64,000 nt of DNA, from assembly GCA_040220875.1 (NCBI GenBank), contig JAVJVX010000005.1, positions 434,001 to 498,000 on the forward strand. Reading direction: 5' to 3'. A program made the translations under genes and the position numbers. The notes under the pieces are model-generated. The model saw only the letters and a list, made by a program, of their open reading frames with translations. It did no database searches and was not told where the DNA came from. The stretch's first letter is position 1, and every line of letters starts with the position of its first letter. This document shows, piece by piece, positions 1 to 64,000 of this stretch. The stretch is from Alphaproteobacteria bacterium. Its GTDB lineage: Bacteria > Pseudomonadota > Alphaproteobacteria > JAVJVX01.

Positions 1-307
1 GCACGTTGCGCGCGCCGATCTCCAGCACCTTTTCGAGATCGGGTGTGGACCAGTCTCCCGCCATATAGCTTTCGGCGAAGCCGATATCGCCGCGAAGCAG
101 CAGGCTGCGCGCGGCCGCCGGTGTCCCGAGATGAAGCTCGGCCTCGGGCCCCGGACGCGGCCCTGCGATCCTGTGCACCGCCCCATCCGGCAGGGTGAGC
201 GTAATAGTCCCCACCTGAATTTTGCGCAGCGTCGCGAGCAGCATCGGAGTCCAGGGGTCCAGATGTGCCATCCTCCGTCCCCGGTTCTGGCGCCTTTCTG
301 TCAGCAT
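1..307 (-). CDS. cfa: Cyclopropane-fatty-acyl-phospholipid synthase, N-terminal part (cut by window edge)
   Basis: About 100 N-terminal residues are visible. They include the segment FAESYMAGDWSTPDL and then LEKVLEIGARN, which is the typical N-terminal signature of SAM-dependent cyclopropane synthases that methylenate unsaturated acyl chains of membrane phospholipids; the SAM-binding and active-site parts lie outside the window. The chosen ATG has GGAG eight bases upstream; a second in-frame ATG at 271 has GGAGG directly abutting it and is the alternative. The gene starts 18 bp after the DUF1365 stop, so it is the third gene of the FAD oxidoreductase - DUF1365 - cfa operon, a common proteobacterial arrangement for membrane-lipid modification. 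Confidence 0.85.
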   Translation of the reverse strand, partial: MLTERRQNRGRRMAHLDPWTPMLLATLRKIQVGTITLTLPDGAVHRIAGPRPGPEAELHLGTPAAARSLLLRGDIGFAESYMAGDWSTPDLEKVLEIGARNV

Positions 308-325
308 CGGGTCGCTCCATCTTCG

Positions 326-1162
326 TCAGGACTGACTAGAACCGCCACCCAGCGTTACGCCGTGCCGGGGCGGCGCGGGCGTCCGGTGGAACGGCGTGCC
401 CTTCAGCCAAAGTTTAAGCGCTTCCCAGTGGATCCCCGCAATGATTTTGAACGTCATGAACGGAAACCGCAGAATCTGCCAGGCCAGCCGCCGGTCGCTG
501 AGCTCAAGGCGCGTGCCCTTGAAACCCGCATGCAACAAGCGGCCGGCCGCGTCGCTTTCGCGGATTGCGAAAGTGAGATCGCCGCCGGGTGCGAGGCCAG
601 GTGCGTTGAGCCGGAAATCATAACGCGCCGTCATGTCGATAAAGGGCGAGACGTGCATCTTCTTGTCGGCCACATGGCGATACACGCCGGACACCGCGGG
701 GCCGGGACGCAGCACATAGGCGTGCCGATGGCCGAACGTGTTGTTGACCTCGTAGATGAGGGCCTGGAGTCCCCCCTCTTCGCCATAACAGTAGAAGACC
801 GAGATGGGGTTGAAGACATGGCCGAAGATGCGCGGCAGCGTAAGAAGCAGGACCCGGCCCCGGCCAATATCGAGACCGGCGGTGCGGAGAGTCTCGTCCA
901 CCCAGGACCGCAAGCCCGGCGGCCCGGACCGGTCTGCCCGCGGCAGGGGGCCATGGTCGCGGTCCCGGAAGGAGAACAGGCCCGGCCGATTATAGGCGAA
1001 CAGACGGAGGGCACTGTCGATCTCGGGCAATTCGTCCAGATCGAAGAGAAAATAAGAGACCCTGTAGGCCAGTCGGTGCCGCGCCGGGCGAAAGCGGACA
1101 TGCGCCACCTCACCCGCATAAAGGGCGGAATAAAACCGTCGCTCCCCGTCCGCTTTCATCAT
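326..1162 (-). CDS. DUF1365 family protein
   Basis: A 278-residue protein with the family hallmarks RFYSALYAGEVAHVRFRP at the N-terminus, LTLPRIFGHVFNPISVFYCY in the middle and FKIIAGIHWEALKLWLKG near the C-terminus. DUF1365 proteins have no settled biochemical function but are almost always encoded between an FAD amine oxidase and a cyclopropane-fatty-acid synthase, as here, and are thought to act in modification of membrane fatty acids. I chose the ATG preceded by GGAAAG at about eight bases; it lies 22 bp after the upstream stop. A longer frame would overlap the upstream gene and adds only an arginine-rich stretch unlike the family. Confidence 0.88.
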   Translation of the reverse strand: MMKADGERRFYSALYAGEVAHVRFRPARHRLAYRVSYFLFDLDELPEIDSALRLFAYNRPGLFSFRDRDHGPLPRADRSGPPGLRSWVDETLRTAGLDIGRGRVLLLTLPRIFGHVFNPISVFYCYGEEGGLQALIYEVNNTFGHRHAYVLRPGPAVSGVYRHVADKKMHVSPFIDMTARYDFRLNAPGLAPGGDLTFAIRESDAAGRLLHAGFKGTRLELSDRRLAWQILRFPFMTFKIIAGIHWEALKLWLKGTPFHRTPAPPRHGVTLGGGSSQS

Positions 1163-1184
1163 GACCGCCACTTTCCTGACGGGT

Positions 1185-2618
1185 TTACGCCGCCGCCACC
1201 TTGCGCGCCGGCATCCCCGCAACCACGTTCGGGGAGATGTCGGGCCCGACGCTGGTGTCCCGCGCTCCGGGCCGGGCCCAGGGCCGGGTCACCGGGCCGA
1301 TGTCCCGCGCCAGCGCCTCCGCCGCCGCCAGCCCCGAGGCCAGCGCGTCCTCGTGAAAACCGTGGCCGGCATAGCTGCCGGCGAACCAGGTCGCCGCCAC
1401 CCCCTGAAGCCCGGCCAGACGCTTCTGGGCCGCGAGCGCAGCGGTGTCGAACTGCGGATGGTCGTACTGAAACCGCCGATAAACAAGATCGTCGCGGGGC
1501 GCGCGGATGGGATTGAGTGTAATGAAAAGCGGCACGCGCGGGTCAAGCGATTGCAGCCGGTTCATCCAGTAGGTGGCACAAACGCGCGGAGAGATCGGGC
1601 GCCGGTCGTCGCAGAGATAGTTCCAGCTTGACCAGGCGGCGCGGCGTCGGGGCATCAGGGACTTGTCGCCATGGAGGACGACATCGTTCGCGATGTAGCG
1701 GAAAGCGCCCAGCACCTCGCGTTCGGCCGCGCTCGGATCCTCGAGAAGGCCGAGCGCCTCGTCGGCATGGGTCGCGATCAGGACCCTGTCGAAAAGCGCT
1801 GTTTTGCCGAGAGCGTCCGTGACCGTCACGCCGCCGGCCGTGCGGCGCACATGGCGCGCGGCGCGGCCCGTGGCGACGGTCGCGCTGAGCCGATCGCGCA
1901 ACCGGCGGACATATTCACGGCTGCCCCCGGTGACCGTGCGCCATTGCGGGCGTGCCCCAAGCTGGAGCAGGCCGTGATTATCGAAAAAGCGCACGAAGGA
2001 CTGAACCGGATGCGCCCCGATATCGTCGAGCGAGCACGACCAGATTTCTGCACCCATGGGCAACAGGTGATCATAGAGGAAATCCTCCGAATACCCGGCC
2101 TCCTCAAGATAGTCGCGCAGCGTGACATGGGCGTAGTCCGCCTTGTCCAGCAGCGCGGGCGCTTCGCGATAGAAGCGGAGCACGTCACGCAGCATACGCC
2201 ACATGCGCGGGCGCAGGAGGTTGCGCTTCTGGGCGAAAAGGGCACCCACGCGCGAGCCGGCATATTCCAGATCTCCCCCGGCGATCGAGACGGCGAATGA
2301 CATGTCGCTCGCCTGTGTCGCCACCCCCAGATGGTCGAACAGGGCCGTCAGATTGGGATAATTGCGCTCGTTATAGACGATGAAGCCGGTATCGACGGCG
2401 ATCGGCCCGTCGATGCCGGGGACATCAACCGTATGACTGTGCCCGCCGAGGCGGGCCTCGCGCTCGAAAAGCGTAACGTCATGGCGCTGGCTCAGCAGCC
2501 AGGCGGCGCCCAGCCCGGCGATGCCGGCGCCGATGACGGCGATTTTCGTCCGGGCAGCCGGGGGGCAGGCAGGATCGGCCGGGCCGACAGGGTGCGGGCC
2601 CAAAGTGACAGGTGGCAT
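1185..2618 (-). CDS. NAD(P)/FAD-dependent amine-oxidase-like oxidoreductase
   Basis: A 477-residue flavoprotein. Residues about 25-55 form the Rossmann FAD-binding motif IAVIGAGIAGLGAAWLLS followed by an acidic strand end and the GGHSHTVDV segment typical of the COG2907 amine-oxidase family; the C-terminus carries WFAGSYAGHGFHEDALASG, the family FAD-binding tail. Substrate is unknown; the operon with DUF1365 and cfa suggests a redox step acting on unsaturated phospholipid acyl chains. The start ATG has AGGA about 11 bases upstream. First gene of the three-gene operon, with a 347-bp leader region upstream. Confidence 0.9.
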   Translation of the reverse strand: MPPVTLGPHPVGPADPACPPAARTKIAVIGAGIAGLGAAWLLSQRHDVTLFEREARLGGHSHTVDVPGIDGPIAVDTGFIVYNERNYPNLTALFDHLGVATQASDMSFAVSIAGGDLEYAGSRVGALFAQKRNLLRPRMWRMLRDVLRFYREAPALLDKADYAHVTLRDYLEEAGYSEDFLYDHLLPMGAEIWSCSLDDIGAHPVQSFVRFFDNHGLLQLGARPQWRTVTGGSREYVRRLRDRLSATVATGRAARHVRRTAGGVTVTDALGKTALFDRVLIATHADEALGLLEDPSAAEREVLGAFRYIANDVVLHGDKSLMPRRRAAWSSWNYLCDDRRPISPRVCATYWMNRLQSLDPRVPLFITLNPIRAPRDDLVYRRFQYDHPQFDTAALAAQKRLAGLQGVAATWFAGSYAGHGFHEDALASGLAAAEALARDIGPVTRPWARPGARDTSVGPDISPNVVAGMPARKVAAA

Positions 2619-2965
2619 GCGGTAAATTTCCTTTCAGAAGCCGCCCTTGACGCGGCCCCCTCTCCTAGCAGCTTTTCCAGTTATACGGGCCAGCGCAGGA
2701 TTTGGACGTTATCGCCTGGATTGTCGGGAAATGCCTCCCGGCCGGCGGGAATGCCGGGCCTGGGGTCCGTCGCGGGGGCGGGATCGGGTTCTTTCGGGGG
2801 GCTTGGGCCCGTACGACCGGGGGACGCGGAGGAGCGAGACGGTCGGGACCGGTCGTACGGGCACCCCGGGGTGGGATAGGCCCCGTCTGCCCCTTTTTTG
2901 TAGCAGCGATGCGTGTCAGCCCTGTGACTCCGGGGCCGCAATCGGAAATGACCGGCGCCGCGGCG
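2619..2965. other. 347-bp intergenic region with a long inverted repeat
   Basis: No convincing gene: open frames here are arginine/proline/glycine-rich and start or end arbitrarily. It separates two minus-strand genes and should hold the promoter of the FAD oxidoreductase operon and the end of the transcript from the upstream gene. The only clear structure is a perfect 14-bp inverted repeat in its middle. Confidence 0.6.
2807..2862. repeat. Perfect 14-bp inverted repeat, 28-nt spacer
   Basis: Arms GCCCGTACGACCGG and CCGGTCGTACGGGC are exact reverse complements. As RNA on either strand this would form a very stable stem; no T-run follows, so it is not a canonical intrinsic terminator. It could be a terminator/processing stem for the upstream gene or a pair of regulator half sites (each arm contains the palindrome CGTACG). 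Confidence 0.7.
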
Positions 2966-4060
2966 TCAGGCGACCGGAAAATCTCCCGCCGCCCCCGCCT
3001 GGTCCGCCCCCTGCCGGGACCGGCGATAATCGTTACGCAGGGTCCATTCGGCGCTGTCCATGTAGCGGGGAGCCAGGAACCGGTAGGTTTCACGCAGGAG
3101 TTCGATACTGTCGCCCGAACGCACTAGGGGCGCCTCCATCCAGGCCGCGATGGGGTCCTGCCAGACCACAAGCCGCTTGTAGAGCTCGTCCCGCGCCGCC
3201 CTGATTTCGAGAATCCGGCGGCGGAGGTGACGCAGCGTGCCAACGATGTCGGTGGTCACCGCATCCAATTGGGTGAAGTGATCACGCATCTCGCCAACAG
3301 CGTTGCGCATCAGCCGGTTCACCGCGTCCGCAATCTCCTTGATGCCGAATTCGGCGCCGTAGAGCTTTTGAAGATCACGTATCTTTTCCCCGACGCGCTG
3401 GATCCCCTTTGCCGATTCGCGCAACGCTTCGATATAGGCGAGCTCGTGCACCAGCTCCTGAATGAGGTCGATGACCCGTTCCTTTTCGTCCTGGCCAAAA
3501 CCCAGCTCCGAGGCGATGCCCGCGAAAGCCGCGTTGATCTTTTCCTTCATTCGCGGATCGCGGGCGAGCTGATCCAGACGCCGGCCATCGATGCTGTCCG
3601 TATTTTCGCCGGCGAGCCACGCGACGAGCTGTCCATTGACCCGCCGGGCCGCCAAGTGGCGATGGCGCTCGGCCACTTCCCAGGACGGATCGCCGGTAAG
3701 CACCTCGCTCGGGATGGGATCGCCCGGGCGCAGGACGGGCACGAAGGCGAGGCCTTGTGCGATCAGGTCCAGAAGGCGCGAATCCGGCGACCCTTCACTG
3801 ATGGCGAATTCCTGGCGCACGCCCGCGAGCGGCAGGGAAACGGTATTTTCCCCCAGCTCGAAGGTCAGTTCGGCCCGCCCGACACCCCCCTGCCCCCGGC
3901 GGAAGGACGGATTCCTGAGGCCCGCCAGGGCCCTGTCCTCGAAGGCGATGATCTGGTCGTCGGCGCTGGCCGGGCGGCGGCGCACGGGAGCGCCGCCGCT
4001 CGCGCCGGTCCGGCCACGCGGGGTCGTTAATCTTCCTCGCCTGCTAAATCGGGCTGCCAA
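2966..4060 (-). CDS. Conserved-looking hypothetical protein, helical C-terminal half
   Basis: A protein of up to 364 residues that I do not recognise. After a basic, low-complexity first 35 residues it has a beta-rich segment (AELTFELGENTVSLPLAG) and then a long charged, probably helical region (about residues 170-330, e.g. LIQELVHELAYIEALRESAKGIQRVGEKIRDLQKLYG) without signal peptide or membrane segment, so likely cytosolic. The first usable codon is a TTG; the true start may be further in, near the IIAFEDRALAGL segment. Coding is supported by length and amino acid composition. It sits alone between a histidine kinase gene and the lipid-modification operon. Confidence 0.7.
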   Translation of the reverse strand: MAARFSRRGRLTTPRGRTGASGGAPVRRRPASADDQIIAFEDRALAGLRNPSFRRGQGGVGRAELTFELGENTVSLPLAGVRQEFAISEGSPDSRLLDLIAQGLAFVPVLRPGDPIPSEVLTGDPSWEVAERHRHLAARRVNGQLVAWLAGENTDSIDGRRLDQLARDPRMKEKINAAFAGIASELGFGQDEKERVIDLIQELVHELAYIEALRESAKGIQRVGEKIRDLQKLYGAEFGIKEIADAVNRLMRNAVGEMRDHFTQLDAVTTDIVGTLRHLRRRILEIRAARDELYKRLVVWQDPIAAWMEAPLVRSGDSIELLRETYRFLAPRYMDSAEWTLRNDYRRSRQGADQAGAAGDFPVA

Positions 4061-4163
4061 GGTGGTGCTCCCATCGGCTCCGCCAGCCGGTCTCCGGGCG
4101 CGGTATCTCGCTGGTCTCGCTCTCGTCCAGTGTTTTCAGAAAAATCCGAAGAAACTCTTACCC

Positions 4164-4181
4164 AAAAGCCGGCGTCCCGGC
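4164..4181 (-). terminator. Intrinsic terminator after the PAS histidine kinase
   Basis: On the minus strand, just after the kinase stop codon, GCCGG-GACG-CCGGC is followed by TTTT. A second, overlapping stem (CCGGCCT and AGGCCGG) encloses the stop codon itself, so the transcript end is strongly structured. Confidence 0.55.
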
Positions 4182-4182
4182 C

Positions 4183-6567
4183 TTACAGGCCGGCGAGAAG
4201 CATCTCGGGCGGGAAAACGAGGGTGACCGTAGTCCCCTCTCCGGGCGTGCTGTCGAGTTGCAGGGTGCCGCCGTGCAGTTCCATCAGCCGCCGCGACAGT
4301 GGCAGGCCGAGGCCCGTGCCCATATGGCTTCGGTTGAGCTTGTTATCGACCTGGCCGAAGGGCGAGAGAACCGTTTCGATATCGTTTGGGGAAATACCGA
4401 TCCCGGTATCCCGGATCCGGATCCGCACCGACCCGTCCGCCATGTGCTGGCCCTCGATCGCGACCCGGCCGTTCTCGCCCGTGAACTTGATCGCATTGGA
4501 CACGATATTGATCAGGACCTGAAGCACCATGCGGCGGTCCGCATAGAGCTTTGAAATGTCGCCCTGGATATCGGTGTCGATGCGGACGCCTTTTTTCCGG
4601 GCCGAGCCTGCCAGCATGTCGTTGGCGATCGAGACGACTTCGGCAAGCTTGAAGTACTCCGGCTGTGGCTCCAGCTTGCCGGCCTCGGCCTTGGACAGAT
4701 CGAGGATGTCATTGATGAGGGCCAGAAGATGGCGCCCGCCATCCAGGATGTGCGAGGCATAGCTCCGCTGCTGGTCCAGATCGACATTGACGATCCCGCC
4801 GGCGAGGATCTCGGAGAACCCGATTATCGCGTTCAGAGGCGTGCGCAACTCGTGGCTCATATTGGCGAGGAACTGGGATTTGGCGGCGTTGGCCTTTTCC
4901 GCCGCGTCCCGGGCGGTGGCCATGTCCTCCTCGAGGCGCTTTCGATCACTGATATCGGAACTGAGCCCGACGAATCGCACGGGCCGGCCTTCCTCGTTCC
5001 GGACCACCCGCCCGCGCGCCCGGAACCAGCGATATGTGCCATCCCGATGTCGGAGGCGATGCTCACTCTGGTAGGAATCATCCAGGCCTTCCAACACCCT
5101 GACCACGCGCCGGCGCGCCTCGCGAAAATCGTCGGGATGGACGAGCCCTGCCCAGGTCACTTCCCCGGATGCGAACTCCCCGGTCGTGTAGCCGAGCATT
5201 TCGCACCAGCGGGGCGAGAAATACATCTCGCCCGTGACCAGATCCCGGTCCCAGAGGCCATCGCTCCCGCCCGTCACCGCGAGCTCCAGGCGTTCCTCCT
5301 TGACGCTCAGCTCCTCGAGCGCCTCCTTATAGGCCGTGATGTCGGAGCCCGTCACCGCGACCCGATCGCCCGCCTTGCCGATTGTGAGGCGGAACCATTT
5401 GTCGATACCGAGATCCGTGACATGCACCTCCGTCACCTTGGGAGTGCCGGTCTCGAACACATCGCGATACGCGGTGACCGCGCGGCCATGATTGGGCAGG
5501 ACCTCTGACAGCAGTTTGCCAATGATCTCGGCCTCGGACATATCGAGCAATCGTTCCGTCACGCCGTTTACGACTTCGTAGCGAAAATCCACGACAGCGT
5601 TTGACTCATCATAGACCGGCGCGAACAGGACGATCGCGGCCGGCGAGGCGTCAATCACGCCTCTGAGGAGATCGGCCAGACGCGAGCGCTCGCGTTCCGA
5701 CCGGACGGCGTCCGTGACTTCTTTCCAGACCAGGCGAAAACTGGCGAACCTGCCGCCGCTTTCGAAGACCGGTTTGCCGCTGATACGGAAAATCCGCTCC
5801 TGCCCCGTCTCACTTGCGATCACCACCTCCAGATCGCGAAAGGTCCGGTGGCGCTTCAGACATTCGATCTGGGAGGCCATGGCTTCGAGTCCGCCCGGCA
5901 CCGTTCCGATATCCCAGACGTAGCGCCCGATCAGCTCGCTTTCGGCCAGGCCGAGAATCCGCTCCGTCGGCGCGGAGAACTGCACGTAGCGCAGGTCCTG
6001 GTCGGTCTCGCAGAAGAGATCCGAGCCCGCTTCGGCAAAATCGCGGAACCTTTCCTGGCTCTGCTTCAGGGTTGTCTCGATGCGGTCCAGCGCGGATGTA
6101 TCACGTACCGACGCGCAGGCCAGGGTATCCTCCCCCCAGCGGATGAGCGACACGCGGACCTCGGCCGGGTAGGTGCTGCCCGACTTGCGGCGGTGACGGG
6201 TGACCCGGTGGCCATGGCCCTGGACGATGAGGTCGTTCCAAATCGCCGCATAGATTTCGGGCGTCATGTGAGCATCGAAATCGGCAACGCTAAGCTCGCA
6301 TGTCTCTTCCTGCGTGTAGCCGAGATTCTTGCAGGCGGCCCGGTTGGCGTAAACGACGCGACTGTCGGAATCGACGACGAAGATTTCGTCAAGCAGGTTG
6401 TCCAGTGTCGAACGGGCCCAGGCCGAGACGGGGTCGGCCACGGCGTCTGTCGGCATGGGATCGAACGCGGAGCAGGACGCGCCGCCGGGCGCGGGGCCGG
6501 GTGCGGAGCCGGGCGCGGCGCGCGCGGCTGCTGACCTCGCTCTCGCCTTGGGTAAACTGAAGATCAT
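4183..6567 (-). CDS. Multi-PAS sensor histidine kinase
   Basis: A 794-residue cytosolic-type sensor kinase without membrane segments. Order: an alanine/proline-rich N-terminal tail (about 1-40), four PAS domains (about 50-165, 175-285, 300-410 and 425-550; the last with the PAC-like segment RFVGLSSDISDRKRLEE), a HisKA dimerisation domain with SHELRTP (phosphoacceptor His about residue 572) and an HATPase domain with N box SNAIKFT, DTGIGI and GTGLGL. It lacks a receiver domain and no response regulator is adjacent, so it is an orphan kinase; PAS ligands are unknown. An ATG at 6456 would remove the low-complexity tail and is an alternative start. Confidence 0.92.
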   Translation of the reverse strand: MIFSLPKARARSAAARAAPGSAPGPAPGGASCSAFDPMPTDAVADPVSAWARSTLDNLLDEIFVVDSDSRVVYANRAACKNLGYTQEETCELSVADFDAHMTPEIYAAIWNDLIVQGHGHRVTRHRRKSGSTYPAEVRVSLIRWGEDTLACASVRDTSALDRIETTLKQSQERFRDFAEAGSDLFCETDQDLRYVQFSAPTERILGLAESELIGRYVWDIGTVPGGLEAMASQIECLKRHRTFRDLEVVIASETGQERIFRISGKPVFESGGRFASFRLVWKEVTDAVRSERERSRLADLLRGVIDASPAAIVLFAPVYDESNAVVDFRYEVVNGVTERLLDMSEAEIIGKLLSEVLPNHGRAVTAYRDVFETGTPKVTEVHVTDLGIDKWFRLTIGKAGDRVAVTGSDITAYKEALEELSVKEERLELAVTGGSDGLWDRDLVTGEMYFSPRWCEMLGYTTGEFASGEVTWAGLVHPDDFREARRRVVRVLEGLDDSYQSEHRLRHRDGTYRWFRARGRVVRNEEGRPVRFVGLSSDISDRKRLEEDMATARDAAEKANAAKSQFLANMSHELRTPLNAIIGFSEILAGGIVNVDLDQQRSYASHILDGGRHLLALINDILDLSKAEAGKLEPQPEYFKLAEVVSIANDMLAGSARKKGVRIDTDIQGDISKLYADRRMVLQVLINIVSNAIKFTGENGRVAIEGQHMADGSVRIRIRDTGIGISPNDIETVLSPFGQVDNKLNRSHMGTGLGLPLSRRLMELHGGTLQLDSTPGEGTTVTLVFPPEMLLAGL

Positions 6568-6822
6568 GTGTCACCCGTTGACCGGCGGTGTGTTCGCGCC
6601 GGCCTCCTGATATTCCGCTCCGCACGGCAGCCTAGCGACGCCGCCTTAGCAACGAGTTAACAAATTTTATGGTCTAATTATCTGATTTGATTGGGTCTTT
6701 TTCACGGATGCCGAAGCACCGCCGGGACGGGCGCGGGGCTCCCGACGGGGCGCGAACAGGGTGCGAAAAACTCGACAGGACCCGCTTGAAAAGGGTAAGT
6801 CTGGCGACCGGTCAGACAGTGG

Positions 6823-6909
6823 GCGAGTGTGGCGGAACTGGTAGACGCAGTGGACTCAAAATCCACCGCCGGCAACGGCTTGGGAGTTCGAGTCTCCCCA
6901 CTCGCACCA
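6823..6909 (+). tRNA. tRNA-Leu (anticodon CAA)
   Basis: An 87-nt class II tRNA: acceptor arms GCGAGTG and CACTCGC pair fully, the anticodon stem GTGGA/TCCAC encloses the loop CTCAAAA (anticodon CAA, reading UUG), a long variable arm follows, and the T arm GGGAG-TTCGAGT-CTCCC is canonical. Discriminator A and a genome-encoded CCA end are present. Confidence 0.97.
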
Positions 6910-6973
6910 CGCCCATGCGCTGACCGGTTGAGGGGGGAGAGTATCGGCCGGGCTTCGGCCGCGCCGGTGGACG

Positions 6974-7588
6974 GTGCCCAAGCCAGACCGACGACCGGAT
7001 CGCCGCGTGCTTCAGAAAACCTATGACTGGACACTCCGCCTGTCGAGCCATCGCCACGCGCTCGCCGCGCTGGCGCTGATCAGCTTCCTTGAAAGCTCCG
7101 TCTTTCCCATTCCGCCCGATGTCCTGATCATTCCCATGATACTGGCCAACCGGCACGCTGCCTGGCGGATTGCCGCGGTGGCGACGGTTGCTTCGGTGCT
7201 CGGGGGAATGTTCGGCTACGGCATCGGCCATTTCCTGTTCCAGCAGTTGGGACAGCCCATCCTCGAATTCTATGGCGCCATGGACCAGTTCGCCGCGTTT
7301 CAGGACATGTATCGCGACTGGGGCGCCTGGATCGTGGGGGGCGCCGGACTGACGCCCTTTCCCTACAAGGTGATCACCATCACGAGCGGGGTGATGGCGC
7401 TCGATCCCTGGCTGTTTGCGCTGGTCTCGACACTGGCGCGAGGGCTCCGCTTTTTTGCCGCCGCCGCTCTTCTCTGGTATTTCGGCCCGACCATCCGGCG
7501 CTTTGTCGAACACAACCTGAAATTCCTTGCGACGCTGTTTCTCGCGCTCCTGCTCGGAAGCTATGTCGTTGCCTCCTACGTGATGTAG
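6974..7588 (+). CDS. yqaA: YqaA/DedA-family membrane protein
   Basis: A 204-residue integral membrane protein of the SNARE-associated/DedA superfamily: FLESSVFPIPPDVLIIPMIL (re-entrant-loop motif), a second membrane-loop block with GGAGLTPFPYKVITITSGVM, and hydrophobic segments at the C-terminus. Members help lipid or ion homeostasis across the inner membrane; the exact substrate of the YqaA branch is not settled. Start GTG preceded by GGTGGA; it begins 64 bp after tRNA-Leu and is followed by the dsbB-like gene in the same direction. Confidence 0.88.
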   Translation: MPKPDRRPDRRVLQKTYDWTLRLSSHRHALAALALISFLESSVFPIPPDVLIIPMILANRHAAWRIAAVATVASVLGGMFGYGIGHFLFQQLGQPILEFYGAMDQFAAFQDMYRDWGAWIVGGAGLTPFPYKVITITSGVMALDPWLFALVSTLARGLRFFAAAALLWYFGPTIRRFVEHNLKFLATLFLALLLGSYVVASYVM

Positions 7589-7681
7589 CGCGGGCGCAAT
7601 GCGGCCCGGTGGCACGTGTCCCCCGTGGCGCCGGGCGATTTCCTGCGTGGCCTCCGCCGGCCGGCCTTCTATACTCGGGAC

Positions 7682-8203
7682 ATGATATCGCGCGACACGA
7701 GCCATACTTTCGTCCTCGCCTTCCTGACCGGCGCCAGCGCGCTCGTTCTGCTTACGGTTCACCTGGCTGAAAGCTGGGGCGGCCTCGCGCCCTGCGTGCT
7801 GTGCCTGTACCAGCGCACCCCCTACTGGGTCGCGGCCGCTGTCGGGCTGGCTGGCCTCGCCCTCACCCGCCGCCCCGACGGGGTCGGGCGTGACACGCTC
7901 GCCGCAATCTACCTCGTGCTGTTCTTCACGTTTCTGGTCTCGATCGCGCTTGGCGCCTACCATGCGGGCGTCGAGCAAGGCGCCTGGGCCGGCCCGGCGG
8001 CCTGCGAAAACGTGGCAACGGGCGCGGCCACCTCGCTGGAAGACCTCAAGGCGGCGTTGCTGCAAACACCCGTAATCCGCTGCGACGAAATCGCCTGGTC
8101 ATTCCATGGCCTGACTCTGGCGGGGCTCAACGTCATCGCCAGCACCTGCCTGGCCGGGCTGGCAGGCGCGCGGCTTTCTGGCATGATGGCATCACGCGGC
8201 TGA
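7682..8203 (+). CDS. dsbB: Disulfide bond formation protein B (DsbB-type quinone reductase)
   Basis: A 173-residue four-helix inner-membrane protein. The first periplasmic loop holds PCVLCLYQR (Cys38/Cys41) and the second loop holds Cys108 and Cys134, the two pairs that pass electrons from a DsbA-like thiol oxidase to ubiquinone. The ATG chosen lies directly before MISRDTSHTF; upstream in-frame codons give an unlikely basic extension. Lies between yqaA and coq7, the latter a ubiquinone biosynthesis gene. Confidence 0.9.
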   Translation: MISRDTSHTFVLAFLTGASALVLLTVHLAESWGGLAPCVLCLYQRTPYWVAAAVGLAGLALTRRPDGVGRDTLAAIYLVLFFTFLVSIALGAYHAGVEQGAWAGPAACENVATGAATSLEDLKAALLQTPVIRCDEIAWSFHGLTLAGLNVIASTCLAGLAGARLSGMMASRG

Positions 8204-8244
8204 CGGCGATGGCCCGCGACGATCCGGAGCGACGGCAGGCGTAA

Positions 8245-8829
8245 ATGAACGAGCACGGCGAAAACGAAACTGGAAAGCCCCTGCCGCCCCTTCCCGGCGA
8301 TCTGCCGGACGAGCAGCGTCTCGCGCGCATGATCCGCGTCGATCACGCGGGCGAGCACGGCGCGGTACGGATCTACGAGGGCCAGCTTTCGGTGCTGGGC
8401 GACAGCCCGGCTGCCGCTCCGATCCGGCGCATGGCGATGCAGGAGCAACGCCATCTCGAAACATTCGACGAGTTGATTGCAACCCGCCGCGTGCGACCGA
8501 CCGCCCTGTCCCCCTTGTGGCATGTCGCGGGTTACGCGCTTGGCGGCATGACCGCCCTGATGGGCCCGCGGGCGGCCATGGCATGCACCGTTGCCGTCGA
8601 GGAGGTCATCGACGAACATTACGCGCGCCAGTCAGCGGCGCTCGCGCGGATGGAAGGGGCGGACGAGGCCGCACTCAGGGAGACGATCGAGGAATTCCGC
8701 CAGGACGAGATCGACCATCGCGACGAGGCCCTCGCCCAGGGGGCCCGGGAAGCGGCTGCCTACCGCCCCCTGACCGAGACGATCAAGGCCGCCTCGCGCC
8801 TCGCCATCTGGCTGTCGGAACGCTTTTAG
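8245..8829 (+). CDS. coq7: Demethoxyubiquinone hydroxylase (COQ7-type)
   Basis: A 194-residue di-iron protein that hydroxylates the ring of demethoxyubiquinone, the penultimate ubiquinone step. All carboxylate/histidine ligands are visible: EHGAVRIYEGQ, MQEQRHLETFDEL, VEEVIDEHY and DEIDHRDEAL. Alphaproteobacteria often use Coq7 in place of the flavoprotein UbiF. Start ATG lies 41 bp after the dsbB stop. Confidence 0.95.
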   Translation: MNEHGENETGKPLPPLPGDLPDEQRLARMIRVDHAGEHGAVRIYEGQLSVLGDSPAAAPIRRMAMQEQRHLETFDELIATRRVRPTALSPLWHVAGYALGGMTALMGPRAAMACTVAVEEVIDEHYARQSAALARMEGADEAALRETIEEFRQDEIDHRDEALAQGAREAAAYRPLTETIKAASRLAIWLSERF

Positions 8830-8859
8830 GCGGCCCGGCCGGTCTCCCGCGCCGGATGC

Positions 8860-9420
8860 TTAGGGATCGAGCTCGCTGTCCCAGTAAAGGAAATCGCGCC
8901 AGTGCTCATGCAGGTAATTGGGCGGGAAGGCACGGCCGTTCTGCTGCAGTTCGCGCGCCGTGGGGCAGCGCGGCGGGCGGCGCGGCGCGAGGTGGCTTTC
9001 CGACGGTGTCCGGCTGCCCTTGGCGAGATTGCACGGCCCGCAGGCGGCCACCACGTTGGCCCAAGTGGTACGCCCCCCGCGCGAGCGCGGAATGACATGA
9101 TCGAATGTCAGGTCCGACGCCGGAAAATCACGGTCGCAATACTGGCATGAAAACTTGTCGCGCAGGAACACGTTGAACCGCGTGAAGGCGGGATACCGCG
9201 AAACCGGGATGTAGCGCTTGAGAGAGATGACACTGGGCAGGCGCATCTCGAATCGGGGCGAACGGACGATCTCGTCATATTGGGCGACGATGTCCACCCG
9301 TTCGAGGAACACCGCCTTGACCGTCTCCTGCCAGGACCAGAGCGACAGCGGGAAGTAGCTCAACGGGCGGAAATCCGCGTTGAGCACCAGTGCCTGACAG
9401 CTATGCGGTCCAAGGTTCAA
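8860..9420 (-). CDS. HNH endonuclease family protein
   Basis: A 186-residue protein with the RRXRR-less bacterial HNH fold: zinc knuckle CQYCDRDFP, catalytic DHVIPRSRGGRTTWANVVAACGPCN and the second CxxC-type pair. The N-terminal half (VLNADFRPLSYFPLSLWSWQETVKAVFLERVDIV) is that of the stand-alone HNH proteins widely conserved in proteobacteria outside mobile elements, whose role is unknown. Start is TTG with AGGTAGGA upstream. Not linked to a restriction or defence gene here. Confidence 0.9.
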   Translation of the reverse strand: MNLGPHSCQALVLNADFRPLSYFPLSLWSWQETVKAVFLERVDIVAQYDEIVRSPRFEMRLPSVISLKRYIPVSRYPAFTRFNVFLRDKFSCQYCDRDFPASDLTFDHVIPRSRGGRTTWANVVAACGPCNLAKGSRTPSESHLAPRRPPRCPTARELQQNGRAFPPNYLHEHWRDFLYWDSELDP

Positions 9421-9546
9421 CGTCCTACCTCTGCCGGCTTGGGTTCACGCAACCACAATACCTAGGCCCTATGACAAATTAAATACCAAATAGCGAAGCG
9501 GGCGTGCCCGACGGAGTAGCCGGACAAACACCAAGTCAGATCGCGT

Positions 9547-10236
9547 TCAGCCGATGGACTTTCCGGGCGCCAGTCGGGCCACCAGAAAATCGCGCGCCAG
9601 GGCCAAGGCCTCGGGATCGATGCCGTGGCCGAGACCGGGGCGCAGATGCGCCGTGACATCGACACCCGCCGCCCAGAGGCTCTCCCGCGTCATGTCGAGC
9701 GCGTGCGCCGGGACGACCGTGTCGGCCGCGCCATGCACCAGCAGCACCGGCGGATGTGCAACATCCGGTCGAACCGCCCCCAGATGCGCGCCTGAAAATG
9801 AAACCACCGCCGCGACGGGGTCGACGCGCGCCAGCGCCGCCGCCAGAGCCATCATCGCGCCCTGCGAGAAACCGACGAGAGCAAGATGCCGGGGGGCCAG
9901 GCCGTCGCGCGCGAGGGCCGCCTCGATATATGCTTCGAGGACCGGGCGGGCGCGCTCCGCTTCGCGCGCGAGACGATGCAAATCCATATCGTCGACAGGA
10001 AACCATTGCCGTGCCCGTCCGCCCATCGGCTGATAAGGAAACGCCTCGGGCGCGTCCGGCGCGATGAAGCGGGCATCCGGCAAGGCGGACGCCAGATGGG
10101 GCGCGAGACCGATCAGGTCGTCGCCATTGGCACCGACACCATGCAGCAGGATGACGAGCGCCGCCGCCCGCCCACCGGCGGCAGGGCCCAGTTCGGGACC
10201 TGGCAGAGGCAGGGTGCGGGACGGGCTGGGTGGCAT
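9547..10236 (-). CDS. Phospholipase/carboxylesterase family alpha/beta hydrolase
   Basis: A 229-residue serine hydrolase: oxyanion-hole segment LLHGVGANGDDL, nucleophile elbow GFSQGAMM, acid region VHGAADTVVP and a late histidine in LGHGID. This is the YpfH/carboxylesterase branch of small cytosolic esterases. I start at the ATG before PPSPSRTLPLP; a TTG seven codons upstream is possible. Located 38 bp before the Nudix gene end, on the same strand. Confidence 0.88.
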   Translation of the reverse strand: MPPSPSRTLPLPGPELGPAAGGRAAALVILLHGVGANGDDLIGLAPHLASALPDARFIAPDAPEAFPYQPMGGRARQWFPVDDMDLHRLAREAERARPVLEAYIEAALARDGLAPRHLALVGFSQGAMMALAAALARVDPVAAVVSFSGAHLGAVRPDVAHPPVLLVHGAADTVVPAHALDMTRESLWAAGVDVTAHLRPGLGHGIDPEALALARDFLVARLAPGKSIG

Positions 10237-10274
10237 GAGCGATCTCGATCTCTTCAAAAACGCAGGATGAAGCC

Positions 10275-11189
10275 TCAGTGTGACGTGGCCGGCCGCTGGC
10301 GGGCGATTTCGCGAAAGGCGGGCGGCCGGCGGAGCCCGTCGCGAAGCGCCTCGTATTCGGGATGGTCCCGACCTATAAGGCCATGACGAAGGGCGAAATC
10401 GATCACCACCAGATTGCAGTTGAACTTGAAGCGATCCGTGGTGCGCACGATGTCGAGCGCTTCAGTGCCCGTCATCAGGTGGAAGGCCGCCACTTCCCCA
10501 TCATCCGGGACGGGGACGAAATCGCGCGGCAATTCCAGATCGAACGCATAGATCACATCGCACCGCAATCCCGCGCGCGTGTCCACATTATAGGAGATCG
10601 CACCGACGGGCCGCGCCTGCCGCGCCAGCGCCGCCGGGATGCTTGCCTCTTCGCCCGCCTCCTTGATCAGGTTCTCCGCGATGCCGAGCGAGGCGGGCTG
10701 GCCGCCCGCCACCATGTTGTCGAGCCGGCCCGGATAGGTCGTCTTGTGCCGCGCGCGCTCGGCCACCCACATCAGGATCTCGCCCCCCTTGCGCAGGAAG
10801 CCGTTGACATGAACGCCCCAGCCGCGGGTACCGAAAAACGGAACGGCGGCCCGGTCCAGTTCGCAAAGAGCCGGCCGCCCGGTCATTTCCGGCAGGTGGT
10901 CATCGGCGGTGACGATATAGGGCTCGTCCCTGAGCCGCCGCAGCCGGCCGGCCGCGACCAGGGCGCGCGCCGCCGTCAACAGCGCCTCGGTTCGCTTTGC
11001 CGGGGTGTCGAGGCAACCCGGAAGCCGGACCCTGTCGGGCCCGATCTCAAGGATTTCCTCGAGCCCCGCCAGGTCGCCCAGGTCCCTGCGCCGCACGGCG
11101 CCAGCGACCCGGCCGGCCACCTCGAAGGGCAGGAAATCGGCCGTGCGGAACCGGTTGCAGGCATCGATATGGCGGGCGAGGCGGGTCAT
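10275..11189 (-). CDS. DUF4743/Nudix hydrolase (Tnr3-like)
   Basis: A 304-residue protein with an N-terminal DUF4743 region (from about residue 1 to 120; IDACNRFRTADFLPFEVAG) and a C-terminal Nudix domain (GVHVNGFLRK, then AGGQPASLGIAENLIKEAGEEASI, the Nudix box in the slightly altered form usual for this family). Related eukaryotic domains sit on thiamine pyrophosphokinase and act on damaged thiamine diphosphate. The start chosen has AGCAGG upstream; the frame stays open further upstream only through a short tandem repeat encoding LRPV-type repeats, which I do not believe is coding. Confidence 0.85.
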   Translation of the reverse strand: MTRLARHIDACNRFRTADFLPFEVAGRVAGAVRRRDLGDLAGLEEILEIGPDRVRLPGCLDTPAKRTEALLTAARALVAAGRLRRLRDEPYIVTADDHLPEMTGRPALCELDRAAVPFFGTRGWGVHVNGFLRKGGEILMWVAERARHKTTYPGRLDNMVAGGQPASLGIAENLIKEAGEEASIPAALARQARPVGAISYNVDTRAGLRCDVIYAFDLELPRDFVPVPDDGEVAAFHLMTGTEALDIVRTTDRFKFNCNLVVIDFALRHGLIGRDHPEYEALRDGLRRPPAFREIARQRPATSH

Positions 11190-11644
11190 GCCTGCTTTTT
11201 CGACCATATCCGGCGCAAGATCAAAGGGAAGAACGCGGGAAACCCGCGTGATCGCCCCAACCCCCCGCGGCCGTTTTGACCTGCCCCCCGATCGAAGCAC
11301 GGGGCGAAGCATGGGGCGAAGCACGGGGCGAAGCACAGGGGGAGCACGGGGCGAGCCTGTGGAAAAACTTGTGGATAGAACATCGTCTTGTCATATTTTT
11401 CATATAGTTATGGTTGGTTCCCTTAGGGCTTTGTTAACCATTTCTGTTTAGATTTCGGCGAACTGGCAAGGTTGGGGGACAGGGATTACGCGTTAGGGCA
11501 CGTCGATTTTGGGGATCGCGTCAGCCGACGGGCCCGGCGGAAAAGCCGCCGGGATGAACTGTCGAAAAAATGGCGCTGGCAATTTCCGGAATGGGGACCG
11601 GGACACCGCCCGCCCGATGGAAATTGTTGAAAGGAGCTTGTCCC
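11190..11644. other. 455-bp intergenic region between divergent genes
   Basis: No gene supported. It holds, from left to right, 12-bp tandem repeats, two DnaA-box-like sequences (TGTGGAAAA at 11358-11366 and TGTGGATAG at 11370-11378), an AT-rich stretch, and TTAACCAT at 11434-11441, which equals the extended CtrA half-site known in alphaproteobacteria. The region carries the promoters for the Nudix gene and for the unknown plus-strand gene. Confidence 0.5.
11294..11352. repeat. 12-bp tandem repeat, nearly five copies
   Basis: Consensus GAAGCACGGGGC repeated with one or two differences per copy; the last copy is one base short. The period is a multiple of three, so the minus strand stays open through it. 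Confidence 0.85.
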
Positions 11645-12103
11645 ATGACCCCGGTGACTCAGGCCCAGGCCCAGGCCCCGGTTCGGCCCCGCCGGCCCCG
11701 CCTCACTCTGGAATGGCATCGCACGGAAACCGGCTGCCTGTATCGTTTCAGCGGCATCGATCTCGCCAGCCCGCAGGTCGCGGGCATCAGCGGACTCTAT
11801 CTCGTCGGCGTCGGCGCCTTCCTCGCCCGCAGCCTGGAAATCGGCCTCAGCAACGACCTGGGAGGCCATCTCGCTGCCGTACGCCGCGAACTTGCCGGCC
11901 GCACCCCCGACGGGCTGCGCAACCTGTCCGTCACCTGGGCGGCCGCGCCGCCGGAGCATCAGGACGATATGCTGCGCTATCTCGCCAATACGCTGCATCC
12001 TCTCCGGATCTCGCGCCAGGGCGCCAATTTTCGCACGGCCGAGCCCTGGCCCGTAAATATCCCGCCCGAGTTCCGCGCGGCCGGGCCCGAACTCGATACC
12101 TAG
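11645..12103 (+). CDS. Hypothetical protein (unknown function)
   Basis: A 152-residue soluble protein that I do not recognise. A proline/glutamine-rich start is followed by a compact domain (LEWHRTETGCLYRFSGIDLASPQ, LYLVGVGAFLARSLEIGLSNDLGGHLAAVRREL, RNLSVTWAAAPPEHQDDMLRYL). The ATG has a strong AAGGAG nine bases upstream, which fixes the start. It stands upstream of a small membrane protein and the B12 adenosyltransferase. Confidence 0.75.
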   Translation: MTPVTQAQAQAPVRPRRPRLTLEWHRTETGCLYRFSGIDLASPQVAGISGLYLVGVGAFLARSLEIGLSNDLGGHLAAVRRELAGRTPDGLRNLSVTWAAAPPEHQDDMLRYLANTLHPLRISRQGANFRTAEPWPVNIPPEFRAAGPELDT

Positions 12104-12220
12104 CCAGGGGCGGCCTGCGACCAGCCGCCCCTTTCCGCCGCGCGCGCGGCCCGTTAAGCTCTCGTCCCTCGGCCGCCCGCCTGTCGCCGGCGGCCGACAT
12201 TACCGGCCCGGGAGCAATCA

Positions 12221-12442
12221 TTGGCCCAGATCCCAGACCTCTTTCCCTATCTGATCGGTGCCGGCGTCCTCGCCACCACGGTCGTTCTCATCCTTGGCGT
12301 CATCGTGCTCGCCAGAAGCGGCGGCTCGGCGAGGGGCCAGGGCATGTCGCGATCCAACAAGCTGATGCGCCTGCGCGTGCTGCTTCAGGCGCTGACCGTG
12401 ATGCTGCTTGTGTTATTCGCCGTGTTTTTTGGCACGGCCTGA
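12221..12442 (+). CDS. Twin-transmembrane (HIG1-like) small protein
   Basis: A 73-residue protein with two hydrophobic helices (about 9-32 and 53-71) joined by a basic loop containing SRSNKLMRLRVLLQALTV; this MRxRVxxQ-type pattern is that of HIG1-domain twin-TM proteins, which in mitochondria associate with respiratory complexes. Start is TTG with GGGAG six bases upstream. It precedes the cobalamin adenosyltransferase by 21 bp, so the two are probably co-transcribed, a pairing often seen in alphaproteobacteria. Confidence 0.8.
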   Translation: MAQIPDLFPYLIGAGVLATTVVLILGVIVLARSGGSARGQGMSRSNKLMRLRVLLQALTVMLLVLFAVFFGTA

Positions 12443-12463
12443 TAGACCGGCCCCGGAGACGAC

Positions 12464-13024
12464 GTGGTCCGATTGACGAAAATTTACACGCGCGGGGGCG
12501 ACCAGGGCGAGACGTCCCTGGGCGACGGCACGCGCCTGGCCAAACATGCGCTCCGCGTCGAGGCGATCGGCGCCGTGGACGAGGCCAACGCCATGATCGG
12601 CTTCGCCCGGCTCGACGCGGCGTCCGACATCGATGCCCTGCTGTCGCGCATACAGAACGACATGTTTGATCTGGGCGCCGATCTGGGCATGCCGTCGGAC
12701 CCGAAAGAGTTCGAGCCGCTGCGGATCGTGGAGGGGCAGGTCGTCTGGCTGGAGGAGCGGATCGACGAATTCAACGCCGCGCTGGCGCCGCTCGAGTCCT
12801 TCATCCTACCGGCAGGCTCGGCGACCACCACCCGGCTTCATCTGGCGCGCACCGTGGTCCGCCGGGCGGAACGGGTGACGAGCCATCTGGCCGAGACGGA
12901 GAAAGTGGGCGGGGCGGCACTCAGGTATTTGAACCGGCTGTCCGACCTGCTGTTCGTCCTGGCCCGCCATGCGGCCAACCGGGGCGCCGACGACGTGCTC
13001 TGGGTACCGGGCAAGCATCGCTGA
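12464..13024 (+). CDS. pduO: Cob(I)alamin adenosyltransferase, PduO type
   Basis: A 186-residue enzyme transferring the adenosyl group of ATP to cob(I)alamin to give coenzyme B12. The N-terminal ATP-binding signature KIYTRGGDQGETSLGDG and the later YLNRLSDLLFVLAR and RRAERV segments are diagnostic of PduO-type enzymes. GTG start. A B12-dependent ribonucleotide reductase gene lies in the same window, giving the cofactor an obvious use. Confidence 0.95.
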   Translation: MVRLTKIYTRGGDQGETSLGDGTRLAKHALRVEAIGAVDEANAMIGFARLDAASDIDALLSRIQNDMFDLGADLGMPSDPKEFEPLRIVEGQVVWLEERIDEFNAALAPLESFILPAGSATTTRLHLARTVVRRAERVTSHLAETEKVGGAALRYLNRLSDLLFVLARHAANRGADDVLWVPGKHR

Positions 13025-13083
13025 CCGCCGGGCGGGCGCAAAAAAGCGCGCCGGCTAACGGATATGGGACGATTGTCCTCGAA

Positions 13084-13112
13084 TTGACACGAAACGTCCC
13101 AAGACTTATTTT
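13084..13112 (+). promoter_or_regulatory. Sigma-70-type promoter for etfBA
   Basis: TTGACA, a 17-bp spacer and TATTTT fit the housekeeping consensus well; transcription would begin near 13120 and leave a leader of about 110 nt before etfB. Confidence 0.6.
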
Positions 13113-13230
13113 GCACCGCAACATAAGGTGGCTTCAACCACCCGCCCCCGAACCGCACCCTCAGCGGCCCCGGCGGGCGCCCGAATAAAAATCGTCCGGA
13201 CCATCACCGGACCTGGCTGACGCGAGATAC

Positions 13231-13980
13231 ATGAAGGTTCTAGTCACCGTTAAGCGGGTGATCGACTACAACGTGAAGGTGCGCGTCAAGGCGGACCAGA
13301 GCGGGGTCGACCTCGCGAATGTGAAAATGGCCATGAACCCCTTCGACGAAATTGCCGTCGAGGAAGCCGTCCGGCTGAAGGAAGCCGGGCTCGCGGACGA
13401 GATCGTGGCAATCTCAATCGGCCCGGCCGAGGCGGGCGACACGTTGCGTCAGGCCATGGCCATTGGCGCCGACCGTGCCCTCCTGATCGAAACAACCGAG
13501 ATGATCGAGCCATTGGCCGTCGCCAAGGTGCTGCGCGAATTTGTCGGCCGCGAAAGCCCGGACCTGGTCATCATGGGCAAGCAGGCGATCGATGACGATT
13601 CCAACCAGACGGGCCAGATGCTGGCCGCCCTTCTGGACTGGCCGCAAGGCACCTTCGCCTCGAAGCTGGAGATCGCTGACGGAAAGGCGACGGTCACCCG
13701 CGAAATCGACGGCGGACTGGAGACCCTTGCACTCTCGCTGCCGGCGGTCGTGACTGCGGATCTGCGGCTCAACGAGCCGCGCTACGCCTCGCTGCCCAAT
13801 ATCATGAAGGCCAAGAAAAAGCCGATGGACACGATCGCGCTGGCCGATCTGGATATCGAGACGGCGCCACGGATGGAAACGCTGAAAGTGCGCGAGCCAG
13901 ATCCGCGCCAGGGTGGCCGCAAGGTAGCGAATGTCGCGGAGCTCGTCGAAAAGCTCGCTGATGAAGCGGGAGTCCTCTGA
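13231..13980 (+). CDS. etfB: Electron transfer flavoprotein, beta subunit
   Basis: A 249-residue subunit starting [20 protein letters not shown], with the ETF-beta signature around [11 protein letters not shown], the AMP-binding region and [20 protein letters not shown]. With EtfA it takes electrons from acyl-CoA and other flavin dehydrogenases and hands them to ETF-ubiquinone oxidoreductase. The stop overlaps the etfA start (TGATG), indicating translational coupling. Confidence 0.97.
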
Positions 13981-14942
13981 TGGCGGCGCTGGTCATAGCC
14001 GAACACGAAGCGGGCCGACTCAGGCCCGGCATTCTCAACACCATCTCGGCCGCCCGGCAATTGTCCGACGAGGTCGCGATCCTGGTGATGGGAGAAGAGA
14101 TCGGCGCGGTGGCGGAGGAGGCGGCGGCGATCGAGGGTGTGGGCCGCGTGATCGCGGCCGACGACCCCCGCTTCGCGGGCCTGCTGGCCGAAGTGATGGC
14201 CCCCGTGGCCGCGGCCGCGGCCGGGGCCTTCGATGCCGTCCTCGCACCGGCCAGCACGTTCGGCAAGAACCTGCTGCCCCGGGTGGCGGCGCTCCTGGAT
14301 GTGGCCCCGGTTTCCGATGTCATCGCAATAAACGGGGACGGCAGTTTCGACCGGCCGATCTATGCCGGCAACGCCATTGCCACCGTGCGCCCAAATGATT
14401 TGAAAAAAATTCTGACCATCCGGCCAACAGCCTTTCCGGCCGCCCCGAAGAGCGCGGGCGCCGCGGCGATCGAGGCGCTCGCCCTGCCCGAACCCACCGC
14501 CGCCGGGGGACGCGTTGCCTTCGTCGGGGCCGAGCTTACCCGGTCCGAGCGTCCGGAACTGACCAGCGCCCGCGTCGTCATTTCGGGCGGGCGGGGCATG
14601 GGCGACGGCAAAAATTTCAAATTGCTGGAAGAGGTCGCGGACAAGCTGGGGGCCGCGATCGGCGCCTCTCGATCGGCGGTCGACGCGGGATTCGTCCCGA
14701 ACGACTACCAGGTCGGCCAAACCGGCAAGATCGTTGCGCCAGAACTTTATATCGCCGTCGGCATTTCGGGGGCTATCCAGCACCTCGCCGGCATGAAGGA
14801 CAGCAAGGTGATCGTCGCCATCAACAAGGACGAGGATGCGCCGATTTTCGAGGTGGCGGATTACGGGCTGGTGGCCGACCTGTTCGAAGCCCTGCCGGCG
14901 CTGGCAGCCGAGCTGGACAAACACAACGGGGGCACGGCGTGA
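13980..14942 (+). CDS. etfA: Electron transfer flavoprotein, alpha subunit
   Basis: A 320-residue FAD-binding subunit. N-terminal ETF domain, then the C-terminal FAD domain with [51 protein letters not shown] and [16 protein letters not shown], all expected. Encoded directly after etfB and 49 bp before the hydroxyacyl-CoA dehydrogenase gene, forming a fatty-acid/butyrate oxidation operon. Confidence 0.97.
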
Positions 14943-14991
14943 GGCCCGGAAGGCCCATGCCCGATTTCAAATCTTTTCTGGAGACAAGGGG

Positions 14992-15870
14992 ATGACCACA
15001 TTACAGAAAATCGGCGTCGTCGGAGCCGGTCAGATGGGCAGCGGAATCGCCCATGTCTGCGCGCTGGCCGGACTCGACGTCGTGCTGTCCGACGTGTCCG
15101 AGGACCGGGTAACGGCCGGGATCGCGGTCATCGAGAAGAACCTCGCACGCCAGGAATCCAAAGGCGCGATTTCGGCCGATGACAAGGCGGCCGCGCTCGC
15201 CCGGATCGCGCGGGCGACGGGGCTCGGATCATTCGGCGAATGCGATCTCGTGATCGAGGCCGCAACGGAAAACGAGGCGGTCAAGCTGGATATTTTCCGC
15301 GAACTTAGCCCGCAACTGCCCGAAAAGACGCTCATCGCCTCCAATACCTCATCGATTTCGATCACCCGGCTCGCATCCGAGACGGGGCGGCCGGAGAAGT
15401 TCATGGGCATGCATTTCATGAATCCGGTTCCGGTGATGCAGTTGGTGGAGCTGATCCGCGGGATTGCGACCGACGAGGACACTTTCCGGGCGATCCACGA
15501 CCTCACGCTCAAGCTCGGCAAGACCCCCGCAACGGCGGAAGATTTTCCGGCCTTTATCGTCAACCGCATCCTGCTGCCCATGATCAACGAGGCGATTTAT
15601 ACGCTTTACGAGGGCGTGGGCTCGGTTGAAGCCATCGACACGGCCATGAAACTGGGCGCCAACCACCCGATGGGCCCGCTGGAACTGGCCGATTTCGTGG
15701 GGCTCGATACCTGCCTCGCCGTCATGCAGGTGCTTTACGAGGGGCTGGCCGACAGCAAGTACCGGCCCTGTCCGCTGCTCGTGAAATATGTCGAAGCGGG
15801 CTGGCTTGGCCGCAAGGCCGGGCGGGGCTTTTACGATTACGCGGGGCCGACGCCGATCCCGACCCGCTAG
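14992..15870 (+). CDS. hbdA: 3-hydroxybutyryl-CoA dehydrogenase
   Basis: A 292-residue NAD(P)-dependent enzyme oxidising 3-hydroxyacyl-CoA to 3-ketoacyl-CoA. Rossmann motif GVVGAGQMGSGIAHVCALAG at residues about 7-26, catalytic His region FMGMHFMNPVPVM and the C-terminal helical domain with FIVNRILLPMINEA and GANHPMGPLELADFVG. ATG preceded by GGAGACAAGG. Its stop and the stop of the convergent tlpA gene share the same CTAG. Confidence 0.95.
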   Translation: MTTLQKIGVVGAGQMGSGIAHVCALAGLDVVLSDVSEDRVTAGIAVIEKNLARQESKGAISADDKAAALARIARATGLGSFGECDLVIEAATENEAVKLDIFRELSPQLPEKTLIASNTSSISITRLASETGRPEKFMGMHFMNPVPVMQLVELIRGIATDEDTFRAIHDLTLKLGKTPATAEDFPAFIVNRILLPMINEAIYTLYEGVGSVEAIDTAMKLGANHPMGPLELADFVGLDTCLAVMQVLYEGLADSKYRPCPLLVKYVEAGWLGRKAGRGFYDYAGPTPIPTR

Positions 15871-16643
15871 GACAATCCGGGGGCGCCGGCCCGCGGATCC
15901 GGGCGCCGGGTCTGCCTTGGTCCGGTTGCCTCGGGCACAAGGTCAGGATCCGCGCCCTCGGGCCCGTCCTCGATCACCGTCCGGAAAAACGCGAGCATTT
16001 CCGGTGAATCCCATTCCGCGCTGCCCAGGAACTTGCCCACGATCTGACCCTGCCGGTCGAGCAGGTACGAGGTCGGCAGGCCGGTGAGCCCGAGTTCACG
16101 GGCAAGCTGCCCTTGCCGGTCGATCAGGATCGGCAGGCGGGCAATCCCGATTCGGGTGTACCAGGCCGCCACCTTCTCCACCCCCTCGCGGTCCTGCGAA
16201 ATGGGCAGCACTGCGAAATCGGCACCCCCCAGCTTGCTTTCGAGCCGGTCGAGCGACGGCATCTCGGCCACGCAAGGGGCGCACCATGTCGCCCAGAAAT
16301 TCACCAGCACGACCTTGCCGCTGTAATCTTCAAAGGTCACGGGCGCGCCGTCGCGGTCGAAAAACGGTATGGCGGGCATCAGCGCCGGCCGGGCCGTTTT
16401 CCCGCCCCGCCGGGGGGCGAAGGGGTTCTCGGCCGCCGCCGGCAGGGCCGGCCCGGCCGTCCCCGGCCCGGACGCGGCGGGACGCTGGTCCCGCTCGGGC
16501 CCCCGTGATATTGAGGGCCCCCAAAAAATTGCGAAGAGCCCCGCAAGAAGGAGGCCTGCCAGGGTCAGCGATGCTACGATCGGAGCGGATTTTTTCACGG
16601 GGCGACACCTCGGGCGTACCGGCCGCCGGGCCGGCTTCGACAT
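15867..16643 (-). CDS. tlpA: TlpA-like thiol-disulfide oxidoreductase
   Basis: A 258-residue membrane-anchored thioredoxin-fold protein: a basic N-terminus and one membrane helix ([19 protein letters not shown], about residues 25-43), a proline-rich linker, and a periplasmic domain with [16 protein letters not shown] (CxxC) and a cis-Pro loop [12 protein letters not shown]. Such proteins reduce periplasmic cysteines, for example in cytochrome maturation. The start ATG is divergent from argH with only about 19 bp between the two start codons. Confidence 0.92.
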
Positions 16644-16662
16644 CCCCTGTTGTACGGAAAAG

Positions 16663-18114
16663 ATGGTGAAAAAGACAACCGGAACAGAAAACGGCGGAAA
16701 AGAAGCCGGCACGGGCCGGGCCGCCGAAGCAGCCCCCAACCGGATGTGGGGCGGGCGGTTTACCGGCGGGCCGGGCGAGGCGATGGCGGCGATCAACCCG
16801 TCCATAGACTTCGATCGGGCGCTGTATGCCGAGGATATCCGCGCAAGCCGGGCCCATTGCGCCATGCTCGTCCGGCAAAAGATCATCTCCGAGGCGGACG
16901 GGAATTCCATTCTCGCCGGGCTCGATACCGTGCTCGCGGAAATCGAGGACGGCAGCTTCCGGTTTGAGCGCGCGCTCGAAGACATCCATATGAATGTCGA
17001 ATCTCGCCTGGCCGGGCTGATCGGCGACGCCGCCGGGCGGCTTCACACCGCGCGCTCGCGGAACGACCAGGTGGCAACCGACTTTCGCCTCTGGGTGCGC
17101 GACGCCATCGATCGGATCGACGGGCATCTCCGCGATTTGCAGGACGCGCTGATCACACGGGCCGAGGAGCATGCGGAAACGGTGATGCCGGGCTTCACGC
17201 ATTTGCAGACGGCCCAGCCCGTGACGCTTGGCCATTACCTCCTCGCCTATTGTGAAATGTTCGGCCGGGACCGGTCGCGCGCGCGCGACTGCCGGGCCAG
17301 GGTCAACGAATCGCCCCTCGGATCGGCAGCGCTCGCCGGCACGTCCTTCCCCATCGACCGTGAATCGACCGCCCGAGAGCTCGACTTCGAGCGGCCGATG
17401 GCCAATTCCATCGACGCCGTCTCGGCACGTGATTTCGCGGCCGAGTTCCTGGCCGTGCTGTCGATTGCGGCGGTCCATCTCTCGCGCCTGGCAGAAGAGC
17501 TCGTCGTGTGGTCCAGCGCGCCCTTCGGCTTTGTCACGCTCTCGGACAACTTTTCGACCGGCAGCTCCATCATGCCGCAAAAGCGCAATCCCGACGCGGC
17601 CGAGCTGGTACGCGGCAAGAGCGGGCGGGTGATTGGCGCGCTCCAGACCGTGCTGGTCGTCCTTAAGGGGCTGCCGCTCGCCTACAGCAAGGACATGCAG
17701 GAGGACAAGGAACCGGTGTTCGATGCCACCGGCACATTGTCGCTGTGTCTCGCGGCCATGACCGGCATGGTCAGCGATCTCACGGTCTCGAAGGAACGAC
17801 TGCGCGAAGAGGCCGGCCGGGGGCACGCCACCGCAACCGATCTGGCTGACTGGCTGGTACGCCGGCTTGGCCTGCCGTTTCGCCAGGCCCATCATGTGAC
17901 CGGCGCGCTGGTCCGGGCGGCGGAGGAAAAAGGCGTTGCGCTGGACGGGCTGAGCCTCGCGGACATGCAGGTGGTCGAGCCCGGCATCACCGAGGACGTG
18001 TTCAGGGTCCTCAGCGTCGACGCGTCGGTCGCCTCGCGCACCAGCCAGGGCGGCACGGCACCCGAAAACGTCCGGCGGGCCATTCTGGCCGCGCGCGAGC
18101 GCTTCCTCTCATGA
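16663..18114 (+). CDS. argH: Argininosuccinate lyase
   Basis: A 483-residue enzyme cleaving argininosuccinate to arginine and fumarate. Conserved blocks: [50 protein letters not shown], and the superfamily signature [16 protein letters not shown]. The first ATG adds about 27 residues before MWGGRF; an internal ATG at 16744 is the other option and would leave about 100 bp for the divergent promoters shared with tlpA. Overlaps the following lipoprotein gene by 4 bp. Confidence 0.96.
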
Positions 18115-18257
18115 TCGGGCGCGCGGCAGCCGGGGTCGTGGCCGTCGTGCTGGCCCTCGCCATGCTCGGCGGGCTTGCGGGCTGCGGCAAGAAAGGAAGA
18201 CTGGAAGTCCCGCCGGACAGCGAGAAAGAGTATCCGAGGACCTATCCACATGGATGA
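18111..18257 (+). CDS. lptM: Small LptM/YifL-like lipoprotein
   Basis: A 48-residue gene: an N-terminal hydrophobic signal (residues 6-22), lipobox LAGC with the lipidated Cys25, and right after it the pattern [13 protein letters not shown], which matches the LxGCGxKGPLxxP motif of LptM, the lipoprotein that helps mature the LptD/LptE lipopolysaccharide translocon. It overlaps the argH stop (ATGA) and the lysA start, and sits in the usual argH - lipoprotein - lysA order of alphaproteobacteria. Function is inferred from motif and position. Confidence 0.85.
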
Positions 18258-19566
18258 GTTCGTCTACAGGGACGGCCAACTCATGGCCGAGGACGTTTCG
18301 CTCGCCCGCCTCGCGTCGGAGGTGGGCACGCCCTTCTACTGCTATTCGACGGCCGCGATCCGCCATGCCTACGGCGCGTTCGAAGAGGCGTTCCGGAACG
18401 ATCCGGTGACCCTGTGTTTTGCCGTTAAGGCGAATTCCAACCTGTCGGTGCTGCGCTTGCTGGCCGGGATGGGGGCGGGTGCCGACGTGGTTTCGGGGGG
18501 TGAGCTTGCCCGTGCGCTCGAGGCGGGGATGCTGCCCGAGCGGATCGTGTTTTCAGGCGTGGGTAAGACGCGGGCGGAAATCCGGCAGGCAATCGAAATC
18601 GGCGTGCTGCAGATCAACGTGGAATCGGTGCCCGAGCTGGAGGCGATTTCGGCGGTGGCGGAAGAGGCCGGCAAGTCGGTTGATATCGCCTTGCGCATCA
18701 ATCCTGATGTGGATGCACGGACTCACGCCAAGATCACCACAGGCATGCGTGAAAACAAATTTGGCATCACCATGGACCAGGCCATGGATGCCTACGCCGC
18801 GGCTATTGCGATGCCCGGCGTGCGCCCGGTGGGCGTCGCAGTCCATATCGGGTCCCAGCTTCTCGGGCTGGCCCCCTTTCGCCACGCCTTCACCCGGGTC
18901 GCGGATTTCGTCACGGCCCTGCGCGCTACCGGCCTGACGGTCTCGCGGGTCGATCTCGGCGGCGGACTCGGGGTGCGTTACGACGAGGCAGAAGACACAC
19001 CACCCGCAGTGGCGGCCTATGCCGATGTGGTCCGCACGACCATGGCCGATCTCGATTGCGAGATCGTGCTGGAGCCGGGCCGCGCCCTTGTCGGCAATGC
19101 CGGCGTGATGGTCACGCGCGTCGAGTATGTGAAGGAATCGGGCACCCGGAATTTCGTGATCGTGGACGCGGCCATGAACGATCTGCTTCGTCCGGCCCTG
19201 TACGACGCCTATCACGCCATCCAGCCGGTGAGCGCCCCTGCCGATCCCGCACACCTCAAGCCGGTGGATGTGGTGGGACCGGTCTGCGAGACGGGGGACG
19301 CCTTCGCCACCGGCCGACTCCTGCCCGAGACGGCAGCGGGTGATCTCCTGGCGATCCGGTCCGCCGGCGCCTATGGCGCGGTCATGGCCTCCAATTACAA
19401 CACGCGCCCGCGAGCACCCGAGATCCTGGTCGAGGGCGACAATTTCGCCATCATCCGGCCGCGCGAGGAGGTGGCCGATCTTCTCGCGGCTGACCGGTTT
19501 GCCCCCTGGCTGGAGGCCCGGCCTCGCCAGGCGGTGCCACCAAAGAAGGTCGCGGGGAAAGGCTGA
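18250..19566 (+). CDS. lysA: Diaminopimelate decarboxylase
   Basis: A 438-residue PLP enzyme making L-lysine from meso-diaminopimelate. PLP lysine in CFAVKANSNLSVL, HIGSQ, the glycine loop DLGGGLGVRY, EPGRALVGNAG and the substrate-binding CETGD (VCETGDAF) are all present. The ATG lies inside the lipoprotein gene (8-bp overlap). The stop overlaps the next gene start, so argH-lptM-lysA-DUF4175 reads as one operon. Confidence 0.97.
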   Translation: MDEFVYRDGQLMAEDVSLARLASEVGTPFYCYSTAAIRHAYGAFEEAFRNDPVTLCFAVKANSNLSVLRLLAGMGAGADVVSGGELARALEAGMLPERIVFSGVGKTRAEIRQAIEIGVLQINVESVPELEAISAVAEEAGKSVDIALRINPDVDARTHAKITTGMRENKFGITMDQAMDAYAAAIAMPGVRPVGVAVHIGSQLLGLAPFRHAFTRVADFVTALRATGLTVSRVDLGGGLGVRYDEAEDTPPAVAAYADVVRTTMADLDCEIVLEPGRALVGNAGVMVTRVEYVKESGTRNFVIVDAAMNDLLRPALYDAYHAIQPVSAPADPAHLKPVDVVGPVCETGDAFATGRLLPETAAGDLLAIRSAGAYGAVMASNYNTRPRAPEILVEGDNFAIIRPREEVADLLAADRFAPWLEARPRQAVPPKKVAGKG

Positions 19567-22205
19567 TGGCCCAGAAGCGGCGCGAGGGTGGGTTCGTGTC
19601 GCGCTTCGCGGGCGCGCTCGGCCAAGCGCGCGAGACATGGAAAACCGGCGATGCCCGGCCGGGCTACGCCCTGACGCTGGCGCTGGCCTGGCTGGCGGAA
19701 ATCTGGCAGCGCGCCTGGCCGCGCTTCTGGCCGGTCACGCTCGCCATCGGCGCCTTCCTCGCCGCCGCCCTTTATGGCGTGTTGGCCTGGCTGCCAACCT
19801 GGCTTCACGTCATCGTCCTGCTGCTTTACGGCGCCGGGCTGACGGTGCTGGTCTACAGGGTCGTGGCGACGATCCCCTGGCCGGACCTGGCGGCCGCCCG
19901 TCACCGCCTGGAACGCGAAAGCGGTCTCGCTCATCGCCCGCTCACCGCGCTGGCCGATACGCCGTTCGACACGGCGGGCGGCGATCGCGGGACTGAAGCG
20001 CTCTGGCGCCAGCACCAGGCAGCGGCGCGGGCGGCGCTTGGCCGGCTCAGGATCGGCCGGCCGCGGGCCAGCCTGGAAAAACAGGATCCCTATGGCCTCA
20101 GGGCCGTCCTCGCCTTCGCCCTCCTGATCGGCCTGATCGGCCTCGAAGCACCGGGCACGCGTCTGCTCAGCGGTTTCGCGCCGGGCCGCGAGGCGGGCGG
20201 CATCACTCCGTCCGAGGTCGCGCTCTGGATCACGCCGCCCGATTACAGTGGCGCGGCGCCCCTCTATCTGGGTGGACACAGGGCCCCGTCACGAAGCGCC
20301 GAGCCGCTGGAAGTGCTGGAGGGCAGCCGTCTTCTCGCCCATGTCACCGGCGGTTCCGGGCAACCGCAACTGGAGGTGGACCAGGCCCGGCTCGATTTCG
20401 AGTCCCTCGGCGGCTCGAGCTACCAGCTCGAAACGCGCCTTGACGGCGGCACCTCTCTCGTCATCCGCCAGGGCGGCCGCGTTCTCTTCGAGCGCCTCCT
20501 CCTGATCGACGCCGATACCCCGCCCGAGATCGTCTTCGCCGAGCGTCCGCTGCCAACCGGGCGCAAGGCGCTCAAGGTCAGTTTCGAGGCGCGTGACGAT
20601 TTCGGCGTCGCCGATGTCCGGGCGCGGATCGAACGTGCGGACAAGATCACGGGAGAAAAACTCGTTCTCGACCTCCCGATCAATAATCCGCACGAGGCCG
20701 ATGTGACGGGTACCGGCTACCACGACCTGACGTCCCATCCCTGGGCCGGGCTGCCAACCAAGATTCGTCTCATCGCGCGCGACGGGAAAAAACAGCAGGG
20801 CGTGAGCGCGCCTGAACTTGTCGTGCTGCCCGAGCGAATTTTTCGCCATCCCGTGGCCCGCGCCATCGTCGAGCAGCGCAAACGCCTCGTGACCTCGCCC
20901 AAAGACGCGCAATCCATCGCGGGCGCGCTCGAAACCATCGCCAGCGCGCCCGAGGAGTACGGGAACGACAGCGTCGTCAGCCTGTCCCTGAGTGCGGCGC
21001 GCGCCCGGCTCCTGCGTAACCCCGGGGCCGAGACACGCCAGGAAATCATGCGACTCCTCTGGGACGCGGCGCTCCGGATCGAGGAGGGCGAAGTCGGCAG
21101 CGCCGAACAACGCCTGCGCGAGGCACGCGAGCGGCTTCAGGAGGCGCTGGCTGACGAAACCGTCACGCCCGAGACCCTCGATCAGTTGATGGACGAATTG
21201 AAGAACGCGCTCGACAATTATCTCACGACCCTGGCCAGGACACAGTCCGGCCAGGGGGCGCAACCGGGCGCATCGGCCCTGGCCGACGAGGGCGAGACCA
21301 TCCGGCCGGAAGATCTCCAGCGCATGATGGAGCAGATCCAGAACCTGTCACGCACCGGCGCGCGCGAGGCGGCGGCCAAAATGCTCGCGCAGCTTCAGGA
21401 TATTCTGGAAAACCTGCGAACGGCCGACGCCGCGTCCGAGGGACCGCTCGAGCGCTTCGCCGGCGAGGCGCTGAAACGGCTTGAGGGGCTGACCCGCCGC
21501 CAGCAGGAACTGATGGACGAAAATTTCCGCGCCCAGCAGGAGAATTCCCCCGGCGCGCCATTCGAAACGCCACCTGGCGTGCCGCCCGGAACCGGCGCCT
21601 TTCCGCCCTTCGACACGCCCCTCGGTCAACGGTTTGCCGAGCGGTTTCGCGACGGTTTCGCCGACCCCTACGGCCAGCCCGGCAACCAGCCGCCGGAGGA
21701 TGCGGGCGAGCCGGGCGGCGACGGGGCCGGCGGCACACCCGATCCCGAGGCCGCGGCCGCTCAGGAGAATCTGCGTCGCCAGCTTGGCGATTTCATGCGC
21801 CAACTCGGCGAACGCGCAGGCGAAATCCCGGAAAGTCTCGGTCGGGCGGAACGATCCATGCGGGGCGCCGGCGAGGCGCTTGGCGCGGGTGAGCGCCAAC
21901 CGGCACTGGACCAGCAGGGCCAGGCGCTGGACCAGCTTCGCACGGGGGCCGAGGAACTGAGGGAAGCGCTCAACCGCCAGCTCGCCGAACAGGGTCAGGG
22001 CCGGGCCGGCGACGGCCAGGACGAGGGTTATGGCGGCGGCGCCGGCAGCGTGGCGAGCAGCGAGGGGGAGGATGTCGAAATCCCCGAAGAGGCTGAGGTC
22101 CAGCGCGCCTGGCAGATCCTGCAGGAGCTTCGCCGACGCGCGGGCGACCGCACGCGGCCCGAGGAGGAGCGCGAGTATCTCGACCGCCTCCTGACGCCTT
22201 TCTGA
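19566..22205 (+). CDS. TIGR02302/DUF4175 family membrane protein
   Basis: An 879-residue protein: two or three N-terminal membrane helices (about 55-105, and about 175-190), a periplasmic beta-rich middle part (ALWITPPDYSGAAPLYLGG, then a domain around LIRQGGRVLFERLLLIDADTPPEIVF) and a long glutamine/glutamate-rich coiled-coil C-terminal half (DLQRMMEQIQNLSRTGAREAAAKMLAQLQDIL and similar). This architecture is that of the alphaproteobacterial TIGR02302 family, whose function is unknown. Follows lysA with a 1-bp overlap. Confidence 0.9.
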   Translation: MAQKRREGGFVSRFAGALGQARETWKTGDARPGYALTLALAWLAEIWQRAWPRFWPVTLAIGAFLAAALYGVLAWLPTWLHVIVLLLYGAGLTVLVYRVVATIPWPDLAAARHRLERESGLAHRPLTALADTPFDTAGGDRGTEALWRQHQAAARAALGRLRIGRPRASLEKQDPYGLRAVLAFALLIGLIGLEAPGTRLLSGFAPGREAGGITPSEVALWITPPDYSGAAPLYLGGHRAPSRSAEPLEVLEGSRLLAHVTGGSGQPQLEVDQARLDFESLGGSSYQLETRLDGGTSLVIRQGGRVLFERLLLIDADTPPEIVFAERPLPTGRKALKVSFEARDDFGVADVRARIERADKITGEKLVLDLPINNPHEADVTGTGYHDLTSHPWAGLPTKIRLIARDGKKQQGVSAPELVVLPERIFRHPVARAIVEQRKRLVTSPKDAQSIAGALETIASAPEEYGNDSVVSLSLSAARARLLRNPGAETRQEIMRLLWDAALRIEEGEVGSAEQRLREARERLQEALADETVTPETLDQLMDELKNALDNYLTTLARTQSGQGAQPGASALADEGETIRPEDLQRMMEQIQNLSRTGAREAAAKMLAQLQDILENLRTADAASEGPLERFAGEALKRLEGLTRRQQELMDENFRAQQENSPGAPFETPPGVPPGTGAFPPFDTPLGQRFAERFRDGFADPYGQPGNQPPEDAGEPGGDGAGGTPDPEAAAAQENLRRQLGDFMRQLGERAGEIPESLGRAERSMRGAGEALGAGERQPALDQQGQALDQLRTGAEELREALNRQLAEQGQGRAGDGQDEGYGGGAGSVASSEGEDVEIPEEAEVQRAWQILQELRRRAGDRTRPEEEREYLDRLLTPF

Positions 22206-22217
22206 AGTGCCGTGCGG

Positions 22218-22574
22218 TCAGGCCAGCGCCGTGGCGATGGTCGCTTCCAGCGTTTCGAGTGTAAAGGGCTTGGCCAGGAGCCCCTGGATAAGCGCATCCA
22301 GATTATGCGCGCGCTCGCGTTCCTCTGCGTAGCCGCTCATCAGGATAATCCGGATCCGGGGATGGTCGTTGGACGCCTTGAGGGCAAGGGAGATGCCATC
22401 CATCTCGGGCATGGCAATGTCGGTCAGCAGCACGTCGAAGGGCCGGCGCGACATCCGATCGAGGGCCGCGTAGGCGTCGTTCACAAAGGCCGGTTCGTGG
22501 CCCGCTTTTTCCAGTCCGCGCCGGATGAATTCGCCGAGGGTGGCGTCATCATCCACGATCAGGATCTTTGCCAT
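22218..22574 (-). CDS. cpdR: CpdR-like single-domain response regulator
   Basis: A 118-residue receiver domain: acidic pocket VDDD, phosphoacceptor Asp in LLTDIAMPEMDG, conserved MSGYAEE and LAKPF. Length and the alanine-rich end ATIATALA match CpdR, which in Caulobacter primes the ClpXP protease for substrates such as cell-cycle regulators and is controlled by the CckA-ChpT relay. Placement next to DUF4175 and a zinc-ribbon gene supports the call. Its stop is 12 bp from the DUF4175 stop (convergent). Confidence 0.85.
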   Translation of the reverse strand: MAKILIVDDDATLGEFIRRGLEKAGHEPAFVNDAYAALDRMSRRPFDVLLTDIAMPEMDGISLALKASNDHPRIRIILMSGYAEERERAHNLDALIQGLLAKPFTLETLEATIATALA

Positions 22575-22588
22575 ACCCCGGACCCGGC

Positions 22589-23293
22589 CTATTTCGCCGC
22601 GACGAGATAGAAGGTGAGATTGGCCGCGCCGGCCGGCGGATTCTCGAGCGCCGAGGAGAAGTCGGCCGCTTCGCCCGGTAGCAGGCGCGTGTTCGCGACG
22701 CTGACCGTCCATTCCCGAATAGCGCGGCCGGTCTCATCCTGGACCACGACACGCAACAACGGGGGGCGGCGGACCGCGCCGGAATTGTTGATAAGCTGCC
22801 CCGAAACTTCGAGCGCCGGCGCGCCATTCACTTCCGTGTGACGGGTCGACACGTCGCGCAGTTCGAAACCGTCCGTCGTAACCTGATTGCTGAGACCGAG
22901 GGCGGCATACGCACGCTCGGCCTGAGGCCAGTTGGCGACAATCCCGTCCTGGAGGAAAAAGAGACCGGCCACGAGGCCGAGCACCGTGACGGCCAGAAGC
23001 ACCCAGCCGGCGGTCATGGCGCCCGCGCTTTTATCGGCCTTGAGGAACGGCGGCTCATCGGGCATGGCGCCGCGGGCGCGCCGCCCGGCGGGGACGATTT
23101 CGCGATCCGCCCGGCGGTCGAGATCAAGATCCGCCGCCGCCTGTTCCGCCGCCGCCGCGCCCTCGCCCCCGTCCGGGGGCGTGTAACGCCAGACATGCTG
23201 GCATCGTCCGCATTTCAGGCGGCGGCCCGACGGACCCACGGCGCGTTCGTCGAGACGGAATCTCGTCTGGCAGGCGGGGCAGGTAACAATCAT
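22589..23293 (-). CDS. MJ0042 zinc-ribbon / DUF3426 membrane protein
   Basis: A 234-residue protein. The N-terminus is the MJ0042 zinc finger MIVTCPACQTRFRLDERAVG...LKCGRCQHVW (two CxxC pairs), followed by an acidic linker, one membrane helix (about 100-120) and an exported DUF3426-like domain (VSGQLINNSG...RVVVQDETGRAI). Function unknown. Probably co-transcribed with the cpdR-like gene 15 bp downstream; divergent from ftsE. Confidence 0.88.
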   Translation of the reverse strand: MIVTCPACQTRFRLDERAVGPSGRRLKCGRCQHVWRYTPPDGGEGAAAAEQAAADLDLDRRADREIVPAGRRARGAMPDEPPFLKADKSAGAMTAGWVLLAVTVLGLVAGLFFLQDGIVANWPQAERAYAALGLSNQVTTDGFELRDVSTRHTEVNGAPALEVSGQLINNSGAVRRPPLLRVVVQDETGRAIREWTVSVANTRLLPGEAADFSSALENPPAGAANLTFYLVAAK

Positions 23294-23516
23294 GATACTT
23301 TCCAGGAAGCCCCCGGATTTATAAGGAGAAGCCCCTTGGCGCGCAAGCGCGCCCCGGCGCCGGGCGCGCGACGCTGCATTGCCGCGACCTCCGTCCCGTG
23401 CGATCTTCCTTCCCGCTGGCGCCCCGGGCCGGCGGGCCCTGCCCGGAAACGGCCATCCGCACGGGGCAAAAGGGGTGGCGGGCCTGAGGAACAACTGGCG
23501 GTGAGTGACATCATCC

Positions 23517-24194
23517 ATGGTTCGGTTTGAAAATGTCGGCATGCGCTATGGCACCGGGCCGGAGATCCTGCGCGACATTTCCTTCACCCTGGAGCCGGGC
23601 TCGTTCCGCTATCTGACCGGCGCCAGCGGCGCCGGCAAATCCTCGCTCCTCAAGCTGATGTATCTGGCCCGACGGCCGACGCGCGGCCTGATCACCCTGT
23701 TTGACCGGGATATCGCCACTGTACCGCGCGACGACTTTCCGCTTCTGCGCCGCCGGATCGGCGTGGTCTTTCAGAACTTCCGCCTCATCGACCATCTGAC
23801 CGCGATGGACAACGTGGCCCTGCCGCTTCGGATCGCGGGGGCCTCGGCAAAGCAGGTGCATGACCATGTGTGCGAATTGCTGCGCTGGGTCGGGCTCGGT
23901 GACCGGATCGACGCGAAGCCCCGCACGCTTTCGGGCGGAGAAAAACAGCGGGTTGCAATTGCCCGGGCGATCATCGCCCGGCCCCGCCTGCTGCTGGCTG
24001 ATGAGCCCACCGGCAATGTCGATTCGGCGATCGCCGATCGGCTCATGTTCCTTTTCGAGGAACTCAACAAGACCGGCACCACAGTGGTGATCGCCACGCA
24101 TAATCTGCAACTGGTCAAGAACTTCGCTCATCCCTGCCTGCATCTCGAAAACGGTGTGCTCGACGAAACCGGCGCGGACGGAGCGAGGGTTTGA
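23517..24194 (+). CDS. ftsE: Cell division ATP-binding protein FtsE
   Basis: A 225-residue ABC ATPase: Walker [11 protein letters not shown]-loop region [12 protein letters not shown], signature [15 protein letters not shown], Walker [11 protein letters not shown] and the switch His in ATHN. With FtsX it controls periplasmic peptidoglycan hydrolases at the septum. A GTG four codons upstream is an alternative start. The last bases overlap the ftsX start. Confidence 0.95.
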
Positions 24195-25099
24195 CCTCAT
24201 TCATCAAAAAATTCTGGACGCGCCGGCTGGACCTGCCGCTTGCGAGCGATCCGTCCAGCCGCTTTCTGCCCTGGATCATCGCGTTCACGGTTTTCCTCGC
24301 CACCCTGGCCCTCGCCCTCATGCTTGCCATCGCCGGCGTCATAGACCAGTGGGAAACCGATCTGGAAGGCACGATCACGGTCGAGATCCCGGCCACGACA
24401 CCGGAGCGGGCCGCGCAGCAGGCGGAGATGGCGGCCGCCGCCCTCGTGCTGCTTGAGGAAATCCCCGGCATCGACAAGGCCGAGCCGCTTTCGGCAGAAA
24501 AGGTCATGGCGTTGCTCGAACCATGGCTCGGACGCGCCGGGCTGGTGGACGAACTGCCGCTTCCCATGCTGATCGATGTCACGCTCGATGATGCCCGCGC
24601 ACTGGACCTGACAGCGCTGCAGATCCGGCTTCACGAAATCAGTCCCGGCATCACGCTGGACGATCATGGAATCTGGTTCGGTCGGCTGATCCGTGCCGCA
24701 CGCGCGGCCGGCGCGCTGGCCTTTGTTATCTTCGCCCTTGTCCAGACGGCCGCGGTCCTGGTGGTGGTATTTGCCACCCGGACGGCGCTGGACGTCCACC
24801 GTGATGTGATCGATCTTATGCACCTCATGGGCGCGACGGACAGCTATATCGCCGACCAGTTCCAGCACCATGCCCTGACCCTCGGCGCGAAAGGGGGGCT
24901 GATCGGGCTTGGCGTGGCGCTCGTCGCGCTCGTCGCGCTGCAATTCGGGGTCAGCGTCTCCGGCGCGGCATTCATGCCCGCCCTGTCGCTCGAGCCCCCG
25001 CACTGGCTGCTGCTTGCCACCCTGCCGCTCGTCAGCGCAGGCACGGCCATGATCTCGGCCCGGCTTACAGTGCGCCGGGCATTGGCGCGGCTTCCGTGA
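24191..25099 (+). CDS. ftsX: Cell division protein FtsX
   Basis: A 302-residue membrane subunit: cytosolic N-terminus, first helix (about 28-48), a periplasmic loop (about 50-165) that contacts hydrolase activators, then three helices (about 175-195, 225-250, 275-295) with VFATRTALDVHRDVIDLMHLMGATDSYIADQF. Start is TTG inside the end of ftsE with a GCGAGGG ribosome site. The stop overlaps the next gene (GTGA). Confidence 0.93.
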   Translation: MTSFIKKFWTRRLDLPLASDPSSRFLPWIIAFTVFLATLALALMLAIAGVIDQWETDLEGTITVEIPATTPERAAQQAEMAAAALVLLEEIPGIDKAEPLSAEKVMALLEPWLGRAGLVDELPLPMLIDVTLDDARALDLTALQIRLHEISPGITLDDHGIWFGRLIRAARAAGALAFVIFALVQTAAVLVVVFATRTALDVHRDVIDLMHLMGATDSYIADQFQHHALTLGAKGGLIGLGVALVALVALQFGVSVSGAAFMPALSLEPPHWLLLATLPLVSAGTAMISARLTVRRALARLP

Positions 25100-25764
25100 G
25101 CCGGATGTCGAGGCTGGTCCTGCTCACGGGGCTGGCGGCGATCGCGCTGTGGGCCGGCGGGCTCGCGTTTTTCGCGAGCCGGCTGCCGGCCGCGCCAGAT
25201 CCGGCCGATCGGGTGGGGCCCCTGTCGGACCGGGACGCCATCGTCGTGCTTACCGGCGGGCCCGACCGGATCGAGGCCGCGATCGAGCTTCTCAACCGGC
25301 GGGACGGCAAGTGGCTGCTGGTTTCGGGCGTGGGGCCAGGCTACGACATCGGCAACGTTCTCAGCCTGACGGAGAACGGCCTGCCGTCCGACGCGCGGAT
25401 CAAGCTGGACCGCCTGGCCACCGACACGATAGGCAATGCGCGCGAAACAAGGAGATGGATGGACACTCATGGCCTCGAAAGACTGGTCCTCGTCACGGCG
25501 GCCTATCACATGCCGCGCAGCCTGTATGAATTTCACGCCGTCATGCCCGGCAAGGCCATCGTGCCGTATCCGGTCTTTCCCGGCGGCTATGATCCCGCTG
25601 CCTGGTGGGACTGGAAAAACACCGGTCGCTTCATTGTGAGCGAATTCCATAAATATCTTCTGGCACGGCTGCGCGGCGGACTCTCGCGCCACGCCCCCGC
25701 CTCCCCGGACCGCCCCGCCTCCGCCCCTGGCAATAACCTGGCCCGGAGTGGTGCCGGATCATGA
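25096..25764 (+). CDS. YdcF/ElyC family (DUF218) protein
   Basis: A 222-residue protein with an N-terminal membrane helix and a DUF218 domain: AIVVLTGGPDRIEAAIELL, LLVSGVG, DTIGNARETRRWM and LVLVTAAYHMPRSLYEF. The family acts in cell-envelope metabolism (E. coli ElyC affects peptidoglycan and enterobacterial common antigen). GTG start overlapping ftsX; the ftsE-ftsX-ydcF-plsC string is a typical alphaproteobacterial operon. Confidence 0.9.
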   Translation: MSRMSRLVLLTGLAAIALWAGGLAFFASRLPAAPDPADRVGPLSDRDAIVVLTGGPDRIEAAIELLNRRDGKWLLVSGVGPGYDIGNVLSLTENGLPSDARIKLDRLATDTIGNARETRRWMDTHGLERLVLVTAAYHMPRSLYEFHAVMPGKAIVPYPVFPGGYDPAAWWDWKNTGRFIVSEFHKYLLARLRGGLSRHAPASPDRPASAPGNNLARSGAGS

Positions 25765-26516
25765 TCTGGTGTCGCTCGCTTCTTTTTCAGGCCTATTTCT
25801 ACGGCCTTACGGCAGTCCTGGCCTTGACGGCGACCCCGGCCATCCTGTTCGGCCGCGGCGCGGTGGAGCGTGTCACCCGTCTCTGGGCGCGCGGCGTGCT
25901 CCTTGGCCTCAAGATCATCTGCCGGCTGGATTTCGAGTTTCGCGGTCTCGATCGCCTGCCGCCCCGTCCCTATCTCGTCGCGGCCAAGCATCAATCGGCC
26001 TGGGATACGGTCGTTTTCGCGCTCGCCATTCCGGGGTCGGTCTATGTGCTGAAGGCAGAGTTGCTCCACATACCCTTCTACGGCTGGGCCTGCCGGCGCC
26101 TCGGCCATATCCCGGTCGACCGCAGGGGCGGCGCCGGCGCCATGCGCGGGCTTCTGCGCCGGGCCGCGCGGACGGTCGAACGGGGCGACCCGATCGTGAT
26201 CTTTCCCGAGGGCACGCGGGTGGCGCCCGGCGAGACACGCCGCTACCAGCCCGGTGTCAGCGCACTTTACGCCCATCTCGATATCCCGGTGGTGCCGGTC
26301 GGGCTGAACTCGGGCCTGTTCTGGCCCAGGCGAAGCTTCCTGCGCCACCCCGGGAAGATCGTCCTGGAGATCGGTCAGCCGATCGAGGCGGGGCTGGCGC
26401 GCAAGACTTTCTCGGCCCGGCTTGAGGCCGAGATCGAGGCTATCACCCGCCGGCTCGAGGCCGAGGCGGGTTTTCCCGCCCCGCCGGCAAAAGAAAACCG
26501 GGAATCCCGGGGATAA
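25761..26516 (+). CDS. plsC: 1-acyl-sn-glycerol-3-phosphate acyltransferase
   Basis: A 251-residue inner-membrane enzyme that acylates lysophosphatidic acid to phosphatidic acid. The catalytic block I is KHQSAWDT (HxxxxD with Gln after His), the phosphate-binding block is VIFPEGTRVAPGE, and the N-terminus is hydrophobic. Overlaps ydcF by 4 bp and ends the operon at an intrinsic terminator. Confidence 0.94.
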   Translation: MIWCRSLLFQAYFYGLTAVLALTATPAILFGRGAVERVTRLWARGVLLGLKIICRLDFEFRGLDRLPPRPYLVAAKHQSAWDTVVFALAIPGSVYVLKAELLHIPFYGWACRRLGHIPVDRRGGAGAMRGLLRRAARTVERGDPIVIFPEGTRVAPGETRRYQPGVSALYAHLDIPVVPVGLNSGLFWPRRSFLRHPGKIVLEIGQPIEAGLARKTFSARLEAEIEAITRRLEAEAGFPAPPAKENRESRG

Positions 26517-26533
26517 TCTGAAATTATCCTTTT
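26511..26533 (+). terminator. Intrinsic terminator after plsC
   Basis: GGATAAT-CTGAA-ATTATCC followed by TTTT; the 5' arm includes the plsC stop codon. Confidence 0.6.
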
Positions 26534-26580
26534 CAACAGCCGGTTAATTCCCACCTATCAGGGGATCCGGCTGTGGAAAA
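26530..26580. promoter_or_regulatory. Inverted repeat with DnaA-box-like ends upstream of nrdJ
   Basis: TTTTCAACAGCCGG and CCGGCTGTGGAAAA are reverse complements but for one base, 23 bp apart. The right arm ends in TGTGGAAAA, which fits the DnaA consensus TTWTNCACA read on the minus strand. A further palindrome GAACATTGTTC lies at 26608-26618. These sit in the 158-bp gap before nrdJ and are good operator candidates; the factor is unknown. Confidence 0.5.
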
Positions 26581-26674
26581 ATGGCGCGGAAATCCGGGAC
26601 AAAACAAGAACATTGTTCCCCGGTGCCAACCGCCCTAGACTCCCGGCCCCCGAAAGCGCGCAGGACCCGACGAC

Positions 26675-28996
26675 GTGATGGATATCGCCCCCATTTCCCA
26701 ACAGATCTGGGACATGAAATACCGCTTCAAGCCGGAATCCGGCGCCAGCGAAGACCGCCAGATCGGCGATAGCTGGCGCCGGGTCGCCCGCGCGCTCGCC
26801 CGCGTCGAAAAGGAGCCCGAGGCGTGGGAGTCGCGCTTCGAAGAGATGCTTCAGGATTTCCGCTTCCTGCCGGCCGGGCGCATTCTGGCCGGAGCCGGCA
26901 CGGGCCGCCGGGTCACGCTGTTCAACTGCTTCGTCATGGGCACCATTCCCGACGACATGGCGGGAATTTTCACCCATCTGCGCGAAGCCGCGCTGACCAT
27001 GCAGCAGGGCGGCGGCATCGGATACGATTTCTCGACCCTTCGGCCAAGGGGCGCGACCGTCAAGGGGATTGGCGCCGATGCGTCGGGGCCGCTCTCGTTC
27101 ATGGATGTCTGGGACGCCATGTGCAAGACGATCATGAGCGCGGGCAGTCGGCGCGGCGCCATGATGGCGACTTTGCGTTGCGATCATCCCGACATCGAGG
27201 CGTTCATCGACGCCAAGCAAGAGCCCGGGCGCTTGCGCATGTTCAACCTGTCGGTGCTCGTGACGGACGCCTTCATGGACGCGGTCAGGTCCGACGGCTC
27301 GTGGGAACTGGTGTTCGACGGCCGGGTTTACGCGGTCACCAGGGCGCGCGCGCTGTGGGACAGGATCATGCGCGCCACCTACGCCTATGCCGAACCGGGC
27401 GTCATTTTCATCGACCGGATCAACCAGCGGAACAATCTCTATTACTGCGAGGAAATCGCGGCCACGAACCCCTGCGGCGAGCAACCCCTGCCGCCCTATG
27501 GCGCCTGTCTCCTCGGATCGATCAACCTGGCCAAGCTGGTGCTGGACCCGTTCACCGACGAGGCGCGCCTGGATGAGGCCGCACTGGAACGTATCATTCC
27601 CGTCGCCGTGCGGATGCTGGATAACGTTGTCGACGTATCCGACTTTCCGCTCGAGGCGCAGGCAAACGAGGCGCGCACCAAGCGGCGCATCGGTCTCGGC
27701 GTGACGGGGCTGGCCGACGCGCTGATCATGTGCGGCGCGCGTTACGGCGGCGCCAGGGCCGTCAAGTTCACCCGCGCATGGCTGAAGGCCGTGCGGGACG
27801 GAGCCTATCGCGCGTCGGCGGCGCTGGCGCAGGAGAAGGGACCTTTCCCGCTGTTCGATGCCGAGGCCTATCTCGCGGGCGAAACGGTGCGATCCCTCGA
27901 CCCGGCGCTCAGGGAGGAGATTGCCCGCCACGGTATCCGTAATGCGCTGCTCACCTCGATCGCGCCCACGGGTACGATCTCGCTTTTTGCCGATAACGTC
28001 TCGTCCGGAATAGAGCCCGTCTTCAGCTACAGCTATACGCGAAGCGTCCTGATGCCGAACGACAAGCGGCGCGAGGAACGCGTGACAGATTTCGCCTACC
28101 GCCAGTTCCGCCGCCAGTTCGGCGAGGACGCGCCGCTACCCGACTACTTCACCGATGCGCAAAGTTTGACGCCGCACGATCACATCGTCATGCAGGCTGC
28201 CGCCCAGGATTTCATCGACAGCTCGATTTCGAAAACCATCAATTGCCCGGCCGGGCTTTCTTTCGAGGCGTTCAAGGAGGTCTATCTCGAGGCCTATGAA
28301 TCGGGGTGCAAGGGGTGCACCACCTATCGGCCGAACGAGGTCACGGGCTCGGTCCTGCGCGCCGGCACGGGGCCGGAAGACGACGGAGCGGAGGGCGAAT
28401 TGGCCGAGCCCGAACTGGCCCTGACGCCGCCGGCGGCGGAAAGTCGGGCCGACGACGCCTTCGACGCCGGAGCGGTCGTGTATATGACGCAGCCGCTCGA
28501 CCGGCCGGAGGTCCTGCCCGGTCAGACCTACAAGATCAAATGGGCGGATTCGAGTCACGCCATATACATCACGTTGAATGACGTCATCCAGGACGGGCGA
28601 CGTCGGCCATTCGAGATCTTCATCAATTCAAAAAATGTCGAGCATTTCGCCTGGACGGTGGCGCTGACACGGATGATCAGCGCGGTGTTCCGCCGCGGCG
28701 GCGATGTCAGTTTCGTTGTGGACGAGCTCAAGGCCGTTTTCGACCCGCGCGGCGGACAATGGATGAACGGCCGTTACGTGCCCTCGCTTCTGGCCGCCAT
28801 CGGCGACGTGATCGAGGAGCACATGATCCGCATCGGATTTCTGCAAAAGAAGGAGAATGTTGCGGCCGGCCTGGGCCCGGGCGCGGCGCAGCCGGGGACC
28901 GGACTGCGGCAATGCCCGCAATGCGGCCAGTTCTCTGTCATCCGGCAGGAAGGCTGCGATATCTGCACGTCCTGCACCTATTCGAGATGCGCCTAG
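26675..28996 (+). CDS. nrdJ: Adenosylcobalamin-dependent ribonucleoside-diphosphate reductase (class II)
   Basis: A 773-residue reductase making deoxyribonucleotides with a radical from coenzyme B12. Visible: FNCFVMG (redox Cys), GGGIGYDFSTLRP, NPCGEQPLPPYGACLLGSIN (radical-site NPCGE loop), CPAGLSFEAFKEVY, a TSCPD-type domain (FINSKNVEHFAWTVALTRMISAVFRRGG) and a C-terminal Cys-rich ribbon (CPQCGQF...GCDICTSC). There is no N-terminal ATP-cone, so the usual dATP-inhibition domain is missing. The end of the gene and that of the convergent ChaC-like gene lie in one short hairpin (GCCTAG...CTAGGC). Confidence 0.96.
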   Translation: MMDIAPISQQIWDMKYRFKPESGASEDRQIGDSWRRVARALARVEKEPEAWESRFEEMLQDFRFLPAGRILAGAGTGRRVTLFNCFVMGTIPDDMAGIFTHLREAALTMQQGGGIGYDFSTLRPRGATVKGIGADASGPLSFMDVWDAMCKTIMSAGSRRGAMMATLRCDHPDIEAFIDAKQEPGRLRMFNLSVLVTDAFMDAVRSDGSWELVFDGRVYAVTRARALWDRIMRATYAYAEPGVIFIDRINQRNNLYYCEEIAATNPCGEQPLPPYGACLLGSINLAKLVLDPFTDEARLDEAALERIIPVAVRMLDNVVDVSDFPLEAQANEARTKRRIGLGVTGLADALIMCGARYGGARAVKFTRAWLKAVRDGAYRASAALAQEKGPFPLFDAEAYLAGETVRSLDPALREEIARHGIRNALLTSIAPTGTISLFADNVSSGIEPVFSYSYTRSVLMPNDKRREERVTDFAYRQFRRQFGEDAPLPDYFTDAQSLTPHDHIVMQAAAQDFIDSSISKTINCPAGLSFEAFKEVYLEAYESGCKGCTTYRPNEVTGSVLRAGTGPEDDGAEGELAEPELALTPPAAESRADDAFDAGAVVYMTQPLDRPEVLPGQTYKIKWADSSHAIYITLNDVIQDGRRRPFEIFINSKNVEHFAWTVALTRMISAVFRRGGDVSFVVDELKAVFDPRGGQWMNGRYVPSLLAAIGDVIEEHMIRIGFLQKKENVAAGLGPGAAQPGTGLRQCPQCGQFSVIRQEGCDICTSCTYSRCA

Positions 28997-29006
28997 GCGG
29001 CCCCGG

Positions 29007-29561
29007 CTAGGCCAGCCGGTGCACCTGCGCCACGAGAGCCTCGAGCGCGGCATCCTCGATTTCCAGCGCACGCAGATGCGCCCAGGTGTTTTCGAGATAA
29101 TCACGACACGGCCCCATGGGCCCTTCCGCGCCGACGATCATGCGCGCCGCCGTTTCAAGATCGAGGTCGCCGGCATATTGCGGGTGCTCGGGATCGGCAA
29201 CAAACACCAGCGCCCGCACTGGCCCGCCGGGCGGGCAGGCTACCGGCAACATGCGCTCGAGATAGACGCGGGTGACCTGTTCGCGCCGCCGGAGATAAGC
29301 CAGAACCTCCTCGCGCGCTTCCTGTACGACCCGGTACAGCCGGCCGTCACACCGGCCACCCGGCGCCAGGCCAAGGACCAGGCCCGGCCGCGCCGGCGTG
29401 CCCCGATAGACGATGGATTTGATGCAGAACGCCCGGTGATACCCCTCGAGCCGGGCCGGGCGCGATTCCGCGACCTCGAAACCCGGCGCCCAGAGCAGCG
29501 AGCCATAGGCGAAAATCCAGAAATCGTCGCCCGACGCGCCGGTAAGGGCGGCGCCGGTCAT
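29007..29561 (-). CDS. ChaC-like gamma-glutamylcyclotransferase (copy 1)
   Basis: A 184-residue protein of the GGCT/ChaC fold: substrate loop FAYGSLLW, LEGYHRAFC, HRGT-like YRGTPARPGLVLGL and the putative catalytic Glu in RRREQ. ChaC enzymes degrade glutathione to 5-oxoproline and Cys-Gly. It overlaps the next upstream paralogue by 4 bp. It shares the overall plan with the neighbour but is well diverged. Confidence 0.88.
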   Translation of the reverse strand: MTGAALTGASGDDFWIFAYGSLLWAPGFEVAESRPARLEGYHRAFCIKSIVYRGTPARPGLVLGLAPGGRCDGRLYRVVQEAREEVLAYLRRREQVTRVYLERMLPVACPPGGPVRALVFVADPEHPQYAGDLDLETAARMIVGAEGPMGPCRDYLENTWAHLRALEIEDAALEALVAQVHRLA

Positions 29562-30172
29562 GGCGAAACCCCGTCCCCGTCCCCGTCCGCGTCCGCGATC
29601 ACGCGGGCGTACAGGGCCTCGAGGCGGTCATCCCGGATTCCCATCTCGCGCAAGTGACCGATCGCGGCCGCGAGATAGGCCGAACAGGCGCCACTGACCC
29701 CCTCCCCCTGGCGCACGTAGCGCGCCGCTTCGGCAATGTCGATCTCGCCGGCGAAACGCGGGTCCGAGGTAACCGGCAGAAAGGTTTCGGCCTGAATGCT
29801 GGCGCGCACGCGCGCGCCGTCCTCGAGAAGGACGACCGTGACCGGCCGGCGCTCGTAGGGATAGCCGTCCTCCCGGTCATCGAGATAGGCGAGCACGCGG
29901 GTGCGATCTGCGGAGGCGATGCGGAAGGCCCGGCCGAGGCAGGCCCCGCCCGGCACCAGACCCATGACCAGGCCGGGGTGGCTGTGCGTGCCGCGATGCT
30001 TGCTAGAAAAAACGCAAAGCTGGCGGTGATAGCCCTCAAGCCGGGCCGGCACCGCCTCGAGATGGGGGAATCCGGGCCGCCACATGAGGGAGCCGTAGCC
30101 GAACACCCACAGCCCTGTCTCTGTCTTGCCGGCCTCTCCCGTTTTGGTCAGATCTCCGTCCTTGGCGCTCAT
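29558..30172 (-). CDS. ChaC-like gamma-glutamylcyclotransferase (copy 2)
   Basis: A 204-residue paralogue of the preceding gene: VFGYGSLMWRPGF, LEGYHRQLCVFSSKHRGT, and LDDREDGYPYERR with the expected catalytic Glu, closer to the canonical ChaC consensus than copy 1. First gene of the two-gene operon; ATG with no strong ribosome site visible. Role inferred: cytosolic glutathione turnover. Confidence 0.9.
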   Translation of the reverse strand: MSAKDGDLTKTGEAGKTETGLWVFGYGSLMWRPGFPHLEAVPARLEGYHRQLCVFSSKHRGTHSHPGLVMGLVPGGACLGRAFRIASADRTRVLAYLDDREDGYPYERRPVTVVLLEDGARVRASIQAETFLPVTSDPRFAGEIDIAEAARYVRQGEGVSGACSAYLAAAIGHLREMGIRDDRLEALYARVIADADGDGDGVSP

Positions 30173-30274
30173 GACGCCACCATATAGGCTCCCTCGCGCC
30201 GGGAGAACATCCCGGCGCTTCCAGCGCCCGCGACCCTCGCCGGCCCGCCGACACTGCAGACGGAACGACCCTCC

Positions 30275-31312
30275 ATGACGATCAAGCGCTTCGTCATTCT
30301 CATCACTATCCTTGTTATTCTGGGCACAGCCGGGGCCTTGGCCTATCGCGTGGCACCCGTCTATGGCGCGCTTGAAGCCGCGCGCTCAAGCGACGGTTTT
30401 CTTGGCCTCCGTCTCGAAAAAGGCCGGATTTCGCTGGCCGGATTTCCCCTCGATCTTCATGTCCGGCTGACCGGCGCCGTCTTTACGCGCGAAGGCCCGG
30501 CGCTTTGGCGCCTCTCGGCCGACACGGCCCGCCTGGCTCTGATTCCCTGGCCCTTTCAGACATTGCGCGTCGATCTCGGCCCCCGCTCCCGTCTTGTCAT
30601 CGCCGATACCGGCGAGCAAAGCCGGACCAGCTTCGATACGTCGGACGGCAGCCTGCGGCTCCGGCTGGACGGGACCGGCCGGCTGTCGTCGGCCGGGCTT
30701 CGCCTCAATGATCTCGCGATCACGACCCCCGCGGGCGAACCGGTCGCGGCCGGGCAATTCTCCCTCGCCCTGACCTTTGACGAAGACCGGGCCCACCCTG
30801 GCCAATCGGGCGGCCTCGCGACAACCGGGCTGCATCTCGACGCCCGGACCCTCGTTATGCCCGAACCGGCGGCGCGGCAGTTCGCGCTTGGCCGCGAAGT
30901 CCAGAAGCTTCGCCTGGTCATGACCGCGCGGCCGGGGATCCCGCGGAACGACCGAGAAAGCCTCGCCGCGTGGCGCGCCAAGGACGGCCGGCTCGCCCTC
31001 GACGATTTCTCCCTGGCCTGGGGTCCCCTGTCGGTCATGGCCGAGGGCGATATGGGGCTCGATGCCGATTTCAGACCCGAAGGTGTGCTGGAGACGCGCA
31101 TCACGGGCCTTGCGCCGGCCCTCGATATCCTGGTCGCGGCCGGGCAGATCGATGCTGACGATGCGCGGCTGACGGGACTGGTGCTGGGCTTGCTGTCGAA
31201 GCCCGAGGGCGAAGGGGGCGCGCCCATGCTGACACTGCCCCTTGAAGCGCGACAGGGCCGCCTGTTTCTGGGGCCCGTGGCGCTGGGCCGGCTGTCTCCC
31301 CTCGCCGATTGA
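30275..31312 (+). CDS. DUF2125 family protein
   Basis: A 345-residue protein with an N-terminal signal anchor (residues 5-25) and an exported beta-rich domain: LEKGRISLAGFPLDLHVRLTG and LALIPWPFQTLRVDL are family hallmarks. DUF2125 is an alphaproteobacterial family of unknown function, related in pattern to AsmA-like envelope proteins. Convergent with tyrC (18 bp between stops). Confidence 0.87.
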   Translation: MTIKRFVILITILVILGTAGALAYRVAPVYGALEAARSSDGFLGLRLEKGRISLAGFPLDLHVRLTGAVFTREGPALWRLSADTARLALIPWPFQTLRVDLGPRSRLVIADTGEQSRTSFDTSDGSLRLRLDGTGRLSSAGLRLNDLAITTPAGEPVAAGQFSLALTFDEDRAHPGQSGGLATTGLHLDARTLVMPEPAARQFALGREVQKLRLVMTARPGIPRNDRESLAAWRAKDGRLALDDFSLAWGPLSVMAEGDMGLDADFRPEGVLETRITGLAPALDILVAAGQIDADDARLTGLVLGLLSKPEGEGGAPMLTLPLEARQGRLFLGPVALGRLSPLAD

Positions 31313-31329
31313 GAGCGCTCGGGTGCCGG

Positions 31330-32247
31330 TCAGGCGTTCTTGACAGGCCGGGGCGGCACATCCTGCTTCGCCGCCACGACGCCCCGGCGAATTTCCCGCG
31401 TGCGCCGGAAGGTTTCTTCAAGCAGCGCACCGTTGCCATCGCGAATGGCGCGCTGCAGGACGCTCAGATCCTCGCTGAACCGGCCAAGGATATCGAGCAC
31501 GGCCTCGCGGTTATTGAGAAAGATATCGCGCCACATGACCGGGTCGGAGGCCGCGATCCGTGTGAAGTCGCGAAAACCGCTGGCGGCGAATTTGATGACT
31601 TCGGATTTGGTGTGCTCTTCCAGATCGTCGGCCGTCCCGACAATGGTGTAGGCGATGAGGTGCGGCAGATGAGAGGTGATGGCCAGCACCACGTCATGAT
31701 GAGCGGCCGACATCTCCTCGACCATCATCCCGGCCCGCTGCCAGAGATCGCTGATGCGCCTCACCGCCGTGCGGTCGGTCGCGGGATCGGGGGTGAGGAT
31801 GCACCAGCGCCCCTCGAACAGGGTTTCGAACCCCGATTCGGGCCCCGAATGTTCCGTCCCCGCCAGCGGATGACCGGGGACGAAATGCACATGGCCAGGC
31901 AAATGGCGGCCCAGATCACGCATCGCCGACTGCTTGGTCGACCCGACATCGGTGACGATCGCGCCCGGCGCAAGCGCCGGCGCGATAGCGCGGCCGATCG
32001 CCTCGTAAGCGCCCAGGGGTGTGCCGATAATGACGAGATCGGCGCCCGCAACAGCGGCGGCGGGATCGCTCAGGGTTTCATCGGCGAGCGCGAGACGTCT
32101 GACGGTGTCGAGGGTCTCCTGGCGCCGGGCCACAGCGATGATTTCGCGGGCCAGCCCGTCGCGGCGCATGACCCGCGCAAGACTGGATCCGATCAGGCCG
32201 ATTCCGATGAAGACAGCCCGGTTGAAAGGCGTGAAATCATCCGACAT
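31330..32247 (-). CDS. tyrC: Prephenate/arogenate dehydrogenase
   Basis: A 305-residue NAD-dependent dehydrogenase of tyrosine synthesis: Rossmann VFIGIGLIGSSLARVMRRDG, VIIGTPLGAYEAIG, TDVGSTKQ, FVPGHPLAGTEHSGPESG and later HDVVLAITSHLPHLIAY. Start taken at the ATG 10 bp inside the end of hisC with an AAGGACGG ribosome site; a longer frame would extend far into hisC. Third gene of the chorismate mutase - hisC - tyrC operon. Confidence 0.93.
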   Translation of the reverse strand: MSDDFTPFNRAVFIGIGLIGSSLARVMRRDGLAREIIAVARRQETLDTVRRLALADETLSDPAAAVAGADLVIIGTPLGAYEAIGRAIAPALAPGAIVTDVGSTKQSAMRDLGRHLPGHVHFVPGHPLAGTEHSGPESGFETLFEGRWCILTPDPATDRTAVRRISDLWQRAGMMVEEMSAAHHDVVLAITSHLPHLIAYTIVGTADDLEEHTKSEVIKFAASGFRDFTRIAASDPVMWRDIFLNNREAVLDILGRFSEDLSVLQRAIRDGNGALLEETFRRTREIRRGVVAAKQDVPPRPVKNA

Positions 32248-33373
32248 GGGAGCCGTCCTTGACCAGCCGGCTAAGGGCGGCGACAACCGCGCGCATTTCC
32301 GCCTCCTGCCCGATGGTAATGCGCAGGCAGCCCGGCAGGCCGTAATGATCCACCCGGCGCGGGATGAGCCCGTCGCGCAACAGTGCCGCCTCGGCCCGAT
32401 CGGCCGCCTCGGTCGCGCCGGCGCCGAATTCGACGAGCACGAAATTGGCTACGCTCGGAAAAACGCGAAACCCCATGCCTGTAAGCGCCTCGCCGAGATA
32501 CTCGCGCCAGGTGGTGTTGTGGTCCTGACTGCGGCGCAGGTGATCGCGATCATCCATCGCCGCCGCCCCCGCGAGCTGGCCCGGCGTCGTTGTATTGAAA
32601 GGCGGCCGCAGGCGGTTGAGCACATCGACGATGGGCGCGGGCGCATAACACCAGCCAAGCCGCATGGCGCCCAGACCGAAAATCTTGGAAAAAGTGCGCG
32701 TCATCACGACATTGCTGTTTTCGTCCACGAGATCGGCCCCGGCAGTGTAGTCGTCACGGTCGACATATTCAGCGTAGGCCGAATCGAGCACCAGCAGCAC
32801 GTGATCGGGCAGGCCGGCGCGCAGCCGGCGCAATTCGCCCGTCGGCAGATAGCTGCCCGTGGGATTGTTCGGATTGGCGAGAAAGACAATCCGGGTCCGC
32901 GCGGTCACTTTTGCGAGCAACGCATCGACGCTGGCCGTGAGGTTCGTTTCCTCCGCCTTTACCGGCGTCGCGCCGACGGAATGGGCGAAAATCGGGTAAA
33001 TGAGAAATCCGTGGGCGCTGTAGAGTACTTCGTCCCCGAGCCCGGCATAGGCGCGCATCAGCAGCAGCAGCAATTCGTCGGACCCGGCGCCGCAAACGAT
33101 GCGCTCCATATCCAGGCCACTGAAGCGGCTGATGGCCGAGCGCAGGATGCGCGAGCTGCCGTCCGGGTAGCGGTGCAGGTCGGGTGCCGCCGCAGCGAAC
33201 GCGGCCATCGCCTTCGGGCTCGGCCCCAGCGCGCCCTCATTGGCGGATAGCTTGATCGCGCGCGCCCGCCCTGCAATCCGCGCCTTGCCCCCCTGGTAGG
33301 GCGCGATTTCCATGATCCCGGGTTTGACGACAGGGCCTGGCCCGCCGGTCTTCTTCCGGCTGTCCGCTGTCAT
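32237..33373 (-). CDS. hisC: Histidinol-phosphate / aromatic aminotransferase
   Basis: A 378-residue PLP aminotransferase: KLSANEGALGPSPKA, GAGSDELL, FLANPNNPTGSYLP, LDSAYAEY and the PLP lysine in TRTFSKIFGLGAMRLGW. Between chorismate mutase and tyrC it probably serves phenylalanine/tyrosine transamination as well as or instead of histidine synthesis, as HisC2-type enzymes do. ATG overlaps the upstream stop (ATGA). Confidence 0.93.
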   Translation of the reverse strand: MTADSRKKTGGPGPVVKPGIMEIAPYQGGKARIAGRARAIKLSANEGALGPSPKAMAAFAAAAPDLHRYPDGSSRILRSAISRFSGLDMERIVCGAGSDELLLLLMRAYAGLGDEVLYSAHGFLIYPIFAHSVGATPVKAEETNLTASVDALLAKVTARTRIVFLANPNNPTGSYLPTGELRRLRAGLPDHVLLVLDSAYAEYVDRDDYTAGADLVDENSNVVMTRTFSKIFGLGAMRLGWCYAPAPIVDVLNRLRPPFNTTTPGQLAGAAAMDDRDHLRRSQDHNTTWREYLGEALTGMGFRVFPSVANFVLVEFGAGATEAADRAEAALLRDGLIPRRVDHYGLPGCLRITIGQEAEMRAVVAALSRLVKDGSHVG

Positions 33374-34269
33374 GACCCCGACCTCGCGTCTGTCCGCCCG
33401 GCCCCATCCGCGACAAGCGGAGTGGCGTAACCGCCAAGCCGCACCAGCCGCCCCCAACGCGCAAGTCCGGCCCCCGCCGGGTCCTCGAGCGTCACGAAGC
33501 CCGGCAGATCGAAAAGGCAGATCGTTTCGGCAACCGTCCCGCCATAGGGCGCGCGCGCCAGCAGCGTCGGGCCTCCGGGGCCTTGCGTGTCCGCCATCAT
33601 GGCCGCCGCCTGATCGGCCGCCAGGATCAATGCGACCAGTGTGCGATCGTCGCCCGTCTCCTGGAAATCGGCGCGCGCGACCATCAGCGCATCGGTTTTC
33701 ACCTCCGGCGACGGGCGCACGAAGGGAAGCCGCGCGACGATATCTATGTCGCGCGCGGGTAGGCTCGCCATCTCGACCCACCACGGCGTGTCATCGCCAT
33801 CCTCGCTGAGGCTTGGAAAGGGCAGCACGGCGACCGTCACCTCGCCTGCGGCGAGATGCGCGAGCGCGACCCGATCGCTCCGGGCCGCCTCAAGCGGAAT
33901 CGCCGTGCCCAGATGGTCACGGGCGACATCCCACAGCGCGCGGCCAGCGCCCGTCCGCGCATTCTGACTTGCCACCGCCCGGAAGTCCGTCTCGATCCGA
34001 AGCGTGGCGCCGATGATTTCCCGCCAGATCCGGGCGAGCACGGCGACGGGAAAGCCCTCTTCCCCGGCCCCGGCGGCGCGGGCGACCAGACGCCGCATCA
34101 GCCGCGCCTCGCGGCCCGGCTGCATGGTGCGGGTGATGCCGGCGCGCTGCTTGGCCGCGGTAACGTAGCGGGCCACACCCGCGCGCGCCGTCAGGGCCTC
34201 GAGCAACCGGTCGTCATACTCATCAATCTGGCGCCGCAGATCTTCAAGCGCTGGTCGGGCGTCCGCCAT
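33370..34269 (-). CDS. Chorismate mutase (AroQ) fused to a prephenate-dehydratase-like degenerate domain
   Basis: A 299-residue protein. Residues about 1-90 are an AroQ-type mutase (LEDLRRQIDEYDDRLLEALTARAGVARYV...RTMQPGREARLMRRLV, with the expected arginine/lysine pattern), converting chorismate to prephenate. The remaining about 200 residues look like a periplasmic-binding-like fold in the manner of prephenate dehydratase (VAHLAAGEVTVAVLPFPS, then DDRTLVALILAADQ) but the dehydratase TRF motif and an ESRP ACT motif are absent. Whether this part is catalytic or a sensor is unknown. Start ATG at MADARPALEDL; longer starts are open. Confidence 0.85.
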   Translation of the reverse strand: MADARPALEDLRRQIDEYDDRLLEALTARAGVARYVTAAKQRAGITRTMQPGREARLMRRLVARAAGAGEEGFPVAVLARIWREIIGATLRIETDFRAVASQNARTGAGRALWDVARDHLGTAIPLEAARSDRVALAHLAAGEVTVAVLPFPSLSEDGDDTPWWVEMASLPARDIDIVARLPFVRPSPEVKTDALMVARADFQETGDDRTLVALILAADQAAAMMADTQGPGGPTLLARAPYGGTVAETICLFDLPGFVTLEDPAGAGLARWGRLVRLGGYATPLVADGAGRTDARSGS

Positions 34270-34349
34270 CGGCCGGGTTTCCCCGAATCGGGTTGTGGGA
34301 AAAAGCGGCCTAGTCATAGAGGGCGGAAACCGTAAAATCAAAGAAAACA

Positions 34350-34379
34350 TTGACATAGCGGCTGCCCGCCTCCTAGCTA
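34350..34379 (+). promoter_or_regulatory. Possible promoter of metX-metW
   Basis: TTGACA and TAGCTA separated by 18 bp; the -35 is perfect, the -10 poor. It lies about 75 bp before metX, between divergent operons. No SAM riboswitch is recognisable in the leader. Confidence 0.35.
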
Positions 34380-34454
34380 TCCCGCTCCCCGGCAGCCCGC
34401 CCCGGGCAGGGCGCCCCGGAAATGGCCCCATCGCGCCCCGAGGGACAGGACGGA

Positions 34455-35651
34455 ATGACATCTCGCGCCCCCCAGCCACAAGAGACGGCCGAACTGGCCG
34501 CGCTGCCCGGGCATGTGCTCGAGGTCACGGCGCCGCTCACGCTCGATTCCGGTATCAGCCTCGCCCCCTACCGGATCGCCTATCAGACCTATGGCACGCT
34601 CAATCCGGACAAGTCGAACGCCATCCTGGTCTGCCATGCGCTGACCGGCGACCAGTATCTCGCCGAACCACACCCGCTGACCGGCAAGCCCGGCTGGTGG
34701 AGCAGCATGGTCGGTCCCGGCCGGACCCTCGACACCGAGCGTTATTTCGTGATTTCGGCCAACGTGCTGGGCGGGTGCATGGGGACTACCGGACCCAAGT
34801 CCATCGACCCCGCAACCGGCCAGCCCTTCGGGCTGAACTTTCCGGTCATTACCGTACGCGACATGGTGCGCGCGCAAAAGGTGGTGGTCGACCATCTCGG
34901 GATCGAGAAACTGTTTTGCGTGGTCGGCGGCTCCATGGGCGCGATGCAGGCCCTGCAATGGGCCGCAACCTATCCGGAAGCCGTTTTTTCGGCCGTGCCC
35001 ATCGCCGGGGCGGCGCGCCACTCGGCGCAGAACATCGCCTTTCATGAGGTCGGCCGGCAGGCCATCATGGCCGACCCCGACTGGGCGCAGGGCAATTATC
35101 TGAGGGAAGGGTGCAACCCCAAGCGCGGCCTGGCCGTGGCCCGTATGGCGGCACATATCACCTACCTGTCGGAGGCGGCCCTGCACCGCAAGTTCGGCCG
35201 CTCGCTCCAGGACCGGGCCGGGGTGACTTACGGCTTTGAAGCCGATTTCCAGGTTGAAAGCTACCTGCGCCACCAGGGCAGCACGTTTGTCGAGCGGTTT
35301 GACGCAAACTCGTATCTCTATATCACGCGGGCCATGGATTATTTCGACATGGCGGCGGAGCATGGCGGCAACCTGTCCGAAGCCTTCCTCGAAACGCCGG
35401 TGCGGTTCTGCGTCATCTCCTTTACCAGCGACTGGCTGTTCCCCACGACGGAAAGCCGGGCTGTCGTCCACGCGCTCAACGCAGCCGCGGCGAATGTCAG
35501 CTTTGTCGAGATTGAGACCGACAAGGGGCATGACGCGTTCCTTCTGGATGAGCCGGAATTCCGCTCCGTTCTGGGGGGATTCCTGAATGGCGCGGCCGAA
35601 CATCGGAGCCTTGCGCCGGGCGTGGTGGCGCGCGACGGGGCCGGCACATGA
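34455..35651 (+). CDS. metX: Homoserine O-acetyltransferase
   Basis: A 398-residue alpha/beta hydrolase-fold acyltransferase for methionine synthesis: YQTYGTLN, nucleophile elbow [15 protein letters not shown], acid SDWLFP and base GHDAFLL. ATG preceded by AGGACGGA; an ATG 11 codons upstream is possible. The metW start overlaps its stop (ATGA), the classical alphaproteobacterial metXW pair. Confidence 0.96.
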
Positions 35652-36343
35652 GAGACCCCCGGTCAGCAATCCAGGCCGGTTCCGCGAATGCCGGGCGTGC
35701 CGGGAATCCCGCCGCCGCCCCGCGCGACACAAGGCGCGCGCTTGCCCGCGCCGATCTGCGTCTCATCGCCGACGTGATCCGGTCCGGCAGCCGTGTGCTC
35801 GACGTCGGCTGCGGCGATGGCAAGCTGCTCGATTACCTGGTCCACCACAAGCAGGTGGACGGACGTGGCATCGAGCTCAGCCAGGCGGGGGTGAACGCGT
35901 GCGTCGCGGGCGGTCTTTCGGTGATCCAGGGCGACGCCGACACGGATCTGCGTGATTACCCGTCGGACTCGTTCGATTACGTGGTTTTGGGACAAACGAT
36001 TCAGGCCACGCGCGACCCGTATAACGTGCTCAGGGAAATGCTGCGGATCGGACGGCACGCCATTGTCTCGATCCGCAACGCAGGATACTGGCGCACGCGA
36101 CTGCAATTGCTCCTGACCGGTCGCATGCCGGTCACTGATGCGACGGCCGAGGCGTGGTACGACAATTCCGATATCCACATGTGCACCATCGCCGATTTCG
36201 TCGGTCTCTGCCGTGATCTGGGCGCCAGAATCGAACATGCCTACATCCTGAACGGTGGCAAGCCGCTTCGGGCCGTCGGCCCGATGAGCGGGCTCGGCAA
36301 TTTTCTCGGCCGGGAAGCCCTCTTTATGCTGAGTCGCGAGTAG
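35648..36343 (+). CDS. metW: Methionine biosynthesis protein MetW
   Basis: A 231-residue methyltransferase-fold protein: [57 protein letters not shown], then the MetW-specific FAPWY-like block with LTGRMPVT and [15 protein letters not shown]. MetW works with MetX in forming acetyl-homoserine. The 3' end overlaps the convergent methyltransferase gene by 20 bp. The first 35 residues are a variable basic extension. Confidence 0.95.
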
Positions 36344-37073
36344 CACCGGCGCCGCGAACGCCGGTCGCCGCCTTGAGCGCGCGCCGGCGGCGCGTGGCGC
36401 GGGCCTCCACGCCGGTCATGGCGTAAAGCTGCTTGCGGGCCTCGACAATCACGGCCCCGCCAAAGGTGGCAAAGAAACGCTGGCCGATTTTCTCCCAGAG
36501 CGGGGCGGTCGAAAGGAAGACCCGCGATCGGATTGGCGGCACGAAGAGGGCCGTCTCGACCGAGATGGGCTGGAACATGGTATCGCGCAGGAGCCGGGTC
36601 GTCTGGCCCGTGCTGAAGGGCCGGCCGGCGCCAAAGGGTGTGTGATCGAATCGGCCCCACAGCCCGCGCCGGTTGGGCACGATCAGGACGAGCCGGCCCG
36701 AATCGGCAAGCACGCGCCACGATTCACGCAGAAGATGCGAGATGTGATCCGCCGCCTCCAGTTCGTGCACGAGCAGGATCCGATCCATCGCGCGATCGGG
36801 CAGGGGAAGCTGGTCGCTCGCCGCCAGCGCCGTCCGGTTTGGCCCTTCGACCGGCCAGTGAAGCACGCCCTGGGCGGACGGCATGATGGCGAAAGTGCGT
36901 TCGGCCTCATCGAGAAAGGGTCGAAGATAGGGCGTCGCGTAGCCCAGGCCGAGAAGGCGCTCGCCGCGAAGATCGGGCCAGATTGCGCGCAGCCGGCGGC
37001 GCAGGAAACGCCGGGCGATCCGGCCCAGCCGGCTGTCATAGAACTCCTTGAGATCGATGACGTCGAGATGCAT
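36324..37073 (-). CDS. Class I SAM-dependent methyltransferase
   Basis: A 249-residue protein with a Methyltransf_11-type core: motif I LLGLGYATPYLRPFL, LPLPDRAMDRILLVHELEAAD, ESWRVLADSGRLVLIVPNRRGLWG. The start motif FYDSRLGRIARRFLRRRLRAIWPDL is typical of alphaproteobacterial proteins encoded next to gloB or metW; substrate unknown. It overlaps metW tail to tail. Confidence 0.88.
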   Translation of the reverse strand: MHLDVIDLKEFYDSRLGRIARRFLRRRLRAIWPDLRGERLLGLGYATPYLRPFLDEAERTFAIMPSAQGVLHWPVEGPNRTALAASDQLPLPDRAMDRILLVHELEAADHISHLLRESWRVLADSGRLVLIVPNRRGLWGRFDHTPFGAGRPFSTGQTTRLLRDTMFQPISVETALFVPPIRSRVFLSTAPLWEKIGQRFFATFGGAVIVEARKQLYAMTGVEARATRRRRALKAATGVRGAGATRDSA

Positions 37074-37120
37074 CGTTTACCCCGGCACGACGGTGACATG
37101 AGACAAGCCGCCCGCACCAC

Positions 37121-37151
37121 AAAAACTCCGGCCTCCAGGCGGAGGCCGGAG
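37121..37151 (-). terminator. Strong intrinsic terminator of the phaB transcript
   Basis: On the minus strand, CTCCGGCCTCC-GCCT-GGAGGCCGGAG (11-bp perfect stem, 4-nt loop) followed by TTTTT, 5 bp after the phaB stop. Confidence 0.92.
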
Positions 37152-37155
37152 GGGC

Positions 37156-37878
37156 CTAATACATGTGCTGGCCGCCGTTGATCGAGAGAGTCGAGCCGGT
37201 GATGAAGCCGGCCTCGTCGGCAACGAGAAAAACGACACCCCGGGCAATCTCGCTCGCGTCACCCAGCCGGCCCACCGGAATGCGCTCGACGATTTTTTCC
37301 AGCACCTTTTCCGGCACGGCGCGAACCATGTCGGTATCGATATAGCCCGGCGTGATAGCGTTGACAGTGATGCCCTTGGGCGCACCTTCCTGGGCCAGCG
37401 CCTTGGTGAAACCGTGAATGCCGGATTTGGCGGCGGCATAGTTGACCTGCCCATATTGCCCGGCCTGCCCGTTGATCGAACCGATATTGACAATGCGCCC
37501 GAAATTCCGGGCGCGCATTCCATCGATCACCGCGCGGCACATATTGAAGCAGGATCCGAGATTGGTATCGAGGACCGCCTGCCAGTCTTCGTGGCCCATC
37601 CGGTGCAGCGTGGCATCCCGCGTGATTCCGGCATTGTTGACGAGCACATCGACGGGGCCGATTTCTTCGGTAATCTTCGCAATCGATTGCTGGCACGCCT
37701 CGAAATCGGAAATGTCGAACTTGTAGACGGCGACACCGGTTTCCTCGACGAAGGCCGACGCCGCTTCATCATTGGCGTGATAACTGGCGGCAACCTTGTA
37801 GCCCGCATCCCGAAGCGCCCGTGAGATTGCCCCACCGATGCCCCGCGTACCGCCTGTGACCACCGCCGTCCTCGTCAT
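37156..37878 (-). CDS. phaB: Acetoacetyl-CoA reductase
   Basis: A 240-residue short-chain dehydrogenase reducing acetoacetyl-CoA to (R)-3-hydroxybutyryl-CoA with NADPH for polyhydroxybutyrate synthesis. VTGGTRGIGGAISRAL, NNAG (VLVNNAGITRDAT), the catalytic Ser and YAAAK (NYAAAKSGIHGF), and GYIDTDMV. GGGAGGA ribosome site. Last gene before the terminator, 80 bp after phaA. Confidence 0.96.
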   Translation of the reverse strand: MTRTAVVTGGTRGIGGAISRALRDAGYKVAASYHANDEAASAFVEETGVAVYKFDISDFEACQQSIAKITEEIGPVDVLVNNAGITRDATLHRMGHEDWQAVLDTNLGSCFNMCRAVIDGMRARNFGRIVNIGSINGQAGQYGQVNYAAAKSGIHGFTKALAQEGAPKGITVNAITPGYIDTDMVRAVPEKVLEKIVERIPVGRLGDASEIARGVVFLVADEAGFITGSTLSINGGQHMY

Positions 37879-37940
37879 ACCGATCCTCCCGATTGGTTGA
37901 AGTGTTTTTTAATTGCTGCGCGACAGGTCACCACCGCTCG

Positions 37941-37977
37941 GTCGCGCTCCACGCACCTTCAGTCGCGCTCCACGCAC
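37941..37977. repeat. 16-bp direct duplication at the 3' end of phaA
   Basis: GTCGCGCTCCACGCAC occurs twice with a 21-bp offset; one copy encodes the last codons of phaA (CVERD, the conserved thiolase end) and the other lies just past its stop. It looks like a short tandem duplication. Confidence 0.85.
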
Positions 37978-39134
37978 ATGGCGATGCCCATGCCGCCGCC
38001 GATGCACAGAGTGGCCAGTCCTTTCTTGGCGTCGCGTTTCTGCATTTCGTATAGCAGTGTCACCAGGACCCGGGCGCCGGACGCGCCGACGGGATGGCCG
38101 AGGGCGATGGCGCCGCCATTCACGTTGACCTTCTCCCCGTTCCAGCCGAGCTCCTTGGCAACCGCGCAGGTCTGCGCCGCGAACGCCTCGTTGGCCTCGA
38201 TCAAATCGAGGTCGTCGATCGCCCAGCCGGCTTTCTCGAGCGCCCGGCGCGTCGCCGGGATCGGCCCGGTCCCCATGATTTTGGGATCGACCCCGGCCGT
38301 AGCCCAGGAAACGATCCGGGCGAGCGGTGCCGTGCCGCGCTTTTCCGCCTCCGCCCGGGACATGAGTACCAGGGCGGCCGCGCCATCATTGATACCGGAC
38401 GCGTTGCCGGCCGTGACGGTCCCGTCCCTGTCGAAGGCCGGACGCAGCTTGGCGAGATTTTCAATGGTCGTGCCGTGGCGTGGAAACTCGTCGGCGTCAA
38501 CGACGATATCCCCTTTCCGACTGGGGATCGTCACCGGCACGATCTCTTCCTTGAAACGCCCCGCCTTTTGCGCGGCCTCCGCCTTGGCCTGAGAACGAAG
38601 GGCGAAATTGTCCTGCTCCTCACGCGTCAACTGCCACTCGCGCGCGATGTTTTCGGCGGTGTTCCCCATGTGATAGCCGTAAAACGCGTCAAGCAGTCCG
38701 TCTTTCAGCATGGAATCGGTGAGTTCGACATTGCCGAGTTTGTGGCCGCTGCGCAGATGGGCGACATGCGGCGCCTGACTCATGCTTTCCTGTCCGCCTG
38801 CCACCATGATATGCGCATCTCCGAGACGCAGCGCCTGGTAAGCCAACGCCACGCTGCGCAGGCCTGAGCCGCAAAGCTGGTTGATCCCGAAGGCCGTGCG
38901 GTCGATCGGAATGCCCGCGTTGACGGCGGCCTGCCGCGCCGGATTCTGTCCCTGGCCGGCACTGTAGATCTGCCCCATGATGACCTCGTCGATATCCTCG
39001 GCGGTGACCTTGGCGCGGCCCAGAACCTCGCGGATCACGGTCTCGCCCAGATAATGCGCCGGCACGGTGCTGAGGCCGCCGCCGAGATTGCCGATGGCTG
39101 TGCGGGCCGCGCCCGCGATGACGATATCGTCCAT
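37959..39134 (-). CDS. phaA: Acetyl-CoA acetyltransferase (beta-ketothiolase)
   Basis: A 391-residue thiolase joining two acetyl-CoA units: acyl-enzyme Cys in [43 protein letters not shown] (His) and the second Cys in CIGGGMG. ATG with GGAGGAG upstream. First step of polyhydroxybutyrate synthesis, in one direction with phaC and phaB. Confidence 0.97.
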
Positions 39135-39193
39135 GATCTCGCTCTCCTCCAGTCTGCGTTGCGTCCCGCGGCCGTTGGCGGCGGATCAAGTTG

Positions 39194-39209
39194 TGTTGCG
39201 CTGCAGCAA
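39194..39209. promoter_or_regulatory. Candidate PhaR operator upstream of phaA
   Basis: TGTTGCGCTGCAGCAA (minus strand TTGCTGCAGCGCAACA) has TTGC and GCAA ends around a CTGCAG core, like the TGC/GCA-rich sites reported for PhaR in other alphaproteobacteria. It lies about 60 bp before the phaA start, in the phaC-phaA gap; phaR is encoded 2 kb away. Confidence 0.45.
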
Positions 39210-39272
39210 AGTAGTCCCGTTCACCCCGCCAGTTCAAGTTCGCGGCACAAGATGTCTCCGCCACCAACGGTA

Positions 39273-40574
39273 TTACGACCGGCCGATCTCGCCAAGCCAG
39301 CGGCTGAGCGGCGCCCAGACCTGCGCCGGTGCCCGGCGGCCGACGATCATGCCGATATGTCCGAGGCTGGGGGTGAGGACCTCCGCCCCGGATGGAAGCT
39401 GCCGGGCCAGCGCCCGGGCCGAGGGGGGCGGGACGATCCGGTCCTTCGCCGGTATCATCACCTGGGTCGGAACCTCGAGCCGGGACGGGTCCACCGTCAC
39501 CCCGGCCACGCGCCAGCGGCCCTCGGCCGGGGTGTTCTCACCATACCAGCCGAGCAGACATTCCTTCGCCACCTTGCCCGCCAGCGCCACACCGTCATTC
39601 AGCCAGTCCTCAAGATGGAGGAAATCCCGCAGCCGGTCCGAATTCTCGAGCGCGGCAAAGGCCGCAAACTTGCGCAGGACGAGTTGCGGATCCAGGAGCG
39701 CGAAGAGGCTTTGCAAGCCGTCCACGGGCAAATGCCCGAGACGTTCGATCATCGGCGCCAACGCCGCCAGGACCGCCGGCGGAATCGTCGGCCCGCCGTC
39801 GGGTGTCCGGAAATCCCAGGGTGTGGCCAGCAGGGACACGCCCGCGACATGCGCCGGTTTTCGCAGCGCCAGGGCGAGCGCCAGATTGCCACCCATGCAG
39901 TATCCGACCAGCGGGACGGGGCAACCGGCGGCCACCGCTATGCGCTCGAGCACATCGCCGAGCCGGCGCGCGATGTAATCGTCGAGATCGAACCCCATCT
40001 CCAACTCGCCCGGCGCGTCCCAGTCGACCAGAAACACCCGGAATCCCTGCCGGCGCAGGTAGCGGCACAGGCTCGCCTCTTCATTGAGGTCGAGAATATA
40101 GGCGCGGTTAACGAGCGAGGGGATGAGCAGCACCGGCTGGCCGGTCCCGCCATAATCCCAGACCGTAGTCGTCCCCTCGCGCCGGAAGGGCTCGGGTCCG
40201 GCGGACCCGGCGGAAAATCTGGCCGGCCGCGCGGCGCCCTGATAACGCCTGACACCGGCGAGAAAAGTGGCGAACCGGCGGCGCGCCTCGGCCTCGACGG
40301 CGCGGGCGAGATTGACGCCGTCCACCCCGGCCACCCGGTGCGCCAGCCTTGCCCACTCGGACGGCGACGGTCCGTCAGCCTCCGGACCTGGCGCCGGCCG
40401 GTTTTTTTCCGCGGCCCTGGCCACTTCGCTCCAGATGTGCGAGGCGCTCTTCAAGGCGATCGAGGCGCCGGGCGAGCTCATCCAGGTCATGGCCCCCACC
40501 CAGAGGTGCAACCCCAGCGGCCGGGGCGCGGCCGCGTGCGCCGGCGGATCGGGGGGTGACGGCGGTCCCGTCAT
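39273..40574 (-). CDS. phaC: PHA synthase-type alpha/beta hydrolase
   Basis: A 433-residue polymerase-type protein. Lipase-like box with cysteine nucleophile GYCMGGN (G-x-C-x-G, the PHA synthase signature), PVLLIPSLVNRAYILDL, FLVDWDAPGELEMGF, WYGENTPAEGRW, IPAKDRIVPP and the catalytic His in SLGHIGMIVG. It is between class I and class III enzymes in size. The ATG has a good AGGAAG ribosome site six bases upstream although it lies 200 bp inside the preceding gene, in another frame. Confidence 0.9.
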   Translation of the reverse strand: MTGPPSPPDPPAHAAAPRPLGLHLWVGAMTWMSSPGASIALKSASHIWSEVARAAEKNRPAPGPEADGPSPSEWARLAHRVAGVDGVNLARAVEAEARRRFATFLAGVRRYQGAARPARFSAGSAGPEPFRREGTTTVWDYGGTGQPVLLIPSLVNRAYILDLNEEASLCRYLRRQGFRVFLVDWDAPGELEMGFDLDDYIARRLGDVLERIAVAAGCPVPLVGYCMGGNLALALALRKPAHVAGVSLLATPWDFRTPDGGPTIPPAVLAALAPMIERLGHLPVDGLQSLFALLDPQLVLRKFAAFAALENSDRLRDFLHLEDWLNDGVALAGKVAKECLLGWYGENTPAEGRWRVAGVTVDPSRLEVPTQVMIPAKDRIVPPPSARALARQLPSGAEVLTPSLGHIGMIVGRRAPAQVWAPLSRWLGEIGRS

Positions 40575-40932
40575 GGCTTTCTTCCTTTTCTGCTCCGGCC
40601 CTTTTTTCCCCGGCACCGGCAGCCGCCGGCGCCATCCCGGCCATCGCCTGCCACCAGGCCCATGTCATGGCTAAGAGATCGGGCATGGAATTGAAGGTGG
40701 GCCCTCCCGCCTGTTCTGTTTCGGTGCCGGGGCTTTTCCCGGGTCCGCCCGCTCCGGATGAAGCCATCCGGCCGAATAATTCCGCGCTGGCGGGGTCGCT
40801 GGCGAGAGCAGAGAGCTGCGCCTCCCATAGATCCATGAAGTCGCGCGCCAACTTCGCCAACTCGGGGGTCTCCGGCGTCTCGGCCGTCTCGGGGGGGATA
40901 GCCGGTGCTTCTGCTGTCTGCCGACGGGACAT
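40375..40932 (-). CDS. PhaE/phasin-like protein overlapping phaC
   Basis: A 185-residue protein: helical N-terminal part (LAKLARDFMDLWEAQLSALASDP, LLAMTWAWWQAMAGM), an alanine/glycine-rich middle and a C-terminal coiled coil (LDELARRLDRLEERLAHLERS). Tryptophan-rich helical stretches plus a terminal coiled coil resemble PhaE or phasin proteins that bind PHA synthase or granules; this is inference, no diagnostic motif exists. The last third is encoded in the same DNA as the first 67 codons of phaC. It is divergent from phaR. Confidence 0.6.
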   Translation of the reverse strand: MSRRQTAEAPAIPPETAETPETPELAKLARDFMDLWEAQLSALASDPASAELFGRMASSGAGGPGKSPGTETEQAGGPTFNSMPDLLAMTWAWWQAMAGMAPAAAGAGEKRAGAEKEESHDGTAVTPRSAGARGRAPAAGVAPLGGGHDLDELARRLDRLEERLAHLERSGQGRGKKPAGARSGG

Positions 40933-41087
40933 GGCCGCCAGTATATCCTGCCCGCCACAAGGACAGAAGGGTACAAACCCGTTCCCGCCGACGCCCGGAC
41001 GACCGGAGGGCCGGGCCGATTTTTTCCGGATGGGGCATTGCCGTCAGTTTGCTAACATGATGCACTGGATTGGGAGAGGAAAGCATC

Positions 41088-41729
41088 ATGGCTGAAAAAG
41101 TGACCGAGGAGACCGGCACGACGGACAAAAAGGGCAATTCCGGCGCCGCTTTCGACGCGGTTGTGATCAAGAAATACGCCAACCGCCGCCTCTATAACAC
41201 CGCCAGCAGCAGCTATGTCACGCTCGAGACCCTCGCCGAGATGGTCCGCCAGGACGTGGATTTCGTTGTGGTGGATGCCAAGACGGGCGCCGACATCACG
41301 CGCTCGGTCCTGACGCAGATCATCGTGGAGCAGGAAGGAAAAGGACAGAACCTTTTACCCGTCAGCGTGCTGCGCCAGCTCATTTCCATGTATGACAACA
41401 ACATGCGCTGGCTGCTGCCGGGTTACCTGGAAATGGCCATGGATACGTTCCAGAAGAATCAGGAACAAATGCGCGGCTATATGAAGAATGCCTTCGGCGG
41501 TATTTTTCCGGTCAACCAGTTCGAGCAGGTAGGCCAGCAAAACATGGCCGTGTTCGAGCAGATGATGAAAATGTTCATGCCCGGATCGGGTGAGGCCGAG
41601 GAAAAAACTCCGCCCCCGGAAGGCCCGGCGACGACCGGCGCGGGCGGGCAGGACGGCCCTTCGGTCGAGGAACGTCTGGCCGAGTTGCAGCGCGAGATCG
41701 AGACTCTTTCAAAACAGAAGCGCGATTAG
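41088..41729 (+). CDS. phaR: Polyhydroxyalkanoate synthesis repressor PhaR
   Basis: A 213-residue regulator: PHB accumulation DNA-binding domain (IKKYANRRLYNTASSSYVTLETLAEMV) and the PHB_acc domain (LPVSVLRQLISMYDNNMRWLLPGYLEMAMDTF). PhaR senses PHB granules and represses phasin and synthase genes. ATG preceded by GAGAGGAAAG; the 155-bp gap to the divergent phaE-like gene should hold both promoters. Confidence 0.95.
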   Translation: MAEKVTEETGTTDKKGNSGAAFDAVVIKKYANRRLYNTASSSYVTLETLAEMVRQDVDFVVVDAKTGADITRSVLTQIIVEQEGKGQNLLPVSVLRQLISMYDNNMRWLLPGYLEMAMDTFQKNQEQMRGYMKNAFGGIFPVNQFEQVGQQNMAVFEQMMKMFMPGSGEAEEKTPPPEGPATTGAGGQDGPSVEERLAELQREIETLSKQKRD

Positions 41730-41761
41730 CCTCGCGGCATGGGCCGCGGCGGAGCTGCCCG

Positions 41762-43546
41762 TCAGGAGGCGACCGGCGGAAAGCTGGCCGCGCGCTCGCC
41801 CGGATGTATATCCTGTTCGGGTGACACGCTCGTCCCCGGATAGGGTACGACGGTTCCGTCCGTCGGCCGCTCCCAGGGCCGCCCCACATCGGGCGCTCCG
41901 AAATGCCAGCCTTGCAGGTAATCGACGCCGAATTCGGTGAGGATGGCGGCTATTTCTTCGGTTTCGACGCATTCCGCGACGGTTTTGAGGCCGAAGGCGT
42001 TGGCGAGACCGAGCAGGGTGCGGACGAAAAGCTGATCGTCAAAATTCGTCGTGAGGTTGCGGATGAAGGCCCCGTCGATCTTGACGATGTCCACCGGCAG
42101 GGATTTGAGATGCCGGAAGGAGGTGTAGCCCGCGCCGAAGTCGTCGAGGGCGATGCGGACGCCCAACTCCCGCGCCGTCGAGATGAACCGCGCCGATTCC
42201 TCGAGGTCCTCCAGCGCCGCCGTTTCCGTAATTTCAATGGTCAGCCGCCTGGCGACATCCCGCCGGCCGCGCAGCAGCGCGACCAGGAGGCGCAGCCATG
42301 AGTGATCGACCACCGTCAGGCCGGAAATATTGAGCGCGAGGCGAAGGTCGTCGTGAGACGACAATTCGCGCACGGCCAACTGCAGGCAGTACCGGTCCAG
42401 CTGGCGCACCAGGCCGAGATTCTCGACCACCGGGACAAAACTGGCAGCCGGCACCAGGCGGCCGTGAATGTCGCGCATGCGGATCAGGCACTCGTAATCC
42501 GCGACGGCCTTGTCTTGAGCGCTCACGATAGGCTGATAGGCGAAAATCATGCGCCGGTCGCTCAGCGCGCGGCGGACTTCCTGGGCCACCTCCATCTGCG
42601 CGTCGCGCGCCTCGCGTTCTTCAGGGGTCATGGTATAGGTCGCGAAGCCATTCGCCTGGGGATGGCGTGCCCGGCCCAAGGCCGCTTCGGCCTTGATCAT
42701 CACATCCTGCGCCGTGTCGGCCATATCGGGGAACGGCACGCCGCCGATCGTCACGTTGCACGGAATGTCGCCCATCTCCGTCGACACCGGCGCGCGCGTC
42801 AGGGCGGAGCGGATCTTGAGTGCGACATCCTTCATGACCTCCCCGTCGCATTCGCTCAGCACGATGCCGAATTTCGCCGCATCAACACGTCCCAGAACAT
42901 CGCAGATGCGCAGCGCGTGCTCGATCCGCTGGCTGGCCTCCAGCAGCACGTCATCGACCACGGACGGGCCGTGAATATCGCCAAGCGCTTCCAGGCGGTC
43001 CAGGCTGATCAGCAAATAGGCGGATGGTCGGTCATAGCGTGTCGCCAGGTTGACCTGATGCTCGAGGGCTTCGCGCACGCGGGCGAGGTTGAACTGGCCT
43101 GTGAGATCGTCGTAATGGGCGCGATATTCGAGATGGGCCTCGTAAGCCTTGCGCTTGTCGATCGAGCGCAGAAGCCCCAACAACCGCACCGGCCGGCCTT
43201 CGTCGTCCTGCAGGGCGCTCGCGCGTTCGTGCACCCAGACGAATTCGCCGCTTCCCGACCGGACGCGATACTCGCAATCGAGCGGCTGGCCGGTTGCGTA
43301 ATGATCGGAGAGCGCCTTCATGCGCAGCGCCAGGTCTTCCGCATGGATGCGACGGGTGTAGGAATCGCCCGCGGCGATCGCCGCCAGGCTGGATACGCCG
43401 AACAGATCCGCCGCCGGCCCGGTCCAGACAATGGAATCCTCGAGGAAATCCCAGTCGAACATGGCGTCGCCCGAGCCCGTCAGAATCTGACGGAGCCGCG
43501 CGTTCTCGGCACTGGCGTTATGGGACGGAGGTGGAGAACCAGACAT
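41762..43546 (-). CDS. PAS - degenerate GGDEF - EAL protein (c-di-GMP phosphodiesterase type)
   Basis: A 594-residue cytosolic protein: PAS (about 15-140), a diguanylate-cyclase-like domain (about 150-315) in which the GGDEF position reads VDAAKFG, so it cannot be an active cyclase, and an EAL domain (about 330-580) with ECLIRM for EAL, IEITETA, LDDFGAGYTSF, VKIDGAFI and CVETEEIA...QGWHFG. The metal- and glutamate-binding residues of the EAL part are kept, so phosphodiesterase activity is likely, the PAS and dead GGDEF part acting as sensors. Divergent from the unknown gene across the AT-rich island. Confidence 0.92.
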   Translation of the reverse strand: MSGSPPPSHNASAENARLRQILTGSGDAMFDWDFLEDSIVWTGPAADLFGVSSLAAIAAGDSYTRRIHAEDLALRMKALSDHYATGQPLDCEYRVRSGSGEFVWVHERASALQDDEGRPVRLLGLLRSIDKRKAYEAHLEYRAHYDDLTGQFNLARVREALEHQVNLATRYDRPSAYLLISLDRLEALGDIHGPSVVDDVLLEASQRIEHALRICDVLGRVDAAKFGIVLSECDGEVMKDVALKIRSALTRAPVSTEMGDIPCNVTIGGVPFPDMADTAQDVMIKAEAALGRARHPQANGFATYTMTPEEREARDAQMEVAQEVRRALSDRRMIFAYQPIVSAQDKAVADYECLIRMRDIHGRLVPAASFVPVVENLGLVRQLDRYCLQLAVRELSSHDDLRLALNISGLTVVDHSWLRLLVALLRGRRDVARRLTIEITETAALEDLEESARFISTARELGVRIALDDFGAGYTSFRHLKSLPVDIVKIDGAFIRNLTTNFDDQLFVRTLLGLANAFGLKTVAECVETEEIAAILTEFGVDYLQGWHFGAPDVGRPWERPTDGTVVPYPGTSVSPEQDIHPGERAASFPPVAS

Positions 43547-43730
43547 GCGCCGCGGACCTTCTACCTGAAGTGTTGCTACCCAAAGCGTTCCTGATACCGG
43601 ATCCGGTCTCTACTTGAGACCTTCGTCTATCCGGCACGTCGAAGGAGACTAGGGGCCGAGTTCTTTAAGAAGAATTAAGACGCCCGGTCCCGCCGGCCCG
43701 AACAAAATCGCATCGGCCGGGACACATATG

Positions 43731-43742
43731 TCAAACGTTTGA
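43731..43742. promoter_or_regulatory. 12-bp perfect palindrome
   Basis: TCAAACGTTTGA, followed by an A/T-rich stretch (TTTATAGTATTTTTT). Possible operator in front of the PAS-GGDEF-EAL gene; factor unknown. Confidence 0.5.
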
Positions 43743-43844
43743 TTTATAGTATTTTTTGGCCGGAACCCGCTTTTGTTCGGGGCCGTCCCTACCTCGAAAA
43801 ATACCTTCTGATTGTAAGGCGACATGAATATTTACTACATAATA

Positions 43845-43883
43845 TAGTTAATTTACTTGGTTAATAAGTATAGTTAATAAATT
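43845..43883. repeat. Three 13-bp direct repeats with TTAA core
   Basis: TAGTTAATTTACT, TGGTTAATAAGTA and TAGTTAATAAATT follow one another without gap; each has GTTAAT at the same place. TTAA motifs are thus spaced by 13 bp, not the 11 bp of a full CtrA site. Confidence 0.7.
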
Positions 43884-43979
43884 GTTTGCCTTATTAAATA
43901 AAATTTTATTGAAATTAAGGAAATATTTGCTAGAACTCCGCCTAGTACAGGTGGCCGAGAATCCGGCCGAGGCGGAGGC

Positions 43980-44408
43980 GTGGCGCTGGTGCTAGCCCAG
44001 TCACACATGGAGATACTTCCCCCGGAACGCGCCGGAATACGCGCGAACGTGGTGGAAACCGTGCGCCCCAAGGGCCCGGTGCAAGGCCGCGACGGTCAGC
44101 GCCCGGGCGCCGTCCGTCGCCTGCCCCTGCCGGCCGAGGCCGAGAAGCCCACGCCCTTCGAGGGTTCCGGCACCGCGGCGCGGGACAAGGCCGCATTCGA
44201 GCCGTCGCGCGACGCACTCGTCGTCTATCGGGATCTCGCCCGCGAGGTCAGCGTCACAGACCACCGCTTCACGGGTTTTGTCGTCCAGCAACTGGCGCAG
44301 GAAAGCATGTCGCCAGGGCTGAGCATCGATCCCTACGCGGCCGCGAGCCGCGCCTACCATCTGACAGATCGGGGCGGCGCCAGCCACGCCTTTCGCATCA
44401 CCGCCTGA
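43980..44408 (+). CDS. Hypothetical protein downstream of AT-rich island
   Basis: A 142-residue protein I do not recognise. The first half is proline/arginine-rich and probably disordered; the second half is a compact helical segment (DALVVYRDLAREVSVTDHRFTGFVVQQLAQESMSPGL...AASRAYHLTDRGG). No signal or membrane segment. GTG start with GGAGG immediately upstream; an ATG at 44007 is possible. Genome-typical GC content of the gene contrasts with its AT-rich leader. Confidence 0.65.
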   Translation: MALVLAQSHMEILPPERAGIRANVVETVRPKGPVQGRDGQRPGAVRRLPLPAEAEKPTPFEGSGTAARDKAAFEPSRDALVVYRDLAREVSVTDHRFTGFVVQQLAQESMSPGLSIDPYAAASRAYHLTDRGGASHAFRITA

Positions 44409-44417
44409 GCCAGGCGC

Positions 44418-45242
44418 TCAGCCGGTCAGCGCATCCCAGTACATTCGGGCCGAGGTAACGGCCAGAAAAAATGCGAACGCCGTACGAAGCCAGTCCGTGC
44501 GGATGGTGTGGGCCAGACGCGCGCCCCACGGGGCGGCCAGCATGGTAGCCGGCACGATCAGCCCGAAAGCCGCAAGGTTCACGTAGCCAAGGCTGAAGCG
44601 TGGCAGGCCCGTCTGCCCCCAGCCGGCGGCCACAAATCCGCAGGTGCCGGGGATAGCGATGATCAGACCGATCGCGGCGGCAGTCCCGACGGCGCGCCGG
44701 ATCGGATACCCGAAGGCACTGAGGACGGGCACGGACAACGTGCCGCCGCCGATTCCCATCATTGCCGAAACCGCGCCGATAAATCCGGCCGTGAGAACCT
44801 TGGCGATGCCCTGCGGCAGGTGGTCGGATATCCGCATGCCTTCGCGCGATATCATCATGCGCAGGGCCACCATCAGCGCGATGCTCGCGAAAACAAGCGA
44901 CAGCACCACGCCTTCGGCCACGCTGGCGAGGGCGGTCCCGAGCGCGACGCCGACAAATATCCAGGGGCCCCAGCTTTTCAGGAGTGCGCCATCCACGCCG
45001 CCACGGCGATAGTGGGACAGGGCGGAAACGGTCGAGGTCGCGATGATCGTGGCCAGCGAGGTGCCGACTGCCAGATGCATGCGGACAGCCGGGTCGAAAT
45101 CGAACCCGGTCAGCACGTGAAAGAGGACCGGCACGATGACGATACCGCCGCCGACGCCAAGCAGGCCGGCGATAAGCCCGGCGAACAGGCCCGTCGCCAG
45201 GAGCAGTGCCGCCAGCGGCAGGAGGGCGGAGGGCTCAAGCAT
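44418..45242 (-). CDS. TSUP (TauE/SafE) family permease
   Basis: A 274-residue inner-membrane protein with about eight helices and the two-fold family repeat: LIAGLLGVGGGIVIVPVLF near the N-terminus and FIGAVSAMMGIGGGTLSVPVLSAFGYP in the second half. The family exports or imports sulfite, sulfoacetate or other organic anions; substrate not predictable. Ends 10 bp from the convergent unknown gene. Confidence 0.92.
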   Translation of the reverse strand: MLEPSALLPLAALLLATGLFAGLIAGLLGVGGGIVIVPVLFHVLTGFDFDPAVRMHLAVGTSLATIIATSTVSALSHYRRGGVDGALLKSWGPWIFVGVALGTALASVAEGVVLSLVFASIALMVALRMMISREGMRISDHLPQGIAKVLTAGFIGAVSAMMGIGGGTLSVPVLSAFGYPIRRAVGTAAAIGLIIAIPGTCGFVAAGWGQTGLPRFSLGYVNLAAFGLIVPATMLAAPWGARLAHTIRTDWLRTAFAFFLAVTSARMYWDALTG

Positions 45243-45301
45243 GGCTCATCACAGGCCCGCCTGGCCGCCCGCCGCGGCACGAACGGGGGCGCATGCCGGC
45301 A

Positions 45302-45946
45302 CTAGTCGCGGGGTGTCGCCACGCGTTCGGCCACGAACGCGGTTTCCGCCAGATGGGGCCGGGCCCGGAGCACGGTGTCGAATTCGGCCGGATCGGCGAG
45401 ATGGGCCACATCCATCACGGGAAGGCTCAACCGGCCCTTGATTTCGTCCGTCAGGCACCAGGTCGCTCGTCGCCGGCCGCGCATAAGGGGTGCCAGCGCC
45501 GCATCGTCCCAGAGCGGGGCGCCCGCGGGGCCTGGCGCCTCGGTCTCGTAGACGCGGATCAGGAGGTAGGGCTGGCGCGGGCCATCCTCGGCAAGGAAAG
45601 TCCGCTGCGCCAGAAACATCTGGTAGTTTTCGTCCGAATCCGGCTCGTCCGGCAGACGGCCCCATCGCCGCACCCAGTTGGCCGCGAAGGCCTGAAGATC
45701 CGTATTGCCCAGCACCTCCGTCACCGCGTCGGCACTATCGAGAACCATATGGTCGAACCAACGATAAGTGTGCGCCGCGGGCACGGGCGAAATGGCCTTC
45801 CAATTGGTGTATTGCCGAATCCCGGGGATACTGTTGAAAAACGGGTTGTCCACCTCGCGCAGCCAATCCTCGTAATTGTCGCGCGCCGCGTCCTCGCGTG
45901 GCGTGTAGGTAAGGTAAAGCATGGTCGCCGCCGGTGCCGAGCTCAT
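45302..45946 (-). CDS. Hypothetical protein, possible dimeric alpha/beta-barrel fold
   Basis: A 214-residue soluble protein. The segment MLYLTYTPREDAARDNYEDWLREVDNPFFNSIPGIRQYTNWKA has the pattern of EthD/ferredoxin-like small-molecule binding domains (beta-strand, DxxxYxxWxxxxHxP-like helix, IPGI). A second, similar half (LIRVYETEAPG...) may be a repeat of the fold. No function assigned. I start at the ATG before SSAPAATMLY; a longer frame is basic and unlikely. Lies 75 bp from the response regulator gene. Confidence 0.7.
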   Translation of the reverse strand: MSSAPAATMLYLTYTPREDAARDNYEDWLREVDNPFFNSIPGIRQYTNWKAISPVPAAHTYRWFDHMVLDSADAVTEVLGNTDLQAFAANWVRRWGRLPDEPDSDENYQMFLAQRTFLAEDGPRQPYLLIRVYETEAPGPAGAPLWDDAALAPLMRGRRRATWCLTDEIKGRLSLPVMDVAHLADPAEFDTVLRARPHLAETAFVAERVATPRD

Positions 45947-46021
45947 GACCGCCTCCCGGATGGATTGAATTCCCAATCCTATCACGGATCGGCGTCCCCG
46001 GGGCAAATCCGCGCCGGGGCG

Positions 46022-46384
46022 TCAGGCCAGCGCCGCCACGGTCTCGAGAACGATCCTGGCCCGCAGCGGCTTCTTCAGCGCTTGGTCGGCGCCCATGAGC
46101 CGGGCCGAATCGAGATAGTCATAGATATGCTGCGAGCCGCCGCCGGAAATAGCCACGATCTTGAGATCGGGCCGGAGCTGGCGCGCGGCCCGGATGGTTT
46201 CCATGCCTTCCTGCACCGGCATGAACAGATCCGTGATCATCAGATCGGGGCGGTCGCGCTCGACCAGCCTCACGCCATCGCGCCCATCGGCCGCCTCACT
46301 CACCGTATGGCCGGCCTTTTCCAAAACGCGTCGCAAAAAGCTACGGATGCCTGCCTCATCGTCGATCACGAGAATTCTTGCCAT
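46022..46384 (-). CDS. Single-domain response regulator
   Basis: A 120-residue receiver: VIDDEAG, phosphoacceptor in MITDLFMPVQEG, conserved Ser in AISGGG and Lys in LKKPL. No output domain. The start overlaps the stop of the hybrid kinase by one base (TGATG), so the pair is translated together and this receiver is a likely phosphorylation target of that kinase. Confidence 0.93.
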   Translation of the reverse strand: MARILVIDDEAGIRSFLRRVLEKAGHTVSEAADGRDGVRLVERDRPDLMITDLFMPVQEGMETIRAARQLRPDLKIVAISGGGSQHIYDYLDSARLMGADQALKKPLRARIVLETVAALA

Positions 46385-48171
46385 CAAATGGATGCTCCCC
46401 TGTCGGAAAAAGCGTCGGCGATTGCCCGACGTGCTTCATGAGCAAGGGATATGCCAGAGACGGGTTTGACGAGAACGTGGTTAATCCCGATCTCCCCCAG
46501 GGCATCCATGAGTTCCCGGCTGGTGGTCCCGGTGCAGATCACAATGGGCAGATTCGGGCGCACCGCGCGGGCGGCGCGCGCCAGCTCCACGCCCGAACAA
46601 TGCGGCATGTCCTGATCGGTGACGAGAAGGTCCCAGCGATCGGGTGCTTGCTGAAGCCGCGCCAGGGCCACGCGCGGCTCACGCACGGCATCGACGGTGA
46701 ATTGATGGCGCTGCAGCATCGCCGCCGCGACGCCGAGAACGGCGGCGTCATCATCGACCAGCAGCACCCGCAGCCCCGCGCCCGACACCGGCACGGGCCG
46801 ATTGGCGGACTCGTTCACGCCCGCTTCGGCATCGCCCGGAGCGAGCGGGATCAGCACATCGAAGCGCGTCCCGTTCCCCGGCACGGTTTCGGCCCGGATC
46901 GCGCCCTTGTGGCCGGCGACGATGCCCTGCACGGCGGCCAGCCCCAGACCCGAGCCCGCCCCGGCCTCCTTGGTGGTGAAAAACGGTTCAAAAATGCGCT
47001 CCAGAACTTCAGGCGTCATTCCGCATCCTGTATCGGCGACCATGATCCGGGCATGGTTGCCGGGCGTCAGGGTCCCGACGCCGTGCCGATACGGCCGGTG
47101 ATCGGCCGACAGCCGCGCGGGACCGGCAAAAAACGCCCCGCCCTCGGGCAACGCGCCTCCATTATTGAAGGCGTGCGCCTCTCCCTGGCTGATCCGCGCC
47201 GGGCCGACACGAAGCGTCAGCCGTCCCGGGGCGCCGCCCAGCGCATCCCGGGCATTAATGCAGGTATTGATCAGCACCTGATAAATCTGGGTGACGTCTC
47301 CCAGCACCCGCAACGCGCCGTCTGTTGTGGCCAAATCGATCGTGACGCTGGACGGCAGAAGTGAGCGCAGCATGGTCGTGATTTCGTGCACCGTGGCCAG
47401 AAGGTCAAATGACCTGAAGCTTTCCGCGCCCTTGCGGCTGTAGGCGAGGATTTGCTCGATGAGCCGCTGCGCCCGGTGACCGGCGCGCAAGATCTCGTCC
47501 AGACTCTCGCGGGCGGGACCGCGGGCAGGCACTTCCTCGTTCAGCAGATCGGCGTGGCCCAGGATGACGGCCAGAATGTTGTTGAAGTCATGCGCAACGC
47601 CCCCGGCGAGCGTGCCGAGTGCGCGGTATTTCTGGGCCTCGTAAAACTGCGCCTCGAGCGAGGTCCGCGTGCGCGCCGCCTCGAGTTCATGGCTTACATC
47701 CGTTGCCGAACCCCGGTAACCCAGGAGATGACCGGCCTTATCGAAGAACGGCCGGCCGCTGACCGACAGGATGCGGGGTTTGCCATGCTGGTCGCGCCCT
47801 TCGACGAGGGCGTCGCGAAATTCCTGTGGCGCGATCATGGCGCGGAGGATTTTGATCCGAGTCCTGGGCACGAGCCTGAAGCCGAGCCGGATGGCCAGTT
47901 TTCCATACCACCAATCCGGCGGATGGCCGGTCAGATCCTCGATACGTTGCGTGAGAAAGATCAGCCGGTACTTGTCGTCGGTCTCCCACAGCCAGTCGGA
48001 GCACACCTCGGCAAAATCCATCAGGCGCTTTTCGCGCATTTCGATATCGGCTTCGCGCCCGCGCAGAAGGCGCGCGCGGCGCGTCAGGCCGAGTCTTTTT
48101 TCCGGGGCGGGCCCGGGCCCGGGCCCCGACCCGCCGGACCGGGACCGGGGAAAGATAAAGCCGTAATTCAT
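46384..48171 (-). CDS. Hybrid sensor histidine kinase (PAS-HisKA-HATPase-REC)
   Basis: A 595-residue cytosolic hybrid kinase resembling the C-terminal half of CckA. A glycine/proline-rich tail, a PAS domain (about 45-155; WLWETDDKYRLIFLTQRIEDLTGHPPD), HisKA with GGVAHDFNNILAVILGHADLL (His in AHDFNN), HATPase with NTCINARDAL, DTGCGM and GSGLGLAAVQGIV, and a C-terminal receiver with LLVTDQDMPHCSG. Followed by a one-domain regulator, giving a His-Asp-(His)-Asp relay. PAS signal unknown. Confidence 0.93.
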   Translation of the reverse strand: MNYGFIFPRSRSGGSGPGPGPAPEKRLGLTRRARLLRGREADIEMREKRLMDFAEVCSDWLWETDDKYRLIFLTQRIEDLTGHPPDWWYGKLAIRLGFRLVPRTRIKILRAMIAPQEFRDALVEGRDQHGKPRILSVSGRPFFDKAGHLLGYRGSATDVSHELEAARTRTSLEAQFYEAQKYRALGTLAGGVAHDFNNILAVILGHADLLNEEVPARGPARESLDEILRAGHRAQRLIEQILAYSRKGAESFRSFDLLATVHEITTMLRSLLPSSVTIDLATTDGALRVLGDVTQIYQVLINTCINARDALGGAPGRLTLRVGPARISQGEAHAFNNGGALPEGGAFFAGPARLSADHRPYRHGVGTLTPGNHARIMVADTGCGMTPEVLERIFEPFFTTKEAGAGSGLGLAAVQGIVAGHKGAIRAETVPGNGTRFDVLIPLAPGDAEAGVNESANRPVPVSGAGLRVLLVDDDAAVLGVAAAMLQRHQFTVDAVREPRVALARLQQAPDRWDLLVTDQDMPHCSGVELARAARAVRPNLPIVICTGTTSRELMDALGEIGINHVLVKPVSGISLAHEARRAIADAFSDRGASI

Positions 48172-48238
48172 CTCGCCTTTCCTCGCCCGGAGAGCACTCG
48201 CCCGGGCATAAGCGGACTTCTCACATCCTCAGGACCGG

Positions 48239-48254
48239 ACAGGGCCGGCCCTGT
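48239..48254. repeat. 16-bp perfect palindrome between two minus-strand genes
   Basis: ACAGGGCCGGCCCTGT is its own reverse complement. It lies 68 bp upstream of the hybrid kinase start and 55 bp after the HtrA-like stop. Operator or transcript-end stem; no T-run on the minus strand. Confidence 0.6.
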
Positions 48255-48308
48255 TTCAATCGCTCCATAGCGCGGCGTGAAGGGACGGGGACCAAGGCGC
48301 CCCGCCGG

Positions 48309-49382
48309 TCAGTGGAGGGAGGGACGCTTCAGCAGATCCGCCCGATCGACCGAGCGTACGCGGACCGACTGCATCTGGCCGTCGCGGAATACAGTCAACG
48401 GAATTTCCGTGCCCGCGGGGCCCAGCGCCCACATACCCCGCAAGAACCCGGCCAAGGTCGTGACCTCGCGGTCGCCGACGGCGAAAATTACATCGCCTGT
48501 CGCGAGGCCGGCCCGGGCGGCGGGACTCTTCTCCGAAAGCCCCACCACGACCAGCCGCCCATCAACGTCGGTGGCGTAGGCACCAATCCAGGGGCGCGAC
48601 GGTGTCCGACGCCGGCCATAGCGCTGGAGATCGTCCAGGATAGGCGGCAGGAGATCGATCGGGATCGACATATTGCCCTGAGCCCGCACGCCGGTATCGA
48701 GCGATGCGCCCTCGTCACCAACCCCGCCCCAGGTCGGCTCGTCGTTATCGAGCAGGGAGTCCCGGTCTTCGTCGTCGTCGTCCTCGGGCTGAACCAGCAG
48801 CGAGCCGATCCCGACCAGTTCGCCGGCCCGGTTGATCAGACCTGCCCCGCCCCAGTTGGGATGGGCCGGGCCGGTATAGATCGCGTCCTTAAGGAAATAT
48901 TCCCAATAGCCGGCAAACGGCCGGATGTCTTCCACCTTGGCGAGAAGGGCCCGCCGGCGTCCGCCGGCCCCCGCGAACAGGACCTGCTCGCCCGTCCGCA
49001 ATGCGGCCGAGCGACCCAGTGGCAACGGCGCAACATCAAGCGTCCCCAGCGCCTGGACCAGGCCGAGACCGCTTTCGAAATCATAGGCGACCTGATGCGC
49101 CGGCAGGGCCTGAAGGCCGGAACGGCCACCTGACGCGGTGAGCCAGATATCCGCCGCCTCGGTGACGAGATAACCCACCGTCAGCACCAGCCCGCCTTCC
49201 GCGATGACGACGCCGTGGCCGGCTCGCTCGGTGCCCAGAATGGGCGCCGTGAACGCGTCTTCGGGAATCCGGGTGCGCACGGAGACAACCGCATCGAGCG
49301 CGCGGTTCAGGTCGAAATCGACATCGCCTTCGACCGGGCGTGCGTCATTGGGAATGTCCCAGGCATCTGAATTCGTCGTCAT
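48309..49382 (-). CDS. HtrA/DegP-like pseudoprotease with PDZ domain
   Basis: A 357-residue protein with the S1C protease plan: protease-like domain (about 25-235) and PDZ domain (about 255-350; RPWIGAYATDVDGRLVVVGLSEKSPAARAGLATGDVIFAVGDREV). The catalytic positions are all replaced: TNNHVV is TVGYLV (His lost), the Asp block is DFESGLGLV, and GNSGGPL is PNWGGAGL (Ser lost). There is also no signal peptide, so it should be cytosolic, and an acidic insert (QPEDDDDEDRDSLLDNDEP) near residue 210. Likely a binding or scaffold protein. ATG chosen before TTNSDAWDI. Confidence 0.85.
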   Translation of the reverse strand: MTTNSDAWDIPNDARPVEGDVDFDLNRALDAVVSVRTRIPEDAFTAPILGTERAGHGVVIAEGGLVLTVGYLVTEAADIWLTASGGRSGLQALPAHQVAYDFESGLGLVQALGTLDVAPLPLGRSAALRTGEQVLFAGAGGRRRALLAKVEDIRPFAGYWEYFLKDAIYTGPAHPNWGGAGLINRAGELVGIGSLLVQPEDDDDEDRDSLLDNDEPTWGGVGDEGASLDTGVRAQGNMSIPIDLLPPILDDLQRYGRRRTPSRPWIGAYATDVDGRLVVVGLSEKSPAARAGLATGDVIFAVGDREVTTLAGFLRGMWALGPAGTEIPLTVFRDGQMQSVRVRSVDRADLLKRPSLH

Positions 49383-49589
49383 TGCGTCATTCTCTTGGTT
49401 GCACCGCCATCTTCCACAGGCAGGACCGGCGAGGGCCGGCCCCCTGACCCCGAGCATCTAGCAGGGTTATATCAGATGACACCATATCCTCGAAAATTTG
49501 ACGATGCGGTCATATCGTACCCGCCGCCATTCACGCATAATTGAAAACAGGAAAGCGTGCAGGCATGCTGGCGCGCACCGGAGAGATCG

Positions 49590-50600
49590 ATGCCCAACCG
49601 CCTTTTTTCCGTGACCGCCCCCGCAGGCTACCAGGATACGATCCGCGCCACGGCGGAAGAATGTGACGTTCTCGACATACGCGAGCGCGCGCCCCTCAGC
49701 GACGGCCGCATCTCGATCGAGCTGGCGGTCGGCCCCGACAACCGCCAGGACGTGCTGGACCGGCTGCAGGCGGCGCTCGGCGGGAGCGAAGACTGGCGCA
49801 TCGACATATTCTCCCTCGAGGCCACGCTGCCCGCGCCCGGTGGCAACGGGACCGGCGAATCCCGTCGGGCGACAGGCGCCTCGACCCGGGAGGAACTCTA
49901 TAACGAGGTTGCGGCAGGCGCCTCGCTGAGCTGGACCTATCTCTATCTCGTCGGCCTTTCCACCGTGGTCGCGGCGATCGGCCTCCTCGCGGATTACACG
50001 GCCGTCGTGATCGGCGCCATGGTCATCGCCCCCCTGTTGGGTCCCAATCTGGCGCTTTCTCTGGGCGCGGCTTTGGGCGACCGGATGCTGATCGTCCATG
50101 CAATCCGGACCTTGATTGCGGGGCTGGTCCTCGTGCTGGTGATCAGCGCGGCCCTGGGTGCCGTCTATCCGCCTGAGACGGCCAGCGTCGAACTCATGAG
50201 CCGGGTGGACGTCAACATGGCCAGCGTCGTGCTCGCCCTGGCGTCGGGCGCCGCCGCCGTCCTTTCGCTGACCACCGGCCTGTCCGCCGGGCTGGTGGGG
50301 GTCATGGTCGCCGTCGCCCTTTTGCCACCGGCGGCGGCGACGGGTCTGTTCCTCGGCGCCGGCGTTTTCCATCTGGCAATCAGCGCGGCCCTTCTCCTGG
50401 CGGTGAACATTGTCTCGGTCAACCTGGCCGCCCAGCTCGTCTTTATGGCGAGGGGAATAAAGCCCCGCACATGGCTGGAAAAACAGGCCGCCCGCCAGTC
50501 GAGCCTGTCCAACCTTCTCGCTCTCGCCATTCTGCTCGCCCTCATGCTGGGGGCGATCTATTTCTATGTGCCTCGACTGCTGGTGACCGCCGGGCCGTAG
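49590..50600 (+). CDS. TIGR00341/DUF389 family membrane protein
   Basis: A 336-residue protein: cytosolic ACT-like N-terminal domain (about 1-85), then about six to seven membrane helices with STVVAAIGLLADYTAVVIGAMVIAPLLGPNLALSLG, the DUF389 signature, and VAVALLPPAAATGLFLGAG. Function unknown. ATG with GGAGAG five bases upstream. Convergent with the DUF547 gene. Confidence 0.9.
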   Translation: MPNRLFSVTAPAGYQDTIRATAEECDVLDIRERAPLSDGRISIELAVGPDNRQDVLDRLQAALGGSEDWRIDIFSLEATLPAPGGNGTGESRRATGASTREELYNEVAAGASLSWTYLYLVGLSTVVAAIGLLADYTAVVIGAMVIAPLLGPNLALSLGAALGDRMLIVHAIRTLIAGLVLVLVISAALGAVYPPETASVELMSRVDVNMASVVLALASGAAAVLSLTTGLSAGLVGVMVAVALLPPAAATGLFLGAGVFHLAISAALLLAVNIVSVNLAAQLVFMARGIKPRTWLEKQAARQSSLSNLLALAILLALMLGAIYFYVPRLLVTAGP

Positions 50601-50622
50601 GGTGCCCGACCGGCCGTGGCCG

Positions 50623-51507
50623 TCAGGGCAGAGAGGTCCCATTGAGCGACCAGTCGTAGCGATAGTCGGAAATCTCGTCGTTTAGGGCGAGGGATTCGGC
50701 CAACGCCAAATCCGCGAAACGGCGAATATGGGCGATGACATCCTCCTCGTCCCGGCCGAAATCCTCCTCAAACCAGCTATAGATCTTGGACAGGACCAGC
50801 CCGTCCGGGCCGGCCGAAACGCCGCGCGGATGATTGATGTAACTCCGCGCGCCTTCATCCAGCAGGGCCGGCGCTCCGCTGCCTGTAAAGGGGTGAGCGA
50901 TCAGGTTGGGGCAGCCGATCGACGCGCAGTTGACCGCGTAATGGATGCGCGGATCGCGCCAGATCGGACGCAGGATCCGATGCTCGATATCATTGAGAGA
51001 AACTTCGTGCCCCTCCACGGTAACGAGCGTCTTGCCCCAGGGACCATCGGCGAAAAATCCCGGCGAGATGTCAATGTCGAGGATTGTGTCCACCGGAAAA
51101 TGATCGAGCACGACCTGGACGGTCAGCGCGTTATAGAGGTTGACCCAGAACGCCAGCTGCTCGTCGCGGTTCAGGGTGCTGACCGGCAGCGCCGCCAGAC
51201 GGTCGATATACGTGCCGAGTGCCGCCCTGTCCCCGGCCGTGACATCGCCATACGCGACGCGATTGATCCCGTCATCGCCCACCACGACATAGCGCGTCAA
51301 AAATTCGCCCCAGTCGCGGTGATCAACGATTTGCGCGGATTGGGGGTCGTGGCGTGTCCACCTTTCCCAGAGATCGGCCTTCGGCGCGAACAGCGCATCG
51401 AGGCTCACCGCCCCCGCGCCCGGCGCGATGAAGGGCGCAAGCGACAGGGCCAGGGCCGCGATCAGGAGCTTCAGGGTCAAGCCGGGTCCGTGGGGGTGCG
51501 GGCGCAT
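50623..51507 (-). CDS. DUF547 secreted protein
   Basis: A 294-residue protein with a Sec signal peptide (TLKLLIAALALSLAPFIAPGAGA, cleaved about residue 33) and a DUF547 domain: LAFWVNLYNALTVQVVLDHFP, DIEHRILRPIW, HYAVNCASIGCPNL. The family has a cysteine-protease-like fold but no known substrate. AGGAGG ribosome site before the ATG fixes the start. Downstream of the symporter gene but separated by a terminator. Confidence 0.92.
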   Translation of the reverse strand: MRPHPHGPGLTLKLLIAALALSLAPFIAPGAGAVSLDALFAPKADLWERWTRHDPQSAQIVDHRDWGEFLTRYVVVGDDGINRVAYGDVTAGDRAALGTYIDRLAALPVSTLNRDEQLAFWVNLYNALTVQVVLDHFPVDTILDIDISPGFFADGPWGKTLVTVEGHEVSLNDIEHRILRPIWRDPRIHYAVNCASIGCPNLIAHPFTGSGAPALLDEGARSYINHPRGVSAGPDGLVLSKIYSWFEEDFGRDEEDVIAHIRRFADLALAESLALNDEISDYRYDWSLNGTSLP

Positions 51508-51523
51508 AAGGCCTCCTGACAGG

Positions 51524-51557
51524 AAAAAATTGGGAGCAGCCGCCAATTTCGCTGCCC
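51524..51557 (-). terminator. Intrinsic terminator after the SSS symporter gene
   Basis: Minus strand: GGGCAGC ... GCTGCTCCC (one bulged T) followed by AATTTTTT. About 60 bp after the symporter stop and just ahead of the DUF547 ribosome site. Confidence 0.65.
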
Positions 51558-51619
51558 CGTGAGAACCGGGCAAGTCACCATTTCGGGAGGCCAAAGAACC
51601 GGCCGCCCGTCCCTCTGTC

Positions 51620-52993
51620 TCACGCGGCCTCGGGACGCGGTCTGATGAAGGCGCCCAGAAGAAAGGTCAGCGCGGCAGCGCCGATCGCGGTCATGAACGG
51701 GGCTTCGAGCGCAAACAGCGCCTCGCCCCAGAGCGTGACCGCAAAGCCCACGATGAGCGCGGCCAGTGCGGTCATCGGCCCGCCCCGGCGCGTCCAGAGT
51801 CCAAACAGGACAGTGACCAGAAGGCCGGCGGTACCGAAGGACGAGGCCAGTACGACGAGATCGAGTATCGTCTCGTCGCCGCGTGCGATGGCATAGGCCG
51901 CGAGCCCGGCCAGCACGACGATGATCCGGGCGGAGCGCACCCTGCCTTTTTCGGACAGGCGGGGGAGCGCGCGCACGACGAGATTGTGGGAGACGAGTGC
52001 CGAGGCGGTCAGAAGCGTGCTGTCTACGGTCGACAAGATGGCCGAGAGCAAGGCGCCGATCAGGATCGCGAACAGGACGGGCGGCAGAAGGTTCGCCGCA
52101 AGGACAGGCAAAAACTGATCCCGATGGGCGAGATCGGGTGCCAGATGCGCGCCCACAAGCGCGATCGTTACGGGAATGAGGCCAAGGGCGAGATACACGC
52201 CCGCAGCCGCGAAGCACGCCCGGCGTGCGATGGCGGGCGAGCGTGCCGCCAGCAGGCGCGACAGCGCTTCCTGGGAAACGAGGGATCCCAGAATGGGGAT
52301 CATCCATAATTCCAGCCGCGCCCAGCCGGTTTCATCCGGTGCCACAAGGCGCAACTGCCCCGGCTCGATCGCGGCGATCCCGGCCCCGATCCCGCCGGCC
52401 GCCGCCAGGACGAATCCAAGAAGAATGACGAGACCGATGACGAGCACAGCACCCTGCACCGCATCGGTCACCACATCGCCCCAGAGCCCGCCCAGTGTCG
52501 TGTAGAGGATGACGAGCACTGTCGCGGCGACAAGGGACAGCGCCAGCGGCACCTCGGTCAGCACGTTCAGGATCTGGCCGAAGGCGAGCAACTGGGCAGC
52601 CGCCCATATGATCACGGCCGGGAGGAGCACGAGCACGGCCACGCGCTCGAGAAGCGGCGAATAGCGCTCGCGGAAGAAATCACCCAGGGTAACGTAATTG
52701 CGCCGGCGCATCTGGTAGGCGAGGAAGATCGCCATCAGGAACAGGCAGATCGCGTAGCCGAACGGGTCGGCCCGCCCGCCCGCGAGGCCCTGTTCGGCGA
52801 CGGCGGCAGACGAGCCCATGACAGTTTCGGCGCCGAACCAGGTTGCGAACAACGAGACACTGGCGAGGCCCAGGCCGAGACGCCGGCCCGCCAGCAGATA
52901 ATCGCCCTCGGTATGGACGCGCCGCGATGCCCAGACGCCGATAGCGAGCTGTACCGCGACATAGAAAATGATGGAAATCCAGATTAGCGCCAC
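51620..52993 (-). CDS. Sodium:solute symporter (SSS family)
   Basis: A 457-residue permease with about 13 membrane helices: GDYLLAGRRLGLGLASVSLFATWFGAETVMGSS, LYTTLGGLWGDVVTDAVQGAVLVIGL, and LLSAILSTVDSTLLTASALVSHN (sodium-site region SAILSTVDS) are characteristic. Substrate cannot be read from sequence; relatives carry proline, pantothenate or carboxylic acids. Next upstream on the same strand is the semialdehyde dehydrogenase. Confidence 0.93.
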   Translation of the reverse strand: MALIWISIIFYVAVQLAIGVWASRRVHTEGDYLLAGRRLGLGLASVSLFATWFGAETVMGSSAAVAEQGLAGGRADPFGYAICLFLMAIFLAYQMRRRNYVTLGDFFRERYSPLLERVAVLVLLPAVIIWAAAQLLAFGQILNVLTEVPLALSLVAATVLVILYTTLGGLWGDVVTDAVQGAVLVIGLVILLGFVLAAAGGIGAGIAAIEPGQLRLVAPDETGWARLELWMIPILGSLVSQEALSRLLAARSPAIARRACFAAAGVYLALGLIPVTIALVGAHLAPDLAHRDQFLPVLAANLLPPVLFAILIGALLSAILSTVDSTLLTASALVSHNLVVRALPRLSEKGRVRSARIIVVLAGLAAYAIARGDETILDLVVLASSFGTAGLLVTVLFGLWTRRGGPMTALAALIVGFAVTLWGEALFALEAPFMTAIGAAALTFLLGAFIRPRPEAA

Positions 52994-53099
52994 CTGCCCC
53001 CACCCTTGACCGCACCCCGGCCTCGCCGGTTGTTACGTCAGCCCGGGTTATAGGGGATGGGGGTGGGGATTGGCGAGACCGGATCGCCGGGGCCGCCGG

Positions 53100-54569
53100 T
53101 CAGTCGTCGATACCGGCCAGCGTCACGTATTTCAGCTCGAGATATTCGTCGAGGCCGAAATGGGCACCTTCGCGGCCGATGCCCGATTCCTTGACCCCCC
53201 CGAAGGGCGCCACCTCGGTCGACAGCACGCCCGCATTGACGCAGACCATCCCGGATTCGAGGCCCTCGCTGACGCGGATGATGCGCCCGATATCCCGCGC
53301 ATAGAAATAAGCAGCGAGGCCGAACGGGGTGTCGTTGGCCATCTGCAGCACATCTTCTTCGGTCGAAAACCGGAATAGCGGCGCGACCGGGCCGAAGGTT
53401 TCTTCACGCGCGACTTTCATCTCCTGGGTGACATCGCTGAGTACCGTCGGCTGGAAATAGGTCCCGCCTTTCTCGTGACGCTTGCCGCCGGTCAGGACCC
53501 TGGCACCCTTCGACAGCGCGTCCGAAATGTGCTCCTCGACCTTCTCCAGCCCCGCCCGATCAATCAGCGGTCCCTGGCTGACACCCTCTTCGAGGCCGTC
53601 GCCCACGACCAGCCCACCAACAGCCCGGGTGAGTTTTTCGGCGAAGGCGTCATAAACCGCATCCTGCACGTAGATGCGGTTCGCGCACACGCAGGTCTGG
53701 CCCATGTTGCGGTATTTGCTGGCCATCGCACCCTCGACCGCGGCATCGAGATCGGCATCATCGAAGACGATGAACGGTGCATTGCCGCCAAGCTCGAGTG
53801 AGATTTTCTTCACCGTCTCGGCGCATTGCTTCATCAGCAGCTTTCCGGTTTCGGTCGATCCGGTGAAAGAGAACTTGCGCACCTTGGGGTTGCCGGTGAG
53901 TTCGCCCCCGATGGCCCGGGCGCTGCCCGTGAGGACGCTGAACACGCCCTCGGGCACACCTGCCCGTGCTGCCAGCTCGGCCAGGGCGAGCGCCGTCAGG
54001 GGCGTCGCCGAGGCGGGCTTGACCACCATCGGACAGCCCGCCGCCAGAGCGGGGCCCGCCTTGCGGGTGATCATGGCAGCCGGAAAATTCCAGGGTGTTA
54101 CGGCGGCCGACACGCCGACCGGCTCCTTGGTTACGTGAATTCGCCGCCCGGCCATGGGCGTGGGCACGATCTCGCCGTAGGCGCGCTTGCCCTCCTCGGC
54201 GAACCATTCGAGGAAGGCGGCAGCATAGCGGATCTCGCCCGTCGATTCGGCGAGCGGCTTGCCCTGCTCGACGGTCATGATCCGCGCCAGGTCGTCGACA
54301 TTCTCCAGCATCAGATCATGCCAGCGCCTGAGGATCCGGGCGCGTTCCTTTGCCGTGTGCGCGCGCCAGGAGGGGAACGCTTTTTCTGCCGCATCGATCG
54401 CGCGCCGCGTCTCGGCCGCCCCCATATCGGGCACCGTGACGATGACCGCGCCCGTGGCCGGGTTGATGATCTCGAGCGTCTTTCCGCTATCCGCGTCCTG
54501 CCACGCGCCCGCGACATAACACTGGGTGCGAAGCAACCGGGAGTCCTCGAGCGCGACCTGATCCTTCAT
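53100..54569 (-). CDS. gabD: NAD(P)-dependent succinate-semialdehyde dehydrogenase
   Basis: A 489-residue aldehyde dehydrogenase: TPWNFPAAMITRKAGPALAAGC, KFSFTGSTETGKLLM, catalytic Glu in LELGGNAPFIVFDDADLD and Cys in GQTCVCANRIYV, all as in GabD enzymes that oxidise succinate semialdehyde to succinate. Neighbouring catabolic genes leave room for another aldehyde as substrate. ATG taken at MKDQVALED; a 36-residue basic extension is open but unlikely. Confidence 0.93.
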   Translation of the reverse strand: MKDQVALEDSRLLRTQCYVAGAWQDADSGKTLEIINPATGAVIVTVPDMGAAETRRAIDAAEKAFPSWRAHTAKERARILRRWHDLMLENVDDLARIMTVEQGKPLAESTGEIRYAAAFLEWFAEEGKRAYGEIVPTPMAGRRIHVTKEPVGVSAAVTPWNFPAAMITRKAGPALAAGCPMVVKPASATPLTALALAELAARAGVPEGVFSVLTGSARAIGGELTGNPKVRKFSFTGSTETGKLLMKQCAETVKKISLELGGNAPFIVFDDADLDAAVEGAMASKYRNMGQTCVCANRIYVQDAVYDAFAEKLTRAVGGLVVGDGLEEGVSQGPLIDRAGLEKVEEHISDALSKGARVLTGGKRHEKGGTYFQPTVLSDVTQEMKVAREETFGPVAPLFRFSTEEDVLQMANDTPFGLAAYFYARDIGRIIRVSEGLESGMVCVNAGVLSTEVAPFGGVKESGIGREGAHFGLDEYLELKYVTLAGIDD

Positions 54570-54946
54570 GACGACACCTGCAATTGCCTGACCGCGCGTG
54601 AAATTCTGCCTTGACCCGTTCGGGCGGGCGGGCGCGCGGCCCGTTTCATTCACTATAACGCGAAGCCGGCGCCGCATCGACCGGCGGGATCGGCGCTGGG
54701 GGCCGGGCGAGGATATCCTTTGACTGGCGTATAGGAAGCATGGAACCGCAAAAAAATGGGGTCCGGATCACGAAAAATGACACTGCAATGATATTTGGCC
54801 GGTCCCGGGCTAGAGCATGGTCGCGACGGTGGGAAGATGGGGGCTCGCGCCGGGAACGTCACAGGGGCCGTCACAGGGGCAGCCGGTGGCGCGAAACAGT
54901 CAGGCAGAAATGGTCAGGCAGAAATAGCCAGGCAAGGGGATCGCAG

Positions 54947-56236
54947 ATGAGCAAGCTCGACGAAGCGGCAATTCGCGGCAAGAAGGCACGCTGGGCGCGC
55001 GCCTTTCCGGAGCTGGGCGCGGGCCCGGTGGACATGACCCCGTGCACGGACCCGGCCTATTTCGAGCTCGAGCGCGAAAAGATTTTCATGAAGACCTGGT
55101 GGAAGGTGGCACGGGTGGAAGAGCTCCCCCGGCCGGGCGATTACAAGGTCAAGCGCATCGACTTTGCCCGGACCTCGGCCATTATCGTGCGCGGACGGGA
55201 CAACAAGATTCGCGCCTTCTACAACGTGTGCTGCCACCGCGGCAACACGGTCATTACGGAGACGCCCGGCTTTCGCGAGTTCACCGGCCGGGCCAAGGGC
55301 GGTGCCTTGGCCTGCCGCTTCCATGGCTGGGTCTATGATTCGCAGGGCAAGCTGATTCATGTGCCCGAGGAGGAGCATATCCTCTGTTTCCAGAAGGAGG
55401 ACCACGGTCTGACCCCGATCGCGTGCGAGGAGTGGAACGGCTTCGTGTTCATCAACCTCGACCCCGAGCCGGAGACCTCGCTGGAGGAGTTCCTGGGCGA
55501 TTATGGCGATCATTTCTCGAACTATCCGTACGAGGGAACGCCCGTCTGCTTTCAGTACTACACCTATCTGGACGCCAACTGGAAACCCTGCCTCGACGCT
55601 TTCGCCGAGGCCTATCACGTGCACACGATCCATGCCGGCTCGTTCCCCAACGTTTTCACCTCTTTGGTAGAGAACGCCAAGATTTTCGGCCCGCATCGGA
55701 CCTGCTCGGTGATGCTGGCCGACCCCGGCGAACTGACGCCGTCGGGTGCGGTCGCCAATCGCATCGGCGTGTTCAATACGCTGAACAAGCGCGGTCAGAC
55801 GCGCCTGCCACCCACTCTCAATCCGGACCGGCGCGAGAACTGGTGCTTCGAATTGTCGGTCATGTTCCCGAGCTTCCTTCTACACGTGCTGGAAGGCTCG
55901 TGGTTTACCCATCACTTCTGGCCGATTGCGGTGGACAAGACGCTATGGGAAGGCCACCTGTACCTGCCGGCGGCGACGACGCACAGCGAACGCTGGGCGC
56001 TTGAACAGTGGCAGCTTCTCCAGCGCAATGCCTGGCTCGAGGATACCGCGACCATGGAGGACACGTCCCGCGCGCTGATGTCGGGGGGCAAGAAGGAAAT
56101 CTATCTCCATGACGAGGAGGTGCTGATCCGGCATGGCTACAAGGTGGTCGATGACTGGGTTCATGACCGGGCCGGCATGGGCGCGGGCATGGCCAAGGAG
56201 ACCCCGAGGGCCGAGCCGGTCGGGGCCGAATCGTAA
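54947..56236 (+). CDS. Rieske non-haem iron oxygenase, alpha subunit
   Basis: A 429-residue ring-hydroxylating-dioxygenase-type subunit: Rieske 2Fe-2S ligands in CCHRGN and CRFHGW (C-x-H ... C-x2-H), mononuclear iron ligands in DAFAEAYHVHTIH with a later Asp, SRPBCC-type catalytic domain. No beta subunit, ferredoxin or reductase is adjacent, so partners must be encoded elsewhere or the enzyme is a homo-oligomer of the demethylase/monooxygenase sort. ATG inside an AGGCAAGGGGATCGC leader. Convergent with the panE-like gene. Confidence 0.93.
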   Translation: MSKLDEAAIRGKKARWARAFPELGAGPVDMTPCTDPAYFELEREKIFMKTWWKVARVEELPRPGDYKVKRIDFARTSAIIVRGRDNKIRAFYNVCCHRGNTVITETPGFREFTGRAKGGALACRFHGWVYDSQGKLIHVPEEEHILCFQKEDHGLTPIACEEWNGFVFINLDPEPETSLEEFLGDYGDHFSNYPYEGTPVCFQYYTYLDANWKPCLDAFAEAYHVHTIHAGSFPNVFTSLVENAKIFGPHRTCSVMLADPGELTPSGAVANRIGVFNTLNKRGQTRLPPTLNPDRRENWCFELSVMFPSFLLHVLEGSWFTHHFWPIAVDKTLWEGHLYLPAATTHSERWALEQWQLLQRNAWLEDTATMEDTSRALMSGGKKEIYLHDEEVLIRHGYKVVDDWVHDRAGMGAGMAKETPRAEPVGAES

Positions 56237-56240
56237 CCCC

Positions 56241-56255
56241 GGCGGCGAGGCCGCC
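56241..56255. terminator. Small bidirectional hairpin between convergent genes
   Basis: GGCGGC-GAG-GCCGCC fills the 18-bp gap between the Rieske gene and the panE-like gene. No T-run, so only a weak terminator candidate. Confidence 0.35.
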
Positions 56256-57205
56256 TAGACTTCGCGCCCGCTCCCGGCGGGTGCGGGCGGTGCGCCGTCC
56301 CGATAAGGCGCGAGGGCGCGGGCGAGTGTCTCGTGGACCGGGGTGGCAATCCCGGCTTCACGCCCCAGCCGGACGACGGCGCCGCTGAGCCACGGCAGCT
56401 CGAGCCGGCGGCCGCGCTCGAGATCCACCTGCATCGACGACTTCATCTCCCCCGGCAGACCGTCGAAGAACGCGAGCGTGCGGGTTTCGGTGTCGGGCAG
56501 GATCGCGATCCGCCGCGCCCGCGCCAGGGCCGCGGCCTCAGAGACCGCCGCTTCGAACAGCGCCCGGCAATCCGGATTGCCACGGACGCCGCCAACGGGC
56601 TGACGGGTCGCACAGGTCACGGCCGAAAGCGCCGAGAGGTAGATGAATTTCTCCCACAGGACGGGGATGGCCCGGCCGGAAACCTCCGCTTCGAAACCGG
56701 CCTCGCCGGCGAGCCCGGCAAACTGTTCTGCCCGGTCCGATATACGGCCATCGGCTTCGCCGAAAACAATCTTGCGGAGCGTGCCCACATGCTCGATGAC
56801 GCCCGGGGCGGCGATGTGACTCGATACCAGCGCCGCGCCGCCCATCACGCGTTCCCGCCCGAAGATCTCTTCCAGACGCGCCAGCCCGTCGATACCGTTC
56901 TGAAGCGTCAGTACTGTTGTCGCCCGGCCCACCATGGGGCGCGCCTGGCGGGCGGCCGTATCCGTATCCCAGAGCTTGACCGCGAACAGGAGGTAATCGA
57001 CCGGCCCGATCTCGCCGGGATCGGCCGTCGCCGTGACCGGATCGAGCCGAATTTCCTCGCCCATCGTCCGGAGCAGAAGCCCCGTTTCCCTGAGGGCCGC
57101 GAGGTGGCGACCTCGTGCGACAAAGGCCACGTCATGGCCGGCAAGGGCGAGCCGCGCGCCGAAATACCCGCCAATCCCGCCAGCGCTCATGATGCCGATC
57201 TTCAT
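56255..57205 (-). CDS. 2-dehydropantoate 2-reductase family (ApbA/PanE-like)
   Basis: A 316-residue NADPH-dependent reductase: KIGIMSAGGIGGYFGARLALAGHDVAFVARG, TLQNGIDGLARL, KFIYLSALSAVTCATRQPVGG (catalytic Lys region) and EMKSSMQVDLERGRRLE(L)PWLSGAV. It fits the ketopantoate reductase family, but position between a Rieske oxygenase and an AraC regulator points to a catabolic keto/hydroxy-acid role rather than pantothenate synthesis. Divergent from the AraC gene. Confidence 0.9.
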   Translation of the reverse strand: MKIGIMSAGGIGGYFGARLALAGHDVAFVARGRHLAALRETGLLLRTMGEEIRLDPVTATADPGEIGPVDYLLFAVKLWDTDTAARQARPMVGRATTVLTLQNGIDGLARLEEIFGRERVMGGAALVSSHIAAPGVIEHVGTLRKIVFGEADGRISDRAEQFAGLAGEAGFEAEVSGRAIPVLWEKFIYLSALSAVTCATRQPVGGVRGNPDCRALFEAAVSEAAALARARRIAILPDTETRTLAFFDGLPGEMKSSMQVDLERGRRLELPWLSGAVVRLGREAGIATPVHETLARALAPYRDGAPPAPAGSGREV

Positions 57206-57306
57206 CTGCCCGCCCGCTTCACCGTTCGCGCCGCCCGCCCCACCAGCCGGCGGATCGGGGCGGGGCCGGCCAGGGCCGGACTTTCCCGATATCCGATTAT
57301 TCCCGC

Positions 57307-57368
57307 AACCATATATTTACTCCCCTGATTTCCGGGATTCTGATGTAGCATAGTGCCATTATATGGTT
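57307..57368. promoter_or_regulatory. 9-bp inverted repeat in the panE-like/araC-type intergenic region
   Basis: AACCATATA and TATATGGTT, 44 bp apart, in an unusually AT-rich stretch between the divergent genes. Candidate operator pair or overlapping divergent promoters for the AraC regulator. Confidence 0.45.
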
Positions 57369-57386
57369 TTCCAGTGACTTAACAAA

Positions 57387-58394
57387 ATGGCCTCGATGAG
57401 CAAGACCTACCCGCTGGACCGCTACCCGCTGCTCCGCACCCGGCATATGGACGAGGCCCGGGAAGTGGTCTCCCGCCATATTACGCCACACAAGCTGGCC
57501 TTCCTCGACGGGCCGGCGGCGCTTTCGGTGCGTATCAATTATGTCGGACTTGGTAAAACCGCGCTGGTCTTCTCGCGCTACGGCGCCAGGATCACCATCG
57601 ACCCCGGCAGCCCGGAAGAAGTTTATCTGATCTCGATCATCCTGTCGGGCCGGGTGGAGGCAATCACCGCCAATCATCACCAGGTGCTGCATGCGGGCGA
57701 GGCTTATGTCTATTCGCCCGGAACGGCCATCCGATACAACTGGCTGACGCTCAACTGTCAGACATTGACGGTGCGCATGGACCGGGCGGCGCTCGAACAA
57801 TATCTGAGCCGCTATCTCGATATTCCAGTCAATCGCCCCATCGCCTTCCAGACTTTCTTGCGCCTTACCGACGGACGCGGCCGAAGCCTGGGGGCGCTCA
57901 TCGACATGATTCTCGCCGAGCTCGATCGGCCAAACTCCCTGATCAGCCAGGGACTGACAACCGATGAAATCGAGAACCTCCTTTTTTCAACGATCCTGAA
58001 TGTCCAGCCACACAGCTACGGCGAATGGATGAACCGCGAACGCAAGTTTCCAAGCCCGTATTTCGTCAAACGTGTGGAGGATTACATCCTTCAGCACGCG
58101 CACGGAAACCCGGGCATCGAGGAACTGGTCGCGATTTCCGGCGTCAGCGCGAGCGCCCTTTTTCGCGGATTCCGCAAATATCGAGGTATCGGCCCCATCG
58201 GCTTCGCCAAGCAAGTGCGCCTCGATCGCGCGCGGGAGGATCTCCTGAGCGGTGATCGCCGGACCTCATCGGTCACAGATATCGCCCTCAAATGGGGCTT
58301 TTCGCATCTTTCCAACTTTGCGGCCGACTATGCCCGCCGGTTTGGCGAAACGCCGTCCAAGACGTTGCGCCAGATGCCGCCGGCGCGCGGCTGA
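57387..58394 (+). CDS. AraC family transcriptional regulator
   Basis: A 335-residue regulator: an N-terminal AraC_binding_2/cupin-type effector domain (about 30-195; VYLISIILSGRVEAI, YVYSPGTAIRYNW) and a C-terminal double HTH (about 225-330; IEELVAISGVSASALFRGFRKYRGIGPIGFAKQVRLDRARE, VTDIALKWGFSHLSNFAADYARRFGETPSKTLR). This subfamily often controls oxygenase genes. Likely regulates the divergent panE-like gene and the Rieske oxygenase gene. Confidence 0.93.
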   Translation: MASMSKTYPLDRYPLLRTRHMDEAREVVSRHITPHKLAFLDGPAALSVRINYVGLGKTALVFSRYGARITIDPGSPEEVYLISIILSGRVEAITANHHQVLHAGEAYVYSPGTAIRYNWLTLNCQTLTVRMDRAALEQYLSRYLDIPVNRPIAFQTFLRLTDGRGRSLGALIDMILAELDRPNSLISQGLTTDEIENLLFSTILNVQPHSYGEWMNRERKFPSPYFVKRVEDYILQHAHGNPGIEELVAISGVSASALFRGFRKYRGIGPIGFAKQVRLDRAREDLLSGDRRTSSVTDIALKWGFSHLSNFAADYARRFGETPSKTLRQMPPARG

Positions 58395-58502
58395 GCCGCA
58401 CCATCGGCGTTATCCCGAAATTTGTGAAGATTTTGCCCCGCCCGGTCTGCTACGATGAGGAGGTTCCACAGATCAGCGGGATCAATATTCAGAGGAGGGG
58501 AC

Positions 58503-58703
58503 ATGACTCTCGACAAATTCCTGAAAAGCCTTGCCAGCGCTGCGGCCGTCGTCGCTTTCGCAGGCTTTCTCGGCGCCTGCGACAAATCGGATGACAGCAA
58601 CATGGCTGAAAAAGCGGGCCAGGCCATGGAAGACGCTGGTGATGCGATGGGCGATGCCATGGACGATGCCGGCGATGCCGCCGACGACGCGCTGAACAAC
58701 TAG
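58503..58703 (+). CDS. Small lipoprotein, alanine/aspartate-rich
   Basis: A 66-residue lipoprotein: hydrophobic signal (SLASAAAVVAFAGFLGAC, lipobox LGAC with Cys about residue 26) and a mature part of about 40 residues built of DAGDAMGDAMDDAGDAADDA-type repeats, acidic and helical. AGAGGAGGGG ribosome site is very strong. Own terminator downstream, so probably a highly expressed monocistronic gene. Function unknown; resembles entericidin-like small envelope proteins only in size. Confidence 0.85.
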   Translation: MTLDKFLKSLASAAAVVAFAGFLGACDKSDDSNMAEKAGQAMEDAGDAMGDAMDDAGDAADDALNN

Positions 58704-58730
58704 GCGCACCGACATATTGCGGAAAGACGA

Positions 58731-58758
58731 ACAGGCCGGTCCCGCCGGCCTGTTTTTT
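58731..58758 (+). terminator. Intrinsic terminator after the small lipoprotein gene
   Basis: ACAGGCCGG-TCCCG-CCGGCCTGT followed by a run of six T (last arm base included). Confidence 0.93.
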
Positions 58759-58794
58759 CATCCCCGTTACCGGAATATGCCGGCGGAGCCCGGT

Positions 58795-61680
58795 CTAGAA
58801 GACGAGGCGCAGCGTGGCCGTCGCACGGTGGCTGAGGAACTTTTCCTCGACCGTCGCATCGTAGCCGACCGAAAAAGATGACCAGGTCGTTCGATATTCG
58901 CCAAGAAAACCAAGATTGATCGAATTTTCCTCGATCTCATCGCTCGCGTTGCGGAAACTTTCCCCGGTATCCACGAAGGTCGCCGTCACCGTTGTCGGAT
59001 CTGTATTGAATTCGCGCGACCACTTGGTATGGATGCCCGTGACCAGCGCGCCGATCCCTGTCCGGGTCAGATAATCGACATCGAGCCCCAATGTGGACCG
59101 CAGCGAGTCGGTATCCCTGTCAGACAGCCTGAGATCAACGATACCGCCGCCATCTTCTGTGTAACCATCCTCGTCAAGCGTGAGATATGAGATGCCCGCG
59201 CGGGGCGTCACGATCAATCCCAACGCGCCAAGCTGGGCGCCCATCTCGACATTGCCGCCAAATTGCATGCCGTCCCAGTCGCCGCGATTGTTGCGCAGTT
59301 CGGTCCCGAGCACGACATTCCGCTCGCTCTCGTACCGATTGAGCCCCCCATGGCCGAGCATGTTGACGAAGAAGCTCCCTTTCTCCCATGTGGCGTACAG
59401 ACTGCCGACGGTGCTGCTGATCGTGGACGGGTCGTCGATGGTGCGGTTCTCGGTATATTCCGTCCAGGCCTGGGTCACCCCGAAACCGAGCGCCACGCGG
59501 CGCGAAATCTCCTTGTCGAGGCCAGTGGCCACGCCCACGGTATTGATCTTGTAACCGGCCTGCGTCGCTGTCTTGCGCTGGCGCCCCGTCTCGCCGAGGA
59601 TCTGGACCCACGGTCCGTTGGTCGCCCGACGTCCGAACCAGTTCTGACGTTTTGTATGGCGGATGGCGTCGAGGCGATTGACGATCACCGAGCTCGACAG
59701 ATCGGTCATCTGTATCGCGGCCCGGCGCGTCGCGCTGCTGGTATCGGGCAGGAACTGCGTGAAGGCCTCGAAGAATTCTCCCTCGGTGGGGATGCTGGCG
59801 AAGATGGAACCCAGGGTCGCGTCCTGGCTCAGCGTATTGAGAAGCGGGTTGAGCGCCGCCGTCTGATTACCCGTGAGACCCAGCTCCGCCGCCGTCTTGA
59901 GGCTCAGATCCGCCTCGATGTCGGTTCCGCCGACGACGGAAAAATCCACGTTGTAAAGGAACGGGAGCTGATCGAAGACGATCCCCGAAAGCCCGGCCGG
60001 CGCGGTCAGGGTGCCTGCTTCGACGATGGAAAACGTGGCGTCGGTCGTCAGGATTTGATCCAATGACAGCCGGACAGTCGCGCCCGATGCGATCGATGTC
60101 GTGCCCGTCGTCGCGATCCGCGCCACGGCCGGGGCGTCCGCGTCGAGCTCTATATTGATCGCGGACGCCGCATCGAAGCTTGCCGTCGTGGCCTCGATCC
60201 GGTCGGCCTGGCCCAGACTGATGGTGCCGCCGGAAACGACGACATCGAGTGTGCCGCCGCCATTGGTGATGCCGCCAAACAGGTCGGTGCCGCTGCCGAT
60301 AGTGACCGTGTCCGCGCCCGCGCCGGTCAGGATACTGCCGGTAATGAAGGTCTGGCGGCCCTCCACCGAGGAAAGTGTCTGGGTCAGCGTGTCATCGCCA
60401 TCGCCCAGAACAATGTGCCCCGTGATCTGGCCGGTATTGGTGATGGTGGCCGCCGTGGCCGAACCGCCGAGATTGATCGCCGTCGCCGTGCCGGTACTGT
60501 CTTCGGCAATGGTTGCGGTAATGAAGCCTGAATTGGTGATCGTACCGATGGTCCCGCCGGGGCTCGAGATCGCCGTCGCATTCGTCGCATCCCCCCGCGC
60601 GGTGGCGCTGATCACACCGTCCGCCTGGTTGAGGATGGTGTTGACACCGCCCGCCTCGATAACGATCGCCACGGCGTCGCCGCCCGTCACCGGATCATCG
60701 GTCGTCGTGTCTTCGACCAGGCCTTGCGTCGTGGCGCTGATAAGCTGGGTGTTCGAGATGGTCGGCAAGACCACGTTGGAGCCGATCGAGATCGCGGTCG
60801 CGTCCGCATCAACGGCCGTGGCCGTGATCTCTTCCTCGTTGCGGATGCCGCCCGTGATGGTTGTGGTGAAGGGCGCGACCCCTTCGATCCGGATCGCGGT
60901 CGAACTGACCCCCTGATCGCCGCCCTGGCTGGTGATGCTACCCCGGTTCAGGATGCCGAAGCCCGAGCCGGCGACGGCGCCGATGGTAATATCGTCAGCC
61001 CCCCCCGAATCGACCGAGGGGGCAATAAGGATGGTCGGGGCGGAGCCGCGCGTGATGATCGACCCGGCGATGGGGGTGCTGGCGTCGCCCACCGGCCCGT
61101 CATTGAAGATGCCCCCCGCGATATTGCCGCCGATCGCGAGAGCCGTGCCGCCCGCAACGGCATTCTGGGTCCTGTTCCCGTCGGCGTCGAAAAGCGCCGC
61201 AACGCCCGTGCTGATCGAGCCGCCGTTGAAGATCCGCCCGGTCATATCGCCTTCGATGCGCACGGCCACATTGTTCGCGGCCGTCGTCAGGATCGTACCT
61301 TCATTCTCGAGATTGCCGGCGATCGACACGGCTGTCGGCACCAGCACCGCCACCGCGTTGTTAATGCCGCGGTTGATGATATTGCCGTTATTGGTCACAT
61401 CATTGGCGGAATCGATCGTGACTGCCGCTGCGTTGCTGAGCGTCACATCTACCGAACCGGTATTGGTGATCAAGATATCGCCCGGCCCCGTACCATCCCC
61501 CACGGTGGTGCTTTGGGGGGAGGAGGTCAGCGCGCTGATGGTCTGATCGCCCGCCATGGCGCCGGCGGCGGCGAGCCAGGCTGCGATGGCGAGGAGCGAT
61601 GCCGTCGCCTTGGCAGGCGTCTTCGGGCGGCGTGCGGCGGCCAGCGCCTGAAACCGGGACGGGGAGAGAATTTTCGGCAT
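58795..61680 (-). CDS. Autotransporter (type Va) with beta-helix-type passenger
   Basis: A 961-residue protein: extended signal peptide (about 1-43, hydrophobic core LLAIAAWLAAAGAMAG), a passenger (about 45-600) of irregular repeats of the type ITNTG.I, NNGNIINRG, GGIRNEEEI and TITNSGFITA, as in parallel beta-helices, then a linker and the autotransporter barrel (about 690-961; YKINTVGVATGLDKEIS, LGFLGEYRTTWSSFSVGY) ending in LRLVF, the terminal Phe recognised by the Bam machinery. Passenger function unknown; no protease motif seen. Confidence 0.92.
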   Translation of the reverse strand: MPKILSPSRFQALAAARRPKTPAKATASLLAIAAWLAAAGAMAGDQTISALTSSPQSTTVGDGTGPGDILITNTGSVDVTLSNAAAVTIDSANDVTNNGNIINRGINNAVAVLVPTAVSIAGNLENEGTILTTAANNVAVRIEGDMTGRIFNGGSISTGVAALFDADGNRTQNAVAGGTALAIGGNIAGGIFNDGPVGDASTPIAGSIITRGSAPTILIAPSVDSGGADDITIGAVAGSGFGILNRGSITSQGGDQGVSSTAIRIEGVAPFTTTITGGIRNEEEITATAVDADATAISIGSNVVLPTISNTQLISATTQGLVEDTTTDDPVTGGDAVAIVIEAGGVNTILNQADGVISATARGDATNATAISSPGGTIGTITNSGFITATIAEDSTGTATAINLGGSATAATITNTGQITGHIVLGDGDDTLTQTLSSVEGRQTFITGSILTGAGADTVTIGSGTDLFGGITNGGGTLDVVVSGGTISLGQADRIEATTASFDAASAINIELDADAPAVARIATTGTTSIASGATVRLSLDQILTTDATFSIVEAGTLTAPAGLSGIVFDQLPFLYNVDFSVVGGTDIEADLSLKTAAELGLTGNQTAALNPLLNTLSQDATLGSIFASIPTEGEFFEAFTQFLPDTSSATRRAAIQMTDLSSSVIVNRLDAIRHTKRQNWFGRRATNGPWVQILGETGRQRKTATQAGYKINTVGVATGLDKEISRRVALGFGVTQAWTEYTENRTIDDPSTISSTVGSLYATWEKGSFFVNMLGHGGLNRYESERNVVLGTELRNNRGDWDGMQFGGNVEMGAQLGALGLIVTPRAGISYLTLDEDGYTEDGGGIVDLRLSDRDTDSLRSTLGLDVDYLTRTGIGALVTGIHTKWSREFNTDPTTVTATFVDTGESFRNASDEIEENSINLGFLGEYRTTWSSFSVGYDATVEEKFLSHRATATLRLVF

Positions 61681-62006
61681 CTACGCCTTCAGATCGGATC
61701 TCGGCGGCAGGTCTCCCGCATCGGGCCGTCCACTCTCGGCCCGCGCCGAAGCCAGAGGGCGGTTTACCGCTAAATCCATCAATAATCGATCTTTTTTTTG
61801 GCTCGCGCGGGTGCTAGGGGGGAGGCACGAATGTCCTACCCCCTTTGGGGAGGCGAAACCGGACCCCCCGTGCCTTTATCGCCCGACGGCCGCCCCGCAC
61901 AACCAGTCGAAGCGAGGGGCGGGAGCCAGAGGGGGCGGCGACCAGGGGCGGCACGGCCCCGGCCCGGGCGCCCTTCGGCCAGTCCCGCCCGGCCAGTCCC
62001 GCCCGG
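61681..62006. other. 326-bp intergenic region
   Basis: No gene supported. It contains the autotransporter upstream region with an eight-T run at 61792-61799 (an A-tract on the minus strand), a G-rich stretch, and at its right end 14-bp tandem repeats running into the EF-hand gene. Confidence 0.5.
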
Positions 62007-62018
62007 TCAGTCCCGCCC
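61977..62018. repeat. 14-bp tandem repeat, three copies
   Basis: GGCCAGTCCCGCCC twice and GGTCAGTCCCGCCC once; the last copy contains the stop codon of the EF-hand gene. Confidence 0.85.
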
Positions 62019-62414
62019 GGGCATCCGGTGCTGGCGATGATGCGCCCGCATTTCAGACCGGGTCAGCGTTCCGCTGTTGTCCGAATCGGCCTTGGCGAAC
62101 ATGTCGGCGATTCGCGCCTGCCATTCCGCCTTCGAGACGGTCCCGTCGCCATTCGTGTCCATGGCGTCGAAATGAGCCTCGCGTGCCGCCACCATCTCTT
62201 CAAGGCTCAGCACGCCATCACCATCGCCATCGGCACGCTCGAACATCTTACCGTGATGATCCGGGCCGCGTTCGCCGTGCTCACTTGCGCCGGCCGGGCG
62301 GCTTGCGATCGACAGCATCAGCGCGCCCCCCGCCAACAGGATCACGATCAGGATCATTCTCTCGCTCAAAAGACGCCGTTTTACGTCGTCCAGGGGAAAT
62401 CTTCGGCAGATCAT
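62007..62414 (-). CDS. Exported EF-hand calcium-binding protein
   Basis: A 135-residue protein with a signal peptide (RMILIVILLAGGALMLSIASRPAGA, about residues 19-43) and three EF-hand loops: DGDGDGVLSLEE, DTNGDGTVSKAE and DSDNSGTLTRSE, each with Asp/Asn at the calcium-binding spacing and Glu at position 12. ATG with GGAG eight bases upstream; an inner ATG at 62357 would give a shorter signal. Periplasmic or secreted calcium sensor/buffer; next to an autotransporter. Confidence 0.88.
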   Translation of the reverse strand: MICRRFPLDDVKRRLLSERMILIVILLAGGALMLSIASRPAGASEHGERGPDHHGKMFERADGDGDGVLSLEEMVAAREAHFDAMDTNGDGTVSKAEWQARIADMFAKADSDNSGTLTRSEMRAHHRQHRMPGRD

Positions 62415-62572
62415 CGGTTCGCTCCATCTTGGTTTTCGATCTGATTCCTGATTCAGAAGGTCAGGCCGTACAAAATCAGTTTACCGCGATGTTGGCGCGG
62501 GCGCCTTGATCTGTTGCAGCCGGCTGAAAATGCCCGGCCTGCCCGGGCGTGGGGAGCGGGCGCACAAGAAGG

Positions 62573-62596
62573 GGCCCGGATCTGAGGATCCGGGCC
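62573..62596 (-). terminator. Hairpin terminator of the intradiol dioxygenase gene
   Basis: GGCCCGGATC-TGAG-GATCCGGGCC, a perfect 10-bp stem about 40 bp after the stop; the minus-strand tail CCCCTTCTT is only partly T-rich. Confidence 0.6.
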
Positions 62597-62636
62597 GTGA
62601 GGGTCGGGAAACGGAATACGGGTCGCGGGGGCGACG

Positions 62637-63524
62637 TTATTCGGCCGCCACCTTTTCGTGGACCGCCTCGCGGATCACAAAATCGTACGACACCTCGTAG
62701 AAAGGCTTATCGAGGCCCCGGCGCTTGAGGTCGGCCTCGCTGTCCCTGAATTGCGGGTCGATAATGGCCTTCTTGACCGAGAAGGTGGTGTCGGAATCGA
62801 TGTATTTCGCGCCCTCGACATAGACCATCGTGGTCAGACGCTCGTGGCCCGGCGCATGGATCTTGAAATGGATATGCGCCGGCCGCCAGGTATGGCGACC
62901 CAGCGCGCGCAGGACTTCGCCACTGGGCCCCGAAGCCGGCACGTTGTAGCCGAGCGGCACCACAGTCTCGAAGGCGTAGCGGCCCTCGTCATCGGTGACA
63001 AACAGGCCGCGGAAATTCCCCGGTTCCTGATCCGGATCCTGAACATCATAGAAGCCCTTGGAATCGGGCTGCCAGACGTCCACCGTCGCGTTCGCGAGAG
63101 GTTTGCCCTTCTCGTCCAGCACGCGCCCCTCCATGAAAAGCGCGTCGCCGTCAGGATCGACACCGATGCACTCGCCCATCTTGCGCTTGGGCGGATCGGG
63201 CACGTAGAGCGGCCCTTCCAGGTTGGTTTCCGTGGCGCCCTTGCGGTCCTGGTCGTGGATCAGCTCGACCAGTTCGGAGATGCCAAGCAGGTCCGTCATC
63301 ATGTGAGTCTCGCCGTCCGGCATTTCCTGATGCGGCCGCGCGATCGCGTTGATCAGGCCGCGGGCGGCGTGAAGCTCTCCCGACGTGAGCTTCACTTCCC
63401 GCACGAAATCGTGCAGATGGCGGATGAGACTTTCGTATATCTCGAAGTGGCGCGGATCGGCGACCTTGGGATCCGCATGCTCGATGACAGCCCGTGTGAT
63501 GTTGTCCAAATCTATATTGCGCAT
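62637..63524 (-). CDS. Intradiol ring-cleavage dioxygenase (hydroxyquinol/catechol 1,2-dioxygenase type)
   Basis: A 295-residue Fe(III) dioxygenase: N-terminal dimerisation domain (about 1-100; RHFEIYESLIRHLHDFVREVKLT) and catalytic domain with WQPDSKGFYDVQDP (Tyr ligand), PLGYNVPASGPSGEVL (Tyr ligand) and GRHTWRPAHIHFKI (two His ligands). It opens the ring between the two hydroxyls to a cis,cis-muconate-type product; the family best fits hydroxyquinol or catechol as substrate. ATG has GAGGAAACA upstream. Upstream 287-bp gap faces an ArsR-type regulator. Confidence 0.93.
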   Translation of the reverse strand: MRNIDLDNITRAVIEHADPKVADPRHFEIYESLIRHLHDFVREVKLTSGELHAARGLINAIARPHQEMPDGETHMMTDLLGISELVELIHDQDRKGATETNLEGPLYVPDPPKRKMGECIGVDPDGDALFMEGRVLDEKGKPLANATVDVWQPDSKGFYDVQDPDQEPGNFRGLFVTDDEGRYAFETVVPLGYNVPASGPSGEVLRALGRHTWRPAHIHFKIHAPGHERLTTMVYVEGAKYIDSDTTFSVKKAIIDPQFRDSEADLKRRGLDKPFYEVSYDFVIREAVHEKVAAE

Positions 63525-63767
63525 TGTTTCCTCACTCTTGTGTTCCCTGTCCCGAATTCCGCAACCTGCGCCCTTTCGTCGGCGTCGGCTTTTCCGGGCG
63601 GTGCGCCGCCCGGATGCCGGGCGCTCGATCACCCGTCGGTCGCAGCAGCACGCCCTGACAAGCACGCCCTGGCAGCCGACGTATTCTAGCATACCAGTTG
63701 TAAAATCCAGCCCTCTTAATAGCGTTATTTGCCGGGGGAAATCGGCGAAACCAGGGGGCCGTCACAG

Positions 63768-63791
63768 ACATGTGAATTTTCATTCATATGT
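63768..63791. promoter_or_regulatory. Palindromic operator candidate before the ArsR-type gene
   Basis: Arms ACATGTGAAT and ATTCATATGT (one mismatch) around TTTC; 20 bp before the GTG start. The GAAT/ATTC core with 4-bp spacer and A/T-rich flanks is like ArsR-family binding sites. Confidence 0.5.
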
Positions 63792-63811
63792 TGCCGCCCT
63801 AGTTTTGTCCG

Positions 63812-64000
63812 GTGAACGGAACAGACATTCCAAAACCATCCCCCCTCGAGACCACCGACGCCGCGGACTGCGCCCAACGGCTCCGGGTCGTCGCTGATTC
63901 CCGCCGGTTCGCCATCCTGCGCCACCTCGCGAGAAAGCCGCGCCCGGTGAGCGATCTGGCGCGGGCGGTCGGGATCGAGCGCTCCCTGCTGTCCCATCAC
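63812..64000 (+). CDS. ArsR-type winged-helix regulator, N-terminal part (cut by window edge)
   Basis: 63 residues visible: after a short variable start, LRVVADSRRFAILRHLARKPRPVSDLARAVGIERSLLSHH is a classical ArsR-family helix-turn-helix with the recognition helix just reaching the edge. GTG start. Divergent from the intradiol dioxygenase gene, which it may control; ligand unknown because the rest is missing. Confidence 0.8.
   Translation, partial: MNGTDIPKPSPLETTDAADCAQRLRVVADSRRFAILRHLARKPRPVSDLARAVGIERSLLSHH

Follow-up and report, generated by a model that had tools for sequence, protein, structure and literature searches.

A widespread alphaproteobacterial family of HtrA-like pseudoproteases with a predicted cytosolic branch

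INTRODUCTION

What is an HtrA-type protein for when every residue needed to cut has been replaced? The question is raised by a gene for 357 amino acids (48309 to 49382, minus strand) in a 64,000-nucleotide stretch of an alphaproteobacterial contig, the whole of which is referred to here as the window. An earlier note on this DNA described the product as a cytosolic pseudoprotease with an S1C protease core, a PDZ domain, and an intact open frame, probably maintained for binding rather than decaying. Comparison with relatives places the protein, called pseudo-HtrA below, in the cytosolic branch of a pseudoprotease family derived from S1C proteases that is large, previously unnamed, and centered on alphaproteobacteria. 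No paper describing the family was found among openly licensed papers.

RESULTS

The window protein keeps an HtrA core and a PDZ domain without a signal peptide. A Trypsin_2-like pseudoprotease domain spans residues 46 to 198 (48789 to 49247, minus strand), as delimited by an AlphaFold2 model and by the Pfam model PF13365, which matched residues 55 to 192 with 46.6 bits against a cutoff of 27.6. A PDZ domain follows at residues 263 to 345 (48348 to 48596, minus strand); the PDZ_2 model PF13180 matched residues 265 to 342 with 45.5 bits against a cutoff of 27, and an R-P-W-[LI]-G motif aligned with the carboxylate-binding loop of HtrA proteins. Both Pfam domains were found in all 39 family members scanned. 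The AlphaFold2 model, built from a 39-row alignment, had a pLDDT of 87.3 and a pTM of 0.84, and Foldseek returned DegQ, DegP, Deg1, DegS, and HtrA1 as the best PDB matches (E values of 1e-19 to 1e-22). TM-scores to these HtrA structures were only about 0.5, with high rmsd, possibly because the two domains of the modeled pseudo-HtrA sit at a different mutual angle.

The 49382 start codon is favored by an ortholog alignment that begins "M....W-x-I-P," with an in-frame ATG farther upstream offering a 382-amino-acid alternative. Residues 1 to 27 (49302 to 49382, minus strand) form an N-terminal extension, W-x-I-P ... FDLxRAL, that aligns as a motif of the cytosolic branch and contains no signal peptide. 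A signal-peptide-like hydrophobic stretch is absent from the N terminus of the window protein, the one basis on which a cytosolic location is predicted. The frame is intact and aligns over its full length with orthologs about 55% identical. The protease core, the PDZ domain, the missing signal peptide, and the intact frame described in the earlier note are therefore all borne out.

DegP, DegQ, and DegS (HtrA; MEROPS S1C) share the Trypsin_2 core and PDZ arrangement and rank among the top PDB hits by both sequence and fold. Unlike these proteases, pseudo-HtrA lacks the catalytic triad and the oxyanion glycine and carries a single PDZ domain, and its cytosolic branch has no signal peptide. The model for DegP/DegQ/DegS equivalogs, TIGR02037, scored the window protein at 59.7 bits against a cutoff of 416.2. 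None of the NCBIfam models was matched above its cutoff by the window protein, and the models matched by its relatives were the same HtrA and PDZ ones.

All three catalytic residues are replaced throughout the family. Triad positions were mapped with an HMM against DegP chains in the PDB and with hhalign against 18 same-class HtrA proteins in which the His and Ser motifs are retained. Residue frequencies were counted in 226 nonredundant rows, two of which represent the window protein (as given and as the copy from its own genome). The catalytic His position is occupied by Tyr71 (49170 to 49172, minus strand), with Y in 222 rows, F in 3, and H in a single row; the Asp position is Gly105 (49068 to 49070, minus strand), which is G in 226 of 226; and the Ser position is Gly178 (48849 to 48851, minus strand), with G in 173 rows, S in 30, A in 14, and other residues in the rest. 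The aligned blocks read TNNHV versus TVGYL around His, an SDIAL-type motif versus SGLGL around Asp, and RGNSGG versus PNWGGA around Ser. Not one of the 226 rows retained two triad residues, and neither the class sample nor the phylum sample yielded an ortholog with an intact triad.

In the window protein, Trp177 occupies the position of Asn194 and Asn176 that of the oxyanion glycine (chymotrypsin residue 193). Position 177 is W in 195 rows, F in 25, H in 4, and Y in 2, and the oxyanion glycine is kept in only 2 of 226 rows and lost in 224. The family alignment could be read with Trp177 as the Ser equivalent, a reading ruled out by HMM-HMM alignment to active HtrA proteins, which places Gly178 there. 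The earlier note was thus right that the whole triad is replaced but one residue off in taking the tryptophan for the serine equivalent. On these sequence grounds, protease chemistry has almost certainly been lost, though the 30 rows with serine at the Ser position may retain some unconventional activity.

The family is common in alphaproteobacteria and labeled as protease. A search with the single protein found homologs in distantly related genomes from ten other families. Using the family alignment as the query, members were detected in about 95 of 385 sampled alphaproteobacterial genomes, or about a quarter. Full-length family matches in these 385 genomes had E values below 1e-92 versus about 1e-33 for ordinary HtrA proteins, with only contig-end fragments in between. 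Outside the class, the phylum sample contained the family in two genomes. Among GTDB contigs, the window protein alone as query gave zero matches, whereas the alignment query returned hundreds, amounting to no fewer than 589 loci; the 80 highest-ranked came from Bradyrhizobium, Methylobacterium, Rhodoplanes, Stella, Nitrobacter, Rhodopseudomonas, and many MAGs. Homologs were also present in Azospirillum and on rhizobial plasmids, and one translated from each carried the family motifs. Cytosolic orthologs from dozens of families were 49 to 58% identical to the window protein over the full length and had identical replacements.

The Neorhizobium petrolearium member WP_227705700.1, with TIGYL, SGFGL, and PSWGG in the three catalytic blocks, is annotated as "S1C family serine protease." The window genome encodes one family member and four other Trypsin_2 proteins. 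At a separate locus in that genome (L003; G000:C6, near 276358), one protein of about 541 amino acids joins a Trypsin_2 domain (100 bits; serine motif GGSSGSP) to an OpuAC domain of the glycine-betaine-type substrate-binding kind (145 bits).

The cytosolic branch is nested among secreted forms. The N-terminal W-x-[IFV]-P motif was present in 113 rows, and a signal-like hydrophobic stretch, as assigned by a hydrophobicity heuristic rather than a trained predictor, was present in 0 of these 113 and in 47 rows elsewhere in the family. C-terminal tails follow the same division. Members with the W-x-I-P type of N terminus have 10 residues past Arg347 in 109 of 113 rows and a terminal histidine in 105 of 113, as in the R347-...-L-H-COOH tail of the window protein (48312 to 48344, minus strand). 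The tails of the 47 signal-bearing rows are also 10 residues long (41 of 47) and end in Y, F, or L (42 of 47), giving signatures of -LH for the cytosolic branch and -[ST][YFL] for the secreted branch. The window protein has every mark of the former, namely Y71 and G105, WEY at 160 to 162, W177, the W-x-I-P motif, and the -LH tail. A further subgroup (e.g., loci L147, L188, L209, and L226) carries a short N-terminal "NGH" motif and has neither W-x-I-P nor a signal peptide.

In a tree rooted on active HtrA proteins, a single branch with 100% support separated the family from them. The secreted forms were basal; nested within these lay the groups with NGH and with W-x-I-P, at forks with supports of 90 to 94. 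The simplest reading of these sequences is that catalysis was lost once, in an exported ancestor, and that the signal peptide was lost later. Several inner branches had modest support (80 to 92), too weak for the exact number of relocations to be counted. Secreted and nonsecreted copies occurred together in 27 of the 116 genomes with a family member.

The former catalytic region is the most conserved part of the protein. Across 386 pairs of close orthologs, the median NG86 dN/dS was 0.097, with nearly equal values for the pseudoprotease (0.098) and PDZ (0.094) domains; the pairs consist of relatives' genes, the nearest homolog of the window gene being less than 60% identical. Mean column conservation, computed on the cytosolic branch at 75% redundancy, was 0.85 for residues 154 to 180, compared with 0.69 for the protease-like domain and 0.60 for the PDZ domain. 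This segment, R-x-F-A-G-Y-W-E-Y...P-x-H-P-N-W-G-G (48843 to 48923, minus strand), replaces the catalytic-Ser and oxyanion region, and W160-E161-Y162 within it is invariant in 226 of 226 rows. Because these residues are conserved most, the dead domain would not be expected to act as a mere spacer. Family-wide replacements, purifying selection in relatives, and the intact frame together uphold the proposal that the gene is maintained, and they point to the binding role suggested with it.

The insert at residues 199 to 236 (48675 to 48788, minus strand) is as strongly acidic as first described, with 14 D/E versus 2 K/R, and is predicted to be disordered (pLDDT below 50 at residues 209 to 231), but it is peculiar to the window protein. 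The corresponding region in other members is usually 8 to 17 residues long and never exceeds 25.

DISCUSSION

A probable binding protein of HtrA ancestry. Since every cutting residue is replaced, pseudo-HtrA probably binds proteins without cutting them, and its most probable identity is a catalytically dead, one-PDZ, nonproteolytic client binder descended from HtrA. The fold, the family-wide triad loss, the purifying selection, and the nesting of the cytosolic branch are computed results; its ligands, oligomeric state, and cellular role are inferred. An exported HtrA-type protease would have lost catalysis; a descendant lineage would then have lost its signal peptide, come to reside in the cytosol, and gained the W-x-I-P N terminus and the -LH C terminus. 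The PDZ domain would hold the C-terminal peptides of clients, and the old cleft, remodeled with the invariant WEY and the aromatic residue 177 at its center, would offer a second binding surface, so that the protein could serve as an adaptor, a holdase, or a sequestering factor. That the protein works through both surfaces as a cytosolic adaptor or holdase is likely, judging from the retained domains and their conservation.

A more speculative extension concerns the fixed-length C-terminal tail, which might itself be a PDZ ligand, leading to head-to-tail assembly or to docking into the PDZ domain of an active HtrA. We consider this doubtful. The secreted -[ST][YFL]-COOH tail resembles the outer-membrane-protein C termini that activate DegS. 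If this tail or the cytosolic -LH-COOH tail were such a ligand, the family would act on either side of the membrane as a noncatalytic regulator of protein quality control, perhaps switching an active HtrA on or off.

Comparison with MamO and other pseudoproteases. The nearest precedent, MamO of magnetotactic alphaproteobacteria, is an HtrA-type pseudoprotease repurposed as a metal binder (PMC4794232), and pseudo-HtrA could by analogy bind metal through H174 and the C-terminal histidine of the cytosolic branch. The two share the loss of catalysis and a nonglycine residue at position 193, and MamO has a bulky Trp in its L1 loop (PMC4794232). MamO nonetheless belongs to a different lineage, since it keeps H116 and D149, has Thr225 as its predicted nucleophile, and combines a transporter domain with a di-His metal site on its surface (PMC4794232); the pseudo-HtrA family is a separate clade with no magnetosome context. 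The MamO model NF040961 left the window protein unmatched and hit only 1 of 39 members (1.4e-6), and membership in that family was rejected on this account. A TauE-type transporter domain is also absent from the window protein, whose 357 amino acids hold only Trypsin_2 and PDZ; a separate TauE/SafE gene lies at 44418 to 45242, unfused to pseudo-HtrA. Despite the precedent of a di-His site on an HtrA fold, and although the cytosolic branch keeps H174 (97%) together with its terminal His, no histidine is shared family-wide: in the secreted branch H174 occurs in 19 of 47 rows and a terminal His in 3 of 47. A MamO-like metal-binding role is therefore unlikely.

Other inactive proteases have been recorded in bacteria. 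In 2008, a survey of 91 genomes, alphaproteobacteria among them, tallied 42 inactive homologs of serine proteases, and its passages found by keyword describe no conserved family like pseudo-HtrA (PMC2605481). Pseudo-orthocaspases (Tyr/Ser variants) are lineage-conserved bacterial pseudoproteases in which Tyr replaces the catalytic His (PMC6426788); they have a caspase fold and are unrelated.

Gene neighborhood and the adjacent kinase. The earlier note had also singled out the neighboring hybrid kinase operon; pseudo-HtrA might be a dedicated partner, for example a PDZ scaffold, of the kinase and its response regulator. The kinase gene does adjoin: its start lies 138 bp downstream in the same orientation, and the shared strand of the intervening DNA showed no terminator-like site. 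It encodes HisKA, HATPase, and receiver domains and a subthreshold PAS match, and a response regulator gene overlaps its end. The link is not conserved among relatives. Only four neighbors within three genes of family members resembled the kinase; these were about 30% identical to it and differently arranged. Clustering of the neighbors of all loci showed that they differ freely between families, with no conserved operon partner beyond genus-level linkages. The kinase partnership was accordingly set aside as improbable.

Several local linkages were seen. At most Bradyrhizobium loci (e.g., L066:7971-9044 and L096:8015-9091), a 357-amino-acid Abhydrolase_2 gene lies directly downstream, often at 10 to 60 bp; this phospholipase/carboxylesterase-like neighbor was not found beside pseudo-HtrA in other genera. 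A divergent UvrD-like helicase gene adjoins pseudo-HtrA at 12 loci in about seven families, mostly of the secreted branch (e.g., L184 and L265), and a PrmA-like gene lies one position farther on at several secreted-branch loci; both genes were named by eye, and we judge the linkage to be synteny rather than function. In the window, a divergent gene for a DUF389/TIGR00341 membrane protein (49557 to 50600) adjoins pseudo-HtrA and is followed by a DUF547 gene (50623 to 51594).

Residual catalysis or decay. The retained fold, the strong conservation of the former Ser region, and the serine found at the Ser position in a minority of rows would fit a protease still active through an unusual catalytic center assembled from other residues of the fold. 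Yet the family as a whole has no conserved His or Cys, which disfavors a triad elsewhere in the fold; among H, C, S, K, D, and E, only E75, D101, E161, S194, and D297 are at least 90% conserved. With the near-universal loss of the oxyanion glycine and the invariant glycine at the Asp position also against it, such a center is very improbable. A pseudogene decaying in the window genome only, to which the private insert and a dN/dS drawn from relatives in a sample with no close relative of this genome might lend credence, is scarcely believable given the intact frame, the coding-type GC content by codon position (0.735, 0.497, and 0.771), and the full-length identity to cytosolic orthologs with the same replacements.

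Implications. Carriers of pseudo-HtrA include nitrogen-fixing and plant-associated genera, and the S1C serine protease label on dead HtrA proteins inflates protease annotations there. For mutation, the substitutions shared across the family, the WEY/Trp site, and the conserved C-terminal tail are direct targets. With one of its branches predicted to be cytosolic, this conserved dead HtrA would provide a clean case for roles of the HtrA scaffold without cutting.
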